Shown piece after piece: positions 1 to 64,000 of a DNA stretch of 64,000 nucleotides; the first letter of the stretch is position 1; every line of letters starts with the position of its first letter. Under the pieces are notes generated by a model, which saw only the letters and a program-made list of their open reading frames with translations, was not told where the DNA came from and did not search any database. Source of the DNA: Gallionella capsiferriformans ES-2 (GTDB lineage Bacteria > Pseudomonadota > Gammaproteobacteria > Burkholderiales > Gallionellaceae); the NCBI RefSeq assembly GCF_000145255.1, contig NC_014394.1, forward strand, positions 2,108,001-2,172,000, written 5' to 3'. A program made the translations under genes and the position numbers.

Positions 1-2
1 CC

Positions 3-98
3 GCGCAGGATCACATGCGCGCCAGCTACCGCAACTTTTTCCGGGCGGCGGACCGCTGGATGTTCTCCGGTCTGCGTCTGGCGGAGGACATCACATGA
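3..98 (+). CDS. egtB: EgtB-like sulfoxide synthase, C-terminal end only
   Basis: Only the last 31 codons lie in the window. They read R-A-S-Y-R-N-F-F, then a W-M-F-S-G-L-R-L-A-E-D stretch and a stop, which resembles the C-terminus of the formylglycine-enzyme-like domain of EgtB, the iron-dependent enzyme that joins sulfur to hercynine (N-alpha-trimethylhistidine). The TGA overlaps the ATG of the following gene as ATGA, so the two are translationally coupled. This matches the egtB-egtD order of ergothioneine operons. A SenA-type (selenoneine) relative would look the same in this short tail, so the exact subtype stays open. Confidence 0.7.
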   Translation, partial: AQDHMRASYRNFFRAADRWMFSGLRLAEDIT

Positions 99-1084
99 GA
101 AGCGAATCGCCCACCCCGTCACCGGATCAGGAAAAAAAGGATTTCCTGTGCAGCGTGCGCGAAGGTCTGCGCAGTCGTCCCAAGACCATCCCGCCCAAAT
201 ATTTCTACGATGCGCACGGCTCGCATTTGTTCGACCTGATCTGTACCACGCCAGAGTATTACCCCACGCGCACAGAGACAGCAATCCTCGAACATCACAG
301 TGAGGAGATGGCCGAGATGATAGGTACCTCCAGCACGCTGATTGAATTAGGTAGCGGCAGTGCGATCAAGACACCGTTGATTTTGCGGCATCTGTCACAC
401 GATGCCGTGTATGTGCCGATTGATATCTGCGAACCGCATCTGCGCAACAGCACGCAACGTCTGCAAACGAGATTCCCAGCGCTGAAAATGCAGCCGCTGT
501 GCGCTGACTATCACCGGCTTCCCGCACATGCAATCAAACATCATGTGGGGCGGCGAAAAGTGGTTTTTTTCCCTGGCTCCACCATCGGCAATTGCACACC
601 GGACGAAGCCGTGACACTGCTTAAGCGCGTCGCTGCGCTGGTGGGCCCCGGTGGTGGCTTGCTGATCGGCGTGGATGCGAAGAAATCGACCGAGACTTTG
701 AATGCGGCCTACAACGATGCCGCCGGTCACACTGCCGCCTTCAATCGCAACCTGCTGACGCGCATGCAAAGCGAACTCGGCGCCCAACTGGATGCTGATC
801 AGTTCGCACATCACGCGTATTACAACGAACCGCACGGGCGCATCGAGATGCATCTGGTCAGCCGCTGCAAACAAGCGATACGACTGGACGGTGAATCGTT
901 CGAATTCGACGAAGGCGAATCCATCCACACCGAGAACTCCTACAAATACAGTGCGCAGGAATTCAAGCAACTGGCGCGCACGGCGGGCTGGCACCTGCAA
1001 TCGAACTGGCACGATGAGAACGAATTGTTCAACGTTCATTACCTCAGCCAGTCCGCCGCAGAACCGCTGAAGCTGGCACGCTGA
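95..1084 (+). CDS. egtD: L-histidine N-alpha-methyltransferase EgtD
   Basis: This 329-residue SAM-dependent enzyme trimethylates the amino group of histidine to hercynine, the first step of ergothioneine synthesis in the cytoplasm. Family signatures are visible: P-K-Y-F-Y-D-A-H-G-S-x-L-F-D near residues 34-47, C-T-T-P-E-Y-Y-P-T-R-T-E in the substrate region, the SAM loop I-E-L-G-S-G-S-A-I-K-T, F-F-P-G-S-T-I-G-N, and a C-terminal H-T-E-N-S-Y-K-Y. Length is normal for EgtD. The ATG overlaps the stop of the EgtB-like gene. Ergothioneine is a thiol antioxidant, which fits an organism living where Fe(II) and oxygen meet, although that link is an inference. Confidence 0.93.
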   Translation: MRSESPTPSPDQEKKDFLCSVREGLRSRPKTIPPKYFYDAHGSHLFDLICTTPEYYPTRTETAILEHHSEEMAEMIGTSSTLIELGSGSAIKTPLILRHLSHDAVYVPIDICEPHLRNSTQRLQTRFPALKMQPLCADYHRLPAHAIKHHVGRRKVVFFPGSTIGNCTPDEAVTLLKRVAALVGPGGGLLIGVDAKKSTETLNAAYNDAAGHTAAFNRNLLTRMQSELGAQLDADQFAHHAYYNEPHGRIEMHLVSRCKQAIRLDGESFEFDEGESIHTENSYKYSAQEFKQLARTAGWHLQSNWHDENELFNVHYLSQSAAEPLKLAR

Positions 1085-1093
1085 ACAGCCACC

Positions 1094-1939
1094 TTGACTC
1101 GCCTCCGCCTCGCTATCCTCACCACGCTGACCATGATCACCTTCGCGGGCAATTCATTGTTCTGCCGCATGGCAATGAAAGAGACCAGCATCGACGCGGC
1201 CACCTTCACCAGCGTTCGTCTGTTGTCCGGTGCGGCAATGTTGTGGATGTTGATGAGTTTGCAAAGACAGTCGCCGCTGCATCACGGCAGTTGGCGCAGT
1301 GCATCGGCTTTGTTCATCTATGCTGCCACCCTCTCCTTCGCTTACCGCAGCATAGACACCGGTGCGGGGGCGCTGATGCTGTTCGGAGCGGTGCAGGCGA
1401 CCATGCTCATCGCCGGATTCATCGCGGGTGAACGTATGACGCGCATCCAGACAGCGGGCTTCGTGTCTGCGATGGTCGGCCTGGTGATCTTGGTGTCGCC
1501 CGGCGTCGAAGCGCCTTCAGTGCTGGATTCGATATTGATGTTGGTGAGCGGTATTGCCTGGGGTGTGTATTCCATGCTGGGCCGGGGACAGGCGAATCCT
1601 GCTGCGGCCACCGCCGGCAACTTCCTGCGGGCCGCGCCAATGACCGTTGCTCTCTCGCTGCTCGCGCTGCCCTGGCTGCGGCTGGATGCGCAAGGCGTGC
1701 TGTATGCCGTGCTATCCGGCGCTGTGACCTCCGCACTCGGTTATGTGCTGTGGTATCGCGTGATTCAACACATGCAGGCAATCACCGCTTCGACCGTGCA
1801 ACTCTCCGCCCCTGTCATCGCCGCTATCGGCGGCATTCTGATGCTGGGTGAAGTATTCACGCGCAATTTGCTGCTCTCTTCGGTATTGACACTAGGCGGC
1901 ATCCTACTGGCGTTACGAAGCGGCAAGACTGAACTCTAG
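1094..1939 (+). CDS. DMT-superfamily (EamA) transporter
   Basis: A 281-residue inner-membrane protein with about ten hydrophobic segments and two EamA repeats, typical of small-molecule exporters of the drug/metabolite transporter family. The first helix carries I-T-F-A-G-N-S-L-F-C-R and the second half ends with A-P-V-I-A-A-I-G-G-I-L-M-L-G-E, a common EamA ending. The reading frame opens with TTG at 1094, ten bases after egtD; an in-frame ATG at 1133 would shorten it by 13 residues. It probably shares the egtD transcript. Its substrate cannot be read from the sequence. The 3' end overlaps the convergent PatB/MalY gene by four bases. Confidence 0.85.
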   Translation: MTRLRLAILTTLTMITFAGNSLFCRMAMKETSIDAATFTSVRLLSGAAMLWMLMSLQRQSPLHHGSWRSASALFIYAATLSFAYRSIDTGAGALMLFGAVQATMLIAGFIAGERMTRIQTAGFVSAMVGLVILVSPGVEAPSVLDSILMLVSGIAWGVYSMLGRGQANPAAATAGNFLRAAPMTVALSLLALPWLRLDAQGVLYAVLSGAVTSALGYVLWYRVIQHMQAITASTVQLSAPVIAAIGGILMLGEVFTRNLLLSSVLTLGGILLALRSGKTEL

Positions 1940-3108
1940 CAGCGCGCACGCTCCGCGCGTGCGATGCTCTCCAGTGCCTGCGTAATAACACTGCGAGGTG
2001 AACCGATGTTCATGCGCATGAAGCCGCTGCCCTGTTCGCCGAATAACACACCCGGATTCAGACCAACACCCGCTTGCTGCACGAAGTATTCCTTGAGTTG
2101 CCTGTCGTTCAACCCCATCTCCCGGCAATCCAGCCACAACAGATAAGTACCTTCAGGTTCGATCAGTTTTATCGCTGGCAGATGCTGCTGCAAATATTCG
2201 CGAACCATATCACGCGTACCCGCCAGATAATCCAGCAGCGCATCCAGCCATGGCCCACCTTCACGATAAGCCGCCTCGAACGCTACGATACTGAAAGGAT
2301 TAGCCGCGCTTACGTGGAGCGTATCAAATGCTTGCGCAATTGCAGAGCGATCTTCTTTATCCTTCACAATGAGAGCTGAAAGACCCAGACCGGGAAGGTT
2401 GAATGTTTTACTAGGAGCGACGGCAGTGATAACTTTTACCCTGTCCCGTGCCAGCTTTGCCAATGGTATATGTTGCCTGCCAGAGTAAACCAAATCGGAA
2501 TGAATTTCGTCAGATACTACAGCGATATCGTGGCGTTGGCACACGTTAAGCAGTTCCTGCAACTCATTCTGCAGCCACACTCGTCCAACCGGATTGTGTG
2601 GGGAACACAGCATCAATAATTTCGAACCATCAGACGCATTGCGCTCAAGGTTGTCCCAATCGAACTGATAACGCCCCCCAACTAACTTGAGTGGATTGAG
2701 CATTAATTTGCGTTTCGTCGTTTTCGGAGCATATAAAAATGGCGTGTACACCGGCGGTTGAACAATCACGCCAGCAGATTCTGGGCAAAGTGCCATGATT
2801 GAGGCATGTAACGAAGGAACTACTCCAGGACAAAGAACTATCCATTCACGCTCCACCTGCCACGCGTAACGTGTTTTTACCCAACGGATTAGCGAGTCAT
2901 AAAGTGGTTCCGGGTAGACTGTGTAGCCGAATATTGGATGTAAGGCACGTTCAACCAGAGCATGTTGCACTGCCCGAGGGACAGAAAAATCCATATCTGC
3001 CACCCAAAGTGGAAGCACATCAGATCGCCCGAATGTGCTTTGCCTCGCTTCATATTTCAGGCAAGAAGTGCCTGAACGCGAAATAATTTGATCAAAGTCA
3101 TGTGTCAT
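1936..3108 (-). CDS. patB: PatB/MalY-type PLP-dependent C-S lyase / aminotransferase
   Basis: A 390-residue fold-type I PLP enzyme of the MalY/PatB group, which cleaves cystathionine or related C-S substrates and can act as an aminotransferase. Visible landmarks: L-P-L-W-V-A-D-M-D-F near the N-terminus, C-S-P-H-N-P-V-G-R-V-W in the cofactor pocket, V-V-S-D-E-I-H-S-D-L, and the PLP lysine motif A-P-S-K-T-F-N-L-P-G-L. The length is as expected for the family. It stands alone, convergent with the transporter, with an AT-rich leader upstream. The exact substrate cannot be assigned; cystathionine beta-lyase activity is the usual annotation. Confidence 0.88.
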   Translation of the reverse strand: MTHDFDQIISRSGTSCLKYEARQSTFGRSDVLPLWVADMDFSVPRAVQHALVERALHPIFGYTVYPEPLYDSLIRWVKTRYAWQVEREWIVLCPGVVPSLHASIMALCPESAGVIVQPPVYTPFLYAPKTTKRKLMLNPLKLVGGRYQFDWDNLERNASDGSKLLMLCSPHNPVGRVWLQNELQELLNVCQRHDIAVVSDEIHSDLVYSGRQHIPLAKLARDRVKVITAVAPSKTFNLPGLGLSALIVKDKEDRSAIAQAFDTLHVSAANPFSIVAFEAAYREGGPWLDALLDYLAGTRDMVREYLQQHLPAIKLIEPEGTYLLWLDCREMGLNDRQLKEYFVQQAGVGLNPGVLFGEQGSGFMRMNIGSPRSVITQALESIARAERARC

Positions 3109-3602
3109 ATGTCATTTGTGCCAAAATATAGCACTAACTCTTCAGTGATCTAGTGCAAAAACAAACAGCATAAGATGACAAAGACAAAAACAAATTTCTC
3201 CAAATCTGCCAGTCCCAAATGTCTCCAGCTGGCACACAGCTGCAGAACGGTTTCGATGATACACCGCCTAGAAGTGGGAATTGGAGGATTTTTCATCGCT
3301 CAATATTTTTCCTGCTCCGAACCAGTCATTAGAGAATGCGGGCAATGACACTAAGCCGATGCATGGCTTTGATAATACACCGACTGTAAGCAGGAATTGG
3401 AGGATTTTCACCGCTCAAGATTTTGCCTACTCCGAACTAGCCATTCCCGAACACGGGCAACCGAGAAATAACAGAACTTCAAGGCTCGATGGTAACTGGC
3501 TCGCCGGTTCGAACCAATCAATACAATCTTTGCGCCTCAGAAGGTTGGCGGCTGGTGTAACTCACAATCTTCTTGCGTGATGCGCCTACCTGCTGGTAAT
3601 TT
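3109..3602. other. Non-coding stretch with a diverged tandem repeat
   Basis: No convincing gene is seen between the C-S lyase and the XRE regulator. The stretch holds two diverged direct copies of a ~94-bp unit (3251-3345 and 3368-3460), described separately. The only ORF here, 99 codons on the plus strand, runs through both copies and shows no protein-like pattern or ribosome-binding site. This is the probable left edge of the accessory region, but no integrase attachment site was recognised. Confidence 0.6.
3251..3460. repeat. Two diverged direct repeats of ~94 bp
   Basis: Copy 1 (3251-3345) and copy 2 (3368-3460) align almost end to end. Shared blocks are GATRATACACCG, GGAATTGGAGGATTTT, CATCGCTCAA/CACCGCTCAA, CTRCTCCGAAC and GCGGGCAA/ACGGGCAA, with point differences and two 1-base gaps. 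The units are about 117 bp apart. They could be a duplicated regulatory region, a MITE-like remnant or structured RNA; nothing in the sequence decides between these. Confidence 0.7.
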
Positions 3603-3956
3603 TTGGTACTGCCTTGCGTCAGCCAATCGTCAGCGAACATTGCTGAACGCCGCAAAAAACTGAACTGGACGCAGGCCGAACTTGCCGAACGCATCGGCGT
3701 AGATACGGAAACCGTTTCGCGTTTTGAACGCGGCAGCAATCTTCCCTCACTTCATCGACTTGAAAAACTGGCTGAGGCACTAAAAATCCCATTGTATAAA
3801 CTGGTGGCAGCGTCTTCGCCGAGACATGACGACCAGTCGTTCATTCTTGAGGAATGGATGTCCGAACTGACGCCGAAAGATCGGGAATTCGCAATGAATA
3901 CGCTGAAACAATTGTGCGCTCACCTGGCGGGAGCCGCCAAATGCAGCCCAGCCTGA
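3603..3956 (+). CDS. XRE-family helix-turn-helix regulator
   Basis: A 117-residue protein whose residues ~12-70 form a Cro/C1-type helix-turn-helix: I-A-E-R-R-K-K-L-N-W-T-Q-A-E-L-A-E-R-I-G-V, then T-E-T-V-S-R-F-E-R-G and P-S-L-H-R-L-E-K-L-A-E-A-L. The C-terminal ~45 residues resemble no domain I recognise. The frame opens with TTG at 3603 and no clear Shine-Dalgarno is visible, so the start is uncertain. It is the only recognisable transcription factor in the accessory region and is a candidate controller of the shared promoters found there; that role is an inference. Confidence 0.75.
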   Translation: MVLPCVSQSSANIAERRKKLNWTQAELAERIGVDTETVSRFERGSNLPSLHRLEKLAEALKIPLYKLVAASSPRHDDQSFILEEWMSELTPKDREFAMNTLKQLCAHLAGAAKCSPA

Positions 3957-3984
3957 ACACATACCCATGACCACAAACACCAGA

Positions 3985-4305
3985 TCAAAAGAAATATGAA
4001 AATGGCGGCTGATCGTCCATTTCATTGTAAGGTCGCTTGGTTGACCTCTCAGCACGCGTTACGGGTTTACTGAATACGAGTTCGCCATCAAAAGCCGCTA
4101 TTTCCTCAAACGCCTCTGAGTAATTGTGTAACCTGAGCAATGCGATGATCCGTAAGGCCGAAACGCCTTCGATCAGCACCGCCTTGCCATTTACATCAGT
4201 CAGTTCAAATCGCCCTTTATCACCGTTATGCCGCGTCACCAGTCTGGCGCGCAGGGGAAGCAACGTATCAATCCGCCTCAGCACCTCTCTATCGTCTAGT
4301 TTCAT
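3985..4305 (-). CDS. Hypothetical protein, 106 aa, downstream of the FimB-like recombinase
   Basis: The start is the ATG at 4305, which has a GGAAGGA ribosome-binding site about eight bases upstream and lies four bases after the recombinase stop codon. Longer in-frame upstream codons only run through the recombinase in another frame and are discarded. The product begins M-K-L-D-D-R-E-V-L-R-R-I-D and is hydrophilic, with no membrane segment. A segment reads G-R-F-E-L-T-D-V-N-G-K-A-V-L-I-E-G. I recognise no domain. The tight spacing implies co-transcription with the recombinase; it could be an accessory factor, but nothing shows that directly. Confidence 0.65.
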   Translation of the reverse strand: MKLDDREVLRRIDTLLPLRARLVTRHNGDKGRFELTDVNGKAVLIEGVSALRIIALLRLHNYSEAFEEIAAFDGELVFSKPVTRAERSTKRPYNEMDDQPPFSYFF

Positions 4306-4309
4306 TTTC

Positions 4310-4963
4310 TTAGTCCTTCCAAAAATTTTTGAATCTGTCTGATGACAGCTGGGTATATCGCACGGTGTGCTGAATATTTCTGTGCCCCAGATAATGCTGG
4401 ATGGCACGGGTATCTTGACCTGCCTGCGCAAGCTTATAGCCACAGGCATGCCGCAACATGTGGGGATGAACCGTAAACGGCAATCGGGCCTCCACCCCTG
4501 CCCGACCAACAATTTTCCGAATCGCATCATCAGTAAGCGGCGCCTTGCGCTCGCTGCTAAAAAGATAAGGCAGCACCGGATAATCACGCTGCAGTCGTCG
4601 CAAGGCGCGCAATTCTGGGCCGCGTATCGGATGCACACTGGGATTTCCCTGCTTCAATCGGTTGATGTGCATCAAACCCTGCCGCAGGTCGACCTGATCC
4701 CAGCGCAGACTGACCAATTCACTGACACGCAGACCGTGACGATAGGTCAGCATGATCAACGTTGCATCGCGATGTCCATGCCGCCCCACTTTTCCGGCAG
4801 CGGAAATAAGCTGATCAACTTCATGTTCCGTCAGATATTCACGGCTGCGGTAGTCTAGGTTTTTAAGTCGCTGCGGAACCGTGCGCAAACCTGAAGTTGG
4901 CAAATTCCTCATGACGGGTGGTAAAACAGGCGATGACGAAATCGCGTTATTACGGTTATGCAT
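4310..4963 (-). CDS. FimB/FimE-like short tyrosine recombinase
   Basis: A 217-residue site-specific recombinase that has the catalytic domain but lacks the N-terminal core-binding (SAM-like) domain of XerC/D, as in the FimB/FimE phase-switch enzymes of about 200 residues. The full catalytic set is visible: Arg79 (Y-R-H-G-L-R-V-S-E-L), His168 and Arg171 (H-P-H-M-L-R-H), His194 (Y-L-G-H-R-N) and the nucleophile Tyr203 (V-R-Y-T-Q). AAGGAGGAG lies just before the ATG. Its promoter belongs to the shared set described at 5036-5063. Known relatives invert promoters or resolve elements; an inversion target was not found here. Confidence 0.88.
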   Translation of the reverse strand: MHNRNNAISSSPVLPPVMRNLPTSGLRTVPQRLKNLDYRSREYLTEHEVDQLISAAGKVGRHGHRDATLIMLTYRHGLRVSELVSLRWDQVDLRQGLMHINRLKQGNPSVHPIRGPELRALRRLQRDYPVLPYLFSSERKAPLTDDAIRKIVGRAGVEARLPFTVHPHMLRHACGYKLAQAGQDTRAIQHYLGHRNIQHTVRYTQLSSDRFKNFWKD

Positions 4964-5035
4964 TGTGATGAACTCCTCCTTAAATTAATCGCGTGAACAC
5001 GACAAAAAAATCTGTTCGCATTCAGCTGTTCATTC

Positions 5036-5063
5036 ACTCTACAGAATCACACTTTTTTCCAAA
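5036..5063 (-). promoter_or_regulatory. Shared-architecture promoter for the recombinase (box TTTGGA, 16 bp, TAGAGT)
   Basis: On the minus strand TGCTTTGGAAAA is followed, 16 bp after TTTGGA, by TAGAGT, and the recombinase ATG lies about 70 bases downstream. The same box and spacing occur at five other starts in this region. The match to the other members is visual. Confidence 0.6.
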
Positions 5064-5202
5064 GCACTATTTTTCAATGATTAAACCTTCCGGCGGACAA
5101 AAGGATAAACGGACAAAGCGCCCTATTTCTGGCGTTCTTTGTCCGTAAATTCCGAAGAACATCAAGCGTCCAAGGCGCAGTGCGCAAATCACAAAATTGT
5201 TC

Positions 5203-5230
5203 TTTGGAAAATAGTCGAGATAGGCAGAAT
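5203..5230 (+). promoter_or_regulatory. Shared-architecture promoter for the first membrane-protein paralogue
   Basis: TTGTTCTTTGGAAA with TTTGGA at 5203-5208, a 16-bp spacer and CAGAAT at 5225-5230. A 36-base block (5191-5226) is identical to 5754-5789, which lies in front of the second paralogue. An AAAAAGGAG ribosome-binding site and the ATG at 5261 follow. Confidence 0.65.
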
Positions 5231-5260
5231 GAAATCTCCCATTACAAAAAGGAGATTCAG

Positions 5261-5722
5261 ATGCAAAGCAAAAAAGGCGGCAAACAGTATTTCGTCCGCG
5301 ACAAGGCTGTTCCCTGGTACAAAAGCAAGCAATTTTCGATTGGCATCATGCTGTTCTCCATCGCAGTCTGGTTTGCCTGCTCAATGCGGACACTTAATAC
5401 GATCAATTTTGAAACCAAGCGGCTCATCCTGCGTAGCGAAGGCTGCGCCTATCTGCAAATTCATCACTTTCAAACACACCCTTACCCCATTACCAACACC
5501 TGTGTGGCAGAAGTACCTTTCAAGTACCTGCCATTTAGCGATAACGGCCTTATTTGGGCTGAGGATGAAAGCACCGTGTTTGTACATGGCAGTCAGATTG
5601 TGGCGGTTGAGGCACTGCCGGATCGCCCTTGGCCCCCTGCAAGGCGTCGCGATTTCATCTACTTTGCGCTCGGCACACTGGTGTATCTGGGCATCTTTAT
5701 TTTTATGGTCGTGAATTTCTAA
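5261..5722 (+). CDS. Bitopic membrane protein, paralogue A (unknown function)
   Basis: The start is the ATG at 5261, which follows AAAAAGGAG; more upstream in-frame codons precede the promoter and are discarded. The 153-residue product has a charged N-terminus with P-W-Y-K-S-K, one hydrophobic helix (~27-45), a periplasm-sized loop of about 80 residues, and a second helix near the C-terminus (~130-150). The loop contains R-L-I-L-R-S-E-G-C-A-Y-L-Q and T-N-T-C-V-A-E-V-P-F, so two cysteines that could form a disulfide. The downstream gene at 5823 has the same plan and motifs. I do not recognise the family; a membrane role in an accessory element is inferred. Confidence 0.75.
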   Translation: MQSKKGGKQYFVRDKAVPWYKSKQFSIGIMLFSIAVWFACSMRTLNTINFETKRLILRSEGCAYLQIHHFQTHPYPITNTCVAEVPFKYLPFSDNGLIWAEDESTVFVHGSQIVAVEALPDRPWPPARRRDFIYFALGTLVYLGIFIFMVVNF

Positions 5723-5765
5723 TTCCAACAAAACATTGATTATTCAATTAATTACAAAATTGTTC

Positions 5766-5793
5766 TTTGGAAAATAGTCGAGATAGGCATCAT
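5766..5793 (+). promoter_or_regulatory. Shared-architecture promoter for the second membrane-protein paralogue
   Basis: TTTGGA at 5766-5771, 16 bp, then CATCAT at 5788-5793. It is part of the 36-base block identical to the one in front of the gene at 5261. The downstream AAAAGGAGATAAAC leads to the ATG at 5823. The -10 element is weak, so an activator or another sigma factor may be needed. Confidence 0.6.
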
Positions 5794-5822
5794 TCTATTT
5801 GCATACACAAAAGGAGATAAAC

Positions 5823-6368
5823 ATGCAAAACACACCAACACCAGCAACACCCGAAACCGTAAACCCTGCCGTCCTTCAACTTGGCGGAGAACACCCTATC
5901 CCTGAATCACAAGCTGATGGGGAAGAAGACGATGAAGACACAACTGATCCAACCCCCTGGTACAAATCACAGGCCATTAGCACCCTGTCTTTATCCTTCA
6001 TCTTGATGCTGTGGTTGACCAGCGGCTCTTACATTCTCGGGCAACTAGAAATGAAGCCAACAAGGGTGATTTTAAAAAGAGACGGCTGTACCTACATGCA
6101 CCATCAACAGATCGCCACCCAACCATATGACGAGGCCACCGGCATGTGTGTTGCGACCACCTCGTTTCGCAGCAACCTGATCGGCAATGGCGGCATATTC
6201 AAATTGCAAGACCGCGAACTCAAGATTGCCGAGAATCAAATTGTTGCAACAGAAAAACTCGACAACCTCCCTTATAGCGATTCACAAAGACGGATGATTG
6301 TGTGGTTGTGCGTCACCTCAGCGTTGCTCTTTGCCGCGATCGCTTGGGCAATTTTTTGCTTACTGTAG
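5823..6368 (+). CDS. Bitopic membrane protein, paralogue B (unknown function)
   Basis: A 181-residue protein starting at the ATG at 5823 behind AAAAGGAG. After a Pro- and Thr-rich acidic N-terminal tail (E-E-D-D-E-D) come P-W-Y-K-S-Q, a helix at ~53-73, a loop with R-V-I-L-K-R-D-G-C-T-Y-M-H and T-G-M-C-V-A-T-T-S-F, and a C-terminal helix ending I-A-W-A-I-F-C-L-L. The order of motifs, the two loop cysteines and the two helices copy the gene at 5261, so these are duplicated genes, each with its own copy of the same promoter. The acidic tail is the main difference. Function unknown. Confidence 0.78.
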   Translation: MQNTPTPATPETVNPAVLQLGGEHPIPESQADGEEDDEDTTDPTPWYKSQAISTLSLSFILMLWLTSGSYILGQLEMKPTRVILKRDGCTYMHHQQIATQPYDEATGMCVATTSFRSNLIGNGGIFKLQDRELKIAENQIVATEKLDNLPYSDSQRRMIVWLCVTSALLFAAIAWAIFCLL

Positions 6369-6383
6369 AGAGGAGACCAGATC

Positions 6384-7133
6384 ATGAATATACTTAAAAC
6401 CCACACTGTCGCCACAGCGCAAGCCGACACTTATCGGGTGTACTGGAGCAACAGCAGCCACCGTGTCGGTGGTGTCCTGAAGGTTCGTGTCAGCGCACCA
6501 ATCGAAGATAAGCATATTGCCGCAGAGCTGGCCGCAATGCGGCACCTGCTGGAAGTCAAAGGCGTCCTAGGCAATAAGCTGATTGGTAATGCCGGCACGC
6601 AATTGATTGTATCGCTTGGCGCCATCCGAAAATTGCACCGCTCACAATCAGACAAAGCGCATCTGGCCTGCTATGCCAAGTTTTTAACCACGCGCTTTGC
6701 GGGCTGCGCTCTTACGGTAGACAAAGACACCCGCTGGTTTACAGGCACTCAGCAGGAAGTAGTTGAAGATCTGCTGGTCAGCGGGCCGGTGCGCGAAACG
6801 TTGAATATCGCGGGCGTCGGTGAAGTCGAGATCACGCAGCATGTTCTGGCACGTTTCACCGATCGTTTTCTTGCCGCCACGTCCCCTGATAAAGCGGCGC
6901 AAGCCGCCTGGAAAAAACTCAACCAGATCGCAGCCGACGGATCGGTACGTGAGGTAGTGCGCAACAGTCTGTGGAATGCGGCCAAATATATGCGCGAAGG
7001 TCGGCAGGAAGGTCGATATTTTCTGAATGCCAAACGCAATCTGGTGCTGGTCGTCACTGACAACCCGCGCGAGGGAAAACGGCTGGTGACGACCTACCCA
7101 GCCACAAGCCAGTTTCAGGCGTTGGCGGCCTGA
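6384..7133 (+). CDS. Hypothetical protein, 249 aa
   Basis: This soluble protein begins 15 bases after the preceding membrane protein, behind GAGAGGAG, and is probably in the same transcript. The first third has Y-R-V-Y-W-S-N-S-S-H-R-V-G-G, later A-A-E-L-A-A-M-R-H-L-L-E, a layout slightly like RNase H folds but without the acidic residues expected there. The last third (V-E-I-T-Q-H-V-L-A-R-F-T-D-R-F ... N-L-V-L-V-V-T-D ... R-L-V-T-T-Y) has the outline of DUF4258- or RelE-like small folds. Both comparisons are weak impressions. I do not recognise the gene. Confidence 0.72.
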   Translation: MNILKTHTVATAQADTYRVYWSNSSHRVGGVLKVRVSAPIEDKHIAAELAAMRHLLEVKGVLGNKLIGNAGTQLIVSLGAIRKLHRSQSDKAHLACYAKFLTTRFAGCALTVDKDTRWFTGTQQEVVEDLLVSGPVRETLNIAGVGEVEITQHVLARFTDRFLAATSPDKAAQAAWKKLNQIAADGSVREVVRNSLWNAAKYMREGRQEGRYFLNAKRNLVLVVTDNPREGKRLVTTYPATSQFQALAA

Positions 7134-7177
7134 TCACCTCAAGCCACGCCACGACATGCATATATATAGGACAGCAC

Positions 7178-7435
7178 ATGCTCATCAGCCATAAAAAAAT
7201 GTGTAAGTGTATCGAAGCCGGCAGAACGGCAATCGAATCGCGCATGCTCGGGATCATCATTCGCCCCAGAGCCAGCACGGAAGCGGACGAGGCTGAAATG
7301 GCCTCGCTGCACGCCCTCTACAAGCAATACAACGCACTGATGTCGTCGGCCGAGCTGCCCGCCAGCAAGGCTGCAAAGAATAAGGCATCAGCTATCGACA
7401 AACACCCCAAGCAAAAACAAGGAGAATCCATTTGA
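7178..7435 (+). CDS. Small hypothetical protein, 85 aa
   Basis: The product starts M-L-I-S-H-K-K-M-C-K-C-I-E-A-G-R-T-A-I-E-S-R and ends in a Lys/Ala-rich tail. The segment A-D-E-A-E-M-A-S-L-H-A-L-Y-K-Q-Y-N-A-L looks helical. Its stop codon overlaps the TTG start of the next gene (TTGA), with AAGGAGA placed correctly for that start, so the two are coupled and both are likely expressed. Two cysteines lie three residues apart near the N-terminus, too few for a zinc site alone. No function can be given. Confidence 0.6.
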   Translation: MLISHKKMCKCIEAGRTAIESRMLGIIIRPRASTEADEAEMASLHALYKQYNALMSSAELPASKAAKNKASAIDKHPKQKQGESI

Positions 7436-8064
7436 ACACTGCATTGAACACCTCACCGCAATTGCATTTTGAACACATCAGCAACACATCGAACATGCCC
7501 AGAGACGCACGCCGTGATCGTGCTGCGCAGCTTGCATGGGAAAATTTTTATTTTGTCGGCTTCCGGATTGACTCTGCGTATGGCGAGCGGTATCACCATG
7601 CGCTGATTCTGGCGGATAACCACGATGCGTTTTTGAGTGGCATCGCAGCTGAATATCTCGAACTGCTCAATTACGACTGGATTACCTCGGCACAGGACAT
7701 CTCGGTGATCTTCATAGAGAACCTGATGATGCAGAATCCGGCACTGGTTGATGAAGCCCGCCCAGTGCAAGCCAAACCTAAGAGTTCATCTGCACCCCGG
7801 AGGAACAGCAATGCCTTTTCAGTAATCGGTTTTACAGACAGCAATCAGTACTGCCGCTTAGAAGTTGATTCAGACAATGCCTTGAAGGCAATCGATGAAG
7901 CCAATGCCCAAGTGAATTACGCGTGCGGTGCTCAATTCAAACCGTTGCTGATCAGTCAGCTCAATGCCGTGGCGATCGATTTCTTTAACTTGCTCAATGC
8001 GGTGGTCGAATCGGTAAAAGAACTAATGGGCGGCGCGGCAACGAATCGAGGCTATTTACACTGA
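7432..8064 (+). CDS. Hypothetical protein, 210 aa
   Basis: The start is the TTG at 7432, chosen because AAGGAGA lies eight bases upstream and the TTGA overlap couples it to the previous gene. The protein contains [27 protein letters not shown] in the first half, a Ser/Pro/Lys linker around residues 110-125, and a second half with [17 protein letters not shown]. No membrane helix or known motif is seen. Its 3' end overlaps the convergent IHF-beta-like gene by nine bases. Confidence 0.7.
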
Positions 8065-8349
8065 GACGGCAGTGGCATCAACGCGCTCACGGAGTTCCTT
8101 ACCCGTTTTGAAGTGCGGCACATATTTGGCGGGCACCATCACGTTCACACCTGACTTTGGGTTACGACCTTTGCGCGGAGGGCGGTGATTGAGCCCAAAA
8201 CTGCCAAAGCCGCGTATTTCGATGCGATTTCCCCGCGCGAGTGTGCGTGACATCTCATCCAGAATGGTACGCACTGCCATATCGATATCGCTGTTGGTGA
8301 GCTGTGGAAATTTTGCAGCGAGCTGCGCGATGAGTTCTGATCGGGTCAT
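8056..8349 (-). CDS. ihfB: Integration host factor beta-type DNA-bending protein
   Basis: A 97-residue HU/IHF-family protein. It begins [14 protein letters not shown], carries the family signature [12 protein letters not shown], then [12 protein letters not shown] in the DNA-intercalating arm, and [16 protein letters not shown]. These match the IHF beta subunit better than HU. IHF bends DNA and assists site-specific recombination, replication and transcription. The usual genomic partner of ihfB is rpsA, absent here, so this is probably an accessory copy placed with recombinase and topoisomerase genes. Whether another ihfB exists in the genome is unknown. Confidence 0.88.
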
Positions 8350-8421
8350 GAAGGTTTTTTAGAGTGACTGCGCGGGCAGAAAATAGAATCTAACAAGTTT
8401 AATTATATCAGGAGGTTGAGA

Positions 8422-8661
8422 ATGAAGGACAAATCGGACAATAAGGCAGACGGGATTGCCAGCCGGTTAGCGGAAGGCATGGGGCAGCTTCGAGCTGGAT
8501 TTATGCAGACGATCACTGGACCGCGATTCATTCGTCGCAGTTTTGTTGCCTATTTTGCACCGATCATTGCGGGCTGCAGGTTGAGTAAAAAACGCAACTG
8601 GCACTATTTGCACCAGTTGCGCATCGTGTATCGCTATGCGTTTTGGCGGGGGAGGACTTGA
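8422..8661 (+). CDS. Small basic hypothetical protein, 79 aa
   Basis: The start is the ATG at 8422, six bases after a strong GGAGG. The product starts M-K-D-K-S-D-N-K-A-D-G-I and has a helix-like middle (G-M-G-Q-L-R-A-G-F-M-Q-T-I) and a very basic, aromatic C-terminal half (R-R-S-F-V-A-Y-F, K-K-R-N-W-H-Y-L-H-Q-L, Y-R-Y-A-F-W-R-G-R). Such composition suits nucleic-acid or membrane-surface binding, which is only a guess. It is divergent from the IHF-like gene. No family recognised. Confidence 0.55.
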   Translation: MKDKSDNKADGIASRLAEGMGQLRAGFMQTITGPRFIRRSFVAYFAPIIAGCRLSKKRNWHYLHQLRIVYRYAFWRGRT

Positions 8662-8855
8662 CGATCAGCCTGAGCTGCCTAATTACTCATAACGGATGCA
8701 ATTCTATATGTGGTTCAGGGGATGGAAAACCAAAGGATAAATAACAGTTCTTAAAAAACGTGTTTCACGTAAAATAGAGTTGCAGGACATCCTTAAAAAA
8801 TTGAAGAAAAACTAACAAATTACTATTTAGTGAGAGTTCACTTGCTTTATTTATA

Positions 8856-9206
8856 TTAATCATTCTCAAGACTGACAACGCTAATATCGGCTATACATGA
8901 CCCGACAATAAGGCTATTCTCAATACGAAATGAAGTTGGTTCATCATCTTCGTTAAGAACAGGATATTTGCGCGGCTCCCTAGCAAAGGTGTTATTAACT
9001 TTAATATTTCTTTCGCTGATAGCTATATTAATAACGTACATAGCCGTTTTAAAGAAGCCTATTCCAGCCAAAGATATTAAAAAAACAACAAAAAAATCTA
9101 GAAAACCAGAATGATTTTTGACTAAAACGATGACGGCTATAGCGGGGCACAAAACGCCAAGCAAAATGAATAAGTAACCTGCAAATAATATTAATTTTGA
9201 ACGCAT
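8856..9206 (-). CDS. Small membrane protein, 116 aa, AT-rich
   Basis: Two hydrophobic helices (about residues 4-28 and 35-60) are followed by a soluble C-terminal half with R-E-P-R-K-Y-P-V-L-N-E-D-D-E-P and I-V-G-S-C-I-A-D-I-S-V-V-S-L-E-N-D. AAGGAGA lies before the ATG, and one of the shared promoters, with a perfect TATAAT, lies upstream. Base composition is clearly more AT-rich than the surrounding core genome, pointing to foreign origin. No homologue comes to mind. Confidence 0.68.
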   Translation of the reverse strand: MRSKLILFAGYLFILLGVLCPAIAVIVLVKNHSGFLDFFVVFLISLAGIGFFKTAMYVINIAISERNIKVNNTFAREPRKYPVLNEDDEPTSFRIENSLIVGSCIADISVVSLEND

Positions 9207-9226
9207 ATAAATCTCCTTGTGGTTTA

Positions 9227-9254
9227 ATTATACACAGCAGAGGACTTTACCAAA
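9227..9254 (-). promoter_or_regulatory. Shared-architecture promoter (TTTGGT, 16 bp, TATAAT) for the 116-aa membrane protein
   Basis: On the minus strand CTCTTTGGTAAAG is followed at exactly 16 bp by TATAAT, the best -10 hexamer of the six related promoters. The gene start lies 21 bases further on. This member fixes the register of the whole set. Confidence 0.65.
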
Positions 9255-9361
9255 GAGAATAATAACCTACACCACTACTGATGATTTGCGTAATCAGTAG
9301 TGGCTAACTTCACGAATTTCTCGCCAACGAAAATTTAGATCAGTGCCAAGCACCAGAATTT

Positions 9362-9520
9362 TTAGTCAGAAAGATGTAGCTCAATCTCACGGCCATCCGA
9401 CAGCCGTATAAACAGCCTGAAACCATATGATTTAACACGAGCGGCCAGCGGTTGCAGGCACTGCTCCCCCTTCCTCACCAGCTCCTGGATTTGCGCTTCG
9501 TCGGGCACCTTGTTTTTCAT
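9362..9520 (-). CDS. Tiny hypothetical protein, 52 aa, translationally coupled
   Basis: The ATG at 9520 overlaps the stop of the upstream gene as ATGA, the same junction used between the two genes before it, which is good evidence that it is translated. The product begins M-K-N-K-V-P-D-E-A-Q-I-Q-E-L-V-R-K-G and ends with R-L-F-I-R-L-S-D-G-R-E-I-E-L-H-L-S-D. It is soluble and looks like one helix followed by a beta hairpin. Function unknown; it closes the three-gene unit starting at 10304. Confidence 0.65.
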   Translation of the reverse strand: MKNKVPDEAQIQELVRKGEQCLQPLAARVKSYGFRLFIRLSDGREIELHLSD

Positions 9521-9924
9521 ATCGAGGTAAACTCCAATATGCCGAACTGATACGCCTTATCAGCGTTTACCTGCCTCCATGCCTCAATGCAACGACTTTG
9601 AGTTTCTTCATCAGGCGGGTGTCCCCACTCAGTTTCAGGTGGATACGACGTAAAAAGCCCGAGGGCACCGCGGATATTGACGATCGCGTCCGCAACATTC
9701 TCCTTGCGCGTGATACCAATATATAGACAGATCGTCTTCGTCTCACCCTGCTCATCGGTGTACATGACATAGTGTGCAAAGCCGTCATGTCGTGGCAAGC
9801 CGTCTTTAATCATCTGTGCCGAGCCTGCCTCAATTTCCTTTCGCTCACATTCTGGTAAACCTTCAAGATATTCGTCGAATGTTGTAAAGCCGCTTTCCAT
9901 GCCGGATCTCATATCGCCATTCAT
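9517..9924 (-). CDS. Tandem paralogue 2 of an unknown family, 135 aa
   Basis: The start is set at the ATG at 9924, which overlaps the upstream stop (ATGA); an upstream in-frame ATG lies inside the preceding gene and is less likely. Residues from M-I-K-D-G-L-P-R-H-D-G-F-A-H-Y-V-M-Y-T onward align closely with the preceding gene, including C-L-Y-I-G-I-T-R-K-E-N-V, Y-P-P-E-T-E-W and D-E-E-T-Q-S-R-C-I-E-A-W. The N-terminal part differs (T-T-F-D-E-Y-L-E-G-L-P-E-C-E-R). It is a duplicated soluble protein with no recognisable domain. Confidence 0.75.
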   Translation of the reverse strand: MNGDMRSGMESGFTTFDEYLEGLPECERKEIEAGSAQMIKDGLPRHDGFAHYVMYTDEQGETKTICLYIGITRKENVADAIVNIRGALGLFTSYPPETEWGHPPDEETQSRCIEAWRQVNADKAYQFGILEFTSI

Positions 9925-10304
9925 GCTGAGATAAACCCCATCACACCGAACTGACATACCTTGTCGGGATTTGCCCGTTTCCATTCCTCAATACAACGCT
10001 CCTGAGTTGCTTCATCGGGTTCAAGCTGCCACTCAGATTCCGGTGGATATGTCGCAAAAAGATCAAGATCATTGCGAATGTGTGCAATGGCCGCCGCCAC
10101 ATTATCCTTGCGAGCGATACCGATATAAAGACAGGTCGTCACCGTCTCGCCGTGTTCATTGGTATACATCACATAATGTGCAAAGCCATCACGGCGCGGC
10201 AGACCTTCTCGGATCATTCTTGCAGTACGCTCTTTGAACTCTACTTGCTGCTCAGGCGATAGCTTGGCCACATAATCAGCAATTATTTTAGAACCGTTAC
10301 CCAT
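9921..10304 (-). CDS. Tandem paralogue 1 of an unknown family, 127 aa
   Basis: This is the first gene of a three-gene unit (10304 to 9362) joined by two ATGA overlaps. The product is soluble, with an N-terminal helix region and a core D-G-F-A-H-Y-V-M-Y-T-N-E-H-G-E-T-V-T-T-C-L-Y-I-G-I-A-R-K-D-N-V that looks like an antiparallel beta sheet followed by a helix. The core is repeated in the next gene. AAAAGGATAAATTATC precedes the ATG, and one of the shared promoters lies just upstream. Function unknown; placement between the topoisomerase and the IHF-like gene suggests element biology. Confidence 0.75.
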   Translation of the reverse strand: MGNGSKIIADYVAKLSPEQQVEFKERTARMIREGLPRRDGFAHYVMYTNEHGETVTTCLYIGIARKDNVAAAIAHIRNDLDLFATYPPESEWQLEPDEATQERCIEEWKRANPDKVCQFGVMGFISA

Positions 10305-10336
10305 GATAATTTATCCTTTTGTAGTTAGGGATTTCT

Positions 10337-10364
10337 AATCTACAGAAATGGACAACTTTCCAAA
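10337..10364 (-). promoter_or_regulatory. Shared-architecture promoter (TTTGGA, 16 bp, TAGATT) for the three-gene unit
   Basis: On the minus strand ATTGTTCTTTGGAAA is followed at 16 bp by TAGATT. The ATTGTTCTTTGGAAA part is identical to the two promoters at 5.2 and 5.8 kb although the rest of the sequence differs, so the box is under selection independently of local duplication. Confidence 0.65.
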
Positions 10365-10480
10365 GAACAATTTTTTCATAATCAACATCACTCAGGAATG
10401 CCTAGCGTTAACTTACATCACCTGAATACAACAGCTATCGCTTGTCAGATTTAATTATGCTCTGCATAAATGACCTAGTA

Positions 10481-10594
10481 GAAACTTTCCGGTTTGTGGC
10501 TCTTTTACCGAATGTCCGCATTTGTATGCCCACATCTACGGGGTTTGAACTGAATTACGAACAAATCGCCAACTACTAAAAACCGGAAAGTTCC
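10481..10594. repeat. Inverted repeat pair around ~85 bp
   Basis: GAAACTTTCCGGTTT at 10481-10495 and AAACCGGAAAGTTCC at 10580-10594 are near-perfect inverted copies. They sit in the 370-bp space between two divergent shared-type promoters. Possible readings are a pair of operator sites, a miniature element or an origin/transfer site. No ORF crosses the interval. Confidence 0.6.
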
Positions 10595-10711
10595 CTATCT
10601 AAAATCAGTCACAGGATAAATCCAGAACAGTGGCCTCTGCATGTTTCTCAACAATATTTTCCCTCAATTTTTCCAGAATCGCGTAATTAGATCTCCGCAT
10701 AAAAATTTAGC

Positions 10712-10739
10712 TTTGGAAAATATTTGACTTAGGCAGAAT
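10712..10739 (+). promoter_or_regulatory. Shared-architecture promoter (TTTGGA, 16 bp, CAGAAT) for the topoisomerase
   Basis: CTTTGGAAAA, a 16-bp spacer and CAGAAT within TTAGGCAGAATGAA, resembling the promoter at 5203 downstream of the box (TAGGCAGAATGAA in both). An ATAAAGGAG ribosome-binding site and the ATG at 10769 follow. Confidence 0.6.
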
Positions 10740-10768
10740 GAACTCCTATACATAAAGGAGCTTCAAAA

Positions 10769-12445
10769 ATGAAACAAGCCGTAAAAGTCACAACAAACCA
10801 TTCCGCACGTAACACTTTTTATTTGTGCGAAAAACCTTCGCAAGCACGTACGCTGGCCAAGGTGCTTGGCGCTGAAAAAGGCCGTGACCAGATGCATTTC
10901 GCAGAAGGCGTTGTTATCGGACATGCATATGGACACATGCTGAATCTAGCAAAGCCGGAGACATATATCGGTACGGGTCCATGGTGCCTGGACAACCTGC
11001 CTATCCTGCCAAAAACTTGGCTATGGCAGGTCAAGGATGAACATCGCGAGCATTTAGACAATCTCGGGAAATACCTGAGCCAGGCCGATCTGGTTGTTCT
11101 CGCCACCGATCCTGATGAGGAAGGCGAAGTCATCGGTCGTCAGATATTACAGACCCATAATTATTCTGGAGAAGCTTTGCGACTGTGGATGTCTGCGCTG
11201 GAAACAGAGTCACTTAAAAAATCCCTGCAAAACTTGCGTCCGCTGTCAGAGACCGATCATTTTTACCAGGCTGGACGTGTGCGCCATGAAATGGACTGGC
11301 TGTTTGGTATGAATTTAAGCCGTGCATTCTCCGTCCTCCTCAAATCTAAGGCCAACATCGGTCGCGTCAAAACGCGCTTGCTTAATGAAATCGTCACCAA
11401 CGACCAGCAAGCTGAAAATGTTATACAAGACGGATATGAGACGGCCTATGTGATGCTGGGTGACACCCTGCTGGAATTAATACAAGCTGATCAGCCGTGT
11501 GACCATATCGTGAATTTCAAAAAACTCGCAGGAGCGCAATGCGGAATTTATCGAAATGATAAAAGTTGCAACTACACCGATGAGATGGGAGTCCCCCTAG
11601 TGACACCCAGACCTCTCCCCTACACACTCACTGCATTGCTCGCAGACTCCGCAGACATCGGGATCCCACTGGATGAAGGTTACAAAGCGGTTCAAAAGCT
11701 TTATGAGTCCGGCGCAATCAGCTATCCCCGTACTAACTCAACAAAGCTGCCGGGCACATCGTCTGATGACTTTGCCGTACATCACGCTATCGTCGCCATG
11801 AGGGATGATTTACCCGCTGGCATGACAGAGGAAGCCACGCGCATCTTTGAGTTGATTCGTTTGAACGAGTTGTATCAAAGAAATCAGTTGATCACCATTG
11901 ACCGCACACAAACGATTGAGATCGGTGGAGAATATTTCGCTTCACGTGAAGAGTGGAAGACCATTTCATTTGATTCACCCGATCGTGCTCTGCTGAAAAA
12001 TCAAAACATTCTGGCCAACCAGAAAAAACTGGCCATCTACAAAACGGGCGATGAGTTTCCGGTCAAGGTTCGACTGACGCGCGAAAATTACGGGAAGCCA
12101 ACGTATTTTACTGAGTCTTCACTGCTGCGGATGATGGCTGAAAAAGGGATCGGTACAGAATCCACTCGGGTCGCGGCTATTACCAATCTCATCAAAGAAA
12201 AACTCATCGATGTCACGCCGCAAACAGACCATGAAGGTGTTCCATCCACGCAGGCGCGCACCATCCGTTCGACAAAACTCGGTCGCGACTTAATCAGCAG
12301 ACTGCCGGAAGTGGTAACCGGACAGGAAATGGAAGCTCAACTGCAGGAGGCTCTGAAAGATATGCGTGTCGGGCAATCAGATGAGTCTACTCACCTGAAG
12401 CACACAGGCGCGTGGCTTACAAAAACGATCCGCGAGGCAGCATAA
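10769..12445 (+). CDS. topB: Type IA DNA topoisomerase (topoisomerase III / TopB-like)
   Basis: A 558-residue type IA topoisomerase, which relaxes or decatenates DNA through a 5'-phosphotyrosine on one strand. The TOPRIM domain begins F-Y-L-C-E-K-P-S-Q-A-R-T-L-A and holds the metal-binding D-P-D-E-E-G-E (residues 114-120). The nucleophile is Tyr319 in I-S-Y-P-R-T-N-S. The nucleic-acid groove motif reads I-G-R-V-K-T-R-L-L, where chromosomal TopB usually has V-Q-T-P-T. It is about 100 residues shorter than E. coli TopB and lacks C-terminal zinc fingers. Plasmids and integrative elements often carry such a gene to support their replication or transfer; no relaxase or coupling protein is seen here. 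Confidence 0.9.
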   Translation: MKQAVKVTTNHSARNTFYLCEKPSQARTLAKVLGAEKGRDQMHFAEGVVIGHAYGHMLNLAKPETYIGTGPWCLDNLPILPKTWLWQVKDEHREHLDNLGKYLSQADLVVLATDPDEEGEVIGRQILQTHNYSGEALRLWMSALETESLKKSLQNLRPLSETDHFYQAGRVRHEMDWLFGMNLSRAFSVLLKSKANIGRVKTRLLNEIVTNDQQAENVIQDGYETAYVMLGDTLLELIQADQPCDHIVNFKKLAGAQCGIYRNDKSCNYTDEMGVPLVTPRPLPYTLTALLADSADIGIPLDEGYKAVQKLYESGAISYPRTNSTKLPGTSSDDFAVHHAIVAMRDDLPAGMTEEATRIFELIRLNELYQRNQLITIDRTQTIEIGGEYFASREEWKTISFDSPDRALLKNQNILANQKKLAIYKTGDEFPVKVRLTRENYGKPTYFTESSLLRMMAEKGIGTESTRVAAITNLIKEKLIDVTPQTDHEGVPSTQARTIRSTKLGRDLISRLPEVVTGQEMEAQLQEALKDMRVGQSDESTHLKHTGAWLTKTIREAA

Positions 12446-12639
12446 CAGGCGTAGCGCGCCAGACGTGCAAATAATCAGGGAGCCTGCCATGTTGGAAACT
12501 ATTCATCTTTCCGGCATAGGCATGCTGCCTGGCACGGCGGGATTTAATACCGCGTTGCTCGTCCTGGCGAGATGACTGGGGTTCATAGCAGGCCATTTTG
12601 GATGCCCTCCCCCTATAGATCGGCAATCAGATCGAATGC

Positions 12640-12655
12640 TGCGGTTAAAACCGCA
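12640..12655. promoter_or_regulatory. Palindrome TGCGGTT-AA-AACCGCA
   Basis: A perfect inverted repeat with 7-bp arms and a 2-bp centre, 47 bases before the ATG of the 94-residue gene. It could be an operator. The remaining sequence between the topoisomerase stop (12445) and 12702 holds only a 28-codon ORF at 12489 behind GGGAG, which I do not call. Confidence 0.4.
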
Positions 12656-12701
12656 AACAATTATTTCAGTATTAAATTTATAAAATCAGGAGAAGTAAAT
12701 C

Positions 12702-12986
12702 ATGAGTAATTCAATCAATAAGTTGATGAGGAAGTTCAAGTACGACGACAAACGGATCGAGCATCTGCTTGAAGATTTTGACGACCTTGTGGAAGCCATT
12801 AATGATTACGATGACCAGTTTGAATTTAGTGACAAAAAGGATGAAACAGCCATGCTTTCTGGCTATCAGAACACTGCCTTCGGCATCCTGTTGTCCCTGC
12901 TTCAACTTGGGCATATCACAACGGCCGATTTTCACCATCGGATGCACGCACTCAATTTGGTGTTCTTCAAAAAAACGGGTTATTAA
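12702..12986 (+). CDS. Small acidic hypothetical protein, 94 aa
   Basis: AGGAGAAG lies nine bases before the ATG, a good ribosome-binding site. The product starts M-S-N-S-I-N-K-L-M-R-K-F-K-Y-D-D-K-R-I, is very acidic in the middle (D-F-D-D-L-V-E-A-I-N-D-Y-D-D-Q-F-E-F) and ends with a helical, partly hydrophobic half (G-I-L-L-S-L-L-Q-L-G-H-I-T-T-A-D-F-H-H-R). Such acidic small proteins are sometimes DNA mimics or antitoxins, but there is no evidence for either. No family recognised. Confidence 0.6.
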   Translation: MSNSINKLMRKFKYDDKRIEHLLEDFDDLVEAINDYDDQFEFSDKKDETAMLSGYQNTAFGILLSLLQLGHITTADFHHRMHALNLVFFKKTGY

Positions 12987-14591
12987 CACTACGGCTGCAA
13001 TTCTCGTGTAAAAAGATGACAATTTCTTTCCTTTAATATGGAAGTAGATTGGCCAAAGTAACCACACAGTCTGTTCGCGACAATCAATTCAATCCGATCA
13101 ATCTAATCAGATGCGGTTATTCCTCGCCAGGATTCCTGACCTTTCGTCAGGATGAGAGTTATTTTTGGCCTGAGCCATGGTGTGTACGTAAGTAACTCGG
13201 GCAAGGGCGGCACAGTAAGCATTTCTGCCTTATCTGCACAACGTGACAAATGTCACCAAACCTTTTTGCCATTTCGCAATGGCCTTCCCAGAGGGTTAAT
13301 TCAACAACCTTTTCAACACATGCCAGGTCACTCTTGGTGCATCTAGCTACCACCACTAGACACAGTCGCATAAAATCACGACCCCCTTTTTTCCCCAATC
13401 CCGATACCGCATCCTAACCAGCTCTGCTGGCTCCGCTAATGATATTCGAGCACAATCTGGCACTTTTGAAGTGACAGAGGGGTGCATGTGAAGCTAAAAC
13501 GTGAAGCATGAAACAACTGCAATACAGCAAACTACATAGTCTTCGTGAACATCCATGTAACTTCATCCTCCAGATTTCAATACAAATTTCCCACTCTACG
13601 TCTGTTTGCCCTGATCACAGATCAGGCAGAACGACGAACAGCAATACAGCGCTGACCAACATGCCACCAACCCAACTGCTAAAAAGCCCATCGGGCTTCG
13701 TGCATGTAGGTTCTGGATGTAGTGCGCCCGCATCGAGGGTACTTATTGCTTTACTTTCTTTTGATTTATTACAGATTGAATGTCCTGCCTAGACAAAGGC
13801 AGATCAAGGGTTCGCTGGACGTTGTCCGCTACTGACTTTAGTTGTGATATCCATAAATCCCGTAGGAATTCAGGACGGATTTGTAGCGAGAAGCGACAGG
13901 AGAATTGGTGACTAACCAATGTGAAACGTCGAGATTCGTACACTTTTCCTAAATAGGGCAACAGTACGCCGTCGCAGCCAATTTGCCGTTGGCCAGTCGT
14001 ACTCCACACTTAAGTGAAGGTGCGCGCATTACCTCATAAAAAACTTACGGTGTCAAATTTTCAAGGACCTGTCTCTGCTATATCACTCTTGTTTTTCATC
14101 AACGAATCCTTTTTCGCGCAATATCTCTCAATCACTCTCTGTTTAATGAAAAGTGACTTTTCAAAAAAAAATTCTCCGGAACCTACGTATCCATTTCATC
14201 GTGGAAATGCCACTAAGCAAGTGTATTGAGCGGCAACTAGTCATGAAAAACCGCTACAACATACATAGAGCGGGCGATAAAAGATTGCAGGCATCTCTCT
14301 ATTTTCAAGAACGATGAAAAAAACGCACTACTCAGCTCAATCTTTATATAGATGATTGATATGCTCGTTAAAAATCGAACGGTCGGGAGTTTTATGGCGA
14401 GATTAAATTGCTTTAATACTGAAAATTACACGAAATAGAAATTTCCTAATATCTCAGGGGGTGAGTAGTCACTAAAACAGATGCTTTTCGACACTGGCAA
14501 GTGTATTTTTCAATGCAAAATACGCTATCTAATACCTTTACCAACTTAAACCTCGGTCAAGTCAATAGCATTTTTATCATAAGAAAAAATC
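12987..14591. other. 1.6 kb without a convincing gene
   Basis: ORFs here are short, lack ribosome-binding sites and show no protein-like pattern. The best is a GTG-started 88-codon frame on the minus strand (14009 to 13743) with a Lys-rich end, held at very low confidence. A small hairpin, TCCTGAC-CTTTC-GTCAGGA, lies at 13134-13152. The sequence is AT-rich towards 14.6 kb. It looks like decayed or regulatory DNA of an element joined to the integrase unit on its right. No copy of the tRNA-Val 3' end was found here by eye. Confidence 0.6.
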
Positions 14592-14966
14592 GTGAATCCA
14601 AGCCAAATCGCATTTCAACCCAGAGTGATCCGAGCAAGCGATGCTCCGGTCTATCTCGGTATGGATCGAAATCGGTTTAATAAAGAAGTCAAACCACATC
14701 TGGTGTCCGTTCCAATTGGCACGCAAGGTGTGGCTTACGATCGATTTGACTTGGATGCGTGGTGGGAGGATTATAAGCGCCGTAACGGAAGGCTCGGCGC
14801 TCTTTATAAACAAGGAGAAGAGCAATGGGAAGAACAGCTGCAACAGGACTTAGAAGACGTCCCAACCAGACGGGTGGTATCTGGCACATCGACAAAGTTG
14901 TCAACGGCCGCACAATTCACGAAAGCTGTGGAACGAGTGACCAAGACGAAGCGGAAAGGTACTTAG
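14592..14966 (+). CDS. Excisionase-like small DNA-binding protein upstream of the integrase
   Basis: A 124-residue protein with a GTG start at 14592. It has the plan of the small helix-turn-helix proteins that accompany integrases: V-I-R-A-S-D-A-P-V-Y-L-G-M-D-R-N-R-F-N-K-E-V, then V-P-I-G-T-Q-G-V-A-Y-D-R-F-D-L-D-A-W. The AlpA/Xis-like N-terminal half would bind near attachment sites and direct excision; the C-terminal half is basic and low in complexity. It overlaps the integrase by 142 bases in another frame, an arrangement I have seen in this integrase family. No strong Shine-Dalgarno is visible before the GTG. Confidence 0.7.
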   Translation: MNPSQIAFQPRVIRASDAPVYLGMDRNRFNKEVKPHLVSVPIGTQGVAYDRFDLDAWWEDYKRRNGRLGALYKQGEEQWEEQLQQDLEDVPTRRVVSGTSTKLSTAAQFTKAVERVTKTKRKGT

Positions 14967-16060
14967 CTCGACGTTTGGAAGAAATTCGCCAGGCATCGGT
15001 CTATGGTGTACGACCTGATCGTATTTTTAGGGTCGCTGCAACCAAGTACCTATCTGACAACCAGCACAAGGCATCTGTTGTAACGGATGCTTACATGCTT
15101 CAGTCGCTTGACCCTTTCATCGGGGAAATGCAACTAAGCAAGTTACACGATGGCACGCTACAGGCATATATCACCGCAAGACGTAAGGCTGGTATCAAGT
15201 CGAAGAGTATTAACAACGCCTTGAGTGTCGTTCGTCGGATTTTGAGTTTGAGTGCACGTAAATGGCGTGACGAGCATGGATTGACTTGGCTAGAAACACC
15301 GCCATTGTTATCCATGCTTCCAACTCACGATGCGCGTAAACCTTATCCAATTTCTTGGGAAGAGCAAACCGTATTCATGCAAGAACTGCCTGATCATCTT
15401 GCCAGAATGGCTTTGTTCAAGGTAAATACTGGTACACGTGAGCAAGAAGTTTGCCATTTGAGATGGGATTGGGAAATTGACGTACCGGAGCTAGGTACGA
15501 GTGTTTTCCTGATCCCAGAAGATTTTGGTGGTCGCACAGCGTATTCTGGTGTGAAAAATGGTGAGGACAGATTGGTCGTATTAAATGACGTAGCACGATC
15601 AGTGGTGGATAGTTGCCGTGGAATACATCCAGAATTAGTTTTTACGTATGAAGGTAATCAGACTGGTCGAATGAACAACTCCGCTTGGGACAAAGCTAGA
15701 CTCAGAACCGCGATGAACATGTACATGGCTTCTGGAAAGACTATTCCTGTGGATTTGTTGCGCGAAGGTCAGCGTGGGATTCTTATGACGGATGAGTTGA
15801 AGAAGTTCTTGGAATCCGCAATGCCAGGACTTGCAAATGTCAGAGTACACGACTTGAAGCACACGTTTGGCAGACGACTCAGAGCAGCAGGCGTTCCACT
15901 GGAAACACGGAAGGTTTTGCTAGGACACAAGAATGGTGACATTACATCGCACTATTCCGCACCAGAAATCGAAGAGTTACTGGATGGAGTTAATCGTGTG
16001 TGCCGAAGCAAGTCCGGCAAAAGTCCGGCAATCACTTTACTGAAAAGAAAAATCGCCTAA
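14825..16060 (+). CDS. int: Tyrosine-type integrase of a tRNA-targeting element
   Basis: A 411-residue integrase with an N-terminal arm-binding part, a core-binding domain (~65-150) and a catalytic domain (~175-385). Visible catalytic residues are Arg205 (T-G-T-R-E-Q-E-V), His342, His368 (L-L-G-H-K) and Tyr377 (S-H-Y-S). The second arginine of the usual H-x-x-R is a lysine, Lys345 (V-H-D-L-K-H-T-F-G-R-R-L), a form I recall from related proteobacterial integrases. The ATG follows AAGGAGAAGAGC. The stop lies 37 bases from the 3' end of tRNA-Val, so that tRNA is the likely target. Confidence 0.92.
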   Translation: MGRTAATGLRRRPNQTGGIWHIDKVVNGRTIHESCGTSDQDEAERYLARRLEEIRQASVYGVRPDRIFRVAATKYLSDNQHKASVVTDAYMLQSLDPFIGEMQLSKLHDGTLQAYITARRKAGIKSKSINNALSVVRRILSLSARKWRDEHGLTWLETPPLLSMLPTHDARKPYPISWEEQTVFMQELPDHLARMALFKVNTGTREQEVCHLRWDWEIDVPELGTSVFLIPEDFGGRTAYSGVKNGEDRLVVLNDVARSVVDSCRGIHPELVFTYEGNQTGRMNNSAWDKARLRTAMNMYMASGKTIPVDLLREGQRGILMTDELKKFLESAMPGLANVRVHDLKHTFGRRLRAAGVPLETRKVLLGHKNGDITSHYSAPEIEELLDGVNRVCRSKSGKSPAITLLKRKIA

Positions 16061-16097
16061 CGGGTAAGCGCTAAGCGATTGATTTAATACAGTAATT

Positions 16098-16174
16098 TGG
16101 TAGGAACGAGCAGACTCGAACTGCTGACCCCTTGGATGTCGACCAAGTGCTCTAACCAACTGAGCTACGCTCCT
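16098..16174 (-). tRNA. tRNA-Val, anticodon GAC
   Basis: The minus strand folds as a complete cloverleaf: acceptor AGGAGCG with CGTTCCT, D stem GCTC/GAGC, anticodon stem CTTGG/CCAAG around loop TCGACAT (anticodon GAC), T stem AGCAG/CTGCT around TTCGAGT. The 3' CCA is encoded. Length 77 with CCA. Its 3' end faces the integrase gene, the classical layout of an element integrated at a tRNA. Confidence 0.95.
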
Positions 16175-16228
16175 TTTGAAGAGGGCGCATTGTATCTGAA
16201 ACATGTCACAGGTTCAAATACTATCGCA

Positions 16229-19075
16229 TCAATCGGGTAAAAAATACTTTACAACCTCACTAGCCGGGATTGGGCGACTGAACAAATAGCCCTGATATTC
16301 CTCGCAATTGAGCATACGAATGAAATCCAACTGCTCCTGAGTTTCAACCCCTTCTGCTGTCACCTTCAGATTCAGAGCGTGTGCCAGTACTGCAGTCGCA
16401 CTGACTATGCTGGCATCATTTGGATCGGTGACAATGTCACGCACAAAGGACTGGTCAATTTTAAGACTATCCAGCGGGAGATTTTTCAGCCGGCTCAAAG
16501 AAGAATAACCCGTACCAAAATCATCCAACGCCAACCTAACACCGTCATCGCGCAATTGTTCGAGTATCTGAAGACCTGATTCACCGGTACTCATCAACAT
16601 ACTTTCGGTGATTTCCAGTACCAAGTAGTGCGCATCGAGCCCCGCCTCACGCAAAATCGTCACAACCCGGGCAGCAAAATTATCCTGCTTGAGCTGACGC
16701 GCGGACAGGTTAACCGCGATCGGCACAATGTCATAGCCCTGCGCCTGCCACAATCGCGCCTGCAAACAACTCTGGCGCAACACCCAGTCACCGATTTCAT
16801 TGATTAACCCCGTCTCCTCGGCGATAGGAATAAACACGGCTGGCGAAATAAACCCTAATTCGGGATGCTGCCAACGCAACAAGGCCTCCATACCGGTCAT
16901 TTTTCCGCTCAGCACGCTGACCTTGGGCTGGTAATACACTGACAGTTGTTGCTGAACAATGGCCACGCGCAGAAAGGTTTCAAGCTTCAACCGTTCGAGC
17001 GCCTTGCGATTCATATCCGGAGAGTAAAACTTGAAATTATTACGGCCATCATCTTTAGCCTGATACATTGCAAGATCCGCATTGCGTAACAACTCGACCG
17101 ACGTCTCGCCGTCATCCGGATAAATACAAATGCCGATACTGGGCGTAATCGACAATTGATACTCACCCAACGTGAACTTTTCGGTCAGCGACTCGATCAT
17201 CTTCTCGGCGACAAAGATCACTTCCTCCGACGAATCAAGCTCACTCAGGAGCGCGACAAACTCATCCCCCCCTAGTCTGGCGATCGTATCACTGCGCCGC
17301 AGACAAGTTTTTAGCCTTGCGGCAACCAGTTTAAGTAGCGCATCACCGATATCATGCCCTAACGAATCATTGATATTTTTGAAGTAATCCAGATCGATAA
17401 ACAGCACAGCAACCTTGAAATTATTACGCTGTGCTGACGAAAAAGCCTGTTCGATGCGATCGCTTAGCAAATAACGATTAGGCAAGCCCGTCAAGACATC
17501 GTAATTTGCCAGATAGTTGATGCGCTCCTCTTCTTTCTTACGCTCGGTAATATCGAGGAAAACAGCCACATAATGACTGATCTGCGATGTCTCGTCACGC
17601 AGCGCGCTAATCGTCACCCACTCAGGGAAAATTTCACCATTTTTGCGTTTATTCCAGATTTCACCGCGCCATAAATCGTTTGCACGGAGCGCATGCCAAA
17701 ACGCCTCATAAAACTCCGGACCATGCCTCCCTGAGGAGAGCAGCTTCGGACGCTGCCCTAACACTTCATCCGCCCCGTAGCCGGTAATCTGGGTAAATGC
17801 CTGATTTACCATGACAATATTTTGTTCGGCATCGGTAATCATGATCGCTTCAGTGTTGCTTTCAAACACCTTGGCGGACAGTCTCAAGCCCTGTTCCGCT
17901 TCCTTGCGCTGTTTGATTTCATGAGTCAGATTGACCACCATGTCGTGAATTGCCGTCGACAGATGGGCGACCTCACCCTCGCCCAAGCGGGCGGGCAATT
18001 CATATTCAAGATCCCCCCCAGCCACCTTGTCGGCAGCTTGACTGATCAGTGAAATCGGCCGCGCAATACGGCCGGCCATCAACCAGCCCAACCAGGCGAA
18101 CAGTAGCCCCAAGGCAGCACCGACAAGCCAGATATGCTGCTGCAACTGACGTGCCGGCGCGAATGCCGTGTTGACATCCTGCCGCACCAGACTAGCCCAC
18201 CCCAAGCCCTGATACTCCCGATAACCTGATGACTTTGAAAAACCAACCAGATAAGTTTTTCCATCATTCCATTTCACCAGTTGAGAACCCCCACTCTGGT
18301 TTGTACTGATGGCCTGCATTGCAGCGGGAGACAGATCAGCGAGTTTACTCTGCGGTTTGGCGGGACCTGACAGCACCGTTCCATCGCTGCTAATCAGAAA
18401 AATGTCCTTGCCCGGCGTCTTCTTGCTGTCGAGCACTTCCTCGGCCCAGCGCCAGAAAATATGCCCGCACAACACTCCCTGCAATACGCCTTGCCTATCC
18501 AAAACGGGGGCGGCCACATCGACCAGATAGAACATTTCGCCACTGGGATTGGGCAACAGTTTAGAGAGCAGCAGCGCATCATGCACATCGCCAATGTAAG
18601 TTTTATCGCGCCCCTTGCTGCACCAGGGACGTTTACTCAAATCCTTGCCTTCCAGATAGCGCCCGGTACCCACCAGCCCCACCCCGTCAGGATCGCAAAT
18701 ACCTATCCACGCATAGGCGTTAAAGGTTGCCTGAAGCCGGGTCAGAATTTCCCGTTTGTGCTCAATCGGTGCCAAGGGGTCGCGAATTTCATTGAGAATC
18801 GCCGCATTCTGAATTTCGCGGCTTCGCTCGAACATGCCGCGATCGAGCACATCCAGCGCATTTTTGGCACGCAGCTCAAAGGCATTGCCTTCGCTTTCTT
18901 CAATCTGCCTTTTGCTGACATCCGCAGCATAAAAACCGATCGCAGCTGACAGCAACAGCACCATGACCGCCGACGCCAGACTAATTTGCGCTCGCAGGCT
19001 GTAGCCGGGATGAAGTTTCTTTAAGAATTTGTTCATACTCGCATTAATCCAACCAAAAAAATTTATAGAGGGCAA
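16229..19075 (-). CDS. Membrane Cache-HAMP-PAS-GGDEF-EAL cyclic-di-GMP protein
   Basis: This 948-residue protein makes and/or degrades cyclic-di-GMP. Order: TM helix (~30-52), a periplasmic sensor of about 265 residues with the look of a double Cache domain (Y-A-W-I-G-I-C-D-P-D-G-V-G-L-V-G-T-G-R-Y-L-E-G-K), TM helix (~318-338), HAMP, PAS (~405-520, ending V-A-V-F-L-D-I-T-E-R-K), GGDEF with an intact R-L-G-G-D-E-F, and EAL with G-M-E-A-L-L-R-W, D-D-F-G-T-G-Y-S-S-L and E-G-V-E-T. Both output domains keep their catalytic motifs, so either activity is possible. It lies 13 bases beyond dnaB on the same strand. Confidence 0.92.
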   Translation of the reverse strand: MPSINFFGWINASMNKFLKKLHPGYSLRAQISLASAVMVLLLSAAIGFYAADVSKRQIEESEGNAFELRAKNALDVLDRGMFERSREIQNAAILNEIRDPLAPIEHKREILTRLQATFNAYAWIGICDPDGVGLVGTGRYLEGKDLSKRPWCSKGRDKTYIGDVHDALLLSKLLPNPSGEMFYLVDVAAPVLDRQGVLQGVLCGHIFWRWAEEVLDSKKTPGKDIFLISSDGTVLSGPAKPQSKLADLSPAAMQAISTNQSGGSQLVKWNDGKTYLVGFSKSSGYREYQGLGWASLVRQDVNTAFAPARQLQQHIWLVGAALGLLFAWLGWLMAGRIARPISLISQAADKVAGGDLEYELPARLGEGEVAHLSTAIHDMVVNLTHEIKQRKEAEQGLRLSAKVFESNTEAIMITDAEQNIVMVNQAFTQITGYGADEVLGQRPKLLSSGRHGPEFYEAFWHALRANDLWRGEIWNKRKNGEIFPEWVTISALRDETSQISHYVAVFLDITERKKEEERINYLANYDVLTGLPNRYLLSDRIEQAFSSAQRNNFKVAVLFIDLDYFKNINDSLGHDIGDALLKLVAARLKTCLRRSDTIARLGGDEFVALLSELDSSEEVIFVAEKMIESLTEKFTLGEYQLSITPSIGICIYPDDGETSVELLRNADLAMYQAKDDGRNNFKFYSPDMNRKALERLKLETFLRVAIVQQQLSVYYQPKVSVLSGKMTGMEALLRWQHPELGFISPAVFIPIAEETGLINEIGDWVLRQSCLQARLWQAQGYDIVPIAVNLSARQLKQDNFAARVVTILREAGLDAHYLVLEITESMLMSTGESGLQILEQLRDDGVRLALDDFGTGYSSLSRLKNLPLDSLKIDQSFVRDIVTDPNDASIVSATAVLAHALNLKVTAEGVETQEQLDFIRMLNCEEYQGYLFSRPIPASEVVKYFLPD

Positions 19076-19088
19076 CGATCAATTTGCG

Positions 19089-20486
19089 CTACTCCGACGA
19101 CCCCCTGTAGCCGCCCGAAGCTAAATTGTCAAAACGCGTAAATTCCCCACGGAAGGCCAGCGCGACCGTGCCGATCGGGCCGTTACGCTGCTTGCCGATG
19201 ATAATTTCAGCAATTCCCTTATCATCCGTTTCCTTGTTGTAGACTTCGTCGCGGTAAATAAACAGGATCAAATCGGCATCCTGCTCGATCGCGCCGGATT
19301 CGCGCAAGTCGGACATGACCGGCCGCTTGTTGGGACGCTGTTCGAGAGAACGGTTGAGCTGCGAGAGCGCCATCACCGGGCATTGCAACTCTTTGGCCAA
19401 TCCCTTCAGACCTCGCGAGATTTCTGAAATTTCCGTCGCACGATTTTCGCTCGCCTTGCCCGCATTCGAACTCATCAGCTGCAGGTAATCGACAACGATC
19501 AGGCCAAGCTGACCATACTGGCGATGCAGCCGGCGAGCTCTGGCACGCAGATCCAGCGAGGACAAGGCCGCCGTCTCATCAATAAACAAAGGCGCATCGT
19601 TAAGCTTACCCAGCGCATGCGTCAAACGCCCCCAATCGTCATCTTGCAGCTTACCGGAACGCAAATCCTGCTGATTGAGCTTACCGACAGAACCTAGCAT
19701 ACGCATCGCCAGTTGCTCGGCGCCCATTTCCATACTGAAAATCGCCACCGGCAACTTACTGTCCAGCGCAATATTTTCTGCAACATTAATCGAAAAGGCC
19801 GTTTTACCCATACTCGGACGTCCTGCCACAATCACAAGATCACCGGGTTGCAGACCGGAAGTCATTTTATCCAGATCGGCAAAACCGGTTGAAGTCCCCG
19901 TCACTTCACTGGCATTGTCGCGCCCGTACAGCGTCTCAATGCGCTCGACGACCTTAACCAGCAAAGGCGGCATGCCGATAAATCCGGACTTACCCTTGGC
20001 ACCGGATTCAGCGATCTCGAACACCTTAGCCTCGGCCTCGTCGAGCAATTGCCCGGCATCGCGCCCCGTCGGGTTATAGGCGCTGGCAGCAATATCGGAG
20101 CCGACCTCGGCCAGGCGACGCATGACGGAGCGCTCCCGCACAATCTCGCCGTAACGGCGAATATTGGCAGCAGAAGGAACGTTCTGTACCAGACTGCCAA
20201 GATAGGAAAGCCCACCGGCCTTATCCAGTTCATCGCTGTTTTCCAGCGCTTCGGCGACGGTAATCACATCGACGGGCTTGGCCTGTTCACTCATGCGCAC
20301 GATGTGCCGGTAAATCAGCCGGTGCTCGCGACGATAAAAATCATCCTCACCAAGGATATCCGTAATCTTATCCAGCGCGGAAGACTCGAGCATCAGTCCG
20401 CCCAACACCGACTGCTCGGCTTCGACCGAGTGAGGCGGCAGCTTGATCTGATCGACTTGCGCGTCTGAATTTGAAAATGTTTGCAT
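19089..20486 (-). CDS. dnaB: Replicative DNA helicase DnaB
   Basis: A 465-residue hexameric 5'-3' helicase that unwinds DNA at the replication fork. The N-terminal primase-interacting domain begins L-P-P-H-S-V-E-A-E-Q-S-V-L-G-G-L-M-L, and the RecA-like domain has Walker A G-R-P-S-M-G-K-T-A-F-S, Walker B L-I-V-V-D-Y-L-Q-L-M, then S-R-G-L-K-G-L-A-K-E and L-R-E-S-G-A-I-E-Q-D-A-D. Length is standard. In many proteobacteria dnaB follows rplI directly; here a histidine kinase gene lies between. No intein is present. Confidence 0.97.
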   Translation of the reverse strand: MQTFSNSDAQVDQIKLPPHSVEAEQSVLGGLMLESSALDKITDILGEDDFYRREHRLIYRHIVRMSEQAKPVDVITVAEALENSDELDKAGGLSYLGSLVQNVPSAANIRRYGEIVRERSVMRRLAEVGSDIAASAYNPTGRDAGQLLDEAEAKVFEIAESGAKGKSGFIGMPPLLVKVVERIETLYGRDNASEVTGTSTGFADLDKMTSGLQPGDLVIVAGRPSMGKTAFSINVAENIALDSKLPVAIFSMEMGAEQLAMRMLGSVGKLNQQDLRSGKLQDDDWGRLTHALGKLNDAPLFIDETAALSSLDLRARARRLHRQYGQLGLIVVDYLQLMSSNAGKASENRATEISEISRGLKGLAKELQCPVMALSQLNRSLEQRPNKRPVMSDLRESGAIEQDADLILFIYRDEVYNKETDDKGIAEIIIGKQRNGPIGTVALAFRGEFTRFDNLASGGYRGSSE

Positions 20487-20741
20487 GACTTGAATTATTG
20501 CGAATAAACGAGCGCCATTTTACCCTGCTGCGCGGAAAATTCAGAAATTAAAAAGGAACGCCTCCCTGTTGAGAACAGGAGAACTCGCGCTGCGGAATAC
20601 TGCGACGCCCCCCACTTTTTGCAGAACTGAATACCATTTATTGCCGCGCTCATTGACAGCAAGCCGGGATCTTGTTTTGACTAAACGCCCGCTCAAGCAA
20701 TTCAGCAGGTTCGTCGTCAAAAGGTGGCGAACAGGATTTTT

Positions 20742-23024
20742 TCATTTCTTAAAACCTGGCAATGACGTATCAACGGCGTGATTGACAGGTAACTTCACAT
20801 AGAAGCGGCACCCCTGCCCCTCCCCGTCAGATTCCACCCAGATTTCACCGTGATGGTGCTCAACAATTTTTCGGCACAGCGCCAAGCCGATGCCGGTTCC
20901 CTCATAGTCATCCCGCGTCTGCAAACGCTGAAATACTTTAAACAAACGATTGATTTGCACAGGATTGATTCCGACCCCGTTATCCTCAATACATAAACTC
21001 CACTCGCCAGAATCGATTTTACTCGTCACCGAAATTTTTACCGGCCGACCGGCAACGCGATATTTAACCGCATTGCCAATCAGATTCTGAAATAAGCGTA
21101 CCAATTCATCCCTGCTAGCAAAAAGTTCAGGCCACACTCCCGCGATACTCACGTCCGCCTGCGCATCGAGAATATCCGGCTGCAAATATTTCATGGCCTC
21201 ATCAAGCGCCCCCCGACAATCCACCGGGATAAACGGATCTGCCGATCTACCGATCCGTGAATAATCAAGCAAGGCTTCGAGCATGCGGTCAATTCGTTTA
21301 GCGCCATCAACCGCGTAGTTGAAATAACTGCGCTTTTCATCGTCGAGCGTCTCCCCCAACTCCAATTCAAGCAATTGCAGATAGCTGGCTACCATCCGCA
21401 AGGGTTGACGCATGTCGTGAGACACCGCATAACTGAATTGCTCCAATTCCGCATTAGTGCGCTTCATTCTCTCTTCTGCATATTTACGTTCGGAAATATC
21501 GCGAGACGCATTCCACAGCACCGGCACTCCGCCATAACTAATGGCCTTAGCACTGATCTCAACGTCGATGATGGCACCATTTTTCCGACGATGCTTAGTC
21601 TCGAAGAGATTGCTTTGCGTAAAATTCTCTTTCAACTTCTCAGCGAGCGCTTGAAGGGAGAAATTCGCGTCCCACTGCGCCACGTTCATTTTCAACAGCT
21701 CTTCCCGAGTGTAGCCCAGCATATGGCAAAACATGTCGTTGACTTCTACGACATTACCTCCGGCATCAAGCAGATGTATCCCATCACCGGCAGTTTGCAA
21801 CAGCAGCTCAAATTTCTCCTTGTCTTTCGCAACGGACAGCACCTCCTGCAAACGCTGTTCATCGGATATGTCCTGTAACGTTCCCGAAACACGAATCACC
21901 AGTCCTGTGTCATCCCGCACCGCGGCACCGCGCAACTGCGCAAAACGATGAGGCTCACTATGTGTGATACTAATTTTCAACTCAAAGGGGTCCCCGCCTT
22001 GCTGCAAACGCCGCATGGCCGCGTCGACAGCCTGCTGATCTTGAACCTGCATACGGGCGAATACCTCGTTCAGCGAGTAGGCGCGCTTATCGGGAAAATC
22101 GAAAAACTGCAAAGCCTCCTTTGACAGCAGACACTCATTTGTCGATGGATTCCACTCCCATCGCCCTAGGCGAGCTAACTGCTGCGCTTGCAATAACGCT
22201 TCTTCGTTATCTTTGAGCTTGCGAAATAATAGATTGATCGGATCGGTCAGCCCCGTCACGACGACGGCCTTATAAATAAAATAAAATGCGACAATTTTAA
22301 GCAGGTGCCCGACCTGATTCATCGCGTCGTTCATCCCCACTGATTTGTATTGTGTAAAACACATCTCCATGAGGATGGTGACGGCAATCGACCAGACAAC
22401 CAATCTCAACACTCGCTCATCAAAAAACTGCTTCCTTTGAATAAGCATAACCAGACTCAGCAACAGCGTGCCGGAAATCAGGTACTCCATGATTTTTTTA
22501 AAGGGCGTCAAACCCTGCCCGGGCACAAAGCATTCGGGGAAAATTTTAAAGTAGACAATCGAAGAGACTAACAGCGTTGTGGCTATTAAGAACACGATCA
22601 TAAGAAAATTTCGGCTCAGTTTTTTTCCGTTGCTCAAGAAATAAAGACCAATCACCATACTGATTGACTCCATCGCTCTGGCCGCGATCCAAAATTGAGG
22701 CGCGTAATAGTCGTAATCTTTAAAAACCCCCATCCCCTTATAAGATAGGGCATGCAGGATATCGACAAAACCGATAAATAAATACGCGACCCCAATAAAT
22801 AAGAGGTATTGATTTTGTATGGATTGCCAGCAATTGATGGCGATAATAAATATCGTAATTGCGATAATTACGCTAAAGAGTTCAGATAAATTATGGAACA
22901 GCAGATAGTTATAGTAGGTGGTGAAGTGGACGCCTAACAGGACAAAAAACCCGATAATCACCTCACCGCGGCTGAAGTCATGCCTGTCAAAGGCAAGTGA
23001 GAAGGGTTTGCTGCTGTGTATCAT
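20742..23024 (-). CDS. MASE3-PAS-PAS sensor histidine kinase
   Basis: A 760-residue membrane kinase. The first ~245 residues hold about seven helices and the MASE3-type stretch I-D-I-L-H-A-L-S-Y-K-G-M-G-V. Two PAS domains follow (about 275-395 and 400-525; A-A-V-R-D-D-T-G-L-V-I-R-V-S-G-T-L-Q-D-I, L-W-N-A-S-R-D-I-S-E-R-K). The HisKA helix has the phospho-acceptor in A-V-S-H-D-M-R-Q-P-L-R-M-V, and the ATPase has L-I-G-N-A-V-K-Y-R, D-N-G-V-G-I and E-G-T-G-I-G-L-A-L. No receiver domain is fused and no response-regulator gene is adjacent. The signal is unknown. Confidence 0.9.
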   Translation of the reverse strand: MIHSSKPFSLAFDRHDFSRGEVIIGFFVLLGVHFTTYYNYLLFHNLSELFSVIIAITIFIIAINCWQSIQNQYLLFIGVAYLFIGFVDILHALSYKGMGVFKDYDYYAPQFWIAARAMESISMVIGLYFLSNGKKLSRNFLMIVFLIATTLLVSSIVYFKIFPECFVPGQGLTPFKKIMEYLISGTLLLSLVMLIQRKQFFDERVLRLVVWSIAVTILMEMCFTQYKSVGMNDAMNQVGHLLKIVAFYFIYKAVVVTGLTDPINLLFRKLKDNEEALLQAQQLARLGRWEWNPSTNECLLSKEALQFFDFPDKRAYSLNEVFARMQVQDQQAVDAAMRRLQQGGDPFELKISITHSEPHRFAQLRGAAVRDDTGLVIRVSGTLQDISDEQRLQEVLSVAKDKEKFELLLQTAGDGIHLLDAGGNVVEVNDMFCHMLGYTREELLKMNVAQWDANFSLQALAEKLKENFTQSNLFETKHRRKNGAIIDVEISAKAISYGGVPVLWNASRDISERKYAEERMKRTNAELEQFSYAVSHDMRQPLRMVASYLQLLELELGETLDDEKRSYFNYAVDGAKRIDRMLEALLDYSRIGRSADPFIPVDCRGALDEAMKYLQPDILDAQADVSIAGVWPELFASRDELVRLFQNLIGNAVKYRVAGRPVKISVTSKIDSGEWSLCIEDNGVGINPVQINRLFKVFQRLQTRDDYEGTGIGLALCRKIVEHHHGEIWVESDGEGQGCRFYVKLPVNHAVDTSLPGFKK

Positions 23025-23210
23025 TTTCGCTCCGGACTAGGAAATGAGTGCCACGTCAGCATTCACCTGCGGATTGTAGGTCAAATCCCACACCTTGTGT
23101 ATCTTGGATTAACTATGACGCGCCATTGAACCCCCTTCATTTCGTCAACTCTGCACCTGCCGGGCACCGGATATAACTGGCGCGCAATCAAAAGGACAGC
23201 CAAATTTAAG

Positions 23211-23240
23211 ACAAAAAAAATCCCCGAATTTCTTCGGGGA
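23211..23240 (-). terminator. Rho-independent terminator after rplI
   Basis: TCCCCGAA-TTTC-TTCGGGGA at 23221-23240, an 8-bp stem with a tetraloop, followed on the minus strand by a run of T (plus-strand A run 23211-23220). It ends the rpsF-rpsR-rplI transcript. Confidence 0.85.
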
Positions 23241-23325
23241 CTTATTTTGCATTACAGTTTACTCAACGCCTCTGCGAGGTGATTACTCACTGCGCAGATT
23301 CATCTGCCAGCTGCAAAGCAACTGC

Positions 23326-23775
23326 TTAGTGCTCGCCTAAAACAGAAACAGTGATTTCCACGGTAACATCGGTGTGCAACTGAATGCTCACGGTGTAATC
23401 GCCAACTGACTTCAGATGACCATCAGCTGTACGAACCTGCGCTTTGTCGACTTCGAAACCTGATGCAACCAGCGCTTGCGCGATGTCAGCATTGGTCACA
23501 GAACCGAACAAACGACCATCAACACCGGCCTTTTGCGAGATTTGTACCGTTGCGCCTGCCAGCTTTTCGCCGCGTGCTTGCGCATCAGCCAGCTTAGCCT
23601 TATCAGCCGCAATGATTTCAGCGCGACGCACTTCAAATTCAGCCATATTAGCTGTCGTTGCGCGCTTTGCCTTACCTTGTGGGATCAAGAAGTTACGAGC
23701 GTAACCGTTCTTGACATTAACAACATCACCCAAAGAACCCAGGTTAATGACTTTTTCCATCAAAATTATTTGCAT
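23326..23775 (-). CDS. rplI: 50S ribosomal protein L9
   Basis: A 149-residue L9 protein with the family opening [32 protein letters not shown] (rRNA-binding N-domain), the long connecting helix, and a C-domain containing [14 protein letters not shown]9 binds 23S rRNA near the L1 stalk. It is the last gene of rpsF-rpsR-rplI, eleven bases after rpsR. Length is normal. Confidence 0.98.
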
Positions 23776-23786
23776 GTCCGATACTC

Positions 23787-24062
23787 CTAGTGCAAATCAG
23801 TATAGGGCAGCAAAGCCAGGAAACGCGCGCGCTTCACTGCAGTGCTCAATTGACGCTGGTAGCGTGTCTTGGTACCGGTGATACGTGCTGGAATCAGCTT
23901 GCCATTTTCAGAAATGAATTCCTTCAGGATATTCACATCTTTGTAATCTACTTCTGCGATCTTCTCAACTGTGAAGCGGCAGAATTTGCGACGCTTGAAC
24001 AGATTGTTGCGTGAAAAACGCTTCTTTTTGTCATCAGTACTTTTGCTAGATGGACGAGCCAT
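23787..24062 (-). CDS. rpsR: 30S ribosomal protein S18
   Basis: The start is the ATG at 24062 behind AAGGGAAC; an upstream in-frame ATG adds 15 residues unlike S18. The 91-residue product has R-R-K-F-C-R-F-T, then [25 protein letters not shown] and [11 protein letters not shown], which is classic S18. S18 binds the central domain of 16S rRNA with S6. No priB gene lies between rpsF and rpsR, unlike in E. coli. Confidence 0.97.
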
Positions 24063-24133
24063 GATGTTCCCTTTTACCAAATGTTGATAAACCCAACCGG
24101 TGCGCAAGCGCGAACCCGGTTAAGCGACCAGAT

Positions 24134-24514
24134 TTAAGCTTCTACGCTTTCTTCTTTAGCCTGAACAACCTCTTCACTCAGCACTGAACGGGATTTTTCT
24201 TCCTTCATCATTGCCGATGGAACGGTAACAGCAGCCTTGGTCTTAACGGTCAGATGACGCAGAACGGCATCATTGAAGCGGAACGCGTGTTCCAGTTCAT
24301 CCAAAATTTCCTGATTGCATTCGATATTCATCAGCACGTAATGTGCTTTGTGAATTTTTTGAATTGCGTACGCCAATTGACGGCGGCCCCAATCTTCCAG
24401 ACGGTGAATCTGACCGCCCTTTGCTGTTACTAATGTGCGATAACGCTCGATCATTGCAGGCACTTGCTCGCTTTGATCAGGATGCACGATAAACACGATT
24501 TCGTAATGTCGCAT
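24134..24514 (-). CDS. rpsF: 30S ribosomal protein S6
   Basis: A 126-residue S6: [34 protein letters not shown] and [11 protein letters not shown] are family hallmarks. The C-terminal tail (after [10 protein letters not shown]) is acidic and variable, as usual. AAGGAGA precedes the ATG. S6 pairs with S18 in the ribosome, and the complex is known to repress its own mRNA in many bacteria; a leader compatible with this is described at 24535-24603. Confidence 0.97.
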
Positions 24515-24534
24515 TACATCTCCTTGTGGTTATA

Positions 24535-24603
24535 AACGCCCCCCGCCATGCGAGACGGTGGAGCAAGGCTGCAAAACCGACTATCGGTCTTGCAGGGGCG
24601 CGG
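24535..24603 (-). promoter_or_regulatory. Structured rpsF leader (candidate S6:S18 autoregulatory RNA)
   Basis: On the minus strand the untranslated leader contains a 12-bp stem with a 3-base loop (24569-24595; one G-U pair) nested inside an outer pairing of GCGCCCC with GGGGGGCGT, with CACCG in the single-stranded part. Leaders binding the S6:S18 complex carry a CCG in a bulged region. The assignment is by position and structure, not by alignment. Confidence 0.5.
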
Positions 24604-24646
24604 ATTATAACGGAATATAAGAAATGGTCAATTGATAATTGACCAT
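24604..24646 (-). promoter_or_regulatory. rpsF promoter with a palindrome over its -35 region
   Basis: On the minus strand TTGACC (24626-24631), 16 bp, TATAAT (24604-24609) form a near-consensus sigma-70 promoter. The -35 lies in one arm of a perfect palindrome with 10-bp arms, ATGGTCAATT and AATTGACCAT (24624-24646), separated by three bases. A regulator bound there would cover the promoter; which one is unknown. Confidence 0.65.
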
Positions 24647-24901
24647 AGATAATTTTCAACTTTTCATTGCTCTGGGAGGCCGAGTTTCTTTGTAAGCCAC
24701 TCTGACGTGGTCTCCTTATCATCAGAATCGCGACAACAGCGACAGGGGCGATAATCTGCGCGTCTCGCGAACGCTTCCATCTTATGACTCCAGCAAGCTT
24801 AGCCGTTTACAATTTAAAACTGAACGATCGGCGCAACGCTCTGCCATCGGCACTGTAAACATCCTGATTTTGTGGCGTTTTAAACCAACTGCATAGACTC
24901 G

Positions 24902-25993
24902 CTATCGTCCCGACACCATGGCGTGAACTGCGCTGATTTTTCCGGCGATCTGTTGCAGCGGGAGCTCTTCACAGACCGCCCCCAGCTTCATCGCCTCCTT
25001 GGGCATGCCATACACCACACAGGAATCTTCATTTTGCCCCAGAGTATACGCACCGGCATCGCGCATCTCCTTCAATCCTCTGGCACCATCGTCCCCCATC
25101 CCCGTCATAATGATACCCAGCGCGTTTTTGCCGGCAAATTTGGCTACCGAACGAAACAAGACATCGACCGACGGACGATGCCGGTTGACCAGCGGCCCCT
25201 CAACGATCTCAACGTGATATTGCGCCCCGCTGCGCTTGAGCAGCATGTGCTTCCCTCCCGGCGCAATCAAGGCGCGCCCCGGAATCACGCGGTCATTATT
25301 TTTAGCCTCCTTCACCTCGATCTGACACAGACTGTTCAAACGCTGGGCGAAGGCTTCGGTAAACATTTCCGGCATATGCTGCACAATCACGATACCGGCG
25401 CACACGCGCGGCAGCGCGGTCAACACCGCCTCCAACGCCTGAGTACCGCCGGTTGACGTGCCGATGGCCACGATCTGCTCGGAGGTCATCCCTAAACGTG
25501 CAGCACCGGGCGGGGGCAAAATCGCATCGGCATTAAGCTTTTGACTGGGCACGGGCGGCCTTTGCTGTGTATTGGTCAAGCGACGCATATTCGCACGCGC
25601 AGCAGCCTTAACTGCCCCGACCAGATCATTGGACGCATCTTCCTGCAAGTAGCGTTTCACCCCCATCTTGGGCTTGGTGATGATGCTGGTCGCGCCCGCC
25701 GCCAGTGCCTGCATGGTCGCCTGCGCCCCTTTTTCGGTCAGCGTAGAACAAATGACCACCGGGGTCGGCCGCTCGTTCATAATCTTGTTCAGAAAAGTCA
25801 GGCCGTCCATGCGCGGCATTTCGATGTCGAGCACAATGACATCCGGCCACTGCAGCTTCATTTTTTCCATCGCAAAAATCGGATCCATCGCCGTCGCATA
25901 CACTGTGATTCCCGGATCAGACTCGAGCACCTGTTTGACAACCTCCCGGACCACAGCGGAATCATCAACAACCAACACTTTGATTTTACTCAT
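24902..25993 (-). CDS. cheB: CheB chemotaxis protein-glutamate methylesterase
   Basis: A 363-residue response regulator that removes methyl groups from receptors and deamidates glutamines. The receiver domain has V-V-D-D-S-A-V-V, the phospho-site D-I-E-M-P-R-M-D-G, and S-T-L-T-E-K-G. After a ~45-residue linker the catalytic domain shows I-G-T-S-T-G-G-T-Q (nucleophilic Ser), [10 protein letters not shown] and G-M-G-D-D-G-A-R-G. The ATG overlaps the stop of cheD by four bases. Operon cheR-cheD-cheB. Confidence 0.97.
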
Positions 25994-26490
25994 TTTTTTC
26001 CTGAATTTCTGTGATCAACATGAACCAGACCCACTTCACCGCTCCACACATCGAACATCACCTTGCGGTGACCAAAGCTGCCCAGATGATCATAATCAAG
26101 CGTAAAACCATATTGACTCAACAAGCTGTGTGCACACTCGATATTCTGAAAACCGATGTCGGTGGGACTGGCCGCCCGCCCGCCAAACATATTGCCGCCG
26201 CCGTAAATATGCACCTGATAACTTGCAGGTTTAGTGCGGCGCTGCGTGATTTCCTGCATGAACAGCGCCATGGCTTCCTCACCGTATTTGCCGTCGAGCG
26301 GCAAATTACCCCGCGGCTTATTGCGACCCGGCAACATGAAATGACACATGCCCCCATGCAACAGAATCGGATGCCACAGCACGATAGCGACACAAGAACC
26401 AAGCAAGGTCGTGATGCGCAAGCGCCCTTCTCCGAAGCAAAAATCGCCCGGTTTAAGGTAAACCTCACGTTCAGGCGTAACCACATTCAT
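25990..26490 (-). CDS. cheD: CheD receptor glutamine deamidase (copy 1)
   Basis: A 166-residue CheD, which deamidates receptor glutamines and, in other bacteria, works with CheC. The catalytic cysteine and histidine are visible in [12 protein letters not shown] and [10 protein letters not shown], and the family loop I-Y-G-G-G-N-M-F follows. It lies two bases from cheR and overlaps cheB. A second CheD is encoded at 28277. No CheC gene is in the window. Confidence 0.95.
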
Positions 26491-26492
26491 GC

Positions 26493-27302
26493 TCAGGGTT
26501 TTCTATAGATCGTCGGCTTAACAGCAGTCAGCACATTGGTAATTCCGTTTAACGACTCTGAATGCCCCACAATCAGATAGCCACCTGATTTTAAACTGCG
26601 TATCAAATTAGCCACCACCCGCTGCTTCGTCGGGATATCGAAATAGATCAATACATTGCGCAAAAATATCACATCGAATTCGCCCATTTTTTTCATGCCT
26701 TCGACATTTAGATTGAGCTGTTCGAAGCGCACATGCTGACGCAATTTCTTATCAATCAAAAAAGTGCCAACCTGATCGTCGCGCCCTTTTAGGCAAAACT
26801 TTTTCAGGTAGGGCAGATGTATTTTTTCTGCTTCCGCCAGACGGTAATGGCCGCGCCGCGCATGCTCTAATACCGAATGACTGATATCCGTGCCGAGTAT
26901 CTCCCATGCTCCGTCCACCCCCAGTTTGTCGGCCAGCACCATAGCGATAGTGTAGGCCTCAGCACCGATGGAGGCCGCGGCACTCCATACATGGTACACA
27001 TCGCCGCGCTCTGTGCTCTTAGGAAGTATCTCCTTAAGAAATTCGAAATGCTGCGGCTCTCTGAAGAAATACGTTTCATTCGTAGTCAACAGATCGACCA
27101 TAAAGCGCAGTTCATCAGCATGAGAGGGATCGGTAACGTATTTATAATATTGCGTGTAGGTATCGAGACCGAGCGCGATCAAGCGCTTGGACAGGCGACC
27201 GGTCATCAATACTTTTTTCGCGTCAGACAGCGAAATACCGGCAATATCGTAGAGCAGACCGCTCAAACGCTTAAATTCCGTATCGTTAATTTGGTAACTC
27301 AT
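26493..27302 (-). CDS. cheR: CheR chemotaxis protein methyltransferase
   Basis: A 269-residue SAM-dependent enzyme that methylates receptor glutamates. The N-domain contains L-L-Y-D-I-A-G-I-S-L-S-D-A-K-K and T-T-N-E-T-Y-F-F-R-E-P-Q-H-F; the SAM domain has W-S-A-A-A-S-I-G-A-E-A-Y-T-I-A-M-V (one Ala where a Cys is usual) and F-D-V-I-F-L-R-N-V-L-I-Y-F-D. Receptors in this locus that end in an aromatic C-terminal pentapeptide could tether it. Confidence 0.96.
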   Translation of the reverse strand: MSYQINDTEFKRLSGLLYDIAGISLSDAKKVLMTGRLSKRLIALGLDTYTQYYKYVTDPSHADELRFMVDLLTTNETYFFREPQHFEFLKEILPKSTERGDVYHVWSAAASIGAEAYTIAMVLADKLGVDGAWEILGTDISHSVLEHARRGHYRLAEAEKIHLPYLKKFCLKGRDDQVGTFLIDKKLRQHVRFEQLNLNVEGMKKMGEFDVIFLRNVLIYFDIPTKQRVVANLIRSLKSGGYLIVGHSESLNGITNVLTAVKPTIYRKP

Positions 27303-27311
27303 AGTTCTCGT

Positions 27312-28199
27312 CTAAAATTGCAGAGCCTGACTCAGCGAACCGACCTCTTCCATCGCCTCATTGAGAATACGGCTGAGGGTTTCCTCGCCGATCACCATTT
27401 CAATCTGAGCCGTCTGCATCTGCCCCGCCGCCATACCGTCAAGCTGATGCAACGGAGACGTCACGGGAGTCAGTTCTTCGGCGAGCAGCAGTGTATCGGC
27501 CATCGTTTCCGGCGGCAGGGCTAAAAATCCCTCCCAGAACACGTCCATTTCATCTAAAACGGCTTCAGGAATTGAAAGTTTTTTGAGTACCGCTCGGCCT
27601 ATCATCTCCTCGCCGTAATCCATCCAGTCGGAGAAATCGCCTTCAAGCAGGCCAGGGAATTCATCCGCCCGCGACAGCATATAAAAACCGCCGATTTCGT
27701 GAATAATGCCGGCGAACATCGCCGTTTCCGGATTCTGCAACGTGACGTGCCGTGCGACAACCTGCGCTAAAGCGGCAACATGTGCCGTGTGCTGCCAGAG
27801 CTGGTCCACCAGTTCACGATGGCGCGGATCGGTCGACACGCCGGCCATCTGCCGCGCGACCAGCGCCATCACAAGCGAGCGCACCACATTAAATCCCAGC
27901 CGCATAACGGCAATCTCCACATCTGAGATCTCATGCCCGGAACGGTTGTAGAGCACAGAGTTGGCGATGGCAATCACCCGCGCGGCCAGCAGCGGCTCGG
28001 CCTGTATCAGACGGGCGGCGACATCAAGTGAGCAATCAGGATCATCGAGCGCCTGACGCAGTTTTAGGGCCAGCTGTGCACCGGTCGGGAAAGCCAGTTC
28101 ACCCTCGGCAATATCGAGTGCGATTTGCTTGAAAATTTCACGTTTATTCATGGCGCGCATCATACATCCATTACTCTGTATTTTCGTGGCTCGCATCAT
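27312..28199 (-). CDS. HDOD-domain signalling protein
   Basis: A protein of ~279-295 residues with an HDOD domain over most of its length: F-P-T-G-A-Q-L-A-L-K-L, L-L-A-A-R-V-I-A-I-A-N-S-V-L-Y-N, I-A-V-M-R-L-G-F-N-V-V-R-S-L-V, and G-I-I-H-E-I-G-G-F-Y-M-L. HDOD proteins are non-catalytic relatives of HD phosphohydrolases that act in signalling. In-frame starts exist at 28199 and 28151 (M-N-K-R-E-I-F-K); the latter resembles other family members better. It lies nine bases before cheR and is probably in its operon. Confidence 0.88.
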   Translation of the reverse strand: MMRATKIQSNGCMMRAMNKREIFKQIALDIAEGELAFPTGAQLALKLRQALDDPDCSLDVAARLIQAEPLLAARVIAIANSVLYNRSGHEISDVEIAVMRLGFNVVRSLVMALVARQMAGVSTDPRHRELVDQLWQHTAHVAALAQVVARHVTLQNPETAMFAGIIHEIGGFYMLSRADEFPGLLEGDFSDWMDYGEEMIGRAVLKKLSIPEAVLDEMDVFWEGFLALPPETMADTLLLAEELTPVTSPLHQLDGMAAGQMQTAQIEMVIGEETLSRILNEAMEEVGSLSQALQF

Positions 28200-28276
28200 A
28201 CCGCGAACTTACATATCCCTGTAGAATGACCACGTTAATTCAAACTGAGTTAATTCCACTTTCAAGCAGCTAGACC

Positions 28277-28855
28277 ATGATCCATCAGACAGGCAAGGAT
28301 TTTGAGCGTATCGCCCGCAATATTAACCCCGGCGGCTGGGCAATCGAGGCTGAACGTCCTATCTCGACCCTGCTGGGTTCCTGCGTTGCCGTCTGCCTGT
28401 TTGATCCCGTCCTGAAAATGGGCGGCATGAACCATTTTCTGCTGCCAACCACCAGTACCGGCAACACCGACATCGACGTGATTCTCAATGGAGACTACTC
28501 GATGGAAGTACTGGTCAACGGACTGCTTAGCAAGGGCGCAAAGAAGCCGCGCCTGCTGGCGAAAGCCTTCGGTGGCGGCACCATCATCAGCTCGATACGC
28601 ATGGCGATCGGCGAACGCAATGCAGCATTTGCCAATGAATGGTTGCAGCGCGAAGGCATCAAGCTGATTGCCTCTGACTTTAGCGGCCCCTGGTCGCGAA
28701 AAGTGGTGTTTGTTCCGCAGAATGGCGATGCCTACTGCCGGAGGATTCCCACCACACAGGCCAGCGCCATCGATGTCGCACGCGCTGAACAGGAATACGA
28801 ACGCATGCTGACCGAGAAAAAGAAAACAACCGTGAAAAAAATCGAGCTGTTTTAG
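28277..28855 (+). CDS. cheD: CheD receptor glutamine deamidase (copy 2, with C-terminal tail)
   Basis: A 192-residue CheD with the catalytic set [14 protein letters not shown] and [10 protein letters not shown], and K-A-F-G-G-G-T-I-I. It is about 26 residues longer than the first copy and ends in a lysine-rich tail [11 protein letters not shown]. That last I-E-L-F is shared with other chemotaxis proteins in the window, so this copy may be tethered or recruited through it. It is divergent from the HDOD-cheR-cheD-cheB unit and precedes the haem-binding receptor by 35 bases, suggesting a dedicated partnership. Confidence 0.93.
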
Positions 28856-28890
28856 GCCAACGGCACCGACAAACTTTAATCAACAATATC

Positions 28891-30807
28891 GTGAATAATC
28901 AAACCTTTCATTCCGCCTTCAAGACCCTGCAACTAACGACAAAATTTTTGCTGATCGTTAACAGTATTACTTTCCTGCTGCTGTCATTCGCGACCGTTGC
29001 ACTGTACCAATCTATCAAGCACATCATGCTCGATTCCGTGCAACAGCGGGCGGAGGAAATCGCCAATGAAGTCATCGACGGCGCCAACATGCTGATGGTA
29101 ACCGGACAAATCACCAGGCACGAAAACATCACTCTGCTGCTTAAAAAAATTGCCAGCGCAGGCAATATTACCAAGCTCAATCTGATACGCACCGAACAGG
29201 TTACACGGCAATTCGGACCGGGCACCGTAAACGAGAAAATCGTTGACGAAATACAGCAACATGCAATCAGCGACAAGCGCCCCTCCTATACGTTTATCGA
29301 ACGAAATGGCACCCGACTGTTCCGCGCCGTGACGCCCTACGTGGCAAGCCACAACTTCCACGGCACCGATTGTCTGTCCTGTCACGAAGTTGAGGCGGGC
29401 ACTGTCAACGGCATCTCCGATATTGAGATTGACCTGAGCGACGATTTAAAACTGCTGAACAACATCGTTCTGTCGCTGATCGCAGGCCAGCTCATGTTGC
29501 AGCTGGTGCTTTTTTTCCTGATCAAATGGGCCGTACGCCGTTTCGTCGTAACTCCGCTCAACGAAGCCGTTGATGTTGCAAACCGGATTACCGAGGGTGA
29601 CCTTTCAGTTAAGATTAACGTCGTCAGTGACGATGAGACCGGCAAACTATTGCTGTCCATGCAGCACATGAGCGTCACCCTTAACCGTTTCATCAATGAC
29701 ATGAGCTGTGCATTGGAACAAATCACCCGGCAGAGCGGCGACATCGAACTCATCGAAGAAGCCGGCCTCAAGGGCAATTTTTTAAGATCAGTACAACTCA
29801 CGAATGGCGCATTGCAACTGATTTCAGTGCATCGGGAACAAATTCAAGATGATCTATTCCGCGGCAAACTCGATGGCATCAACAGCGCAGGACTACTCGA
29901 TAACCTTGGTCACAGCCAGGAAGATTTAATGGAAGTCGCACAAGTGGTGGACAGTCTGTCCGCCTTTGCCAGCCAGTCTGCTCAAGCCGCCGAGGCAGGC
30001 GCGGAAGAGTCCAGATCCGCTACGGCACAGATAGAACAGCTGTCGATACAATCAACCGCGCTCGAACAGGCCGTCAATCTGCTAAGCGATGAAGGAAACA
30101 AGGCACTTGACGCCACACAGCAGATCGATGTCATTGTCAAAAAAGTAAACCTGCTGGCACTCAACGCGGCGATAGAAGCGGCCCGGGCCGGCGAATCAGG
30201 CCGTGGTTTCGCCGTGGTTGCCGATGAAGTTCGCAAACTATCGGAAATGACGGCAGTGTTTTCCAGTGACATCCGTCTGTCGCTCACCGCAGTGGCTACG
30301 GAGGCTAGCCGCATGCAAGGTTCGGCACAATCAATGAGTGCGACTACACAGCTCTCACTGGAAAGCACGTATCGTGTCAAAGAAAAACTTGATCAGGTAA
30401 GCACTGCCGCCGCGACGTCAAGCACCTCATCGATGCTTGCCAAGTCGCTGACCGTCGCCTCTCTGGCGAAAATTGACAGCTTTACCATGAAACAGGTGGC
30501 CTACCGGCAGGCGCGCGCAAGAACAGCATTCCATTCCAGCGAACTGCATTTTGCCAGCATTGATGCATTAATAGAACAAGTGCCAGAAACGCACAGAAAC
30601 GCCCTACGCATGCTGGCAAAAAAAATGACTCAGTCTATCGATAACGCGGTTCAATCGCTGCATGCCGGCAATCAGGGCAGCGAAGTTTTTGAGTTGATGG
30701 AGCGCGCTAACCAGGAACTGACTGATGCAATTGATGCGGCGCTTGCCAGCGTACGTTCGGCAACTGAGCGGGTTCAAGATAGCGGCGTTAAAATCGATTT
30801 GTTTTAA
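28891..30807 (+). CDS. Methyl-accepting chemotaxis protein with a periplasmic c-type haem motif
   Basis: A 638-residue receptor. TM1 lies at ~17-40, TM2 at ~195-215, with a periplasmic domain between that contains C-L-S-C-H (Cys161, Cys164, His165), a covalent haem attachment motif, in the place where DUF3365/Tll0287-like sensors carry it. A HAMP domain and a signalling hairpin follow ([29 protein letters not shown]). The last ~110 residues are a further helical region, and the protein ends V-K-I-D-L-F. The start is a GTG with no clear Shine-Dalgarno. It probably senses redox or a gas through haem; the ligand is unknown. Confidence 0.92.
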
Positions 30808-30818
30808 CACGCAGAGCA

Positions 30819-30838
30819 TATCATCCAGCCGGATGATA
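30819..30838 (+). terminator. Possible terminator hairpin after the haem receptor
   Basis: TATCATCC-AGCC-GGATGATA forms an 8-bp stem with a 4-base loop twelve bases after the receptor stop, but no T run follows. It may only slow transcription. Confidence 0.35.
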
Positions 30839-30932
30839 ATCGTTAGCTAATGCTATGATTATCGCCTGATCCGTTTTTTTACAGAAGAGGAATAAATGCT
30901 GTTTTTCAATCTATGCGTGAGCGAAATCCAGC

Positions 30933-33900
30933 ATGACGCTTTGGCGCATGAACACTGAGTTCAAACCGCTGCTGCTAAGACAACTGCACGAGCTTGGGCT
31001 CGATGCAGAACATCTCCCCGATATCGACAGCTGGCGCTCCCTGCTGTCTATCATCGAACAAACCTATCATGAAGCCCGCTGTGTGACGGGACGATCACTC
31101 GCCGTACCATCGACTGAAATGCAATACCCGCATCCGCGGGGTACCGATGAAGCGCGACTGCGCACACTGTTCAACACGATCAAAGATCTGGTCTGGCTCA
31201 AAGCCCCCGACGGTGTCTACCTTGCCTGCAATCCCGTCGTCGAACGCATGCTCGGCACGGCTGAAGCGGCAATCGTTGGCCGAACCGATTACGACTTTAT
31301 CAGCCGCGAACAGGCCGATTCATTTCGAGAACATGATCGCGCTGCCATGAATACCGGTACGGTATGTATCAATGAAGGATGGCTGACCTTTAAAGATACG
31401 GGCTATTGCGGCCTGTTCGAAACCTCTAAAACACCGGTATACGACGATACAGGGCAACTGATCGGTGTATTTGGTATCGCGCGCGACATCACAGAACGCA
31501 AACGGGCTGAAGCTGCCTTAAAAAACAGCGAGCAACAGGCGCGCAATCTGATTGATAAGCTGCAGGTCGGCGTCTTACTGCAATCCGCAAGGGCCGAGAT
31601 TTTACTTTGCAATCAGATCGCGCTCGATCTGCTGGGACTCTCCGAAGCACAGCTATTGGGTAAATCCTCTTTTGATCCGGACTGGAACGTTATCCACGAA
31701 GACGGCTCCCCCTTCCCGGGCAGCGAGCATCCGGTACCTGTGTCCATTGCCACTAAAAGTCTGGTTCACGATGTCGTAATGGGGGTCTATCGTCCATCAA
31801 AACGCGATCGCGTCTGGCTGCTGGTCAGTGCCGCACCGCAACTGAACCCGAATAATGAAGTTGAACAGGTGGTATGCACCTTCGTCGACATCACCGAACG
31901 CAAGAAAATGGAAGAGCGGCTAGAGCTGACCCAGTTTGCCAGCGACTATGCGCCCGACTGCATACTCTGGGTGAATGAGCAGGCACGCATTTGCTACGCC
32001 AATGAAGCTGCCTTACATTGTCACGGCTTTAGCAAAGAAGAATTACTGTCGATGACGATCCACGATCTGGATCCCGACTTCCCCCCCGACGTGTGGCTAG
32101 CGCACTGGCATGAATTGCAGCACAAGGGCGGCATCACGATCGAAACGCGCCACCGACGGCGCGACGGATCTATTTTCCCGATCGAAGTCTCGGCGAATTT
32201 CGTCAAATTTGGCGATAAAGAATACAACATTGCCTATCACCGCGACATCACAGAACGCAAAAAATCCGAGGCTGCACTGCGCTACAGCGAACAGCGATTA
32301 CGCGACGTCAGCGAAGCATCCGGGGAGTATCTGTGGGAAATCGATATCAATCTGGGCTATACCTATGTCTCGAACCGGTCGATCGAAGTCAAAGGATACA
32401 CACCGGAGCAATTGCTGGGCCACGCACCTGCTGAGTTTATGCCACCTGAGGATATCGATATGGCAGCCCGCATCGTCAACCTCGCCATCAGTAAAAACCA
32501 ACCCTTCAAATTACAACATCGCGACATCACGCCGAGCGGTGCGATCCTGTGGGAAGAAGTAAGTGGCGTGCCGTTTTATGATGATGCCGGCCACCTGCTT
32601 GGACTGCGCGGCACAGGGCGGAACATTACCGGACGCAAGTTAAAAGAAGAGCAACTCAGGGTTGCCGCAGCGGCTTTTGAAACGCATGAAGCCATTATGA
32701 TCACCGACGCCCACGGCACGATCATTAAAGTCAATCAGGCATTTCAGCGCATCACAGGCTACAGTCAGGAAGAAGTGCTGGGAGAAAATCCACGTATCCT
32801 GAGTGCCGGGCGCAATGAAAAATCATTTTATAGCGCGATGTGGCAACAACTGACGACGCTTGGCAGGTGGCGGGGCGAAATATGGGACAAACGCAAGAGC
32901 GGCCAGATTTACCCGAAATGGATGACGATTACCGCCGTGCGTGACGAAAACGGAAAAACGACTGAATATGTCGCTATTTTCAGCGACATCACACAGCGCA
33001 AACTCGCCGAGGAGGAAATTCGCAATCTGGCATTCTACGATGCGCTGACCCGCCTGCCCAACCGGCGCCTGTTGCTCGATCGTTTACACGCTGCACTGTC
33101 GGTCTCAGCACGCAGCCGCCGCTTTGGTGCGGTGCTGTTTCTCGACATGGACAGATTCAAGACCCTCAACGATACGATGGGACATGATTACGGCGATCTC
33201 CTGCTGATCGAAGTCGCCGAGCGCATCAAACTTTGCGTGCGTGAAATCGACACCGTTGCTCGCTTAGGGGGGGACGAATTTGTCATACTGGTCGAAGAGA
33301 TTGATACCCGTGCCGAAGAAACCTCGAAACATATTGCCGCAATTGCCGAAAAAATACGCAGTGCACTCTCTGTTCCTTATCGGCTCAAAGAAAAACATCA
33401 TCACAGCTCGCCCAGCATCGGCGTGTGTTTATATCGCGGCATCGAGGAATCAACGGACGATCTGCTCAAACACGCCGATATGGCCATGTATCAGGCCAAA
33501 GACTCCGGTCGCAATGCAGTACGTTTTTTCGATCCGCTGATGCAGCAGGCCGTCGAAGCACGCGTCACGCTGGAAAACGACTTGCGCCATGCCCTGCCGA
33601 ATGATCAGTTGCAACTTTACTACCAAATTCAAGTCGACAATGACCGTCGTGCGATCGGCGCAGAAGCACTGGTACGCTGGATACATCCAATACGCGGTAT
33701 GGTATCGCCCGCACACTTCATTCCCATTGCAGAGGAAACCTCGCTGATCCTCGAAGTCGGCGCATGGGTACTAAAAACGGCCTGTCTGCAACTGGCGGTA
33801 TGGGCTGACAGACCGATGACCTGCAACCTGATACTGGCGGTCAATGTCAGCGTACAGCAATTTAAACAGGTAGGATTCGTCGAACACATCGCTGAGCTCA

Positions 33901-34337
33901 TACGAGCGTACTGCATTGTGCCGCAACGTTTAAAACTCGAACTCACTGAGAGCGTGGTGCTGAACGATGTGAGTGACATTGTGCAGAAGATGTGCGCCTT
34001 AAAATCGCTCGGCGTCAGACTGTCGATGGATGATTTCGGCACCGGCTATTCATCGCTTTCCTATCTGAAAAATTTACCGCTGGATCAGCTCAAGATCGAC
34101 CAGAGTTTTGTGCGCAATATTGCAACCGATGAAAACGATGCGGTGATGGTCAAAACCATTATCGCGATGGCGCAGAATTTCCGGCTGAATGTGATTGCTG
34201 AAGGCGTTGAAACAGAGGCGCAACTGGCATTCTTAAAACAGAACGGCTGCATGTGCTATCAGGGATATTACTTCGGCAAACCCGCACCGATAGAACAATT
34301 CCAAAGCCAGCTTGAAGCGCTGTCAAAAACCGTCTGA
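30933..34337 (+). CDS. Multi-PAS GGDEF-EAL cyclic-di-GMP protein
   Basis: A 1134-residue soluble protein without membrane helices. After ~70 N-terminal residues come five PAS domains (about 72-190, 200-325, 335-450, 455-575, 580-700), each closing with an I-T-E-R-K-type motif or a variant. The GGDEF domain is intact (R-L-G-G-D-E-F), as is EAL (I-G-A-E-A-L-V-R-W, D-D-F-G-T-G-Y-S-S-L, E-G-V-E-T). It is a cytoplasmic integrator of several signals into cyclic-di-GMP. An ATG at 30951 (M-N-T-E-F) is an alternative start. It sits inside the chemotaxis locus next to a CheA with a possible cyclic-di-GMP-binding module. Confidence 0.93.
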   Translation: MTLWRMNTEFKPLLLRQLHELGLDAEHLPDIDSWRSLLSIIEQTYHEARCVTGRSLAVPSTEMQYPHPRGTDEARLRTLFNTIKDLVWLKAPDGVYLACNPVVERMLGTAEAAIVGRTDYDFISREQADSFREHDRAAMNTGTVCINEGWLTFKDTGYCGLFETSKTPVYDDTGQLIGVFGIARDITERKRAEAALKNSEQQARNLIDKLQVGVLLQSARAEILLCNQIALDLLGLSEAQLLGKSSFDPDWNVIHEDGSPFPGSEHPVPVSIATKSLVHDVVMGVYRPSKRDRVWLLVSAAPQLNPNNEVEQVVCTFVDITERKKMEERLELTQFASDYAPDCILWVNEQARICYANEAALHCHGFSKEELLSMTIHDLDPDFPPDVWLAHWHELQHKGGITIETRHRRRDGSIFPIEVSANFVKFGDKEYNIAYHRDITERKKSEAALRYSEQRLRDVSEASGEYLWEIDINLGYTYVSNRSIEVKGYTPEQLLGHAPAEFMPPEDIDMAARIVNLAISKNQPFKLQHRDITPSGAILWEEVSGVPFYDDAGHLLGLRGTGRNITGRKLKEEQLRVAAAAFETHEAIMITDAHGTIIKVNQAFQRITGYSQEEVLGENPRILSAGRNEKSFYSAMWQQLTTLGRWRGEIWDKRKSGQIYPKWMTITAVRDENGKTTEYVAIFSDITQRKLAEEEIRNLAFYDALTRLPNRRLLLDRLHAALSVSARSRRFGAVLFLDMDRFKTLNDTMGHDYGDLLLIEVAERIKLCVREIDTVARLGGDEFVILVEEIDTRAEETSKHIAAIAEKIRSALSVPYRLKEKHHHSSPSIGVCLYRGIEESTDDLLKHADMAMYQAKDSGRNAVRFFDPLMQQAVEARVTLENDLRHALPNDQLQLYYQIQVDNDRRAIGAEALVRWIHPIRGMVSPAHFIPIAEETSLILEVGAWVLKTACLQLAVWADRPMTCNLILAVNVSVQQFKQVGFVEHIAELIRAYCIVPQRLKLELTESVVLNDVSDIVQKMCALKSLGVRLSMDDFGTGYSSLSYLKNLPLDQLKIDQSFVRNIATDENDAVMVKTIIAMAQNFRLNVIAEGVETEAQLAFLKQNGCMCYQGYYFGKPAPIEQFQSQLEALSKTV

Positions 34338-34344
34338 TTAATTG

Positions 34345-34377
34345 AAATTGGGCCGAAGAATCCGGCCCAATTGTTTT
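34345..34377. terminator. Bidirectional terminator
   Basis: ATTGGGCC and GGCCCAAT form a stem around GAAGAATCC. A run of T follows on the plus strand and A/T-rich sequence on the other side, so it can serve the plus-strand GGDEF-EAL gene and minus-strand chemotaxis transcription. Confidence 0.8.
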
Positions 34378-34455
34378 AAAAATACTCGAAATCCTGCTGG
34401 TCAGGTGCACCGATCGATTTCAGTGTCCGTTTTGCAACTTCACTCACCTTCCGAA
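34376..34455 (-). pseudogene. 3' scrap of a second methyl-accepting chemotaxis protein
   Basis: Reading leftwards from about 34455 in one frame gives about 25 codons ending K-R-T-L-K-S-I-G-A-P-D-Q-Q-D-F-E-Y-F and a stop. The receptor at 35059 ends [12 protein letters not shown]. The shared G-A-P-x-x-Q-D-F-E-x-F end identifies this as the last codons of a lost receptor gene that once followed cheW; an in-frame stop bounds it upstream. Coding evidence beyond the tail match is minimal. Confidence 0.65.
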
Positions 34456-34498
34456 ACAGGACTCAGATCAGTATGAGCGGTTAATCGATGCGGCTCAA

Positions 34499-35053
34499 TC
34501 AGGCGGACAACTCCGGCACACCGCCTGCAGCCGCCTGCCCCAGCATCGACAGTTCGTCCACCGACAACACCTTATCGGCATTGAGGATAATGACAAACTT
34601 CCCGGCAACTTTTCCCATGCCCTTAATGAAATCTACCCGGATTTTGGCGCCAAAAGCTGGAGCCGGTTCAATTTCGGCCGTCGGAATTTCCAGTACTTCA
34701 GAAACGCTGTCCACCATCACCCCGATGTCCTGATGCGTTTCATCGCTCCCCTCGACTTCAATGATCACAATACAGGTGCGTCGCGACACCTCGGTTTTAC
34801 TGCGACCGAAACGCACCGCCAGATCCACCACCGGCACGACGCTGCCGCGCAGGTTGATCACCCCGCGTATAAACCCCGGCATCATCGGCACTTCAGTCAA
34901 ACTGCCATATTCGATGATTTCCTTGATGTTGAGGATAGCGATGGCAAACATTTCGCCGCTCAACAAAAAGGTCAGATACTGATGATCATCGACGGCTGCG
35001 CTCACCGCCGTATTCACAGCAACTGGCAGATTTTTAGCTGTACTCATGTTCAT
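34499..35053 (-). CDS. cheW: CheW chemotaxis coupling protein
   Basis: A 184-residue CheW that joins receptors to CheA. Hallmarks are Q-Y-L-T-F-L-L-S-G-E-M-F-A-I, V-P-M-M-P-G-F-I-R-G-V-I-N-L-R-G-S-V-V-P-V-V-D-L, and V-D-S-V-S-E-V-L-E-I-P. The first ~25 residues are a short extra tail. It starts five bases after the receptor gene stop on the same strand. Confidence 0.96.
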   Translation of the reverse strand: MNMSTAKNLPVAVNTAVSAAVDDHQYLTFLLSGEMFAIAILNIKEIIEYGSLTEVPMMPGFIRGVINLRGSVVPVVDLAVRFGRSKTEVSRRTCIVIIEVEGSDETHQDIGVMVDSVSEVLEIPTAEIEPAPAFGAKIRVDFIKGMGKVAGKFVIILNADKVLSVDELSMLGQAAAGGVPELSA

Positions 35054-35058
35054 TCACC

Positions 35059-36687
35059 TCAGAAACGTTCAAAGTCTTGCTCGCTGGGCGCACCACTGAC
35101 ATATTGATTCGCTTTTCTGGCAGGTGCACGTGCGGACTGTGCCGGTACGCGTGAAACATGGCGTGCAGGTGTTAACGTTGTTGCTGAGGAATCGCTCAGT
35201 TTGAAGAAGGTCATCACCGATTGCAGCTGTTCAGCCTGACTGCTCATTTCTTCAGCTGTTGCCGCCAGCTCTTCCGAGGCGGACGCATTTTGCTGCGTGG
35301 TCTGGTTCAGTTGCCCCATCGCGCTGTTGATTTGGCCCACGCCGCTTGCCTGCTCACTCGAGGCTGACGCAATTTCCTGCACCAGATCGGACGTCTTGTT
35401 GATCGATGGCACCATTGCCTCGAGCAGCTTGCCGGCTTTTTCCGCCATGCTCACGCTGCTGCCAGCCAGCTCGCCAATTTCCTGAGCGGCCACCTGCGAG
35501 CGTTCAGCCAGCTTACGCACTTCAGCGGCCACCACCGCGAAGCCCTTGCCGTGTTCACCGGCACGCGCCGCTTCAATCGCCGCATTCAAAGCCAGCAAAT
35601 TGGTCTGGTAGGCGATGTCGTCCACGATGCCGATCTTGCCCGCGATCTGTTTCATTGCAGTCACGGTATTTTCAACCGCCTGACCGCCTTCGGTCGCTTC
35701 CCTTGCGGCCTTACCTGCCATGCCATCGGTCACTTTGGCATTTTCAGTATTTTGGTCAATCGAGGCGGTCATCTGCTCGATCGACGCGGTCGTCTCTTCA
35801 ACGCTGGCCGCCTGTTCAGACGATGACTGCGACAAAGATTGCGCGGTCGCGCTGATCTCTTCCGAGGCACTGGCTAAGGCATCGGCATTACCGCGTACGG
35901 TGGTGATAATTTCAGTCAGCTTGGTGACCATATTCTGCATGGCACTGAGCAACTGTCCGGTTTCATCGGTTGACTCCACCACAATCTTGACGTTCAGGTT
36001 ACCTTCGGACAAGTTATTGGCCACGTTCACGGCTTCATCCAGCGGACGAGTGATGCTACGGGTAACCCAAAAGGCAAAACCCACGGCGATCAGGATGGCG
36101 GACAGCGACAAAACTAAAATCAATCGCTGTGCCCCTTCCACCGCCACATTGGCTTCCGCGCCGGTTTTCTTCATCAGCTCAGATTGAAAGTTGATCAACT
36201 CCGAAACAGACTTAATGTAATCGCCCTGCGTCTTGCGCATTTTGGTGACCATCAACTCAACAGCCTCATCGCGCTTTCCGGCCGTTTGCAGCTCGATAAA
36301 TTTATTCTGGTCTTCCACATAGAGCTTGCGCGCTTCCAGTGTTGCGGCGAGCATTTTTTTACCATCTTCTGAACGGATGCTCTTTTCAAGCTTATCAAAA
36401 CCCGCCAAAATATTCTTGCGCGCTTCCATCACGCGATCCAGCTCCTTCTGCACGTCGTCCCCTTTGACCAGCAGCGAGTTGCGCAGCGCGCGCGCAATCA
36501 CATTGATCTGATCGATAACTTCGTTCGCCACCACCGTCTTGGGAAATTTGTCGTTGATCACATCACCGATATCAGTACTGATCTGCATCAGCCGGTTATA
36601 AGAGAAAATCGAAATAATGGACAGCAGCAACACCATCAAACCAAAACCAATGCCAAGACGAACACCAATACGTAAATTTTTAAACAT
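35059..36687 (-). CDS. Methyl-accepting chemotaxis protein (4HB sensor)
   Basis: A 542-residue classical receptor: TM1 ~10-30, a periplasmic four-helix-bundle-like domain of ~155 residues, TM2 ~190-210, HAMP, and a methylation/signalling hairpin with [24 protein letters not shown]. The tail after ~500 is a flexible Ala/Arg/Pro linker ending Q-D-F-E-R-F, which fits the aromatic-x-x-aromatic pentapeptide that tethers CheR or CheB. Ligand unknown. It lies between cheA and cheW. Confidence 0.95.
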
Positions 36688-36722
36688 CTCTCACTCCTTA
36701 GGACAAATAATTAAACGGGTTG

Positions 36723-38879
36723 CTATGCTGCCTGAATCCTGTTTTGCTGCACGGTGGCCAAAGCCACCAAAGACTGCACATCGAGTATCAGTGCGACCTC
36801 GCCTGACCCCAGGATAGTAGACCCTCCTATGCCTTTGATATGTTTAAAAATAGTACCCAGCGGTTTAATCACGGTCTGAAATTCCCCCATCAGTTCATCG
36901 ACAACCAGACCGATTTTCTGTCCAGCATACTGCACCACCACAATATTTTCGCGCTTACCACCGCCGTCGCTGATTTCAAACTGTTCACGCAACCGCACGA
37001 ACGGCAGCACTTCACCGCGCAAATTGATATATTGACGCGTCAGCGTATCCGCCCGGTCTTTTTCCGACAGCTCGATGCATTCGACCACGGTTCCCAGCGG
37101 AATCACATAGGAGGCTCGCCCCACGCCGACCAGGAATCCGTCGATGATCGCTAACGTCAGCGGCAATCGAATCCGGAAAGTGGATCCTTCCCCCTCACGG
37201 CTCTCCACCTCAATCGTACCTCTGAGCGCGGTGATATTGCGTTTGACGACGTCCAGCCCCACACCGCGACCGGAGATATTGGTGATCTTATCGGCCGTGG
37301 AAAAACCGGGTTCAAAAATCAGACCGAAAATTTCACTGTCAGTGAGCACCTGATTGGCCGTGATCAACTCACGCTCACGCGCCTTGTTGAGAATTTTATC
37401 CCGGTTCATCCCGCCGCCATCGTCGATGATCTCGATCGCGATGCCGCCAGACTCATGATAAGCGTTAAGCTTGAGCGTGCCGCGAGCCGGCTTGCCGCGT
37501 GCGAGACGAACATCGGGGGATTCAACACCGTGATCGAGTGCATTGCGCACCAGATGCATCAGCGGATCGCCCAGTTTTTCAACAACCGACTTATCAAGTT
37601 CAGCATCACTGCCGCTGATCACAAGCTCAATGTCTTTACCGAGTTCGCGACTGGTGTCGCGCACCACACGCTGAAAACGGGTGAAAGTCTCGCCGATTTG
37701 CACCATGCGCAACTGCAAGGCGCTATCGCGGATCTGCTCGACCAGCATTGAGATGACCGACGTGGATTCCACCAGCGCCGTTTCACCGCTTTTGCGCGCC
37801 TGCATGTTTGCGCCCGCGCTGGCAATCACCATTTCGCCGACCAGATCGATCAACTGGTCAAGTTTAGCGGCCTGCACCCGTATCAATTGCGATTCGATTG
37901 TTTTCTTATCCGCAACTTTCCCCTGTTTGACGGCTGCGGCTTCTACCACTTCCGCGGTCACCACCCCCTGATTGACCAGCAAGTCGCCAATCTTGGGTTG
38001 TACTGAACGGTCATCGACGCGATCAGATTGGGTGTTTAACGCGATATCCAGTTCGTTTTGTGTCAACGCGCCACAGAGAATCAAAATTTCGCCCAGACGC
38101 ATCGTGTCTTCCGGCAGCGTTTCAATCGTACTGATAAAGTCGGCCAGCTTGCTGTGCGGCGGCCAGATATGCACGACGCAATCATCGCTGACAAATGAAA
38201 ATACGTTTTCAATCTGCGATTTCTCTGCCTCCGATTTATAGGAGATTTCAAAACCCAGGTAACAGGATTCCGCATCCATCTCTTCGGCATTCGGCATCGC
38301 ATCCGGCAGCGTGGTCAGATGAACGATCTCCCCTAACTCCATCAGGTAGCGCAAAAATGACGCGGGATCCATACCTTTGCGCAGCACATCGGGACCGAAA
38401 CGCAACGAGATATGCCAGTTGTCGGTCTCCATTTGACCACCGCCGCTGACTTGCACATCAGCCTCAGTAAGCGCCACATCGCCCTTGCCTGCGGGTTTAC
38501 TCAGATAGTGCTGCAATTTTTCGCGCAGCGCTGCACTGGTCAGATTGACATCTTCCCCCGGTTGGCATTCGTTTTCAATGCAGTTCAGGAGTGCACCTAA
38601 CTGATCCGCACAAATCAGCAGCACCTCGACCAAGGTCTGATCTGCAACGATATTGCCGGCACGCATTTCATCGAGCACATTTTCCAGCACATGGGTAAAC
38701 TCAACCACGAACTGACACTCGATGACGCCCGCTCCTCCCTTAATCGTATGAGCCGCGCGAAAAATCGCATTAATAATCTCAGGATCACTGCCACGCTCTT
38801 CCATCTGCAACAGATTTTCTTCCATCATCTGCAACAGTTCACGGCCTTCGACAACAAATGCCTGCTGAATCTCGTCCAT
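36723..38879 (-). CDS. cheA: CheA histidine kinase with an inserted MshEN-like module
   Basis: A 718-residue chemotaxis kinase. The Hpt domain carries His44 in R-A-A-H-T-I-K-G-G-A-G; the dimerisation helix pair follows ~330; the ATPase has L-V-R-N-A-L-D-H-G, D-D-G-G-G-M and G-R-G-V-G-L-D-V-V; and a CheW-like domain ends the protein. Residues 261-320 contain two copies of a pattern L-G-x-x-L-x-x-x-G-x-x-T (R-L-G-E-I-L-I-L-C-G-A-L-T ... K-I-G-D-L-L-V-N-Q-G-V-V-T), the outline of MshEN / T2SSE-N cyclic-di-GMP-binding repeats. This is unusual for CheA. GGDEF-EAL genes lie nearby. Confidence 0.94.
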   Translation of the reverse strand: MDEIQQAFVVEGRELLQMMEENLLQMEERGSDPEIINAIFRAAHTIKGGAGVIECQFVVEFTHVLENVLDEMRAGNIVADQTLVEVLLICADQLGALLNCIENECQPGEDVNLTSAALREKLQHYLSKPAGKGDVALTEADVQVSGGGQMETDNWHISLRFGPDVLRKGMDPASFLRYLMELGEIVHLTTLPDAMPNAEEMDAESCYLGFEISYKSEAEKSQIENVFSFVSDDCVVHIWPPHSKLADFISTIETLPEDTMRLGEILILCGALTQNELDIALNTQSDRVDDRSVQPKIGDLLVNQGVVTAEVVEAAAVKQGKVADKKTIESQLIRVQAAKLDQLIDLVGEMVIASAGANMQARKSGETALVESTSVISMLVEQIRDSALQLRMVQIGETFTRFQRVVRDTSRELGKDIELVISGSDAELDKSVVEKLGDPLMHLVRNALDHGVESPDVRLARGKPARGTLKLNAYHESGGIAIEIIDDGGGMNRDKILNKARERELITANQVLTDSEIFGLIFEPGFSTADKITNISGRGVGLDVVKRNITALRGTIEVESREGEGSTFRIRLPLTLAIIDGFLVGVGRASYVIPLGTVVECIELSEKDRADTLTRQYINLRGEVLPFVRLREQFEISDGGGKRENIVVVQYAGQKIGLVVDELMGEFQTVIKPLGTIFKHIKGIGGSTILGSGEVALILDVQSLVALATVQQNRIQAA

Positions 38880-38939
38880 GCCACCCCCAAAAACGTATTA
38901 ACTTCGTATCAACAACGCTTTGTATCTAATCGTTAAAAT

Positions 38940-39263
38940 CTACCTACGATTCCCTGCTGCGTGCTCATGTGCAGTAATCACCATAGGATCGCCAAAATAG
39001 CCCGCCATATTGTATAAATCGAGCACTTCTGTCACCGCCTTGCTGTGGGCGGTCAAATGAACCGCTTTACCCGCCTTGATCGCTTCACGCTTGGTCAGCA
39101 GCAAAACCTGAAAGCCAGCCGTATCCATTTCTGCCACTTGGGACAAATCCAGATCCAGCTCATCACACGTATTGAGCGCATCCAGCAGCGTCTGTTTCTG
39201 CACTGCGGCATTGTATATGGTCATATCGTCTTTAACAGCAATGGTACTATGCGCCTGTGTCAT
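38940..39263 (-). CDS. STAS-domain protein in the chemotaxis operon
   Basis: A 107-residue single STAS domain, the fold of anti-sigma-factor antagonists: M-T-I-Y-N-A-A-V-Q-K-Q-T-L-L-D-A-L near the start, then L-D-L-D-L-S-Q-V-A-E-M-D-T-A-G-F-Q-V-L-L-L. In the D-x-A/S-G motif the residue after Asp is Thr143-equivalent (D-T-A-G), a possible phosphorylation site. Such proteins recur between cheA and receptor genes in beta- and gammaproteobacteria, where their role is not clear. Lies 60 bases upstream of cheA. Confidence 0.88.
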   Translation of the reverse strand: MTQAHSTIAVKDDMTIYNAAVQKQTLLDALNTCDELDLDLSQVAEMDTAGFQVLLLTKREAIKAGKAVHLTAHSKAVTEVLDLYNMAGYFGDPMVITAHEHAAGNRR

Positions 39264-39327
39264 ATGGAGCTCTCCTGTTAATATTGAACACGATTCCTAT
39301 TTCAATTGTATTGCGGCAAGCCGCCCG

Positions 39328-40425
39328 TTAAAACAATTCAATTTTTTGCTGTGAAGAACTCGGAGGATTGTGTGCTGCGCCGACTACTGCGTCGTGAATA
39401 GTGCGCTGATGATCCATGACATAGCCCTGATAGATCTGTTCGAAGTGATCCTTAATCGAGGCTGAGCTTGAAAAATCCTTGTTACGCATCATGTCGACCA
39501 TCTGCACTACATGCGCATCGAGCCGTGACAAAGCCCCCTGCACCTGTTCAATCTGCTGGCGCGTCACGTCCTGAAACTGAATACTAGCCAACACCTCCAT
39601 GAACATGGAAGACAAGGTCGTGCTGGTTTCTTTGAGACGGGAGATCATTTCCTCATCACGCTGCATCAGGCGATGATAATTACCGCTCATGCTGTCCAGA
39701 TGGGATGAAAAACTCTCCAGAACCTCTTTTTCTTGACCCGTGCTCTCGTGCTCAAGTTTGTTTTTGAACTGTTCTTCGATGGTTTGCGCAACGCGGCCTA
39801 TCCCCTGCTGAATTTCTGATACCGCAACATCCGTTTCACCTGACAACTTGCGTACCTCGTCAGCCACTACGGCAAAACCGCGCCCGACCTCACCGGCACG
39901 CGCCGCTTCAATCGCCGCATTAAGCGCCAGCAGATTGGTTTGCGAAGAAATCCCCTTAATCATATCGATCAGCGATGTCATCGAGCGAGCCTGCTGCACC
40001 ACGACAGAAATGCTTTGACGGTCGGCTTCAAATTCAATGAAGCGATTTTGTATATACTGATTGAGATTTTCGATCAATTGTACGTTAGAGCTGACGTTCC
40101 TCTCGCCCGACTGTATCATCAACTCCGCATCTTGAGCACCGCTGGAAACTGTGGACACCAGATCCTCGATCACCCCGTCGATGAGTTGCAGTCGTTCGAC
40201 AATCCCGAACGCCGAACGCTCCGTCTCCACCGTAATCGCGTGCAACTGGTCATTGAGCAGTTGGGTCAGCGTAGGCAGATGACTCAGATCGCTGGCCACG
40301 TTATTGATAATCGCCTCAAAACTGGCAACTTTTTTCTGCAAATCAAGCTGAGTCGAGCGCATCCCCAGCAGCCGGTCTTGAAAAATCGCCAGCGAAACCA
40401 TGTTACTGACAAGAAAGCTGCCCAA
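39328..40425 (-). CDS. Receptor-like chemotaxis protein with a CheZ-like D-x-x-x-Q motif (5' end interrupted)
   Basis: The open frame gives 365 residues from a TTG at 40425. It has a membrane helix at the N-terminus, a signalling hairpin ([22 protein letters not shown]), and then [15 protein letters not shown], similar to the CheZ active-site stretch F-Q-D-L-T-G-Q. It ends Q-Q-K-I-E-L-F. The same frame continues upstream to an ATG at 40599 except for one amber codon (40447-40449); see that entry. Whether the TTG really starts translation is doubtful. Confidence 0.82.
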
Positions 40426-40446
40426 AACGATGATCAGCGTTCCGGC

Positions 40447-40599
40447 CTAGTCCGCCACTCTATCGGTCATACCAGTTGCCGCATGCAGCCAATCATGAAA
40501 GGGCGTATGCAACAAATAGACCGCCGCCGCACAGGCCCCCGCCGTCAGCAGTGCAACCACAACCTGTCGCAACTTAATTTGGCGCGAGTTTAATAACAT
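40447..40599 (-). pseudogene. Original 5' end of the receptor-like gene, closed by an in-frame amber codon
   Basis: From the ATG at 40599, seven bases after the cheY stop, the frame reads 50 codons with a first membrane helix (Q-V-V-V-A-L-L-T-A-G-A-C-A-A-A-V-Y-L-L) and a short loop to D-R-V-A-D, then TAG, then continues in the same frame into [16 protein letters not shown], the second helix. A two-helix receptor split by a single nonsense codon is the simplest reading. A sequencing error is possible. Confidence 0.72.
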
Positions 40600-40606
40600 A
40601 TCGGGA

Positions 40607-40972
40607 TTATTTAACGACGAGTTTGATAGTGCCTATTAATTGCTCCGCATTCACCGGCTTAACCAACCAGCCGGATGCCCCCGCAGCTTTGGCTTCGTCG
40701 CGCTTCGATTGTTGCGACTCTGTAGTCAGGAACAGAATTGGCATAAAACGGTGATTAGGCAATTTCCGCACTTCACGGATAAACTCGATACCATTCATGC
40801 CGGGCATATTCAAATCGGTGATCAGCAGGTCCGGCTTGAGTCCGCCTTTAAGCTTAGCGAGCCCTTCTTCTGCGCTAGCCGCCTTTTCGGTCGCATAGCC
40901 AGCTTTGGACAGAATTGCGCTCATACTCAACAAAATAGTGACGGAGTCGTCGACGAGAAAAATGGTTTTCAT
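40607..40972 (-). CDS. cheY: CheY-like response regulator
   Basis: A 121-residue single receiver domain: I-F-L-V-D-D-S-V-T-I, phospho-acceptor in L-L-I-T-D-L-N-M-P-G-M-N-G, F-L-T-T-E-S-Q and the conserved lysine in W-L-V-K-P. It is the first gene of the minus-strand receptor-STAS-cheA-receptor-cheW run and is probably the CheY that carries the kinase signal to the motor. No output domain. Confidence 0.94.
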   Translation of the reverse strand: MKTIFLVDDSVTILLSMSAILSKAGYATEKAASAEEGLAKLKGGLKPDLLITDLNMPGMNGIEFIREVRKLPNHRFMPILFLTTESQQSKRDEAKAAGASGWLVKPVNAEQLIGTIKLVVK

Positions 40973-41197
40973 GATAGTGCTTATTCCTTTTAAAAAATTA
41001 CCGCATAGTAAGCGCAGTATATCGGGACGCGCTCAAAATCCAAAGCCAAAAATTATTTTCCAGCGACAGTCGCCGCCCCCCTGCAAACGGACAGCGCAGT
41101 TGCTATTACCTCGCGCCATTTACAGAACCGACAATCCACTCACACCGCCGCAGGCGAAATAGCGATGCGGCCGATAATTTTTTGAACTACGCAAAAC

Positions 41198-41256
41198 CTG
41201 ATCGTCAGACGTTAAAAAGCCCGGCAATCCCGGGCTTTTTAACGTCTGACGATCAG
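41198..41256 (-). terminator. 27-bp perfect terminator hairpin after cysN
   Basis: A 27-bp perfect stem with a 5-base loop starts five bases beyond the cysN stop codon. Its core is AAAAAGCCCGG / CCGGGCTTTTT, and the outer part extends through GTCTGACGATCAG. It separates the cys operon from the chemotaxis cluster. Such length is exceptional for a simple terminator. Confidence 0.85.
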
Positions 41257-41261
41257 AAAAG

Positions 41262-42512
41262 CTAGCAGATCATCCCGGCGGCAACCGTATTGTTAGTTGC
41301 CTCATCGATGACGATAAAGCTGCCACTCGCACGGTTACGCTTATAGTGGTCCGTCACCAGCGGCAGTTGCACCTTCAGTTTTACATGCGCAATATCGTTC
41401 ATGTTCACCACAGGATTCGCGTGCTGCTCGAGCGTATTCACATCCACACGGTAATCGATGCTGGAAAACAGGCATTTAGCGGTGCGCGTTGTGTGCTTGA
41501 CCAGATATTTGCGGTTCTTGTCCAAAGGCGTCTCCGACAACCAGCACAGCATTGCGTCGAACTCTTTGGTCACCGCCGGCAGATAATCCGCCTTGACGAA
41601 CATATCGCCACGCGAAATATCGATCTCGTCTGCCAATGTGATGCAGATTGATTGCGGCGCACACGCGGTTTCAAGATTGCCGTCCAGCGTGACGATTTCC
41701 TTGACGCGACTGGTGCGGCCTGCCGGCAGCACGGTGATTTCATCGCCCACCGACACAGATCCTGCCTCAATACGCCCCATAAAGCCGCGAAAATCGTGAT
41801 ACTCCTCGGTTTGTGGACGGCATACCCATTGCACCGGATAGCGAAAATCGGTCGTATTCACGTCATGGTCGATCTCGACATTTTCCAGCAATTCCATCAG
41901 GGTCGGCCCCTGATACCAGGCCAGATTTTCACCTCGATCGACCAGCATATCGCCCACCAGCGCCGACAGCGGCACACAGGTTACGTTGTGCAGCCCCAGT
42001 TGTGCCGCAAAAGCCAAATATTCGGTGCAAATTTCGTTGAAACGCGCCTCCGAATACTCAACCATGTCCATCTTGTTGACTGCCAGCACGATGTGCGGGA
42101 TGCCGACGAGTGATGCCAGATAAGTGTGACGTCGCGTCTGCACCAGCACGCCGCGGCGCGCATCGATCAAAATCACCACCAGATTCGCAGTGGACGCCGC
42201 CGTCACCATATTGCGGGTGTATTGTTCGTGTCCTGGCGTATCGCCGATGATGAACTTGCGTTTTGGTGTCGCGAAATAACGGTAGGCCACATCGATGGTG
42301 ATGCCCTGCTCGCGCTCGGCCTGCAGCCCGTCGGTCAGCAAAGACAGATCGACCGCTGCCATACCGCGTTTCTCGGAAGTTTTCGAGATCGCAGAATACT
42401 GGTCTTCAAAGATGGATTTCGAATCGTGCAGCAGGCGGCCGATCAGCGTGCTCTTGCCGTCATCGACTGAACCCGCGGTGATAAAACGTAGTAATTGTGT
42501 CGTGTCAGTCAT
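41262..42512 (-). CDS. cysN: Sulfate adenylyltransferase subunit 1 (GTPase)
   Basis: A 416-residue GTPase subunit of ATP sulfurylase. G1 is G-S-V-D-D-G-K-S-T-L-I, G3 D-T-P-G-H-E-Q-Y-T, G4 N-K-M-D-M. GTP hydrolysis drives formation of APS from sulfate and ATP together with CysD. It stops after the beta-barrel domains and has no fused CysC kinase, in line with the APS-reductase type of CysH in this operon. Two bases separate it from cysD. Confidence 0.96.
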   Translation of the reverse strand: MTDTTQLLRFITAGSVDDGKSTLIGRLLHDSKSIFEDQYSAISKTSEKRGMAAVDLSLLTDGLQAEREQGITIDVAYRYFATPKRKFIIGDTPGHEQYTRNMVTAASTANLVVILIDARRGVLVQTRRHTYLASLVGIPHIVLAVNKMDMVEYSEARFNEICTEYLAFAAQLGLHNVTCVPLSALVGDMLVDRGENLAWYQGPTLMELLENVEIDHDVNTTDFRYPVQWVCRPQTEEYHDFRGFMGRIEAGSVSVGDEITVLPAGRTSRVKEIVTLDGNLETACAPQSICITLADEIDISRGDMFVKADYLPAVTKEFDAMLCWLSETPLDKNRKYLVKHTTRTAKCLFSSIDYRVDVNTLEQHANPVVNMNDIAHVKLKVQLPLVTDHYKRNRASGSFIVIDEATNNTVAAGMIC

Positions 42513-42514
42513 GA

Positions 42515-43420
42515 TTAAAAGTACCCTTCCTTCTTGCGCAACTCCATCGAAGCATCCGATGTCTGATCGTCCATGCGGGTCGCACCCCGTTCGGTGATGC
42601 GTGTGGTGGCCGTCTCGGCAATAATTTCCTCGACGTTGCGGGCTGTCGATTCGACTGGCGCCGTACAGGTCACATCCCCTACGGTACGGAAGCGCACCGA
42701 GAGCACTTCGACTTTTTCGCCGGGTTTAGGCTGCACCAGATCCGACACCGGAATGACCGAACCGCCACGGCGTATCACTTCGCGCTCGTGCGCGTAATAG
42801 ATGCTCGGAATATGCAAGTTTTCGCGGCCGATGTACTGCCAGATATCCAGTTCAGTCCAGTTGGAGATCGGGAATACGCGGATATTTTCGCCGGCATGCA
42901 CGCGCGTATTGTAGATATCCCACAACTCGGGGCGCTGATTCTTGGGATCCCACTGACCGAATTCATCGCGGAACGAAAAAATACGCTCCTTAGCGCGCGC
43001 TTTCTCCTCGTCACGGCGTGCGCCGCCCATACAGGCATCGAAACCGAATTCTTCGATCGTCTCCAGTAGCGTAACCGACTGAAACGGATTGCGCGGCAGA
43101 TCGGGATTCTTGATCACGATCGTACCCTTCGCGATAGAGCCTTCCAGCGAACGCACAATCAGGCGCTCGCCCAGATCAGCTGCCAGCTTGTCACGGGTCG
43201 CGATGACTTCCGGAAAGTTATGTTCGGTGTCGATGTGCACCAGCGGAAAGGGAAACTTGGCCGGCCGAAACGCTTTTTCGGCCAGTCGCAGCATCACGAT
43301 AGAATCCTTGCCGCCGGAAAACAACAACGCAGGATTTTTGCACTCCGCCGCGACTTCGCGCATGATGTGGATGGATTCAGATTCGAGCGCATCCAGATGG
43401 GTAAAAATACGATTGCTCAT
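42515..43420 (-). CDS. cysD: Sulfate adenylyltransferase subunit 2
   Basis: A 301-residue PP-loop ATPase: L-L-F-S-G-G-K-D-S-I-V-M-L is the pyrophosphate loop, followed by H-I-D-T-E-H-N-F-P-E and G-G-A-R-R-D-E-E-K-A-R-A-K-E. It transfers AMP to sulfate to give APS in the CysDN complex. C-terminal sequence R-K-K-E-G-Y-F is typical. In the operon cysH-cysD-cysN, 43 bases after cysH. Confidence 0.97.
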   Translation of the reverse strand: MSNRIFTHLDALESESIHIMREVAAECKNPALLFSGGKDSIVMLRLAEKAFRPAKFPFPLVHIDTEHNFPEVIATRDKLAADLGERLIVRSLEGSIAKGTIVIKNPDLPRNPFQSVTLLETIEEFGFDACMGGARRDEEKARAKERIFSFRDEFGQWDPKNQRPELWDIYNTRVHAGENIRVFPISNWTELDIWQYIGRENLHIPSIYYAHEREVIRRGGSVIPVSDLVQPKPGEKVEVLSVRFRTVGDVTCTAPVESTARNVEEIIAETATTRITERGATRMDDQTSDASMELRKKEGYF

Positions 43421-43463
43421 GGTTTCTTTCTATTAAATCAATTTTGATGAATTGAAACTCAAA

Positions 43464-44162
43464 CTACGATAATTTCGAAATCTTGCCTGCATGCAGGCCG
43501 CATTCTTTGCCATCTGCACTCTCCCACCACCAACGACCTGAACGAATATCTTCGCCGGGCGTCACGTTACGGGTACAGGGTGCACAGCCGATGCTGGGAT
43601 AAAACCGATCATGAAGCTTATTGTAAGGCACATCGTGCTGTTTGATATATTCCCAAACTTCGGCATTGGTCCAATCGAGCAACGGATTGAGTTTATGTAA
43701 GCCCTGATCCGCATCATACGATGAGACTTCCAAGGTGCCGCGCGTGACGGCCTGATCGCGGCGCATGCCGGTAATCCATGCACGCTTACCCGTCAGCGCG
43801 CGCTTCAACGGCTCGACCTTGCGAACAAAGCAGCAGGCTTTGCGCTTCTCCACGCTGTCGTAAAATCCGTTCACGCCATTTTTTGCGACCAGCGTTTCAA
43901 CCGATGCGGATTCAGGAAAATACACGGTCAAGGGTACGGCATAGCGCTCGCGCACTGCCTGCATCAAATCATACGTTTCCTGCGGCAGCCGTCCGGTATC
44001 CAGACTAAACATCGCAATTTCCGGCTGAAACTGAGCAATTAAGTCGGTCAGCACCATATCTTCCGCACCCAGACTGTTGGCAAAGGTAACCGCGCCAAAC
44101 TCAGCGACAGCCGAGGCCAACAGCGCTTTAACCTGCTCAACTTTCACTTGCAGATCGCTCAT
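43464..44162 (-). CDS. cysH: Adenylyl-sulfate (APS) reductase of the CysH family
   Basis: A 232-residue reductase that turns APS into sulfite. Besides the PP-loop-derived core (N-S-L-G-A-E-D-M-V-L, S-L-D-T-G-R-L-P), it has both cysteine pairs that bind a 4Fe-4S cluster: K-A-C-C-F-V-R-K and G-C-A-P-C-T-R. This marks an APS rather than a PAPS reductase, which agrees with the lack of cysC. It overlaps the DUF934 gene by four bases. The catalytic C-terminal cysteine is in E-C-G-L-H. Confidence 0.95.
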   Translation of the reverse strand: MSDLQVKVEQVKALLASAVAEFGAVTFANSLGAEDMVLTDLIAQFQPEIAMFSLDTGRLPQETYDLMQAVRERYAVPLTVYFPESASVETLVAKNGVNGFYDSVEKRKACCFVRKVEPLKRALTGKRAWITGMRRDQAVTRGTLEVSSYDADQGLHKLNPLLDWTNAEVWEYIKQHDVPYNKLHDRFYPSIGCAPCTRNVTPGEDIRSGRWWWESADGKECGLHAGKISKLS

Positions 44163-44671
44163 GCGACACCTCGCGATACACGTCGAAACAAAGGCTCGTG
44201 CTGATCGACGGATGCCTGATAGTTTTCCGAAAAATCGCTCAACGCTTTGAGTGCATCGTTGATATTTTTATCCGGGCGTACCGCAAAAGCGTCAAAACCC
44301 ACGCGCTGCATGTAATACAACTGGTCGCGCAACACATCACCAATGGCGCGCAATTCGCCCTTGAATCCTAGTCGCTCGCGCAACAAATAAGCGAGGGTGT
44401 AACCGCGTCCATCGGCAAATTTCGGAAAATCGACTGCGATCACGGGGAGTGTTGCAACCTCGTCCGGATTCAACAATTCGGGTCGGTCGCAGCTTGCCAG
44501 CCAGACGCCCACATCAATGCGGGCTTTCAGTGTTTCGCGCTGCGCCAGCCACACTGCCAACGGCACGATCACAGAACCTGAGGGCACCATCACGCTGTCC
44601 GGCGTCTGATCATCCGCAAGGCGTAACACGCACCAGCCGTCCTCAACGATCGTTTTGTTTTTAATGATCAT
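44159..44671 (-). CDS. DUF934-family protein of the sulfite reduction operon
   Basis: A 170-residue protein of a family found next to cysI and cysH in beta- and gammaproteobacteria. Signatures seen: I-A-V-D-F-P-K-F-A-D-G-R-G-Y-T-L-A-Y-L-L-R-E-R and E-L-R-A-I-G-D-V-L-R-D-Q-L-Y-Y-M-Q-R-V-G-F. It has no cofactor motif. Since no CysJ flavoprotein is encoded here, it may help electron supply or assembly for CysI; this is inferred from position. Starts two bases after cysI. Confidence 0.88.
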   Translation of the reverse strand: MIIKNKTIVEDGWCVLRLADDQTPDSVMVPSGSVIVPLAVWLAQRETLKARIDVGVWLASCDRPELLNPDEVATLPVIAVDFPKFADGRGYTLAYLLRERLGFKGELRAIGDVLRDQLYYMQRVGFDAFAVRPDKNINDALKALSDFSENYQASVDQHEPLFRRVSRGVA

Positions 44672-44673
44672 TT

Positions 44674-46413
44674 TTAAAACCTCGGTGAATAATAGGGCAT
44701 GTCATACGGCACGCCGACTTTCAGCAACTCATAGTCGATGCCAGCCAGTTCCTTGTCATTTTCAACTTCCGTTGCATACACGTAAGTTTTAAACGGCTCG
44801 AATCCGAGACGACGCACGGTGTCAATAAAACGCTCGTCGTCATACCTGTTTTCGACATAAACCGTCAGCAGCCGGGCTAAAACCTCCGGAATTTGTCCGA
44901 ATGAGAACGAACGTCCGATCACTTTACCGATGGAACTGTCATTGCCCTGCGCGCCGCCGATCGAGACCTGATACCACTCTTCGCCGTCTTTATCTACGCC
45001 GAGGATGCCGATATGCCCGATGTGGTGATGCGCACAGGCGTTGACGCAACCGGAGATATTAAGATCAATCTCGCCGATGTCGTGCAAGAAGTCGATATCA
45101 TCGAAACATTCGGCAATCGCACGTGCTAACGGAATCGAGCGCGCATTCGCCAGCGTGCAGAAATCGCCTCCCGGACAGCAGATGATATCGGTCAGCAAAC
45201 CGATGTTCGGTGTCGCCAGCCCCAACCCTTTCGCGGACTGCCACAGTTCAAACAGGTCCGCTTGCTTAACGTCAGCCAGCACCAGATTCTGCATATGCGT
45301 CACACGCAGCTCACCGAAGCTATAACGTTCGGCCAGTTCGGCAGCGGCATCCAGTTGTGCTGAGGTCGCATCCCCCGGTGCAATGCCGGTTTTTTTGAGC
45401 GACAGCACCACTGAGGCATAACCTGCCACCTTGTGCGATTTGACGTTGCGTTGCAACCAGTTGGCGAAGGCCTTGTTATCGTTTTGCAACGCATCCAGAT
45501 CGCTATCCGGCAAAGTCTGATACGGCGGAGCAGTAAAGCAGGCGCTCACACGATCCAGTTCCTGTTGCGTGATAGTGCAAGGGCCGCCGCGCGTAAATTG
45601 CCAGTCGGCTTCAACCTGACGGCGAAACTCCTCGATGCCGAGCGCTTTGACCAATATCTTGATACGCGACTTATACATATTATCGCGGCGTCCGTACTGG
45701 TTATAGACACGCACGATGGATTCGACATAGGTGATCACGTCCTGCCAGGGCACAAACGCACAGATTTCGGTACCGATAACAGGCGTGCGACCAAGGCCTC
45801 CGCCAACCAGCACGCGAAAGCCCACTTCACCCTGATCGTTCTTAACCACAGCCAGCCCAATATCGTGAACCGCGATTGCCGCACGATCATCTGAAGCGCC
45901 GGTGATGGAGAATTTAAACTTGCGCGGCAGAAAACCGAATTCTGGATGAAAGGTACTCCACTGGCGCAGTATTTCAGCATAGGGGCGCGGATCGACGATC
46001 TCGTCCCGCGCTACGCCTGCAAATTCGTCACAGGTGATATTGCGGATGCAATTGCCGGAAGTCTGAATCGCGTGCATTTCCACACTGGCCAAATCGGCGA
46101 GAATATCGGGTGCATCGGGCAGCTTGATCCAGTTGAACTGGATATTCTGGCGCGTCGTAAAATGCCCGTAATCACGGTCGTATTTACGGGCGATATGCGC
46201 GAACATGCGCACCTGTTCACTTGATAGCAAACCATAGGGAACGGCAATACGCAGCATATAGGCGTGAATCTGCATATACAGGCCGTTTTGCAGACGCAGA
46301 ATACGAAACTCGTCTTCGGTCAGTTCGCCTGACAGCCGGCGTTCAACCTGACCGCGAAACTGCGCGACACGCTCCGCGATAATCTGATGATCAAATTGAT
46401 CGTAACGATACAT
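44674..46413 (-). CDS. cysI: Sulfite reductase haemoprotein (CysI / NirA-like)
   Basis: A 579-residue sirohaem and 4Fe-4S enzyme that reduces sulfite to sulfide with six electrons. The cluster ligands are visible in C-C-P-G-G-D-F-C-T-L-A-N-A-R-S and I-S-G-C-V-N-A-C-A-H-H. The N-terminal half has R-D-Y-G-H-F-T-T-R-Q-N-I-Q-F-N-W and S-G-N-C-I-R-N-I-T-C-D. No cysJ is present, so electrons may come from ferredoxin or another donor. Nitrite reduction is a possible alternative activity, made unlikely by the operon. Confidence 0.94.
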   Translation of the reverse strand: MYRYDQFDHQIIAERVAQFRGQVERRLSGELTEDEFRILRLQNGLYMQIHAYMLRIAVPYGLLSSEQVRMFAHIARKYDRDYGHFTTRQNIQFNWIKLPDAPDILADLASVEMHAIQTSGNCIRNITCDEFAGVARDEIVDPRPYAEILRQWSTFHPEFGFLPRKFKFSITGASDDRAAIAVHDIGLAVVKNDQGEVGFRVLVGGGLGRTPVIGTEICAFVPWQDVITYVESIVRVYNQYGRRDNMYKSRIKILVKALGIEEFRRQVEADWQFTRGGPCTITQQELDRVSACFTAPPYQTLPDSDLDALQNDNKAFANWLQRNVKSHKVAGYASVVLSLKKTGIAPGDATSAQLDAAAELAERYSFGELRVTHMQNLVLADVKQADLFELWQSAKGLGLATPNIGLLTDIICCPGGDFCTLANARSIPLARAIAECFDDIDFLHDIGEIDLNISGCVNACAHHHIGHIGILGVDKDGEEWYQVSIGGAQGNDSSIGKVIGRSFSFGQIPEVLARLLTVYVENRYDDERFIDTVRRLGFEPFKTYVYATEVENDKELAGIDYELLKVGVPYDMPYYSPRF

Positions 46414-46644
46414 TTAAACTTCCTCATCCGGATAACGTTTCGATACCGGCAGCAACAAGGCGGCCGCCAGCGGAAATTTCGCACCGTAAGCCAAAATTTG
46501 CGCCACGTCCGAATCCTCATCGTGACGCAATGCCGCGCCTATATAAGCGTGTTCGCCGGTTTGACCGACCACAACGCCGATGCGCCCGCCGCAGCCGTTG
46601 AACCAGCTGACCGTTTTAGGTTTGTTGGCTTTATTTTCACTCAT
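46414..46644 (-). CDS. Small conserved protein of the cys operon, 76 aa
   Basis: This product begins M-S-E-N-K-A-N-K-P-K-T-V-S-W-F-N-G-C-G-G-R-I-G-V-V-V-G and ends S-K-R-Y-P-D-E-E-V. Its stop codon abuts the cysI start, and AAGGAAGAATC precedes its ATG, so it belongs to the operon. A single cysteine sits in F-N-G-C-G-G-R. I recognise no domain; similar short proteins occur beside cysI in related bacteria as far as I recall. Confidence 0.75.
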   Translation of the reverse strand: MSENKANKPKTVSWFNGCGGRIGVVVGQTGEHAYIGAALRHDEDSDVAQILAYGAKFPLAAALLLPVSKRYPDEEV

Positions 46645-46653
46645 GATTCTTCC

Positions 46654-47439
46654 TTATTTGTAGAACACCATCTTTAAACCGATAATCAGCAGCATCACCG
46701 CCAGCAGCGGGCGCAAAATTCGTTCCGGCACCCGGGCGCTCAGATGACTGCCAATGTAAATCCCCGGCAGCGAACCGATCAGCAGACTACCCAGCAACAC
46801 TAAATCCACGGTACCGAGTGCCAGATGCCCCATGCCGGCAAAGGCGGTCAGCGGCACCGCGTGGGCGATATCCGTGCCGACCACCTTGACAGGTGACATG
46901 CGCGGGTACAAAAACAGCAACGCCACCGTACCCAGCACCCCGGCACCGATCGAGGACACCGTCACCAGTGCTCCTACCACCACGCCGGTTGCGATCGTTG
47001 CTCCCGGCAGATAGCGATGATGCAACTCATACACTCGCCCGTCACGGCTGCGACCGAGCTTCTTGATCTGTTCCTTGAACAGCAGCACAACTGCGGTAAG
47101 CAACAGCGCGATGCTCAGCACACTGGTAACTACGCTACGCAGCACCTTTTCATCGAGCGCCAAATATTTAAGCAGCAATATCGTCACCAGTGCCGCAGGC
47201 AGACTCCCCATCGCCAGCAACCCGACCACTTTCCACTCTACCGTGCCGCGACGACTATGTACCCATGCGCCCAGTGTCTTGGTCAGCGAAGCATACAACA
47301 AGTCGGTCCCGACCGCCGTCGCAGGCGACACGCCAAAAAACATCACCAGCAAAGGCGTCATTAGCGAACCGCCACCGACCCCGGTCACACCGACAATAAG
47401 ACCGACCAAAAAGCCGGATAAGGTATACATCCAATCCAT
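46654..47439 (-). CDS. TauE/SafE (TSUP) family permease
   Basis: A 261-residue inner-membrane protein with about eight helices, starting L-S-G-F-L-V-G-L-I-V-G-V-T-G-V-G-G-G-S-L-M-T-P-L-L-V, the TSUP signature, repeated in weaker form in the second half (G-A-L-V-T-V-S-S-I-G-A-G-V-L-G-T-V). The family moves sulfite, sulfonates or related anions. As first gene of the cys operon it may import a sulfur source or export excess sulfite; direction cannot be told. Confidence 0.9.
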   Translation of the reverse strand: MDWMYTLSGFLVGLIVGVTGVGGGSLMTPLLVMFFGVSPATAVGTDLLYASLTKTLGAWVHSRRGTVEWKVVGLLAMGSLPAALVTILLLKYLALDEKVLRSVVTSVLSIALLLTAVVLLFKEQIKKLGRSRDGRVYELHHRYLPGATIATGVVVGALVTVSSIGAGVLGTVALLFLYPRMSPVKVVGTDIAHAVPLTAFAGMGHLALGTVDLVLLGSLLIGSLPGIYIGSHLSARVPERILRPLLAVMLLIIGLKMVFYK

Positions 47440-47546
47440 CAGGTAAATGCCCAGTAAATTCAGGCGCGCATTTTAACCCAGCGCTATCGATATGTTTAAT
47501 GAATTCCTGTTATCATTTTATAACCAAATAGAATATAGGCAAGATC

Positions 47547-48488
47547 ATGAACCTGCAACAATTGCGCTACCTCAACGAAATTGTACGGCGCGACCTGAAA
47601 ATTTCCGATGCGGCCGCAGCCCTTTTCACCTCACAACCCGCAATCAGCAAGCAAATCAAATTGCTCGAGGAAGAACTGGGCATCGAAATTTTCGTACGCA
47701 ACGGCAAACGCATCGCCGCCATCACCGAGCCTGGCAAAGGACTGCTCGCGATCGCACAGCGCATGCTGCTGGATGCTGAAAATTTTAAGCAATTTGCTCA
47801 AGAATTTCACTCCAAGGATACCGGCCAGTTGACCATCGCCACCACCCATACTCAGGCACGCTATGCCCTGCCACCCGTAGTGAAACAGTTTATCGAACGC
47901 TACCCCAAGGTTAAGCTGGGATTGCATCAGGGCACCCCGACACAGATCGCCGAACAAGTTTTACACGGCGAAGCCGACCTCTGCATCGCGACCGAAAGCC
48001 TGTCAAGCTACGAGGGCCTCGTCACCCTGCCCTGCTACGACTGGCATCATTGCGTGATCACCCCGCCGGGACATCCGCTACTGAAAATCCAGACACTCAC
48101 GCTAAAAGACATTGTGCAGTACCCGATCATCACTTATGACCACGCTTTTTCCGGACGCAGCAAGGTCAACGAAGCCTTCGAAAAAGCAGGGCTCACCCCC
48201 GACATCGCCCTGACGGCTATCGATGCGGACGTGATTAAAACCTATGTCGAACTCGGTCTTGGTATTGGCATCCTGGCCGAAATTGCCTTCATCCCCGAAC
48301 GGGAACTGCATTTGCGCATGATGAACGCCCGACACCTGTTTAAACCCAGCACCACGCGAATTGCGATACGCAAAAACGAATACCTGCGCGCCTACACCTA
48401 CGAATTTATCGAACTGTTTGCCCCCCACCTGACCCGCAAGGTGATCGCGGAGGCAATGCGACTGTCAAATTTTCCGAAAACACCCTGA
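47547..48488 (+). CDS. cysB: CysB-type LysR regulator
   Basis: A 313-residue LysR protein with the CysB-style opening M-N-L-Q-Q-L-R-Y-L-N-E-I-V-R-R-D-L-K-I-S-D-A-A-A-A-L and a winged helix (T-S-Q-P-A-I-S-K-Q-I-K-L-L-E-E-E-L-G). The ligand-binding part shows T-T-H-T-Q-A-R-Y-A-L-P and I-T-Y-D-H-A-F-S-G-R-S, as in CysB, which senses O-/N-acetylserine. It is divergent from the permease-cysI-cysN operon across 107 bp that probably hold its binding sites. Confidence 0.95.
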   Translation: MNLQQLRYLNEIVRRDLKISDAAAALFTSQPAISKQIKLLEEELGIEIFVRNGKRIAAITEPGKGLLAIAQRMLLDAENFKQFAQEFHSKDTGQLTIATTHTQARYALPPVVKQFIERYPKVKLGLHQGTPTQIAEQVLHGEADLCIATESLSSYEGLVTLPCYDWHHCVITPPGHPLLKIQTLTLKDIVQYPIITYDHAFSGRSKVNEAFEKAGLTPDIALTAIDADVIKTYVELGLGIGILAEIAFIPERELHLRMMNARHLFKPSTTRIAIRKNEYLRAYTYEFIELFAPHLTRKVIAEAMRLSNFPKTP

Positions 48489-48579
48489 ATAAATAGCAGG
48501 CACGCCGAACCAATAGAGCGCGATAACGGAAGTTTTGGTAGACTTACGATTTGTAAGTCTTTATCCGGAAAAATACCGC

Positions 48580-49158
48580 ATGCCCGATCTTAATTCGCCG
48601 CCGATAGCCCCCTCGATTGCCAGTCGTCCGGACCTTGACTGGAGTCAGGTACGCGAGACCATATTGATGCTGAATCTGTCTATGACGCAAATCGAAATGG
48701 CGCTGCATGACTCGTCAAGTTCCGTCGGCGAACTGACAGACTCTTTCACCTCCATTTCAGGGGCGCTCGACGCCATACAGCAAGTAGCCGGCTATTTACC
48801 CGATGTGCCTGAAATTCAGTCCGCAAAAACAGAGATTGCATTGCTGGGTAGCGAAGTTAGTAACAAGGTCGGACAGGCCATCGTCGCTTTTCAGTTTTAC
48901 GACCGTCTCTCGCAACGATTATCACAGGTATGCCGGAATCTTGACGATTTGGGGGTACTGGTCAACGATCCGGTCCGCCTATACAACCCTTATGCATGGG
49001 TTGCGTTACAGCAAAAAATTCGCTCCAAATATGTCACCGAAGATGACAAGCATATGTTTGATACGCTGATGGAAACCCGCGATGTGCAAAAGGCGCTTGC
49101 CGAATTCATGAAACGAAAGCGTGAACAGCAACCCGACGGCGACATCGAACTGTTTTAG
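48580..49158 (+). CDS. Chemotaxis-associated protein with a CheZ-like D-x-x-x-Q motif
   Basis: The start is set at the ATG at 48580 (192 residues); a TTG at 48535 would add 15. The protein is helical, with S-N-K-V-G-Q-A-I-V-A-F-Q-F-Y-D-R-L-S-Q-R in the middle, whose F-Y-D-R-L-S-Q has the spacing of CheZ's Asp143-x-x-x-Gln147. It ends D-G-D-I-E-L-F, the tail shared with proteins of the che locus. The receptor at 39328 has the similar F-Q-D-V-T-R-Q. It precedes a response-regulator gene with the same type of tail, so a CheY phosphatase role is a testable guess. Confidence 0.8.
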   Translation: MPDLNSPPIAPSIASRPDLDWSQVRETILMLNLSMTQIEMALHDSSSSVGELTDSFTSISGALDAIQQVAGYLPDVPEIQSAKTEIALLGSEVSNKVGQAIVAFQFYDRLSQRLSQVCRNLDDLGVLVNDPVRLYNPYAWVALQQKIRSKYVTEDDKHMFDTLMETRDVQKALAEFMKRKREQQPDGDIELF

Positions 49159-49198
49159 AGCTGAACACTGCCTCATTTTGGGCGAAGAGGAATGAATT

Positions 49199-50356
49199 GT
49201 GCGAAATAACAACTGGCCGGACGTCACAGGAAGAGTTCTGGTTGTCGATGACGACAAAATTACCCGCATCCTGCACCGGACACTGCTATCCAATCAGTTC
49301 GATGTCGAAACGGCCTCTTCGGGAGAAGAGGCATTAAAAATGTGCCAAGAGCGCCTGCCAGACCTGATCCTGCTGGATGTCATCATGCCCGATATGGACG
49401 GCTACAAGACCTGCATGCAAATCCGCGAATTCACAGACATCCCCATCATCTTTGCAACGGGCAATGAAACATTGGAGGAGCATATGGCCGCCTTCGATGC
49501 GGGAGGAGATGACATCATCACCAAACCGGTGACCAAAGAAATATTACTACGTAAAATTTCACGGGCAATTGCGCGTAAGCATGAGACGCACAATCTGCAA
49601 AGTGAAAAAAACTCCCTGCAAAATATGGCGATGAATTTTCTGTCGGCCGTCGGTGAGAGCGGTGTGTTACAGCAATTCATGCAGGCGAGCCTGATCTGCG
49701 GCACACCGAGGGATCTGGGAAATCAACTGGTCGAAGCGATCAAAAATTTTGGTCTCGAATGCAGCGTGCTAATTCGCGACAGCAATGAAGAAGTGATCCT
49801 GACTTCACACAACAACCCCAGCGAAATCGAAAAAGCGATCCTCTTGCAGTCCACCGGCATGGGGCGAATCTTCCAGTTCAAGCAGAAAATCGTCGTGAAC
49901 TATGACCATGTCTCAGTGATCGTCAATAATATGCCTATGGACGATGATGAGAAATCAGGTCGAGTGCGCGACAACATCACTATGCTTGCCGAAATGACTG
50001 ATAGCTTGTGCGACAACGTGCTGATGCGCCAAACCTCACACTCACTGGCCGAACAATTTCAAATTGCCATGTCAAACAGCTATTCCACACTGGAGACACT
50101 CAGGGAGTTGAATCAGCGTGCTCAGGTTGACACGCGCATACTACTGCAAGAACTGGTCGACAACGTCGAAAAAACTTTCACCTGGCTGGGCACCAGTCGC
50201 AATCAGGAAAAGATGATCAGCGAAACCATGTTTGTCTCGGTTGATAAAATTCTCGCCTTGCTGGAGTCCGCAGGTAGTCAAAGCGACGAGACGTTAAACG
50301 AGGCGTTGAATTGCCTTCGCAACGGCAATACAGAAGGAACGGTCGATCTTTTTTAA
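49199..50356 (+). CDS. Response regulator with a helical C-terminal domain and V-D-L-F tail
   Basis: A 385-residue protein starting at a GTG behind GAAGAGGAATGAATT. The receiver domain is complete (V-V-D-D-D-K-I-T-R, L-L-D-V-I-M-P-D-M-D-G, F-A-T-G-N, I-T-K-P-V). The remaining ~255 residues contain no known output: first a GAF-like stretch (A-I-K-N-F-G-L-E-C-S-V-L-I-R), then long helices (L-R-E-L-N-Q-R-A-Q-V-D-T-R-I-L-L-Q-E-L-V-D). The last residues are T-E-G-T-V-D-L-F. It pairs with the preceding gene. It is probably a chemotaxis-linked regulator. Confidence 0.88.
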   Translation: MRNNNWPDVTGRVLVVDDDKITRILHRTLLSNQFDVETASSGEEALKMCQERLPDLILLDVIMPDMDGYKTCMQIREFTDIPIIFATGNETLEEHMAAFDAGGDDIITKPVTKEILLRKISRAIARKHETHNLQSEKNSLQNMAMNFLSAVGESGVLQQFMQASLICGTPRDLGNQLVEAIKNFGLECSVLIRDSNEEVILTSHNNPSEIEKAILLQSTGMGRIFQFKQKIVVNYDHVSVIVNNMPMDDDEKSGRVRDNITMLAEMTDSLCDNVLMRQTSHSLAEQFQIAMSNSYSTLETLRELNQRAQVDTRILLQELVDNVEKTFTWLGTSRNQEKMISETMFVSVDKILALLESAGSQSDETLNEALNCLRNGNTEGTVDLF

Positions 50357-50437
50357 GACTTTTCGGTTCACATAGATTCACGGCAATATAACGTAAACTT
50401 CCGTCCGATAACCTTAACCCAGAGCCGGCTCCCTTGA

Positions 50438-51976
50438 TCAGGAAATCGCGCGACGGGAAAAATCTCTGGGCCGGAACCCTAAGACCGCGAGCACGGCGAA
50501 ATACACCACGACGCCGCCGACCACCAAAACCGCCAACCGGACGATGCGCTCCCAACCGCCGCCAGCAAGCCAACTATCCTGCGACCCCATACCGAACCAG
50601 AGCGTGAGCCCTAGGGCCGTGACGGCTACCCCCACCTTAGCAAAGTACCTACCCCAACCCGGTTCAGGCTGATAAATGCCTTTTTTGCGCAGAAAATAGA
50701 ACAAAATTGCAGAATTCAAACACGCACCCAGCGCAATTGACAAGGCCAGACCCGCATGAGCAATCCAGCCGATAAACAGTGCATTCATCGCCTGCGTCGC
50801 GATCAGCGTAACGATACCGATTTTAACTGGTGTCTTAATATCCTGCCGCGCATAAAAACCGGGCGCTAATATCTTCACCAGTATCATTCCTATTAGGCCG
50901 ACACTGTAACCCACCAGTGCGTGACTGGTCATGAGCACATCACTGGCCAGAAAAGCGCCGCGCTGAAAAAAAGTAGACAACAGTGGCACTGCGATCATCC
51001 CCAAAGCCAGCGCAGAGGGAACCGCCAGCATAAAAGTCAGGCGCAGCCCCCAATCGAGCAATTTGGAATACTCAACCGTATCCCGGCTTGCATGGCATTT
51101 TGATAGCGAGGGCAACAAAATCGTACCAAGCGCAGCGCCCAGCATCCCGGCGGGAAATTCCATCAGTCGATCGGCGTAGTACAACCAAGAGACGCTACCT
51201 GCCACCAGAAAGGACGCAAAAATCGTATTGATGATCAAACTGATCTGGGCGATGGAGACACCGAAGATCGCCGGCCCCATTTGTCGCAAGACGCGGCGCA
51301 TCCCTTCATCTTTCCAGTTGAAACGAAAGCTCGGCAGCATATCGATCTTCTTCAGGAACGGCACCTGAAAAGCCAGTTGCACGACACCCGCGATAAACAC
51401 AGACCAGGCCAGCGCCATCACAGGAGGATTGCAATACGGTGCCAGCCATAGCGCACCGCTGATAAAACAGACGTTTAGCAAAATCGGCGCAAAAGCCGGC
51501 ACCCAGAATTTATTGTAGGTATTGAGTATCGCGGCCGCTACGGCCACCAGAGAAATGAAGAAGATGTAAGGCGAGGTAAATCGCAGCAACTGCACGGTGA
51601 GTTGAAATTTTTCCGCATCCTGCACAAAACCCGGCGCGCTGATATAGACGAGAATAGGCGCAGCAATAATGCCGATCGCCGTGACGATGAATAAAATTAT
51701 CGCCAGCATGGTGGTGACATGATCGACCAGAAGTCGGGTTTCTTCATGCCCGCGCCGGTTACGGTATTCGCCGAAAATCGGCACGAACGCTTGCGAAAAT
51801 GCCCCTTCGGCAAACAGCCGGCGTAACAAATTGGGAAGCTTGAAGGCAACAAAGAACGCATCGGTTGCCATACCGGCACCAAACACGCGCGCGATCAGAA
51901 TGTCACGGGCAAAGGCTAAAATACGCGACACCAGCGTCAAACCGCTGATCGTCGCTAACGACCTGAGTAAATTCAT
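50438..51976 (-). CDS. murJ: Lipid II flippase MurJ (MviN)
   Basis: A 512-residue membrane protein with about 14 helices that moves lipid II across the inner membrane for peptidoglycan synthesis. It opens L-L-R-S-L-A-T-I-S-G-L-T-L-V-S-R-I-L-A-F-A-R-D and has G-A-G-M-A-T-D-A-F-F-V-A-F-K-L-P-N-L-L-R-R-L-F-A-E-G-A-F. The Arg and Asp residues of the central cavity signature are present in these motifs. Standard length. It lies downstream of the DUF3579 gene on the same strand. Confidence 0.96.
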   Translation of the reverse strand: MNLLRSLATISGLTLVSRILAFARDILIARVFGAGMATDAFFVAFKLPNLLRRLFAEGAFSQAFVPIFGEYRNRRGHEETRLLVDHVTTMLAIILFIVTAIGIIAAPILVYISAPGFVQDAEKFQLTVQLLRFTSPYIFFISLVAVAAAILNTYNKFWVPAFAPILLNVCFISGALWLAPYCNPPVMALAWSVFIAGVVQLAFQVPFLKKIDMLPSFRFNWKDEGMRRVLRQMGPAIFGVSIAQISLIINTIFASFLVAGSVSWLYYADRLMEFPAGMLGAALGTILLPSLSKCHASRDTVEYSKLLDWGLRLTFMLAVPSALALGMIAVPLLSTFFQRGAFLASDVLMTSHALVGYSVGLIGMILVKILAPGFYARQDIKTPVKIGIVTLIATQAMNALFIGWIAHAGLALSIALGACLNSAILFYFLRKKGIYQPEPGWGRYFAKVGVAVTALGLTLWFGMGSQDSWLAGGGWERIVRLAVLVVGGVVVYFAVLAVLGFRPRDFSRRAIS

Positions 51977-52003
51977 ACCTTCACGCGCAACTGCGCAACG
52001 GCA

Positions 52004-52360
52004 TCATGCACCCCGTATTGCACACAGATCACGCCGGTCGGCACTCAGAGCCGGATGTTTGGCAGTTTCGGACAACTGGTCGGGCGTTCTGCCCGAACGC
52101 ACTTTGAGATTGTTATCCTTCGCGAATTGGCACACCGCTGTATAGGCTTCAATATCGGCAAGCTGTAACCGAGCATCCATCACCACCGCGGGGAGTCCAT
52201 CGATGTTCATCGGATGCAGATAGTCAGAATGACTGATCCGGTTACTGTCAGATTGCTGCGCCAGCATTCCGCACAGACGCTCAGCCCAATCGGGGTATGC
52301 AAACACCTCACCCTCAGACGTAATACCCAGTATCACCCACTCATTCAGATTACGAATCAT
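52004..52360 (-). CDS. DUF3579-family protein
   Basis: A 118-residue protein of a small uncharacterised family common in betaproteobacteria: I-L-G-I-T-S-E-G-E-V-F-A-Y-P-D-W-A-E-R-L-C-G-M-L, later P-A-V-V-M-D-A-R-L and A-Y-T-A-V-C-Q-F-A-K-D-N-N-L-K-V. The last ~25 residues (S-E-T-A-K-H-P-A-L-S-A-D-R-R) extend past where I would expect the family to end. It lies 27 bases upstream of murJ, which suggests co-transcription. Function unknown. Confidence 0.82.
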   Translation of the reverse strand: MIRNLNEWVILGITSEGEVFAYPDWAERLCGMLAQQSDSNRISHSDYLHPMNIDGLPAVVMDARLQLADIEAYTAVCQFAKDNNLKVRSGRTPDQLSETAKHPALSADRRDLCAIRGA

Positions 52361-52785
52361 CTTGCTATCCTCTTAGCATCCTCAGTCAATCTTGCTCGGC
52401 ACGGCCAGACTCAGTAACGCTGCCGTATGTCGGCTGCGATAATATCACTGAATAATTGATAATTTTACATTATATGGCACATTTAATTACAGGAAACTTA
52501 CACGCCAGCACTACGCAACAACCACCTTTAAATGGGCCTGCCTGAAAAATACCGATTAATGCTACAACTAAAAAGTGTTCATCCTCGAACAGGATAATAG
52601 CCCGCTGAGATTCCGAGTCCGCTCCGGAGCAAATATGACTATAGCCAGAAAATGTCGACGAAGCACCCGATTTATCCTAGCGTAAAATCGGCAGTACGCA
52701 CAGCGCATAACCGACTATAAAGATGTTTTTGATGCCCGAAAAATCTGCCGACAGACGACATCAAGGCACACCACATTATAAATAT
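52361..52785. other. Intergenic region between the DUF3579 gene and the rpsT promoter
   Basis: About 425 AT-rich bases with no supported ORF and no recognisable RNA. It must hold the promoter of the DUF3579-murJ transcript on its left and regulatory sequence for rpsT on its right. Confidence 0.5.
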
Positions 52786-52814
52786 TTGCAAATTTTGCAA
52801 TAAGTCACTAGAAT
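52786..52814 (+). promoter_or_regulatory. rpsT promoter
   Basis: TTGCAA at 52786-52791, a 17-bp spacer and TAGAAT at 52809-52814. The -35 is part of a short palindrome TTGCAAATTTTGCAA. The rpsT ATG lies about 40 bases downstream behind AAGGAG. Confidence 0.65.
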
Positions 52815-52854
52815 GCTCCCCTTTCCAGCAAGCTGAATTTCAAGGAGTAGTAAC

Positions 52855-53118
52855 ATGGCAAATAGCGCACAAGCCCGTAAACGTGCTCGTCAAGCAGTAA
52901 AACAAAATGCTCACAACAGCAGCTTGCGCTCAGAATTGCGCACTGCCATCAAGCGAGTGATCAAAGCGATCGAAGCTGGCGACAAAACCGCAGCTCAGAG
53001 CGTTTATCGTGATTCAGTCAGCACCGTGGACAGTATCGCTGACAAGAAGATCATCCACAAGAACAAGGCATCTCGCCATAAGAGCCGTCTTTCTGCTGCT
53101 ATCAAGGCAATGGCTTAA
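52855..53118 (+). CDS. rpsT: 30S ribosomal protein S20
   Basis: An 87-residue basic helical protein: [26 protein letters not shown] opens it and [17 protein letters not shown] closes it, which are standard for S20. S20 binds the 5' domain of 16S rRNA. Divergent from murJ, as in many proteobacteria, and followed by its own terminator. Confidence 0.97.
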
Positions 53119-53148
53119 TTGCCCTGACGCTTTGATGCAACGCCTATG

Positions 53149-53180
53149 AGCCGACAGTGATGTCGGCTTGTTTGTTTTAT
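53149..53180 (+). terminator. Terminator after rpsT
   Basis: AGCCGACA-GTGA-TGTCGGCT forms an 8-bp stem with a tetraloop at 53149-53168, followed by TGTTTGTTTTA. Confidence 0.85.
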
Positions 53181-53305
53181 ACTTGTCATTTTAGTTTCAC
53201 TTGCCTAGACAGGGCTGTTTGGCTCAATATACGCCTTCTTTCTGGCTGTATTTTGCTGTCCAACGGCGGCAAGCTCCGCCTATATCTGCTTTCAAAAGGT
53301 GCCGT

Positions 53306-54478
53306 ATGTCACATGTGATGAACACTTATGCTCGCCAACCCGTCGCATTCGTTCGGGGAGAAGGCGTCTGGCTATGGGATAGCGCAGGAAATCGCTATCT
53401 GGACGGCTTGTCCGGCATTGCCGTCAATACGCTGGGTCACGCACACCCGCGCTTTACCGCTGCCCTCACAAAACAAATCGGCACGCTGATCCACTGCTCC
53501 AACGTCTATCAGGTCAATGAGCAGGAGCAACTGGCCGACAAACTGTGCGAGTTGTCCGGCATGCAGGAAGTGTTCTTCAGTAATTCCGGCTGCGAAGCCA
53601 ATGAGGCGGCGATCAAACTCGCACGCCTGTACGGCCACGGACGCGGAATCGATACCCCAGCCATCATCGTGATGGAGAAATCCTTCCACGGCCGCACGCT
53701 GGCCACCCTCTCAGCGACCGGTAACCGCAAGGTTCAGGCAGGTTTTGAGCCACTAGTCACAGGCTTCATCCGCGCGCCTTACAACGACCTGGACGCAGTG
53801 CGTCATATTGCCCAGCACAATGCCAATGTGGTGGCGATCCTGGTCGAACCCATACAGGGCGAAGGCGGCATCTGTACGCCGGATGCATCCTATTTGCAGC
53901 AGCTGCGTCAAATCTGTAACGAAAACAATTGGCTGCTGATGCTCGACGAAGTGCAAACCGGCATCGGCCGCACCGGCAAATGGTTCGCCCATCAGCACAC
54001 AGGAATTTTGCCGGATGTCATGACGCTGGCCAAAGGCTTAGGATCAGGCGTGCCCATCGGCGCTTGCCTTGCAGCGGGCAAGGCCACCGGCACATTCAAG
54101 CCCGGCAATCACGGCTCGACCTTCGGCGGCAACCCGCTCGCCTGTGTCGCAGGGCTAACCACCTTGAACATTGTCGAGCAAGACCGACTGGTGGCTCACG
54201 CAGAACAACTGGGGCAATTTATCCGCGCGGGCTTTACCACCGCCCTGCAAGGAGTCACGGGTTTCCGCGAAGTGCGCGGCATGGGACTGATGATAGGCGT
54301 AGAGCTGGATAAGCCCTGCGGCGATCTCGTCAAACAGGCATTAGCGCGCGGCCTCCTGATCAATGTCACCGCCGACAACGTCGTACGCTTACTCCCCTCT
54401 TTAGTCATTTCGCAGACGGAAGCACAGCAATTGCTGGACCTGCTCTGCCCGCTGATCAAAGAATTTTTGCAATCCTGA
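53306..54478 (+). CDS. argD: Acetylornithine aminotransferase
   Basis: The start is the ATG at 53306 behind AAAAGGTG, giving 390 residues; an upstream extension of 35 residues is not protein-like. It is a fold-type I PLP enzyme of class III: F-V-R-G-E-G-V-W-L-W-D-S, F-F-S-N-S-G-C-E-A-N-E-A-A-I-K, L-D-E-V-Q-T-G-I-G-R-T-G and the PLP lysine in T-L-A-K-G-L-G-S-G. It converts N-acetylglutamate semialdehyde to N-acetylornithine. It sits 12 bases before argF, with argG following. Confidence 0.95.
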   Translation: MSHVMNTYARQPVAFVRGEGVWLWDSAGNRYLDGLSGIAVNTLGHAHPRFTAALTKQIGTLIHCSNVYQVNEQEQLADKLCELSGMQEVFFSNSGCEANEAAIKLARLYGHGRGIDTPAIIVMEKSFHGRTLATLSATGNRKVQAGFEPLVTGFIRAPYNDLDAVRHIAQHNANVVAILVEPIQGEGGICTPDASYLQQLRQICNENNWLLMLDEVQTGIGRTGKWFAHQHTGILPDVMTLAKGLGSGVPIGACLAAGKATGTFKPGNHGSTFGGNPLACVAGLTTLNIVEQDRLVAHAEQLGQFIRAGFTTALQGVTGFREVRGMGLMIGVELDKPCGDLVKQALARGLLINVTADNVVRLLPSLVISQTEAQQLLDLLCPLIKEFLQS

Positions 54479-54490
54479 TTGGAACGAACC

Positions 54491-55426
54491 ATGTCAGAAA
54501 AAAATGGCGCGCCAGTAAAACATTTCCTGCAATTCAAAGACTTGAACCGCGAGGAATTGGAATATCTGTTCGAACGTACCCGCATCATCAAACAAAAATA
54601 TAAGTCCTACCAGCAATACTGGCCGCTGTCTGATCGCACGCTGGTGATGATCTTCGAAAAGGCCAGCACCCGCACCCGCCTGTCTTTCGAGGCCGGCATG
54701 CAGCAACTGGGCGGCTCGGCGATCTACCTGAATACGCGCGATTCGCAACTCGGGCGCGGCGAACCGGTAGAAGATGCAGGACAAGTGATTTCGCGCATGT
54801 CAGATATCGTGATGATCCGCACTTTCGAGCAGTCTATTATTGAGCGCTTCGCGGCCCATTCGCGCGTACCGGTCATCAACGGCCTGACCAACGAATACCA
54901 CCCATGCCAAATCCTGGCCGACATCTACACTTACATTGAGCAGCGCGGCAGCATTCAGGGCAAGACGGTGGCGTGGATCGGCGACTCCAACAATATGTGC
55001 AACACCTGGCTGCAGGCCGCCGAGATACTCGACTTTAACGTCCATGTCTCGACCCCGCCAGAATACGAAGTTGAACCCGAACGCGCAGGACTCTACGGCC
55101 ACGAACACTACGAAGAATTCACCGACCCGATGGAAGCAGCACGCGGCGCTGATCTGGTCACCACGGACGTGTGGACCAGCATGGGTTTTGAAGCTGAAAA
55201 CGAAGAGCGCATGAAGGACTTCGCAGACTGGCAGGTGGATGAAGACATGATGGCCGTTGCCGCAAAGGATGCGCTGTTCATGCACTGTCTGCCCGCACAT
55301 CGTGGCGAAGAAGTATCCGCCGGCGTGATGGACGGCCCGCAGAGCGTGGTCTGGGACGAAGCGGAAAATCGCCTGCATGTCCAAAAAGCACTTATGGAAT
55401 ACTTGCTATTAGGGAAAATTCAATGA
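54491..55426 (+). CDS. argF: Ornithine carbamoyltransferase
   Basis: A 311-residue enzyme starting at the ATG at 54491 (AACGAACC upstream). The carbamoyl phosphate site is S-T-R-T-R-L-S-F, then H-P-C-Q-I-L-A-D, W-I-G-D-S-N-N-M-C-N-T-W and the ornithine-binding H-C-L-P-A-H-R-G-E. It makes citrulline for arginine synthesis. Its last ~19 codons (N-R-L-H-V-Q-K-A-L-M-E-Y-L-L-L-G-K-I-Q) are repeated just downstream with different codons, evidence of an insertion or recombination here. Confidence 0.96.
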   Translation: MSEKNGAPVKHFLQFKDLNREELEYLFERTRIIKQKYKSYQQYWPLSDRTLVMIFEKASTRTRLSFEAGMQQLGGSAIYLNTRDSQLGRGEPVEDAGQVISRMSDIVMIRTFEQSIIERFAAHSRVPVINGLTNEYHPCQILADIYTYIEQRGSIQGKTVAWIGDSNNMCNTWLQAAEILDFNVHVSTPPEYEVEPERAGLYGHEHYEEFTDPMEAARGADLVTTDVWTSMGFEAENEERMKDFADWQVDEDMMAVAAKDALFMHCLPAHRGEEVSAGVMDGPQSVVWDEAENRLHVQKALMEYLLLGKIQ

Positions 55427-55557
55427 AAATAGAACTCTCTGAGCAGGCGATTTCGGCGCAGGCACAAAAACATCCGCGCAGCAGAGGCCGCAGCCAAAAT
55501 AGATTGCATGTACAGAAAGCTTTAATGGAGTACCTATTGTTAGGCAAGGTCAATTAA
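55423..55557 (+). pseudogene. Second copy of the argF 3' end fused to a short foreign frame
   Basis: An ORF of 44 residues opens at an ATG overlapping the argF stop (ATGA). Its first ~25 residues are unrelated to ArgF; residues from N-R-L-H-V-Q-K-A-L-M-E-Y-L-L-L-G-K-V-N repeat the ArgF end. The protein segment matches almost fully while many third-codon positions differ (for example CTGCATGTCCAA against TTGCATGTACAG). The second copy must therefore come from another argF lineage. Probably a scar of insertion of the following gene pair; a translated peptide is possible but unproven. Confidence 0.7.
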
Positions 55558-55570
55558 AAGGAACTTCGAT

Positions 55571-55840
55571 ATGCCAACAATCAGTATGTTTTACGGCATA
55601 CTTGTTTTGATGTTTTATCGGGACAACCGTCGCCATCATCTGCCGCACATTCATGTGCGCTACCAAGGGGTAGAAGCGGCAATTGCGATTGATGATGGCC
55701 GTATCTTTGATGGTGAGCTGCCACCAAAACAACTGAAGATGGTTCAAGCTTGGATTGAGATTCACAAGGAAGAATTAATGGTGGATTGGGAATTGGCGGT
55801 TAACGGTGAAGATCCATTCCGCATTGCGCCGCTACAGTGA
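55571..55840 (+). CDS. DUF4160-family protein
   Basis: An 89-residue protein of the DUF4160 family, recognised by P-T-I-S-M-F-Y-G-I-L-V-L-M-F-Y, then H-L-P-H-I-H-V-R-Y-Q and D-G-R-I-F-D-G-E-L-P-P-K-Q-L-K-M-V-Q-A-W. AAAAGGAAC precedes the ATG. It is nearly always found beside a DUF2442 gene, as here (seven bases apart); such pairs behave like toxin-antitoxin-type accessory modules, though I know of no firm biochemical role. It interrupts the argF-argG order. Confidence 0.85.
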   Translation: MPTISMFYGILVLMFYRDNRRHHLPHIHVRYQGVEAAIAIDDGRIFDGELPPKQLKMVQAWIEIHKEELMVDWELAVNGEDPFRIAPLQ

Positions 55841-55847
55841 GGAATAA

Positions 55848-56084
55848 ATGTTAATTGATGTTGTCAGTGTAAAAACCACGCCCGACTTTCAACTGGAACT
55901 CGCTTTTCAAAATGGCGAACAAAGGCGCTTTGATATGCGCCCCCTGCTGACTATGCGCCCGTGGAGTCGCATTTCTTCATCACAACTTTTTCATAGAGCC
56001 AAAATTGCTTATGGAACGGTCATTTGGCCCGGCGAAATTGATATTGCACCCGAAACACTTTATGACGACTCCACTCCGTTATGA
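55848..56084 (+). CDS. DUF2442-family protein
   Basis: A 78-residue protein of the DUF2442 family: D-V-V-S-V-K-T-T-P-D-F-Q-L-E-L-A-F-Q-N-G-E-Q-R-R-F-D-M-R-P, ending W-P-G-E-I-D-I-A-P-E-T-L-Y-D-D. TGAGGAATAA precedes its ATG. Partner of the DUF4160 gene; together they are a mobile-looking pair between argF and the thioesterase gene. Confidence 0.85.
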   Translation: MLIDVVSVKTTPDFQLELAFQNGEQRRFDMRPLLTMRPWSRISSSQLFHRAKIAYGTVIWPGEIDIAPETLYDDSTPL

Positions 56085-56120
56085 GCATATTGGCTAACAT
56101 ACAGAACAGGCTACAGTAGG

Positions 56121-56552
56121 ATGAAAGACACATTAAAACCGGGCATCCGCTTCGAGCACAAGTATTTAGTACCCGCCAATAAGACCGTGCCTGCACTGTA
56201 TCCGGAATCGCCTGAGTTTCTCGCGATGCCCGAGGTGTTCGCCACCGGCTTCATGGTCGGTTTTCTGGAGTGGGCCTGCATCATGGCGATCAAGCCCCAT
56301 CTGGATTGGCCTGAAGAACAATCCGTCGGCACGCATATCAACGTCAGTCACGAAGCCGCCACACCGCCCGGCCTTGAAGTGACCGCGAGCGTCGAACTGA
56401 CTATCGTTGACGGCAGACGACTGACATTCGCCGTATCAGCTCACGATGGCGTAGACACCATCGCCCGCGGCACCCATGAGCGCTATGTGATTAACAAAGA
56501 AAAATTCGATAACAAGCTGCGCGACAAGCGCGAAAAAATAAACCAACGATAG
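56121..56552 (+). CDS. Hotdog-fold thioesterase (FlK-like)
   Basis: A 143-residue protein with the layout of fluoroacetyl-CoA-thioesterase-like hotdog enzymes: L-A-M-P-E-V-F-A-T-G-F-M-V-G-F-L-E-W-A, later S-V-G-T-H-I-N-V-S-H-E-A-A-T-P-P-G, with Thr, Glu and His in places that fit the family's catalytic residues. The C-terminus is Lys/Arg-rich. The substrate is unknown. It precedes argG by nine bases. Confidence 0.82.
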   Translation: MKDTLKPGIRFEHKYLVPANKTVPALYPESPEFLAMPEVFATGFMVGFLEWACIMAIKPHLDWPEEQSVGTHINVSHEAATPPGLEVTASVELTIVDGRRLTFAVSAHDGVDTIARGTHERYVINKEKFDNKLRDKREKINQR

Positions 56553-56561
56553 GACACAACT

Positions 56562-57785
56562 ATGAGCGACATCAAAAAAGCAGTACTCGCCTACTCGGGC
56601 GGCCTCGACACCTCAGTCATCTTGAAATGGCTGCAAGACACCTATCAGTGCGAAGTCGTGACTTTCACCGCCGATGTCGGCCAGGGCGAAGAGTTGGAAC
56701 CGGCACGCGCCAAGGCGCTCAAGATGGGCATCACCCCTGAAAACATCTACATCGATGATCTGCGGGAAGAATTTGTACGCGATTTCGTGTTCCCGATGTT
56801 CCGCGCCAACACCGTCTATGAAGGCGAATACCTGCTCGGCACCTCCATCGCACGCCCGCTGATCGCCAAACGTCTGATCGAAATCGCATCAATGACGGGC
56901 GCTCAAGCAATCTCGCACGGCGCAACTGGCAAGGGCAACGATCAGGTGCGCTTTGAACTGGGCGCATACGCCTTGAACCCGAATATCAAGGTCATCGCAC
57001 CGTGGCGCGAATGGGATCTACTCTCACGCGAAAAACTGATGGCCTATGCCGAAAAACACGGCATTCCGGTCGAAATGAAACACAAACAAGGCGGCTCGCC
57101 CTACTCAATGGATGCGAACCTGCTGCATATCTCCTACGAAGGTCGTCATCTGGAAGACCCGGCAGCGGAAGCTGAAGACTCGATGTGGCGCTGGACCGTA
57201 TCACCTGAAGTCGCACCGGATGCCGCAGAGTATCTGGATCTTGAATTCAAGAACGGCGACATCGTGGCACTGAACGGTACAGCCATGTCACCTGCCACTA
57301 TACTGGCAAAACTCAATGAACTGGGTGGCCGTCACGGCATCGGTCGTCTGGATCTGGTGGAAAACCGCTATGTCGGCATGAAATCGCGCGGCTGCTACGA
57401 AACACCCGGCGGCACCATCATGTTAAAAGCCCATCGCGCCATCGAATCCATCACGCTGGATCGCGAAGTCGCCCATCTGAAGGACGATCTGATGCCGCGC
57501 TACGCCTCGATGATTTACAACGGTTACTGGTGGGCACCGGAGCGTCTGGTGCTGCAAACCCTGATTGATGCAACCCAGAAAACCGTCAATGGCTGGGTAC
57601 GCGTAAAACTGTACAAGGGCAACGTCATCGTTGTCGGGCGCGATTCCAAGACCGATTCGCTGTTCGATCCGACCATCGCGACCTTCGAGGACGACAAGGG
57701 CGCCTACGATCAAAAAGATGCGGCCGGCTTCATCAAGCTCAATGCACTGCGTTTACGCATCGCGGCCAAGCTGCATTCAAAATAA
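56562..57785 (+). CDS. argG: Argininosuccinate synthase
   Basis: A 407-residue enzyme joining citrulline and aspartate with ATP. The PP-loop is [15 protein letters not shown]; other hallmarks are [13 protein letters not shown] and [22 protein letters not shown] precedes the ATG. It completes the arginine steps from argD and argF in this run. Confidence 0.97.
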
Positions 57786-57810
57786 CCGTTAAATTTTAAG
57801 GAACTATCCT

Positions 57811-58122
57811 ATGTCACAATTCGATAATGTCAGCGTAGTCAAAAAAGGCAATGTATTTTTCGACGGAAAATGCGTCTCGCATTCAGTTATTTTTGCCGAT
57901 GGCACGCGTAAGACAGTCGGCGTCATTCTGCCCAGCACCCTCACCTTTAACGTCGGCGTACCCGAAGTGATGGAAATCACCTCAGGCACCTGCCGCGTCA
58001 AACTGGGCAACGATACCGAGTTCCGCGTCTACGCTGAAGGCAGCCAGTTTTCAGTCCCAGCCAACGGCAGTTTTGTCATCGAGTCTGATGACGTCGTCAA
58101 CTACGTTTGCAGTTTCGGCTAA
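57811..58122 (+). CDS. ppnP: Pyrimidine/purine nucleoside phosphorylase PpnP
   Basis: A 103-residue cupin-like protein formerly YaiE/DUF1255: [29 protein letters not shown]-x-I-L-P-type stretch [11 protein letters not shown], and F-S-V-P-A-N-G-S-F near the end. It cleaves nucleosides with phosphate. AAGGAAC precedes the ATG; a YajQ gene follows 10 bases later. Confidence 0.93.
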
Positions 58123-58132
58123 GGAGTACCGC

Positions 58133-58621
58133 ATGCCCTCTTTCGATATCGTTTCAGAAGTAGAAAAAGAAGAAGTTAAAAACGCGGTTGAACAAACCAA
58201 CAAGGAAGTCTCCACCCGCTTCGACTTCAAAGGCTCTAACGTGCGCGTCGAACAGGCCGAGTTGAAACTCACGATCTGGGCCGACAACGAATTCCAGCTC
58301 GATCAGGCGCAGGACATTTTGAACGGCAAGCTAACGAAGCGCGGCGTCGATATCAAGTGCCTGGAGATCAGCGAGAAAATCGAAAAAGTCAGCGGCAACA
58401 AGGTCAAACGTGAATGTGAAGTTAAAGTCGGCGTTGAAATTGAACTGGCGAAGAAAATCGTCCGCCACATCAAAGACAGCAAGATGAAGGTGCAAGCGAG
58501 CATACAGGGCGACACCGTACGCATCACCGGAAAAAACCGTGACGATTTGCAGGACGCGATCGCCTTCATCAAGAAGACGATCACCGACTTCCCGCTGCAA
58601 TATCAAAATTTCCGCGACTAA
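58133..58621 (+). CDS. YajQ-family nucleotide-binding protein
   Basis: The start is the ATG at 58133 behind AAGGAG, giving 162 residues; codons upstream belong to the ppnP region. Features: [30 protein letters not shown] and D-F-P-L-Q-Y-x-N-F-R-D. The family has two ferredoxin-like folds and some members bind cyclic-di-GMP, a connection of interest given the many cyclic-di-GMP proteins in the window. Confidence 0.95.
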
Positions 58622-58625
58622 CGAA

Positions 58626-59042
58626 ATGCAGAAGAACAGCATTGACGCCTATGTCGAATTCTCATTCAAAGGGGAATACTATCGCTATGCGAGCTGTCTC
58701 GACCTGCATCAGTTGCTGCTGCGGCACGATGAAATGCCGCCGATACACGCCCTGCTGGCACAGGAACACCGTGTTGATACCTACTCCTATTTGTTTGAGG
58801 TGATGGAGGAAGAACCCGTTGAGTTTTCTCATCCCCAAGGGATCGCGAACGATTACATGCGTGACGGCAAGTTTAGCCTGTACGAACTGGCTGAAAACTG
58901 GCATAACGCGAAGGCCGAAATCCTGCTGCAAACCGTTGCAGCGCGAGAACTAAATATCACCGATTTAAACCAGCAACCGGCTCTCAAACGTGCGCTCGTG
59001 GCCGCCTACCAGCTGGGTCATGGCGTGGGTCGTGGCAAATGA
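58626..59042 (+). CDS. Conserved hypothetical protein, 138 aa
   Basis: The start is the ATG at 58626, four bases after the YajQ stop. The product has A-Y-V-E-F-S-F-K-G-E-Y-Y-R-Y-A-S-C-L-D-L-H-Q-L-L, H-R-V-D-T-Y-S-Y-L-F-E-V-M-E-E-E-P-V-E-F-S-H-P-Q-G-I-A and ends G-H-G-V-G-R-G-K. It is soluble, with no motif I recognise. The stop overlaps the ATG of the DJ-1/PfpI gene (ATGA), so the two are coupled. Confidence 0.78.
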   Translation: MQKNSIDAYVEFSFKGEYYRYASCLDLHQLLLRHDEMPPIHALLAQEHRVDTYSYLFEVMEEEPVEFSHPQGIANDYMRDGKFSLYELAENWHNAKAEILLQTVAARELNITDLNQQPALKRALVAAYQLGHGVGRGK

Positions 59043-59581
59043 AAACGGCACTGGTGCTGTTCGCAGCAGGCAGCGAAGAACTGGAAACCGTCAGTATCGT
59101 CAACCTGATGCGCCGCGCTGGTATCCCGGTAACGCTGGCGGGCCTCACCTCCGGCGCATTAGCGGGCAGCAGAGGAATCTCCCTCTTGCCGGACACCACG
59201 CTGGATGCCGTACTGCACGACAGTTTCGACCTAATCGTGTTGCCCGGCGGTCAGCCCGGCACCCGGCACTTGATGGCGGATGCCCGCGTGCTGCAACTAA
59301 TTAAGCAGATGGCGAGTCAAGATAAGTTTGTCGCAGCGATTTGTGCCGCCCCGATGGTGCTGGCCGCTGCCGGATTGCTCGATGGAAAACGCGCCACCTG
59401 TTACCCGACCTGCCTCGATGACTACCCGAAAGTGCGAGTGCAAACGTCGGCGCTTGTCGAGGATGGCAAACTTATCACCTCACGCGGCCCCGGCACGGCG
59501 ATGGATTTTGCGCTGCTGCTCGTCGAGCGACTGGCCGGCAAGTTAAAGCGCGATGAAGTCGAAGCCGGTCTGGTTCGCTAA
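59039..59581 (+). CDS. DJ-1/PfpI (YajL-like) family protein
   Basis: A 180-residue protein with the nucleophile elbow F-V-A-A-I-C-A-A-P-M-V-L-A, the glutamate in A-A-G-S-E-E-L-E, and G-P-G-T-A-M-D-F-A-L near the end, as in YajL/ThiJ and DJ-1. Members act as protein deglycases or chaperones against glyoxals and oxidative stress; the precise activity is disputed for many of them. Coupled to the preceding gene and two bases from the following one. Confidence 0.92.
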   Translation: MKTALVLFAAGSEELETVSIVNLMRRAGIPVTLAGLTSGALAGSRGISLLPDTTLDAVLHDSFDLIVLPGGQPGTRHLMADARVLQLIKQMASQDKFVAAICAAPMVLAAAGLLDGKRATCYPTCLDDYPKVRVQTSALVEDGKLITSRGPGTAMDFALLLVERLAGKLKRDEVEAGLVR

Positions 59582-60349
59582 TTGCTAGCACTGTTCAACA
59601 GGCTGCCACCGTCCGTCACCGCACTGCTGCTGCAACTCGCGGGCGGTGCACTCTCTCTGCTACTTCTGCGCATCACCGGCATCAATCCTGTCCCGCTCGC
59701 CTTCGCGCTGTTGTGCGGCACACTTTCCGCAGGACTGAGTCATCTGGCAGGCCAGGCACGCTGGTGGCTCGCCATCCAGTTGCTGTTCGCCCCCGCACTG
59801 GTCATGACGCTCAGTTTCGACATTCCGCCGTGGCTGTTCCTTGCCGCTTTTTTGATCATGCTGACCGTCTACTGGAGCACCTTCAGCACGCAGGTGCCGC
59901 TGTATCTGTCCAGCAACAAAGTCTGGCACGCACTGGAAGACTTGCTGCCACCCGAGAGCACACGCTTCATCGATCTGGGTTCAGGCTTAGGTGGCGTGCT
60001 GACGCATCTGGCACGCGTACGACCTGACGGCCATTACTCCGGTGTTGAATACGCGCCGCTGCCTTTTTTATGGAGCTGGCTGCGCACCCGCCCTTATCCC
60101 AATTGCCATGTACACTGGGGCAGCATCTGGGATGAGCGCCTGCCCGCCTGCCACCTCGCGCAATACGATGTCGTATTCGCCTACCTGTCTCCCGTGCCGA
60201 TGGAAAAGCTGTGGCACAAGGCACGCGAGCAGATGCGTCCGGGCACGCTGCTGATCAGCAGCACCTTCAGCATTCCCGGCCACGCGCCGCAGCAAACGGT
60301 TCAGGTGGACGACCTGCACCAGTCGACCTTACAGGTCTGGCGGATGTAA
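59582..60349 (+). CDS. Membrane-anchored class I SAM methyltransferase
   Basis: A 255-residue protein from a TTG start directly after the previous stop (an in-frame ATG is not available nearby). About 110 N-terminal residues form three to four hydrophobic helices; the rest is a Rossmann methyltransferase with the SAM motif F-I-D-L-G-S-G-L-G-G-V-L-T-H-L and Y-D-V-V-F-A-Y-L-S-P-V-P. Related proteins annotated as class I methyltransferases occur in betaproteobacteria. The acceptor is unknown. Confidence 0.82.
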   Translation: MLALFNRLPPSVTALLLQLAGGALSLLLLRITGINPVPLAFALLCGTLSAGLSHLAGQARWWLAIQLLFAPALVMTLSFDIPPWLFLAAFLIMLTVYWSTFSTQVPLYLSSNKVWHALEDLLPPESTRFIDLGSGLGGVLTHLARVRPDGHYSGVEYAPLPFLWSWLRTRPYPNCHVHWGSIWDERLPACHLAQYDVVFAYLSPVPMEKLWHKAREQMRPGTLLISSTFSIPGHAPQQTVQVDDLHQSTLQVWRM

Positions 60350-60350
60350 C

Positions 60351-60731
60351 TTAGGCCGCCTCGACGGTGACAAACTCGATTTGCGCACCGTCATGAATCA
60401 ACTCCTTTACGGCACAATGGCTGATTTCCGCCAAAATCTGCTCGCGCTGCTCAGCCGTAATGCGCTCAGGAAAGGTAATTTCCGTCACAAATCGCGCCGG
60501 AATCAGCATATTGCCCTGACGCACAACGGGCTTGCAGGAAATTTCGATGCCTTCGGCGCTGATCCCCAGCGCCTTGCACGCCTTGCGCGTATAGACGCCG
60601 GCACAGCCCGCCAGCGCGGCATAGGTGGCTTCCAGCGGATTGGGCAGACTGCCATCCACGCCATAGCTAATGACGTGATTTTTATAGTGAACGTGTAACT
60701 GGCTGGCATCGGTCATCGACAACTGGTACAT
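60351..60731 (-). CDS. OsmC-family peroxiredoxin-like protein
   Basis: The start is the ATG at 60731 behind GAGGTTTACC, giving 126 residues; a longer frame to 60875 is not protein-like. Features: H-V-I-S-Y-G-V-D-G-S-L-P-N-P-L-E-A-T-Y-A-A-L-A-G-C-A-G (first Cys) and E-I-S-H-C-A-V-K (second Cys), the redox pair of OsmC/Ohr enzymes that remove organic hydroperoxides. It is convergent with the methyltransferase gene by one base. Confidence 0.87.
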   Translation of the reverse strand: MYQLSMTDASQLHVHYKNHVISYGVDGSLPNPLEATYAALAGCAGVYTRKACKALGISAEGIEISCKPVVRQGNMLIPARFVTEITFPERITAEQREQILAEISHCAVKELIHDGAQIEFVTVEAA

Positions 60732-60792
60732 GGTAAACCTCACTTGTATATTAGATAAAACTAATATAGCACATACGCGTATCAATGGCGAA

Positions 60793-60822
60793 AAAAAACC
60801 TGCCCGAAGGCAGGTTTTTAAA
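60793..60822. terminator. Terminator after the mtoAB-like unit
   Basis: AAAACCTGCC-CGAA-GGCAGGTTTT forms a 10-bp stem with a tetraloop and A/T runs on both sides, ten bases beyond the stop of the outer-membrane barrel gene, so the barrel gene is the last of its transcript. Confidence 0.85.
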
Positions 60823-60831
60823 TACAACTGC

Positions 60832-63210
60832 TTAGAACGTGAGGGTATAGCTGGCAGCCACCGCGTGAATTGCATAATTGGGTGACATCATACCTGTTGG
60901 CATCATACGACCCGAGGTGAAGCCAAACGCTTCGCCGTTGTAAAAAAAGTCGCTACTTTTCATTTGCTGAAAGAGGTAACCCAGCGTAACTTTCCCCGTC
61001 TTGTTTACCTGATAGTTTCCGGTCAGCTTGAGGGTGATCACATTGGTCTTGATGTCCGGTGTGTCGCCGCAAACAAGCGTGGAGTTAGCTAATGAAGTAG
61101 AGGCACAGGTTAACAGCGCTGGCACTTGAGTCGAATAGCGCGACTTATCCAGCGAATAGGACAAATCACCAAGCAGTTCAAACTTCCCGCCCATCAATCC
61201 AGTATGCTTGGTATTAAGACCAATTGCATTGCTGGTATCTGTGAGCTGATTGGTATAGGTGTTAACGGGTACTACATTTGCCGTAACCCCATTACCCGCG
61301 AATGTGGCGTTCGCTCCGCTGCGCATATTCCGCCGGCCATTCTGCCACGATGCATATGCCGCGACGCTGCTCTCTTCGCTGTAGCTATAGGTCGCATCCA
61401 GATTAATACTGACACTCTGCCCATCCTGCACACCCAATACCGCATCGTACTTGTCATTCGAATAACGACCATTCAAACCCAGATCAAGTTTCTGCGATGC
61501 CTGCCAGTTCACCCCTGCTTTTAACATATCCTGCTTGCGCGAAGCATAAGGATAGGCGACAAAACCGACAAAATCTCCGCCGTTGAGTACAGAATTGGCA
61601 CCACCAGCCAATATTGAAGCTCTATTACCCACATTCGACAGGAAATTATGGTCGAACACCGCTTTGCGGTTTGCGTAGTTGTAGCCCGCATTGAGACTGA
61701 CACTATCCGTAGCCTTCATCCGATAGGCCAATGCCAGCTTATCTTCGGTACTGGAAGGACTCGCAACGCACTGAGCACCGCCCACCACATTGTTGCAACC
61801 GCGCTTGATGTCTTCGCGCTCGTAGGCGACACGAAGATTCTGCCCCTTAGCGATACGGTAATCAGCTGCCAGCTCAAGCTGGGTCTTCCTGTTGCTGTAC
61901 GGAGTATTCACACCTGTATATGACGTTGCCGCATTAGGTGCCAGATTGATCGACTGATAGAGGTAGGTATTTGATGCCGTGCGATTGTCCCGATCGTTAT
62001 ACTTAAAAGCGGCACTCAAGGTCAGATCTTTGGTGGTCTGATTAGTCAGTTTCAGATCCGCGTGAGTCGTGACAACCAATCCGTTGAGAGATGCCTGAGG
62101 CGGTAACGCTCCGCCAAACATCAGCGCGCTTGAGTAACTGTCATTTTGCGTATTACGTCCGTACGAAAATCCGCCTGCCAGCTTGGTTGCCGGTGAAAAT
62201 ACATAGCCACCGGTCAAATTAATCTGATGAAATTCATTGCTAGGCGCGGTGCTCATCGACAAAGACTGATAGGTACAGGCGCCACCGGAAGCGCAAGTAG
62301 AAACCGATGCGGCATTGTTCGTAACAGGATTCTGCCAGCTCAGGCTGTTATAGCCGTCGCGGAAGAGCGAACCGTAATAAGCTCCGGTCAGATGCCCGCT
62401 ATCGCCGAGCCAGTTAAGCGCCAGATTGAAGTTGTCGGTTTTGTAATTAGTCGGATTCATCAAAACACTAACAGCCTCAGCACGCCAGGTACTTAACCCC
62501 GTCACCCCAGCCTGAGAAGCCCCAGCGATCAATTTTGCCCCGGTCTGATTGAGATGGTTGTAATCGAAATTGACGCTCCATTGCTCATTAAATGTATACG
62601 CAGCGGCAAAGGAAGTATTCTTGCGAGTCGTGCCGACCTTTTCAGTATGAAAAGCCGCTTGCTGAATCGGCGTCAACACTCGCGTGCTGCCGGTTACCCC
62701 AGGGAGATTCATATTAGCGGGGTTACCGTTCACCGTGCCAAATGTCGCCGGCAGGGTAAAGACATTCCCGCCCATCGCGCCCTGTTGCGGCGTTTGATAG
62801 GTATCGGTGATGTTGTGACGCAGTTCATCGTAGCCGATGCTCAAATCCCACTTACCCTGATTACTCAGAGAACCGCCCAGTGAACGCGAAGTTGTGCCCA
62901 GATCGCGACCATTGATATTCCAGCGTGTACCGCCCGCAACGCCCTCATAGGCATTGCCGCCGCGCAGATCAAAATTGCCGACAACACCTGCATTGGCCGT
63001 ATTCAAACCGCTGTATTCACCAAACTTAGCGGATTGTTGCGAGACATTTCCCACGCCGATCTCGACCGAATTGATCGGACGCTTCAAGGCCGCCACCTCG
63101 TCGTTTACTTCATCAGCCGCATAAACAGGCACTGCAAACATCAGGAGCAAGGATCCTTGTACAGCCAAGGTCAGCGCATTAAATTTCATTTTCTCATTAC
63201 GAATTTTCAT
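60832..63210 (-). CDS. mtoB: MtrB/PioB-family decahaem-associated outer-membrane beta-barrel
   Basis: About 790 residues. A signal peptide starts the product (M-K-F-N-A-L-T-L-A-V-Q ... V-P-V-Y-A-A-D). The start is placed at the ATG at 63210, preceded by GGTGATAATC; 63219 and 63189 are alternatives. The rest is rich in alternating polar/aromatic strands (for example S-V-N-F-D-Y-N-H-L-N, L-A-L-N-W-L-G) and ends with A-V-A-A-S-Y-T-L-T-F, a terminal strand closing in Phe. Such barrels hold a decahaem cytochrome across the outer membrane. The mature N-terminus lacks the C-x-x-C motif of Shewanella MtrB. The gene follows the cytochrome gene by ~20 bases. Confidence 0.9.
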   Translation of the reverse strand: MKIRNEKMKFNALTLAVQGSLLLMFAVPVYAADEVNDEVAALKRPINSVEIGVGNVSQQSAKFGEYSGLNTANAGVVGNFDLRGGNAYEGVAGGTRWNINGRDLGTTSRSLGGSLSNQGKWDLSIGYDELRHNITDTYQTPQQGAMGGNVFTLPATFGTVNGNPANMNLPGVTGSTRVLTPIQQAAFHTEKVGTTRKNTSFAAAYTFNEQWSVNFDYNHLNQTGAKLIAGASQAGVTGLSTWRAEAVSVLMNPTNYKTDNFNLALNWLGDSGHLTGAYYGSLFRDGYNSLSWQNPVTNNAASVSTCASGGACTYQSLSMSTAPSNEFHQINLTGGYVFSPATKLAGGFSYGRNTQNDSYSSALMFGGALPPQASLNGLVVTTHADLKLTNQTTKDLTLSAAFKYNDRDNRTASNTYLYQSINLAPNAATSYTGVNTPYSNRKTQLELAADYRIAKGQNLRVAYEREDIKRGCNNVVGGAQCVASPSSTEDKLALAYRMKATDSVSLNAGYNYANRKAVFDHNFLSNVGNRASILAGGANSVLNGGDFVGFVAYPYASRKQDMLKAGVNWQASQKLDLGLNGRYSNDKYDAVLGVQDGQSVSINLDATYSYSEESSVAAYASWQNGRRNMRSGANATFAGNGVTANVVPVNTYTNQLTDTSNAIGLNTKHTGLMGGKFELLGDLSYSLDKSRYSTQVPALLTCASTSLANSTLVCGDTPDIKTNVITLKLTGNYQVNKTGKVTLGYLFQQMKSSDFFYNGEAFGFTSGRMMPTGMMSPNYAIHAVAASYTLTF

Positions 63211-63231
63211 GATTATCACCAGTTTTATAAT

Positions 63232-64000
63232 TTAGCGATGCAACAGTGCGCCAGCTGGATGGTTCGAACCGTGAACCATGCTGTGGCAGTTCTGACAGCC
63301 GCGTCCGGTGTAACTTTCACTCGGATTTGTTGCTGTTGTCGCTGTAATACCCCCCTGAATACCGGCTGCATTGCCAGCGACAGGAACCTTGCTGTTATGC
63401 GGACCGTTGTGGCATTCGGAACATAAGAATGGCGCGCGAGATTTTAGCAATGGTGAAATATTGGAACCGTGCGGCGTGTGGCAATTGCTGCAATCTTCGG
63501 ACACAGGCTGATGCTCCCACAGGAACGGGCCGCGTTTTTCTGCATGGCAGGTGTAGCAGGTTTCATTGAGGGTGTTTTTCTTCAATAATTTTGGGCCAGC
63601 CGAACCGTGTGTGTTGTGGCAATCGGAACAGGCAACCTTGCCTTCACCGATAGGATGGTGGGAAATACGGTTTTCCTGAGCGCGTTGTTCCTTGTGGCAG
63701 GTGTAGCAAACTTCAGGTTGTGTACGTTTGTCGCGAACCTTGTCATGAGCCGTGTGGACCTGGTGGCATGAAGTACAGGCGACATCGTTAGTTTGATGCG
63801 CACTGCCTGTCCACAAATGGCGCTTGCTATCCTTTGAGTGACAGGACAAACAGGCTTGATTGCGTTCTGCAACCGGTGTAGCGGAATTCTTACCGAACAT
63901 ATGATCCGGTTTTGGCGGTTTTGAACTGCCTTTGTGACCAAGATGCGCGATACTCTCACCGTGGCAACTAGTGCAGGTTGGGGTGCGACCATCTGATGTC
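63232..64000 (-). CDS. mtoA: Decahaem c-type cytochrome, MtrA/MtoA/PioA type (5' end outside window)
   Basis: The frame stays open to the right edge, so the N-terminus and signal peptide are missing. Nine C-x-x-C-H motifs are in the window (C-T-S-C-H, C-L-S-C-H, C-T-S-C-H, C-Y-T-C-H, C-S-D-C-H, C-Y-T-C-H, C-S-N-C-H, C-S-E-C-H, C-Q-N-C-H in order); one more upstream would give ten, as in the MtrA family. MtrA-type cytochromes take or give electrons through the outer membrane within a barrel of the type encoded next. In a Gallionella-like organism this would serve Fe(II) oxidation. In Sideroxydans the unit also has mtoD and cymA, which are not downstream here. Confidence 0.92.
   Translation of the reverse strand, partial: TSDGRTPTCTSCHGESIAHLGHKGSSKPPKPDHMFGKNSATPVAERNQACLSCHSKDSKRHLWTGSAHQTNDVACTSCHQVHTAHDKVRDKRTQPEVCYTCHKEQRAQENRISHHPIGEGKVACSDCHNTHGSAGPKLLKKNTLNETCYTCHAEKRGPFLWEHQPVSEDCSNCHTPHGSNISPLLKSRAPFLCSECHNGPHNSKVPVAGNAAGIQGGITATTATNPSESYTGRGCQNCHSMVHGSNHPAGALLHR

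Follow-up and report, generated by a model that had tools for sequence, protein, structure and literature searches.

The cheA locus and its neighbourhood

The window analysed here, a stretch of 64,000 nucleotides from the Gallionella capsiferriformans ES-2 genome (3,162,471 bases in a single contig), encodes on its minus strand a cluster of chemotaxis genes that includes a cheA gene with an additional segment between its P2 and P3 domains. The genes of the cluster, and the genes of the window with a possible connection to cyclic di-GMP (c-di-GMP), are the following:

40607..40972, minus strand: CheY-like single receiver, with which the conserved cluster opens (Pfam PF00072, E 1.3e-25)
39328..40425, minus strand: short MCP-signalling protein with a CheZ-like C-terminus (Pfam, relatives' loci)
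38940..39263, minus strand: STAS protein, directly upstream of cheA (Pfam PF13466, E 1e-13)
36723..38879, minus strand: cheA, 718 aa, P1-P2-MshEN-P3-P4-P5 (open reading frame, Pfam and NCBIfam matches)
35059..36687, minus strand: chemoreceptor (MCP) of the 4HB type, the next gene after cheA (Pfam, relatives' loci)
34499..35053, minus strand: CheW, with 5 bases between its gene and that of the MCP (Pfam, E 4.8e-38)
30933..34337, plus strand: multi-PAS GGDEF-EAL protein, convergent with the che cluster (GGDEF and EAL signatures)
16229-19075, minus strand: second GGDEF-EAL protein of the window (GGDEF and EAL signatures)
58136, plus strand: YajQ-type protein (N-terminal signature)

Besides these CheY, MCP, STAS and CheW proteins, CheD, CheR and CheB are also encoded near cheA, and flagellin genes are present in the genome. 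The gene order CheY, MCP/CheZ-like protein, STAS, CheA, MCP is kept across the Gallionellaceae, the Rhodocyclales and their relatives. Among 80 loci encoding relatives of this CheA, taken from 84,980 species genomes, genes for the STAS protein (78 of 80), the MCP/CheZ-like protein (77 of 80) and CheY (74 of 80) were detected, with several loci ending at contig ends, CheW and genes beyond it often lying outside the fetched flank, and the MCP matches including other receptors in part. In the species genome collection, the relatives closest to this genome belong to the Gallionellales, with the whole CheA being 95% identical in locus L009, which also retains the GGDEF-EAL neighbourhood of the cluster. 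A previous sequence-only reading of this DNA had called attention to two GGDEF-EAL proteins and a YajQ protein in the window, and all three were recovered, the last being assigned to the YajQ type by its N-terminal signature only. Both GGDEF-EAL proteins present intact GGDEF and EAL signatures, and the one convergent with the che cluster is likely to take part in c-di-GMP turnover.

The C-terminus of the protein encoded at 39328-40425 matches the Pfam CheZ model below its cut-off (E 3e-5) and contains the sequence QFQDVTRQQ. DxxxQ is the CheZ pattern, and 65 of the 80 relatives' loci show it after the MCP hairpin motif. This protein is possibly a receptor-phosphatase fusion. Its frame (39328-40700, minus strand) runs upstream of the TTG start and past one in-frame stop, through a segment resembling a membrane helix (VVVALLTAGACAAAVYLLHTPFHDWL), and the open frame is longer in its orthologues, in many cases 427-579 aa; in the ES-2 genome, a stop codon may interrupt the N-terminus of the protein. 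The adjacent STAS protein might be a partner of CheA. Elsewhere in the window, a CheD gene (28277-28855, plus strand; Pfam) and a CheD-like open reading frame (25990-26490, minus strand) lie within a few genes of each other on different strands, flanking genes for an HDOD protein and CheR, and the CheD query also matches the locus of the CheD-like frame in relatives.

The domain layout of the CheA protein can be summarized as follows:

38595..38870, minus strand: P1/Hpt, residues 4-95, with phospho-acceptor motif AAHTIKG (Pfam PF01627, E 2.3e-15)
38163..38417, minus strand: P2 (CheY-binding), about residues 155-239 (Pfam PF07194, E 0.0069, and model)
38028..38099, minus strand: MshEN motif 1, residues 261-284 (sequence, NF053729, alignment)
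37995..38027, minus strand: spacer of 11 residues between the MshEN motifs (alignment)
37923..37994, minus strand: MshEN motif 2, residues 296-319 (sequence, NF053729, alignment)
37713..37892, minus strand: P3 dimerisation domain, residues 330-389 (Pfam PF02895, E 2.8e-9)
37155..37568, minus strand: P4 ATP-binding kinase domain, residues 438-575 (Pfam PF02518, HATPase_c, E 1.8e-19)
36762..37139, minus strand: P5 CheW-like domain, residues 581-706 (Pfam PF01584, E 4e-26)

The Hpt, H-kinase_dim, HATPase_c and CheW matches are all above their Pfam cut-offs, and H44 in the P1 motif is invariant in the alignment columns of the orthologues. The P2 match (residues 155-232) is weak and falls below the PF07194 cut-off, and the region forms an alpha/beta segment in a model of the full-length protein. 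The protein thus shares the P1-P5 order of the canonical Escherichia coli CheA and of the CheA proteins surveyed in 2023, with intact catalytic motifs, but differs from canonical CheA in an extra domain of ligand-binding type in its P2-P3 linker. Three more CheA-like genes are located near 1.04-1.08 Mb of the genome, and profile comparison with the MshEN domain returned no match, or matches at chance level, for all of them.

The repeat between P2 and P3

The sequence-only reading had noted a tandem repeat similar to that of MshEN domains on the P2 side of the dimerisation domain. The strings on which it was based are present at residues 261-277 (RLGEILILCGALTQNEL) and 296-310 (KIGDLLVNQGVVTAE) of CheA, in the interval between the P2 and P3 matches where it had placed them. 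At full length, motif 1 spans residues 261-284 (RLGEILILCGALTQNELDIALNTQ) and motif 2 residues 296-319 (KIGDLLVNQGVVTAEVVEAAAVKQ), separated by 11 residues versus 5 in MshE. In motif 1, residues R261, L262, G263, L277, L281 and Q284 correspond to R9, L10, G11, L25, L29 and Q32 of MshE, and in motif 2 residues K296, I297, G298, V312, A316 and Q319 correspond to R38, L39, G40, L54, L58 and Q61. The strict MshEN consensus comprises two tandem instances of RLGxx(L/V/I)(L/V/I)xxG(L/V/I)(L/V/I)xxxxLxxxLxxQ; motif 1 fits it except for an Ala in place of L/V/I at position 11, whereas motif 2 departs from it and fits the relaxed version given by Wang et al. (K, I, G, G, V, A, Q).

Profile searches supported this likeness. 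The NCBIfam model NF053729 ("c-di-GMP motif, MshE-related") matched the CheA protein in two stretches with an E-value of 1.4e-7. Its score of 31.2 bits in hmmscan, or 38.4 bits with both motifs of the frame summed, compares with a curated cut-off of 38, which is exceeded by the orthologues in loci L011 (41.2 bits) and L069 (38.7 bits). Over the whole 3.16-Mb genome, NF053729 matched no proteins other than this CheA and PilB/GspE-like ATPases, with a Walker-A motif seen in the ATPase loci examined, indicating that the model does not match at random. A third MshEN-bearing protein of the genome (G000:C1:702373-702708; loci L091 and L092) is a 792-aa frame with a Walker A motif and three to four successive c-di-GMP motifs. 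In a phmmer search with the CheA sequence alone, PilF was the sole significant match (7.7e-5), and an alignment profile was needed to detect others; a profile of 73 orthologues searched against all PDB sequences returned 15 matches, the first 12 of which were to PilF, PilB and MshE (best E 1.9e-11; MshE 3.3e-4).

The same relationship was outlined by the predicted structure. An AlphaFold2 model of CheA residues 240-340, built from a 73-row alignment, has moderate confidence (mean pLDDT 77.5, and 86-88 in the motif helices) and places helices at residues 262-269, 274-287, 297-304 and from 309 onward. The top Foldseek match was the c-di-GMP-bound PilF-GSPIIB, with an E-value of only 0.63 and a probability of 0.94. 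When the best Foldseek chains were re-aligned, the top six were all MshEN or PilB-N domains, with unrelated folds appearing from Z 4.7 down. The model superimposed on PilF-GSPIIB (8pdk_B) with Z 8.2 and 1.4 Å over 57 residues, the values for c-di-GMP-bound MshE (5htl) being Z 7.9 and 2.5 Å over 60 residues; PilF is hence the closest PDB match of the CheA domain both by sequence and by structure. Such Z values would be insufficient alone for a helical bundle, but together with the sequence profile the predicted fold proves the relation to MshEN. As modelled, the segment is a four-helix MshEN_N-type fold inserted between P2 and P3.

A chance likeness of an amphipathic linker to MshEN could be invoked on the grounds that no Pfam model matches the segment, even at E 10, and that one of the profile scores (31.2) lies under its cut-off. 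This explanation is hardly credible in the face of the profile E-values, the genome-wide specificity of NF053729, the fold match and the invariant contact residues of 73 orthologues described below. The MshEN likeness originally proposed is thus upheld by the NF053729 match, the PDB matches of the orthologue profile and the predicted fold, and on these sequence and model data CheA segment 259-321 is almost certainly an MshEN homologue.

Putative ligand contacts, their conservation and their distribution

In the crystal structure of MshE, the backbones of G11 and G40 form hydrogen bonds to the guanines of c-di-GMP, and Q32 and Q61 each contribute a pair of hydrogen bonds that reach ribose and phosphate (PMC5013675). 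The equivalents of these two glycines and two glutamines are all present in CheA (G263, Q284, G298 and Q319). Two hydrophobic triangles of MshE, L25/L29/L39 and L10/L54/L58, stack on the guanines. The first is retained in CheA (L277, L281 and I297), and the second is made up of L262, V312 and A316, with A316 being smaller than the residue found in any of the binders compared. In the alignment of CheA and its relatives, the L54 position is occupied by Val or Ile and the L58 position by Val or Ala, the turn glycine of motif 2 is missing in most relatives, and position 1 of motif 2 is Lys in this CheA and mostly Pro or Gln in the relatives.

Published data on MshE and PilF provide a reference for these substitutions. 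The L58A variant of MshE has a tenfold higher KD and retains its biofilm function (PMC5013675). The rescue of binding in PilF GSPII-A established that both glutamines, the position-1 residue and the position-3 glycine matter, and that large hydrophobic residues at positions 17 and 21 are interchangeable (PMC12002112). Both GSPII-B (K167 at motif position 1) and GSPII-C (P335) of PilF bind c-di-GMP (PMC11731258). A loss of binding in most relatives through the initial Pro of motif 2 was considered and dropped, since GSPII-C has Pro at this position and binds. Like many CheA relatives, the GSPII-C motif (PLGEILVELGLARPEDVEEALQKQ) combines Pro at position 1 with Val at position 17, but at position 21 it has Leu in place of the Ala or Val of CheA, and GSPII-C contains three motifs, which leaves some doubt as to the pair that binds.

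The domain of Vibrio cholerae MshE (PDB 5HTL) and the CheA domain share tandem 24-residue motifs, a four-helix fold, the R/L/G and Q contacts of motif 1 and the G and Q contacts of motif 2. They differ in that MshEN precedes a pilus or secretion ATPase in MshE and lies inside a kinase in CheA, and in that the CheA domain has a longer and variable spacer, Val and Ala/Val in place of L54 and L58, and no MshEN_C subdomain. Lone MshEN_N binds c-di-GMP with a KD of 0.35 uM (PMC5013675), indicating that MshEN_C is dispensable.

Relatives of the MshEN-bearing CheA were found in the Gallionellaceae, Methylophilaceae, Rhodocyclales (Azoarcus, Thauera, Azospira, Dechloromonas and Accumulibacter), Sulfuricella, Thiobacillus, Nitrotoga and others. 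A strict motif regular expression misses most of these orthologues, but the alignment revealed both motifs in all of them, at the same place in 75 of 75 aligned sequences. G263, Q284, G298 and Q319 do not vary in any of the 73 orthologues, nor in the 64 dereplicated ones, among which R261 (61/64), L262 (62/64), L277 (61/64) and L281 (63/64) are near-invariant. Contact residues were more conserved than the remaining ones across the 48 motif positions (p = 0.009 for the full contact set, 0.002 for a stricter set and 0.0008 for the Gly/Gln positions alone), in permutation tests that treat positions as exchangeable and ignore the tree. For motif 2 alone, the same comparison was weak (p = 0.25, 0.056 and 0.01, respectively). 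Mean pairwise identity reached 0.68 in motif 1 and 0.60 in motif 2, against 0.11 in the spacer, which varies in length among relatives, 0.58 in P1 and 0.74 in P3. In L103, a distant member of the main clade, the Q284 position is occupied by His, a residue also found at that Gln position in the non-binding GSPII-A of PilF (PMC12002112). Overall, the sequence data support a pattern of residue conservation such as would be expected from selection for c-di-GMP binding.

These same features bear on the possibility that the MshEN fold of CheA does not bind c-di-GMP and serves instead as a structural spacer, or as a protein-docking module, tethering P1-P2 to the core. Docking could involve, for instance, a PilZ protein, as in the N-terminal domain of Xanthomonas citri PilB, and the PilB-N domain bound to PilZ was among the structural matches to the CheA domain. 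The replacement of L54 and L58 and the frequent loss of the motif 2 turn glycine would be compatible with such a role, and the GSPII-A domain of PilF is an instance of an MshEN fold that has lost binding (PMC12002112). A compact group of CheA proteins, described below, also persists without an equivalent of Q32, suggesting that the fold can outlive binding there. Nonetheless, the non-binders XpsE (PMC5013675) and GSPII-A (PMC12002112) have lost several of the contact Gly and Gln residues that are invariant in the 73 CheA orthologues, and a pure spacer would have no need for both glutamines. A non-binding role is for these reasons unlikely, and c-di-GMP binding by the CheA domain appears probable. 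Binding is expected in spite of the atypical second guanine pocket, with an affinity perhaps in the low micromolar range.

In an even sample of 299 genomes from the phylum, 16 matched a profile of the domain, the match lying in a CheA in about ten cases, and about two fifths of the genomes within the genus have the domain. Loci L104 and L106 encode CheA proteins of another family, with no detectable P2 and with two motifs before P3 (PIGEMLVSSGVATSAQVADAIKQQ and PVGEILVNQGVVDKGSVAKAVDKQ in L104). A tree built on the P3-P5 core separates both from the betaproteobacterial clade by starred branches. Because they sit in this tree among CheA proteins without the domain, the insertion of MshEN into CheA most likely occurred at least twice. 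A third group of CheA proteins (L125-L136, except L135), 37-40% identical, presents a compact MshEN-like unit before P3. In most members its motif 1 ends before the final Gln or is altered there, and abuts motif 2, in which the Gly and Gln are retained. Judging from these sequences, the compact unit looks like a degenerate relative of the receptor domain that probably does not bind, and it is possibly a fossil of that domain or a fold put to another purpose. The notion that a helical P2-P3 linker always signals the domain in a CheA was dropped, given that 20 comparison CheA proteins yielded no match or matches at chance level.

A candidate link from c-di-GMP to the kinase

CheA is named among MshEN-bearing proteins in one clause of Wang et al. 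2016, which may or may not refer to the betaproteobacterial family described here; the main text of that article contains no sequence analysis, phylogeny or test of such a CheA (PMC5013675). In its abstract, the 2023 survey of CheA proteins by Berry et al. presents CheA as lacking a sensor or input domain; its section on auxiliary domains covers P2, receiver and CheC/CheX domains only, and MshEN is not mentioned in its main text (PMC10782961). No functional study of an MshEN-bearing CheA was found among 5.39 million openly available papers. The protein hence combines a known receptor domain with a known kinase in an arrangement that has apparently been named once and is otherwise undescribed.

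In other systems, c-di-GMP is joined to steering at the methyltransferase in the MapZ-CheR system and acts on single receptors in the case of PilZ chemoreceptors such as Cbp1, whereas in the MshEN-bearing CheA the domain lies inside the kinase. The Caulobacter Cle proteins, which are CheY-like, link c-di-GMP to flagellar steering at the motor.

The hypothesis we favour, with some reservation, is that this CheA is directly regulated by c-di-GMP through the inserted MshEN_N-type domain. From the placement, homology and conservation of the domain, we infer binding, coupling and sign as follows. The ligand would occupy the cleft that the two motifs form, its affinity being sub-micromolar to low-micromolar. 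It would thereby organise the four-helix unit, whose last helix (residues 309-332) ends at the first P3 helix (from residue 337) in the full-length model, with low confidence at residues 330-333. Once ordered, the unit would change the tethering of the P1-P2 arm to the P3-P4-P5 core. Because the domain links the mobile P1-P2 arm to the dimer core, the access of P1 to P4, and hence P1 phosphorylation, would be altered, changing the output of phosphorylated CheY and CheB. The c-di-GMP level of the cell would thereby be coupled straight to the steering kinase. If c-di-GMP does bind, modulation of the kinase is likely; as to its sign, our guess is that high c-di-GMP damps the kinase, with inhibition of CheA being only moderately favoured over activation.

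Alternatively, bound c-di-GMP could set the cellular position of CheA together with its receptor array, at the pole or elsewhere, or the choice of CheY partner, rather than kinase turnover. The domain adjoins the CheY-binding P2, and the operon also contains genes for a STAS protein and for a receptor resembling CheZ. The known MshEN proteins function at pilus machines of the cell pole, which would also agree with a role in placement. This alternative is improbable, given that the last MshEN helix is modelled to end at P3, where a conformational change should reach the kinase.

More broadly, it is somewhat more likely than not that a widespread betaproteobacterial class of chemotaxis systems has a CheA that is a c-di-GMP receptor and is gated by the messenger through the inserted domain, with at least two insertions in CheA evolution and a degenerate form in a third lineage. 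CheA has been described as hearing chemoreceptors only (PMC10782961). The conserved domain is carried by culturable strains, among them relatives in Azospira, Thauera, Azoarcus and Dechloromonas. As a biofilm messenger, c-di-GMP tells cells to stop swimming and stick. If the hypothesis is true, this messenger would act straight on the steering kinase, at a point above both CheY and CheB, and would reach tumbling bias and adaptation together.
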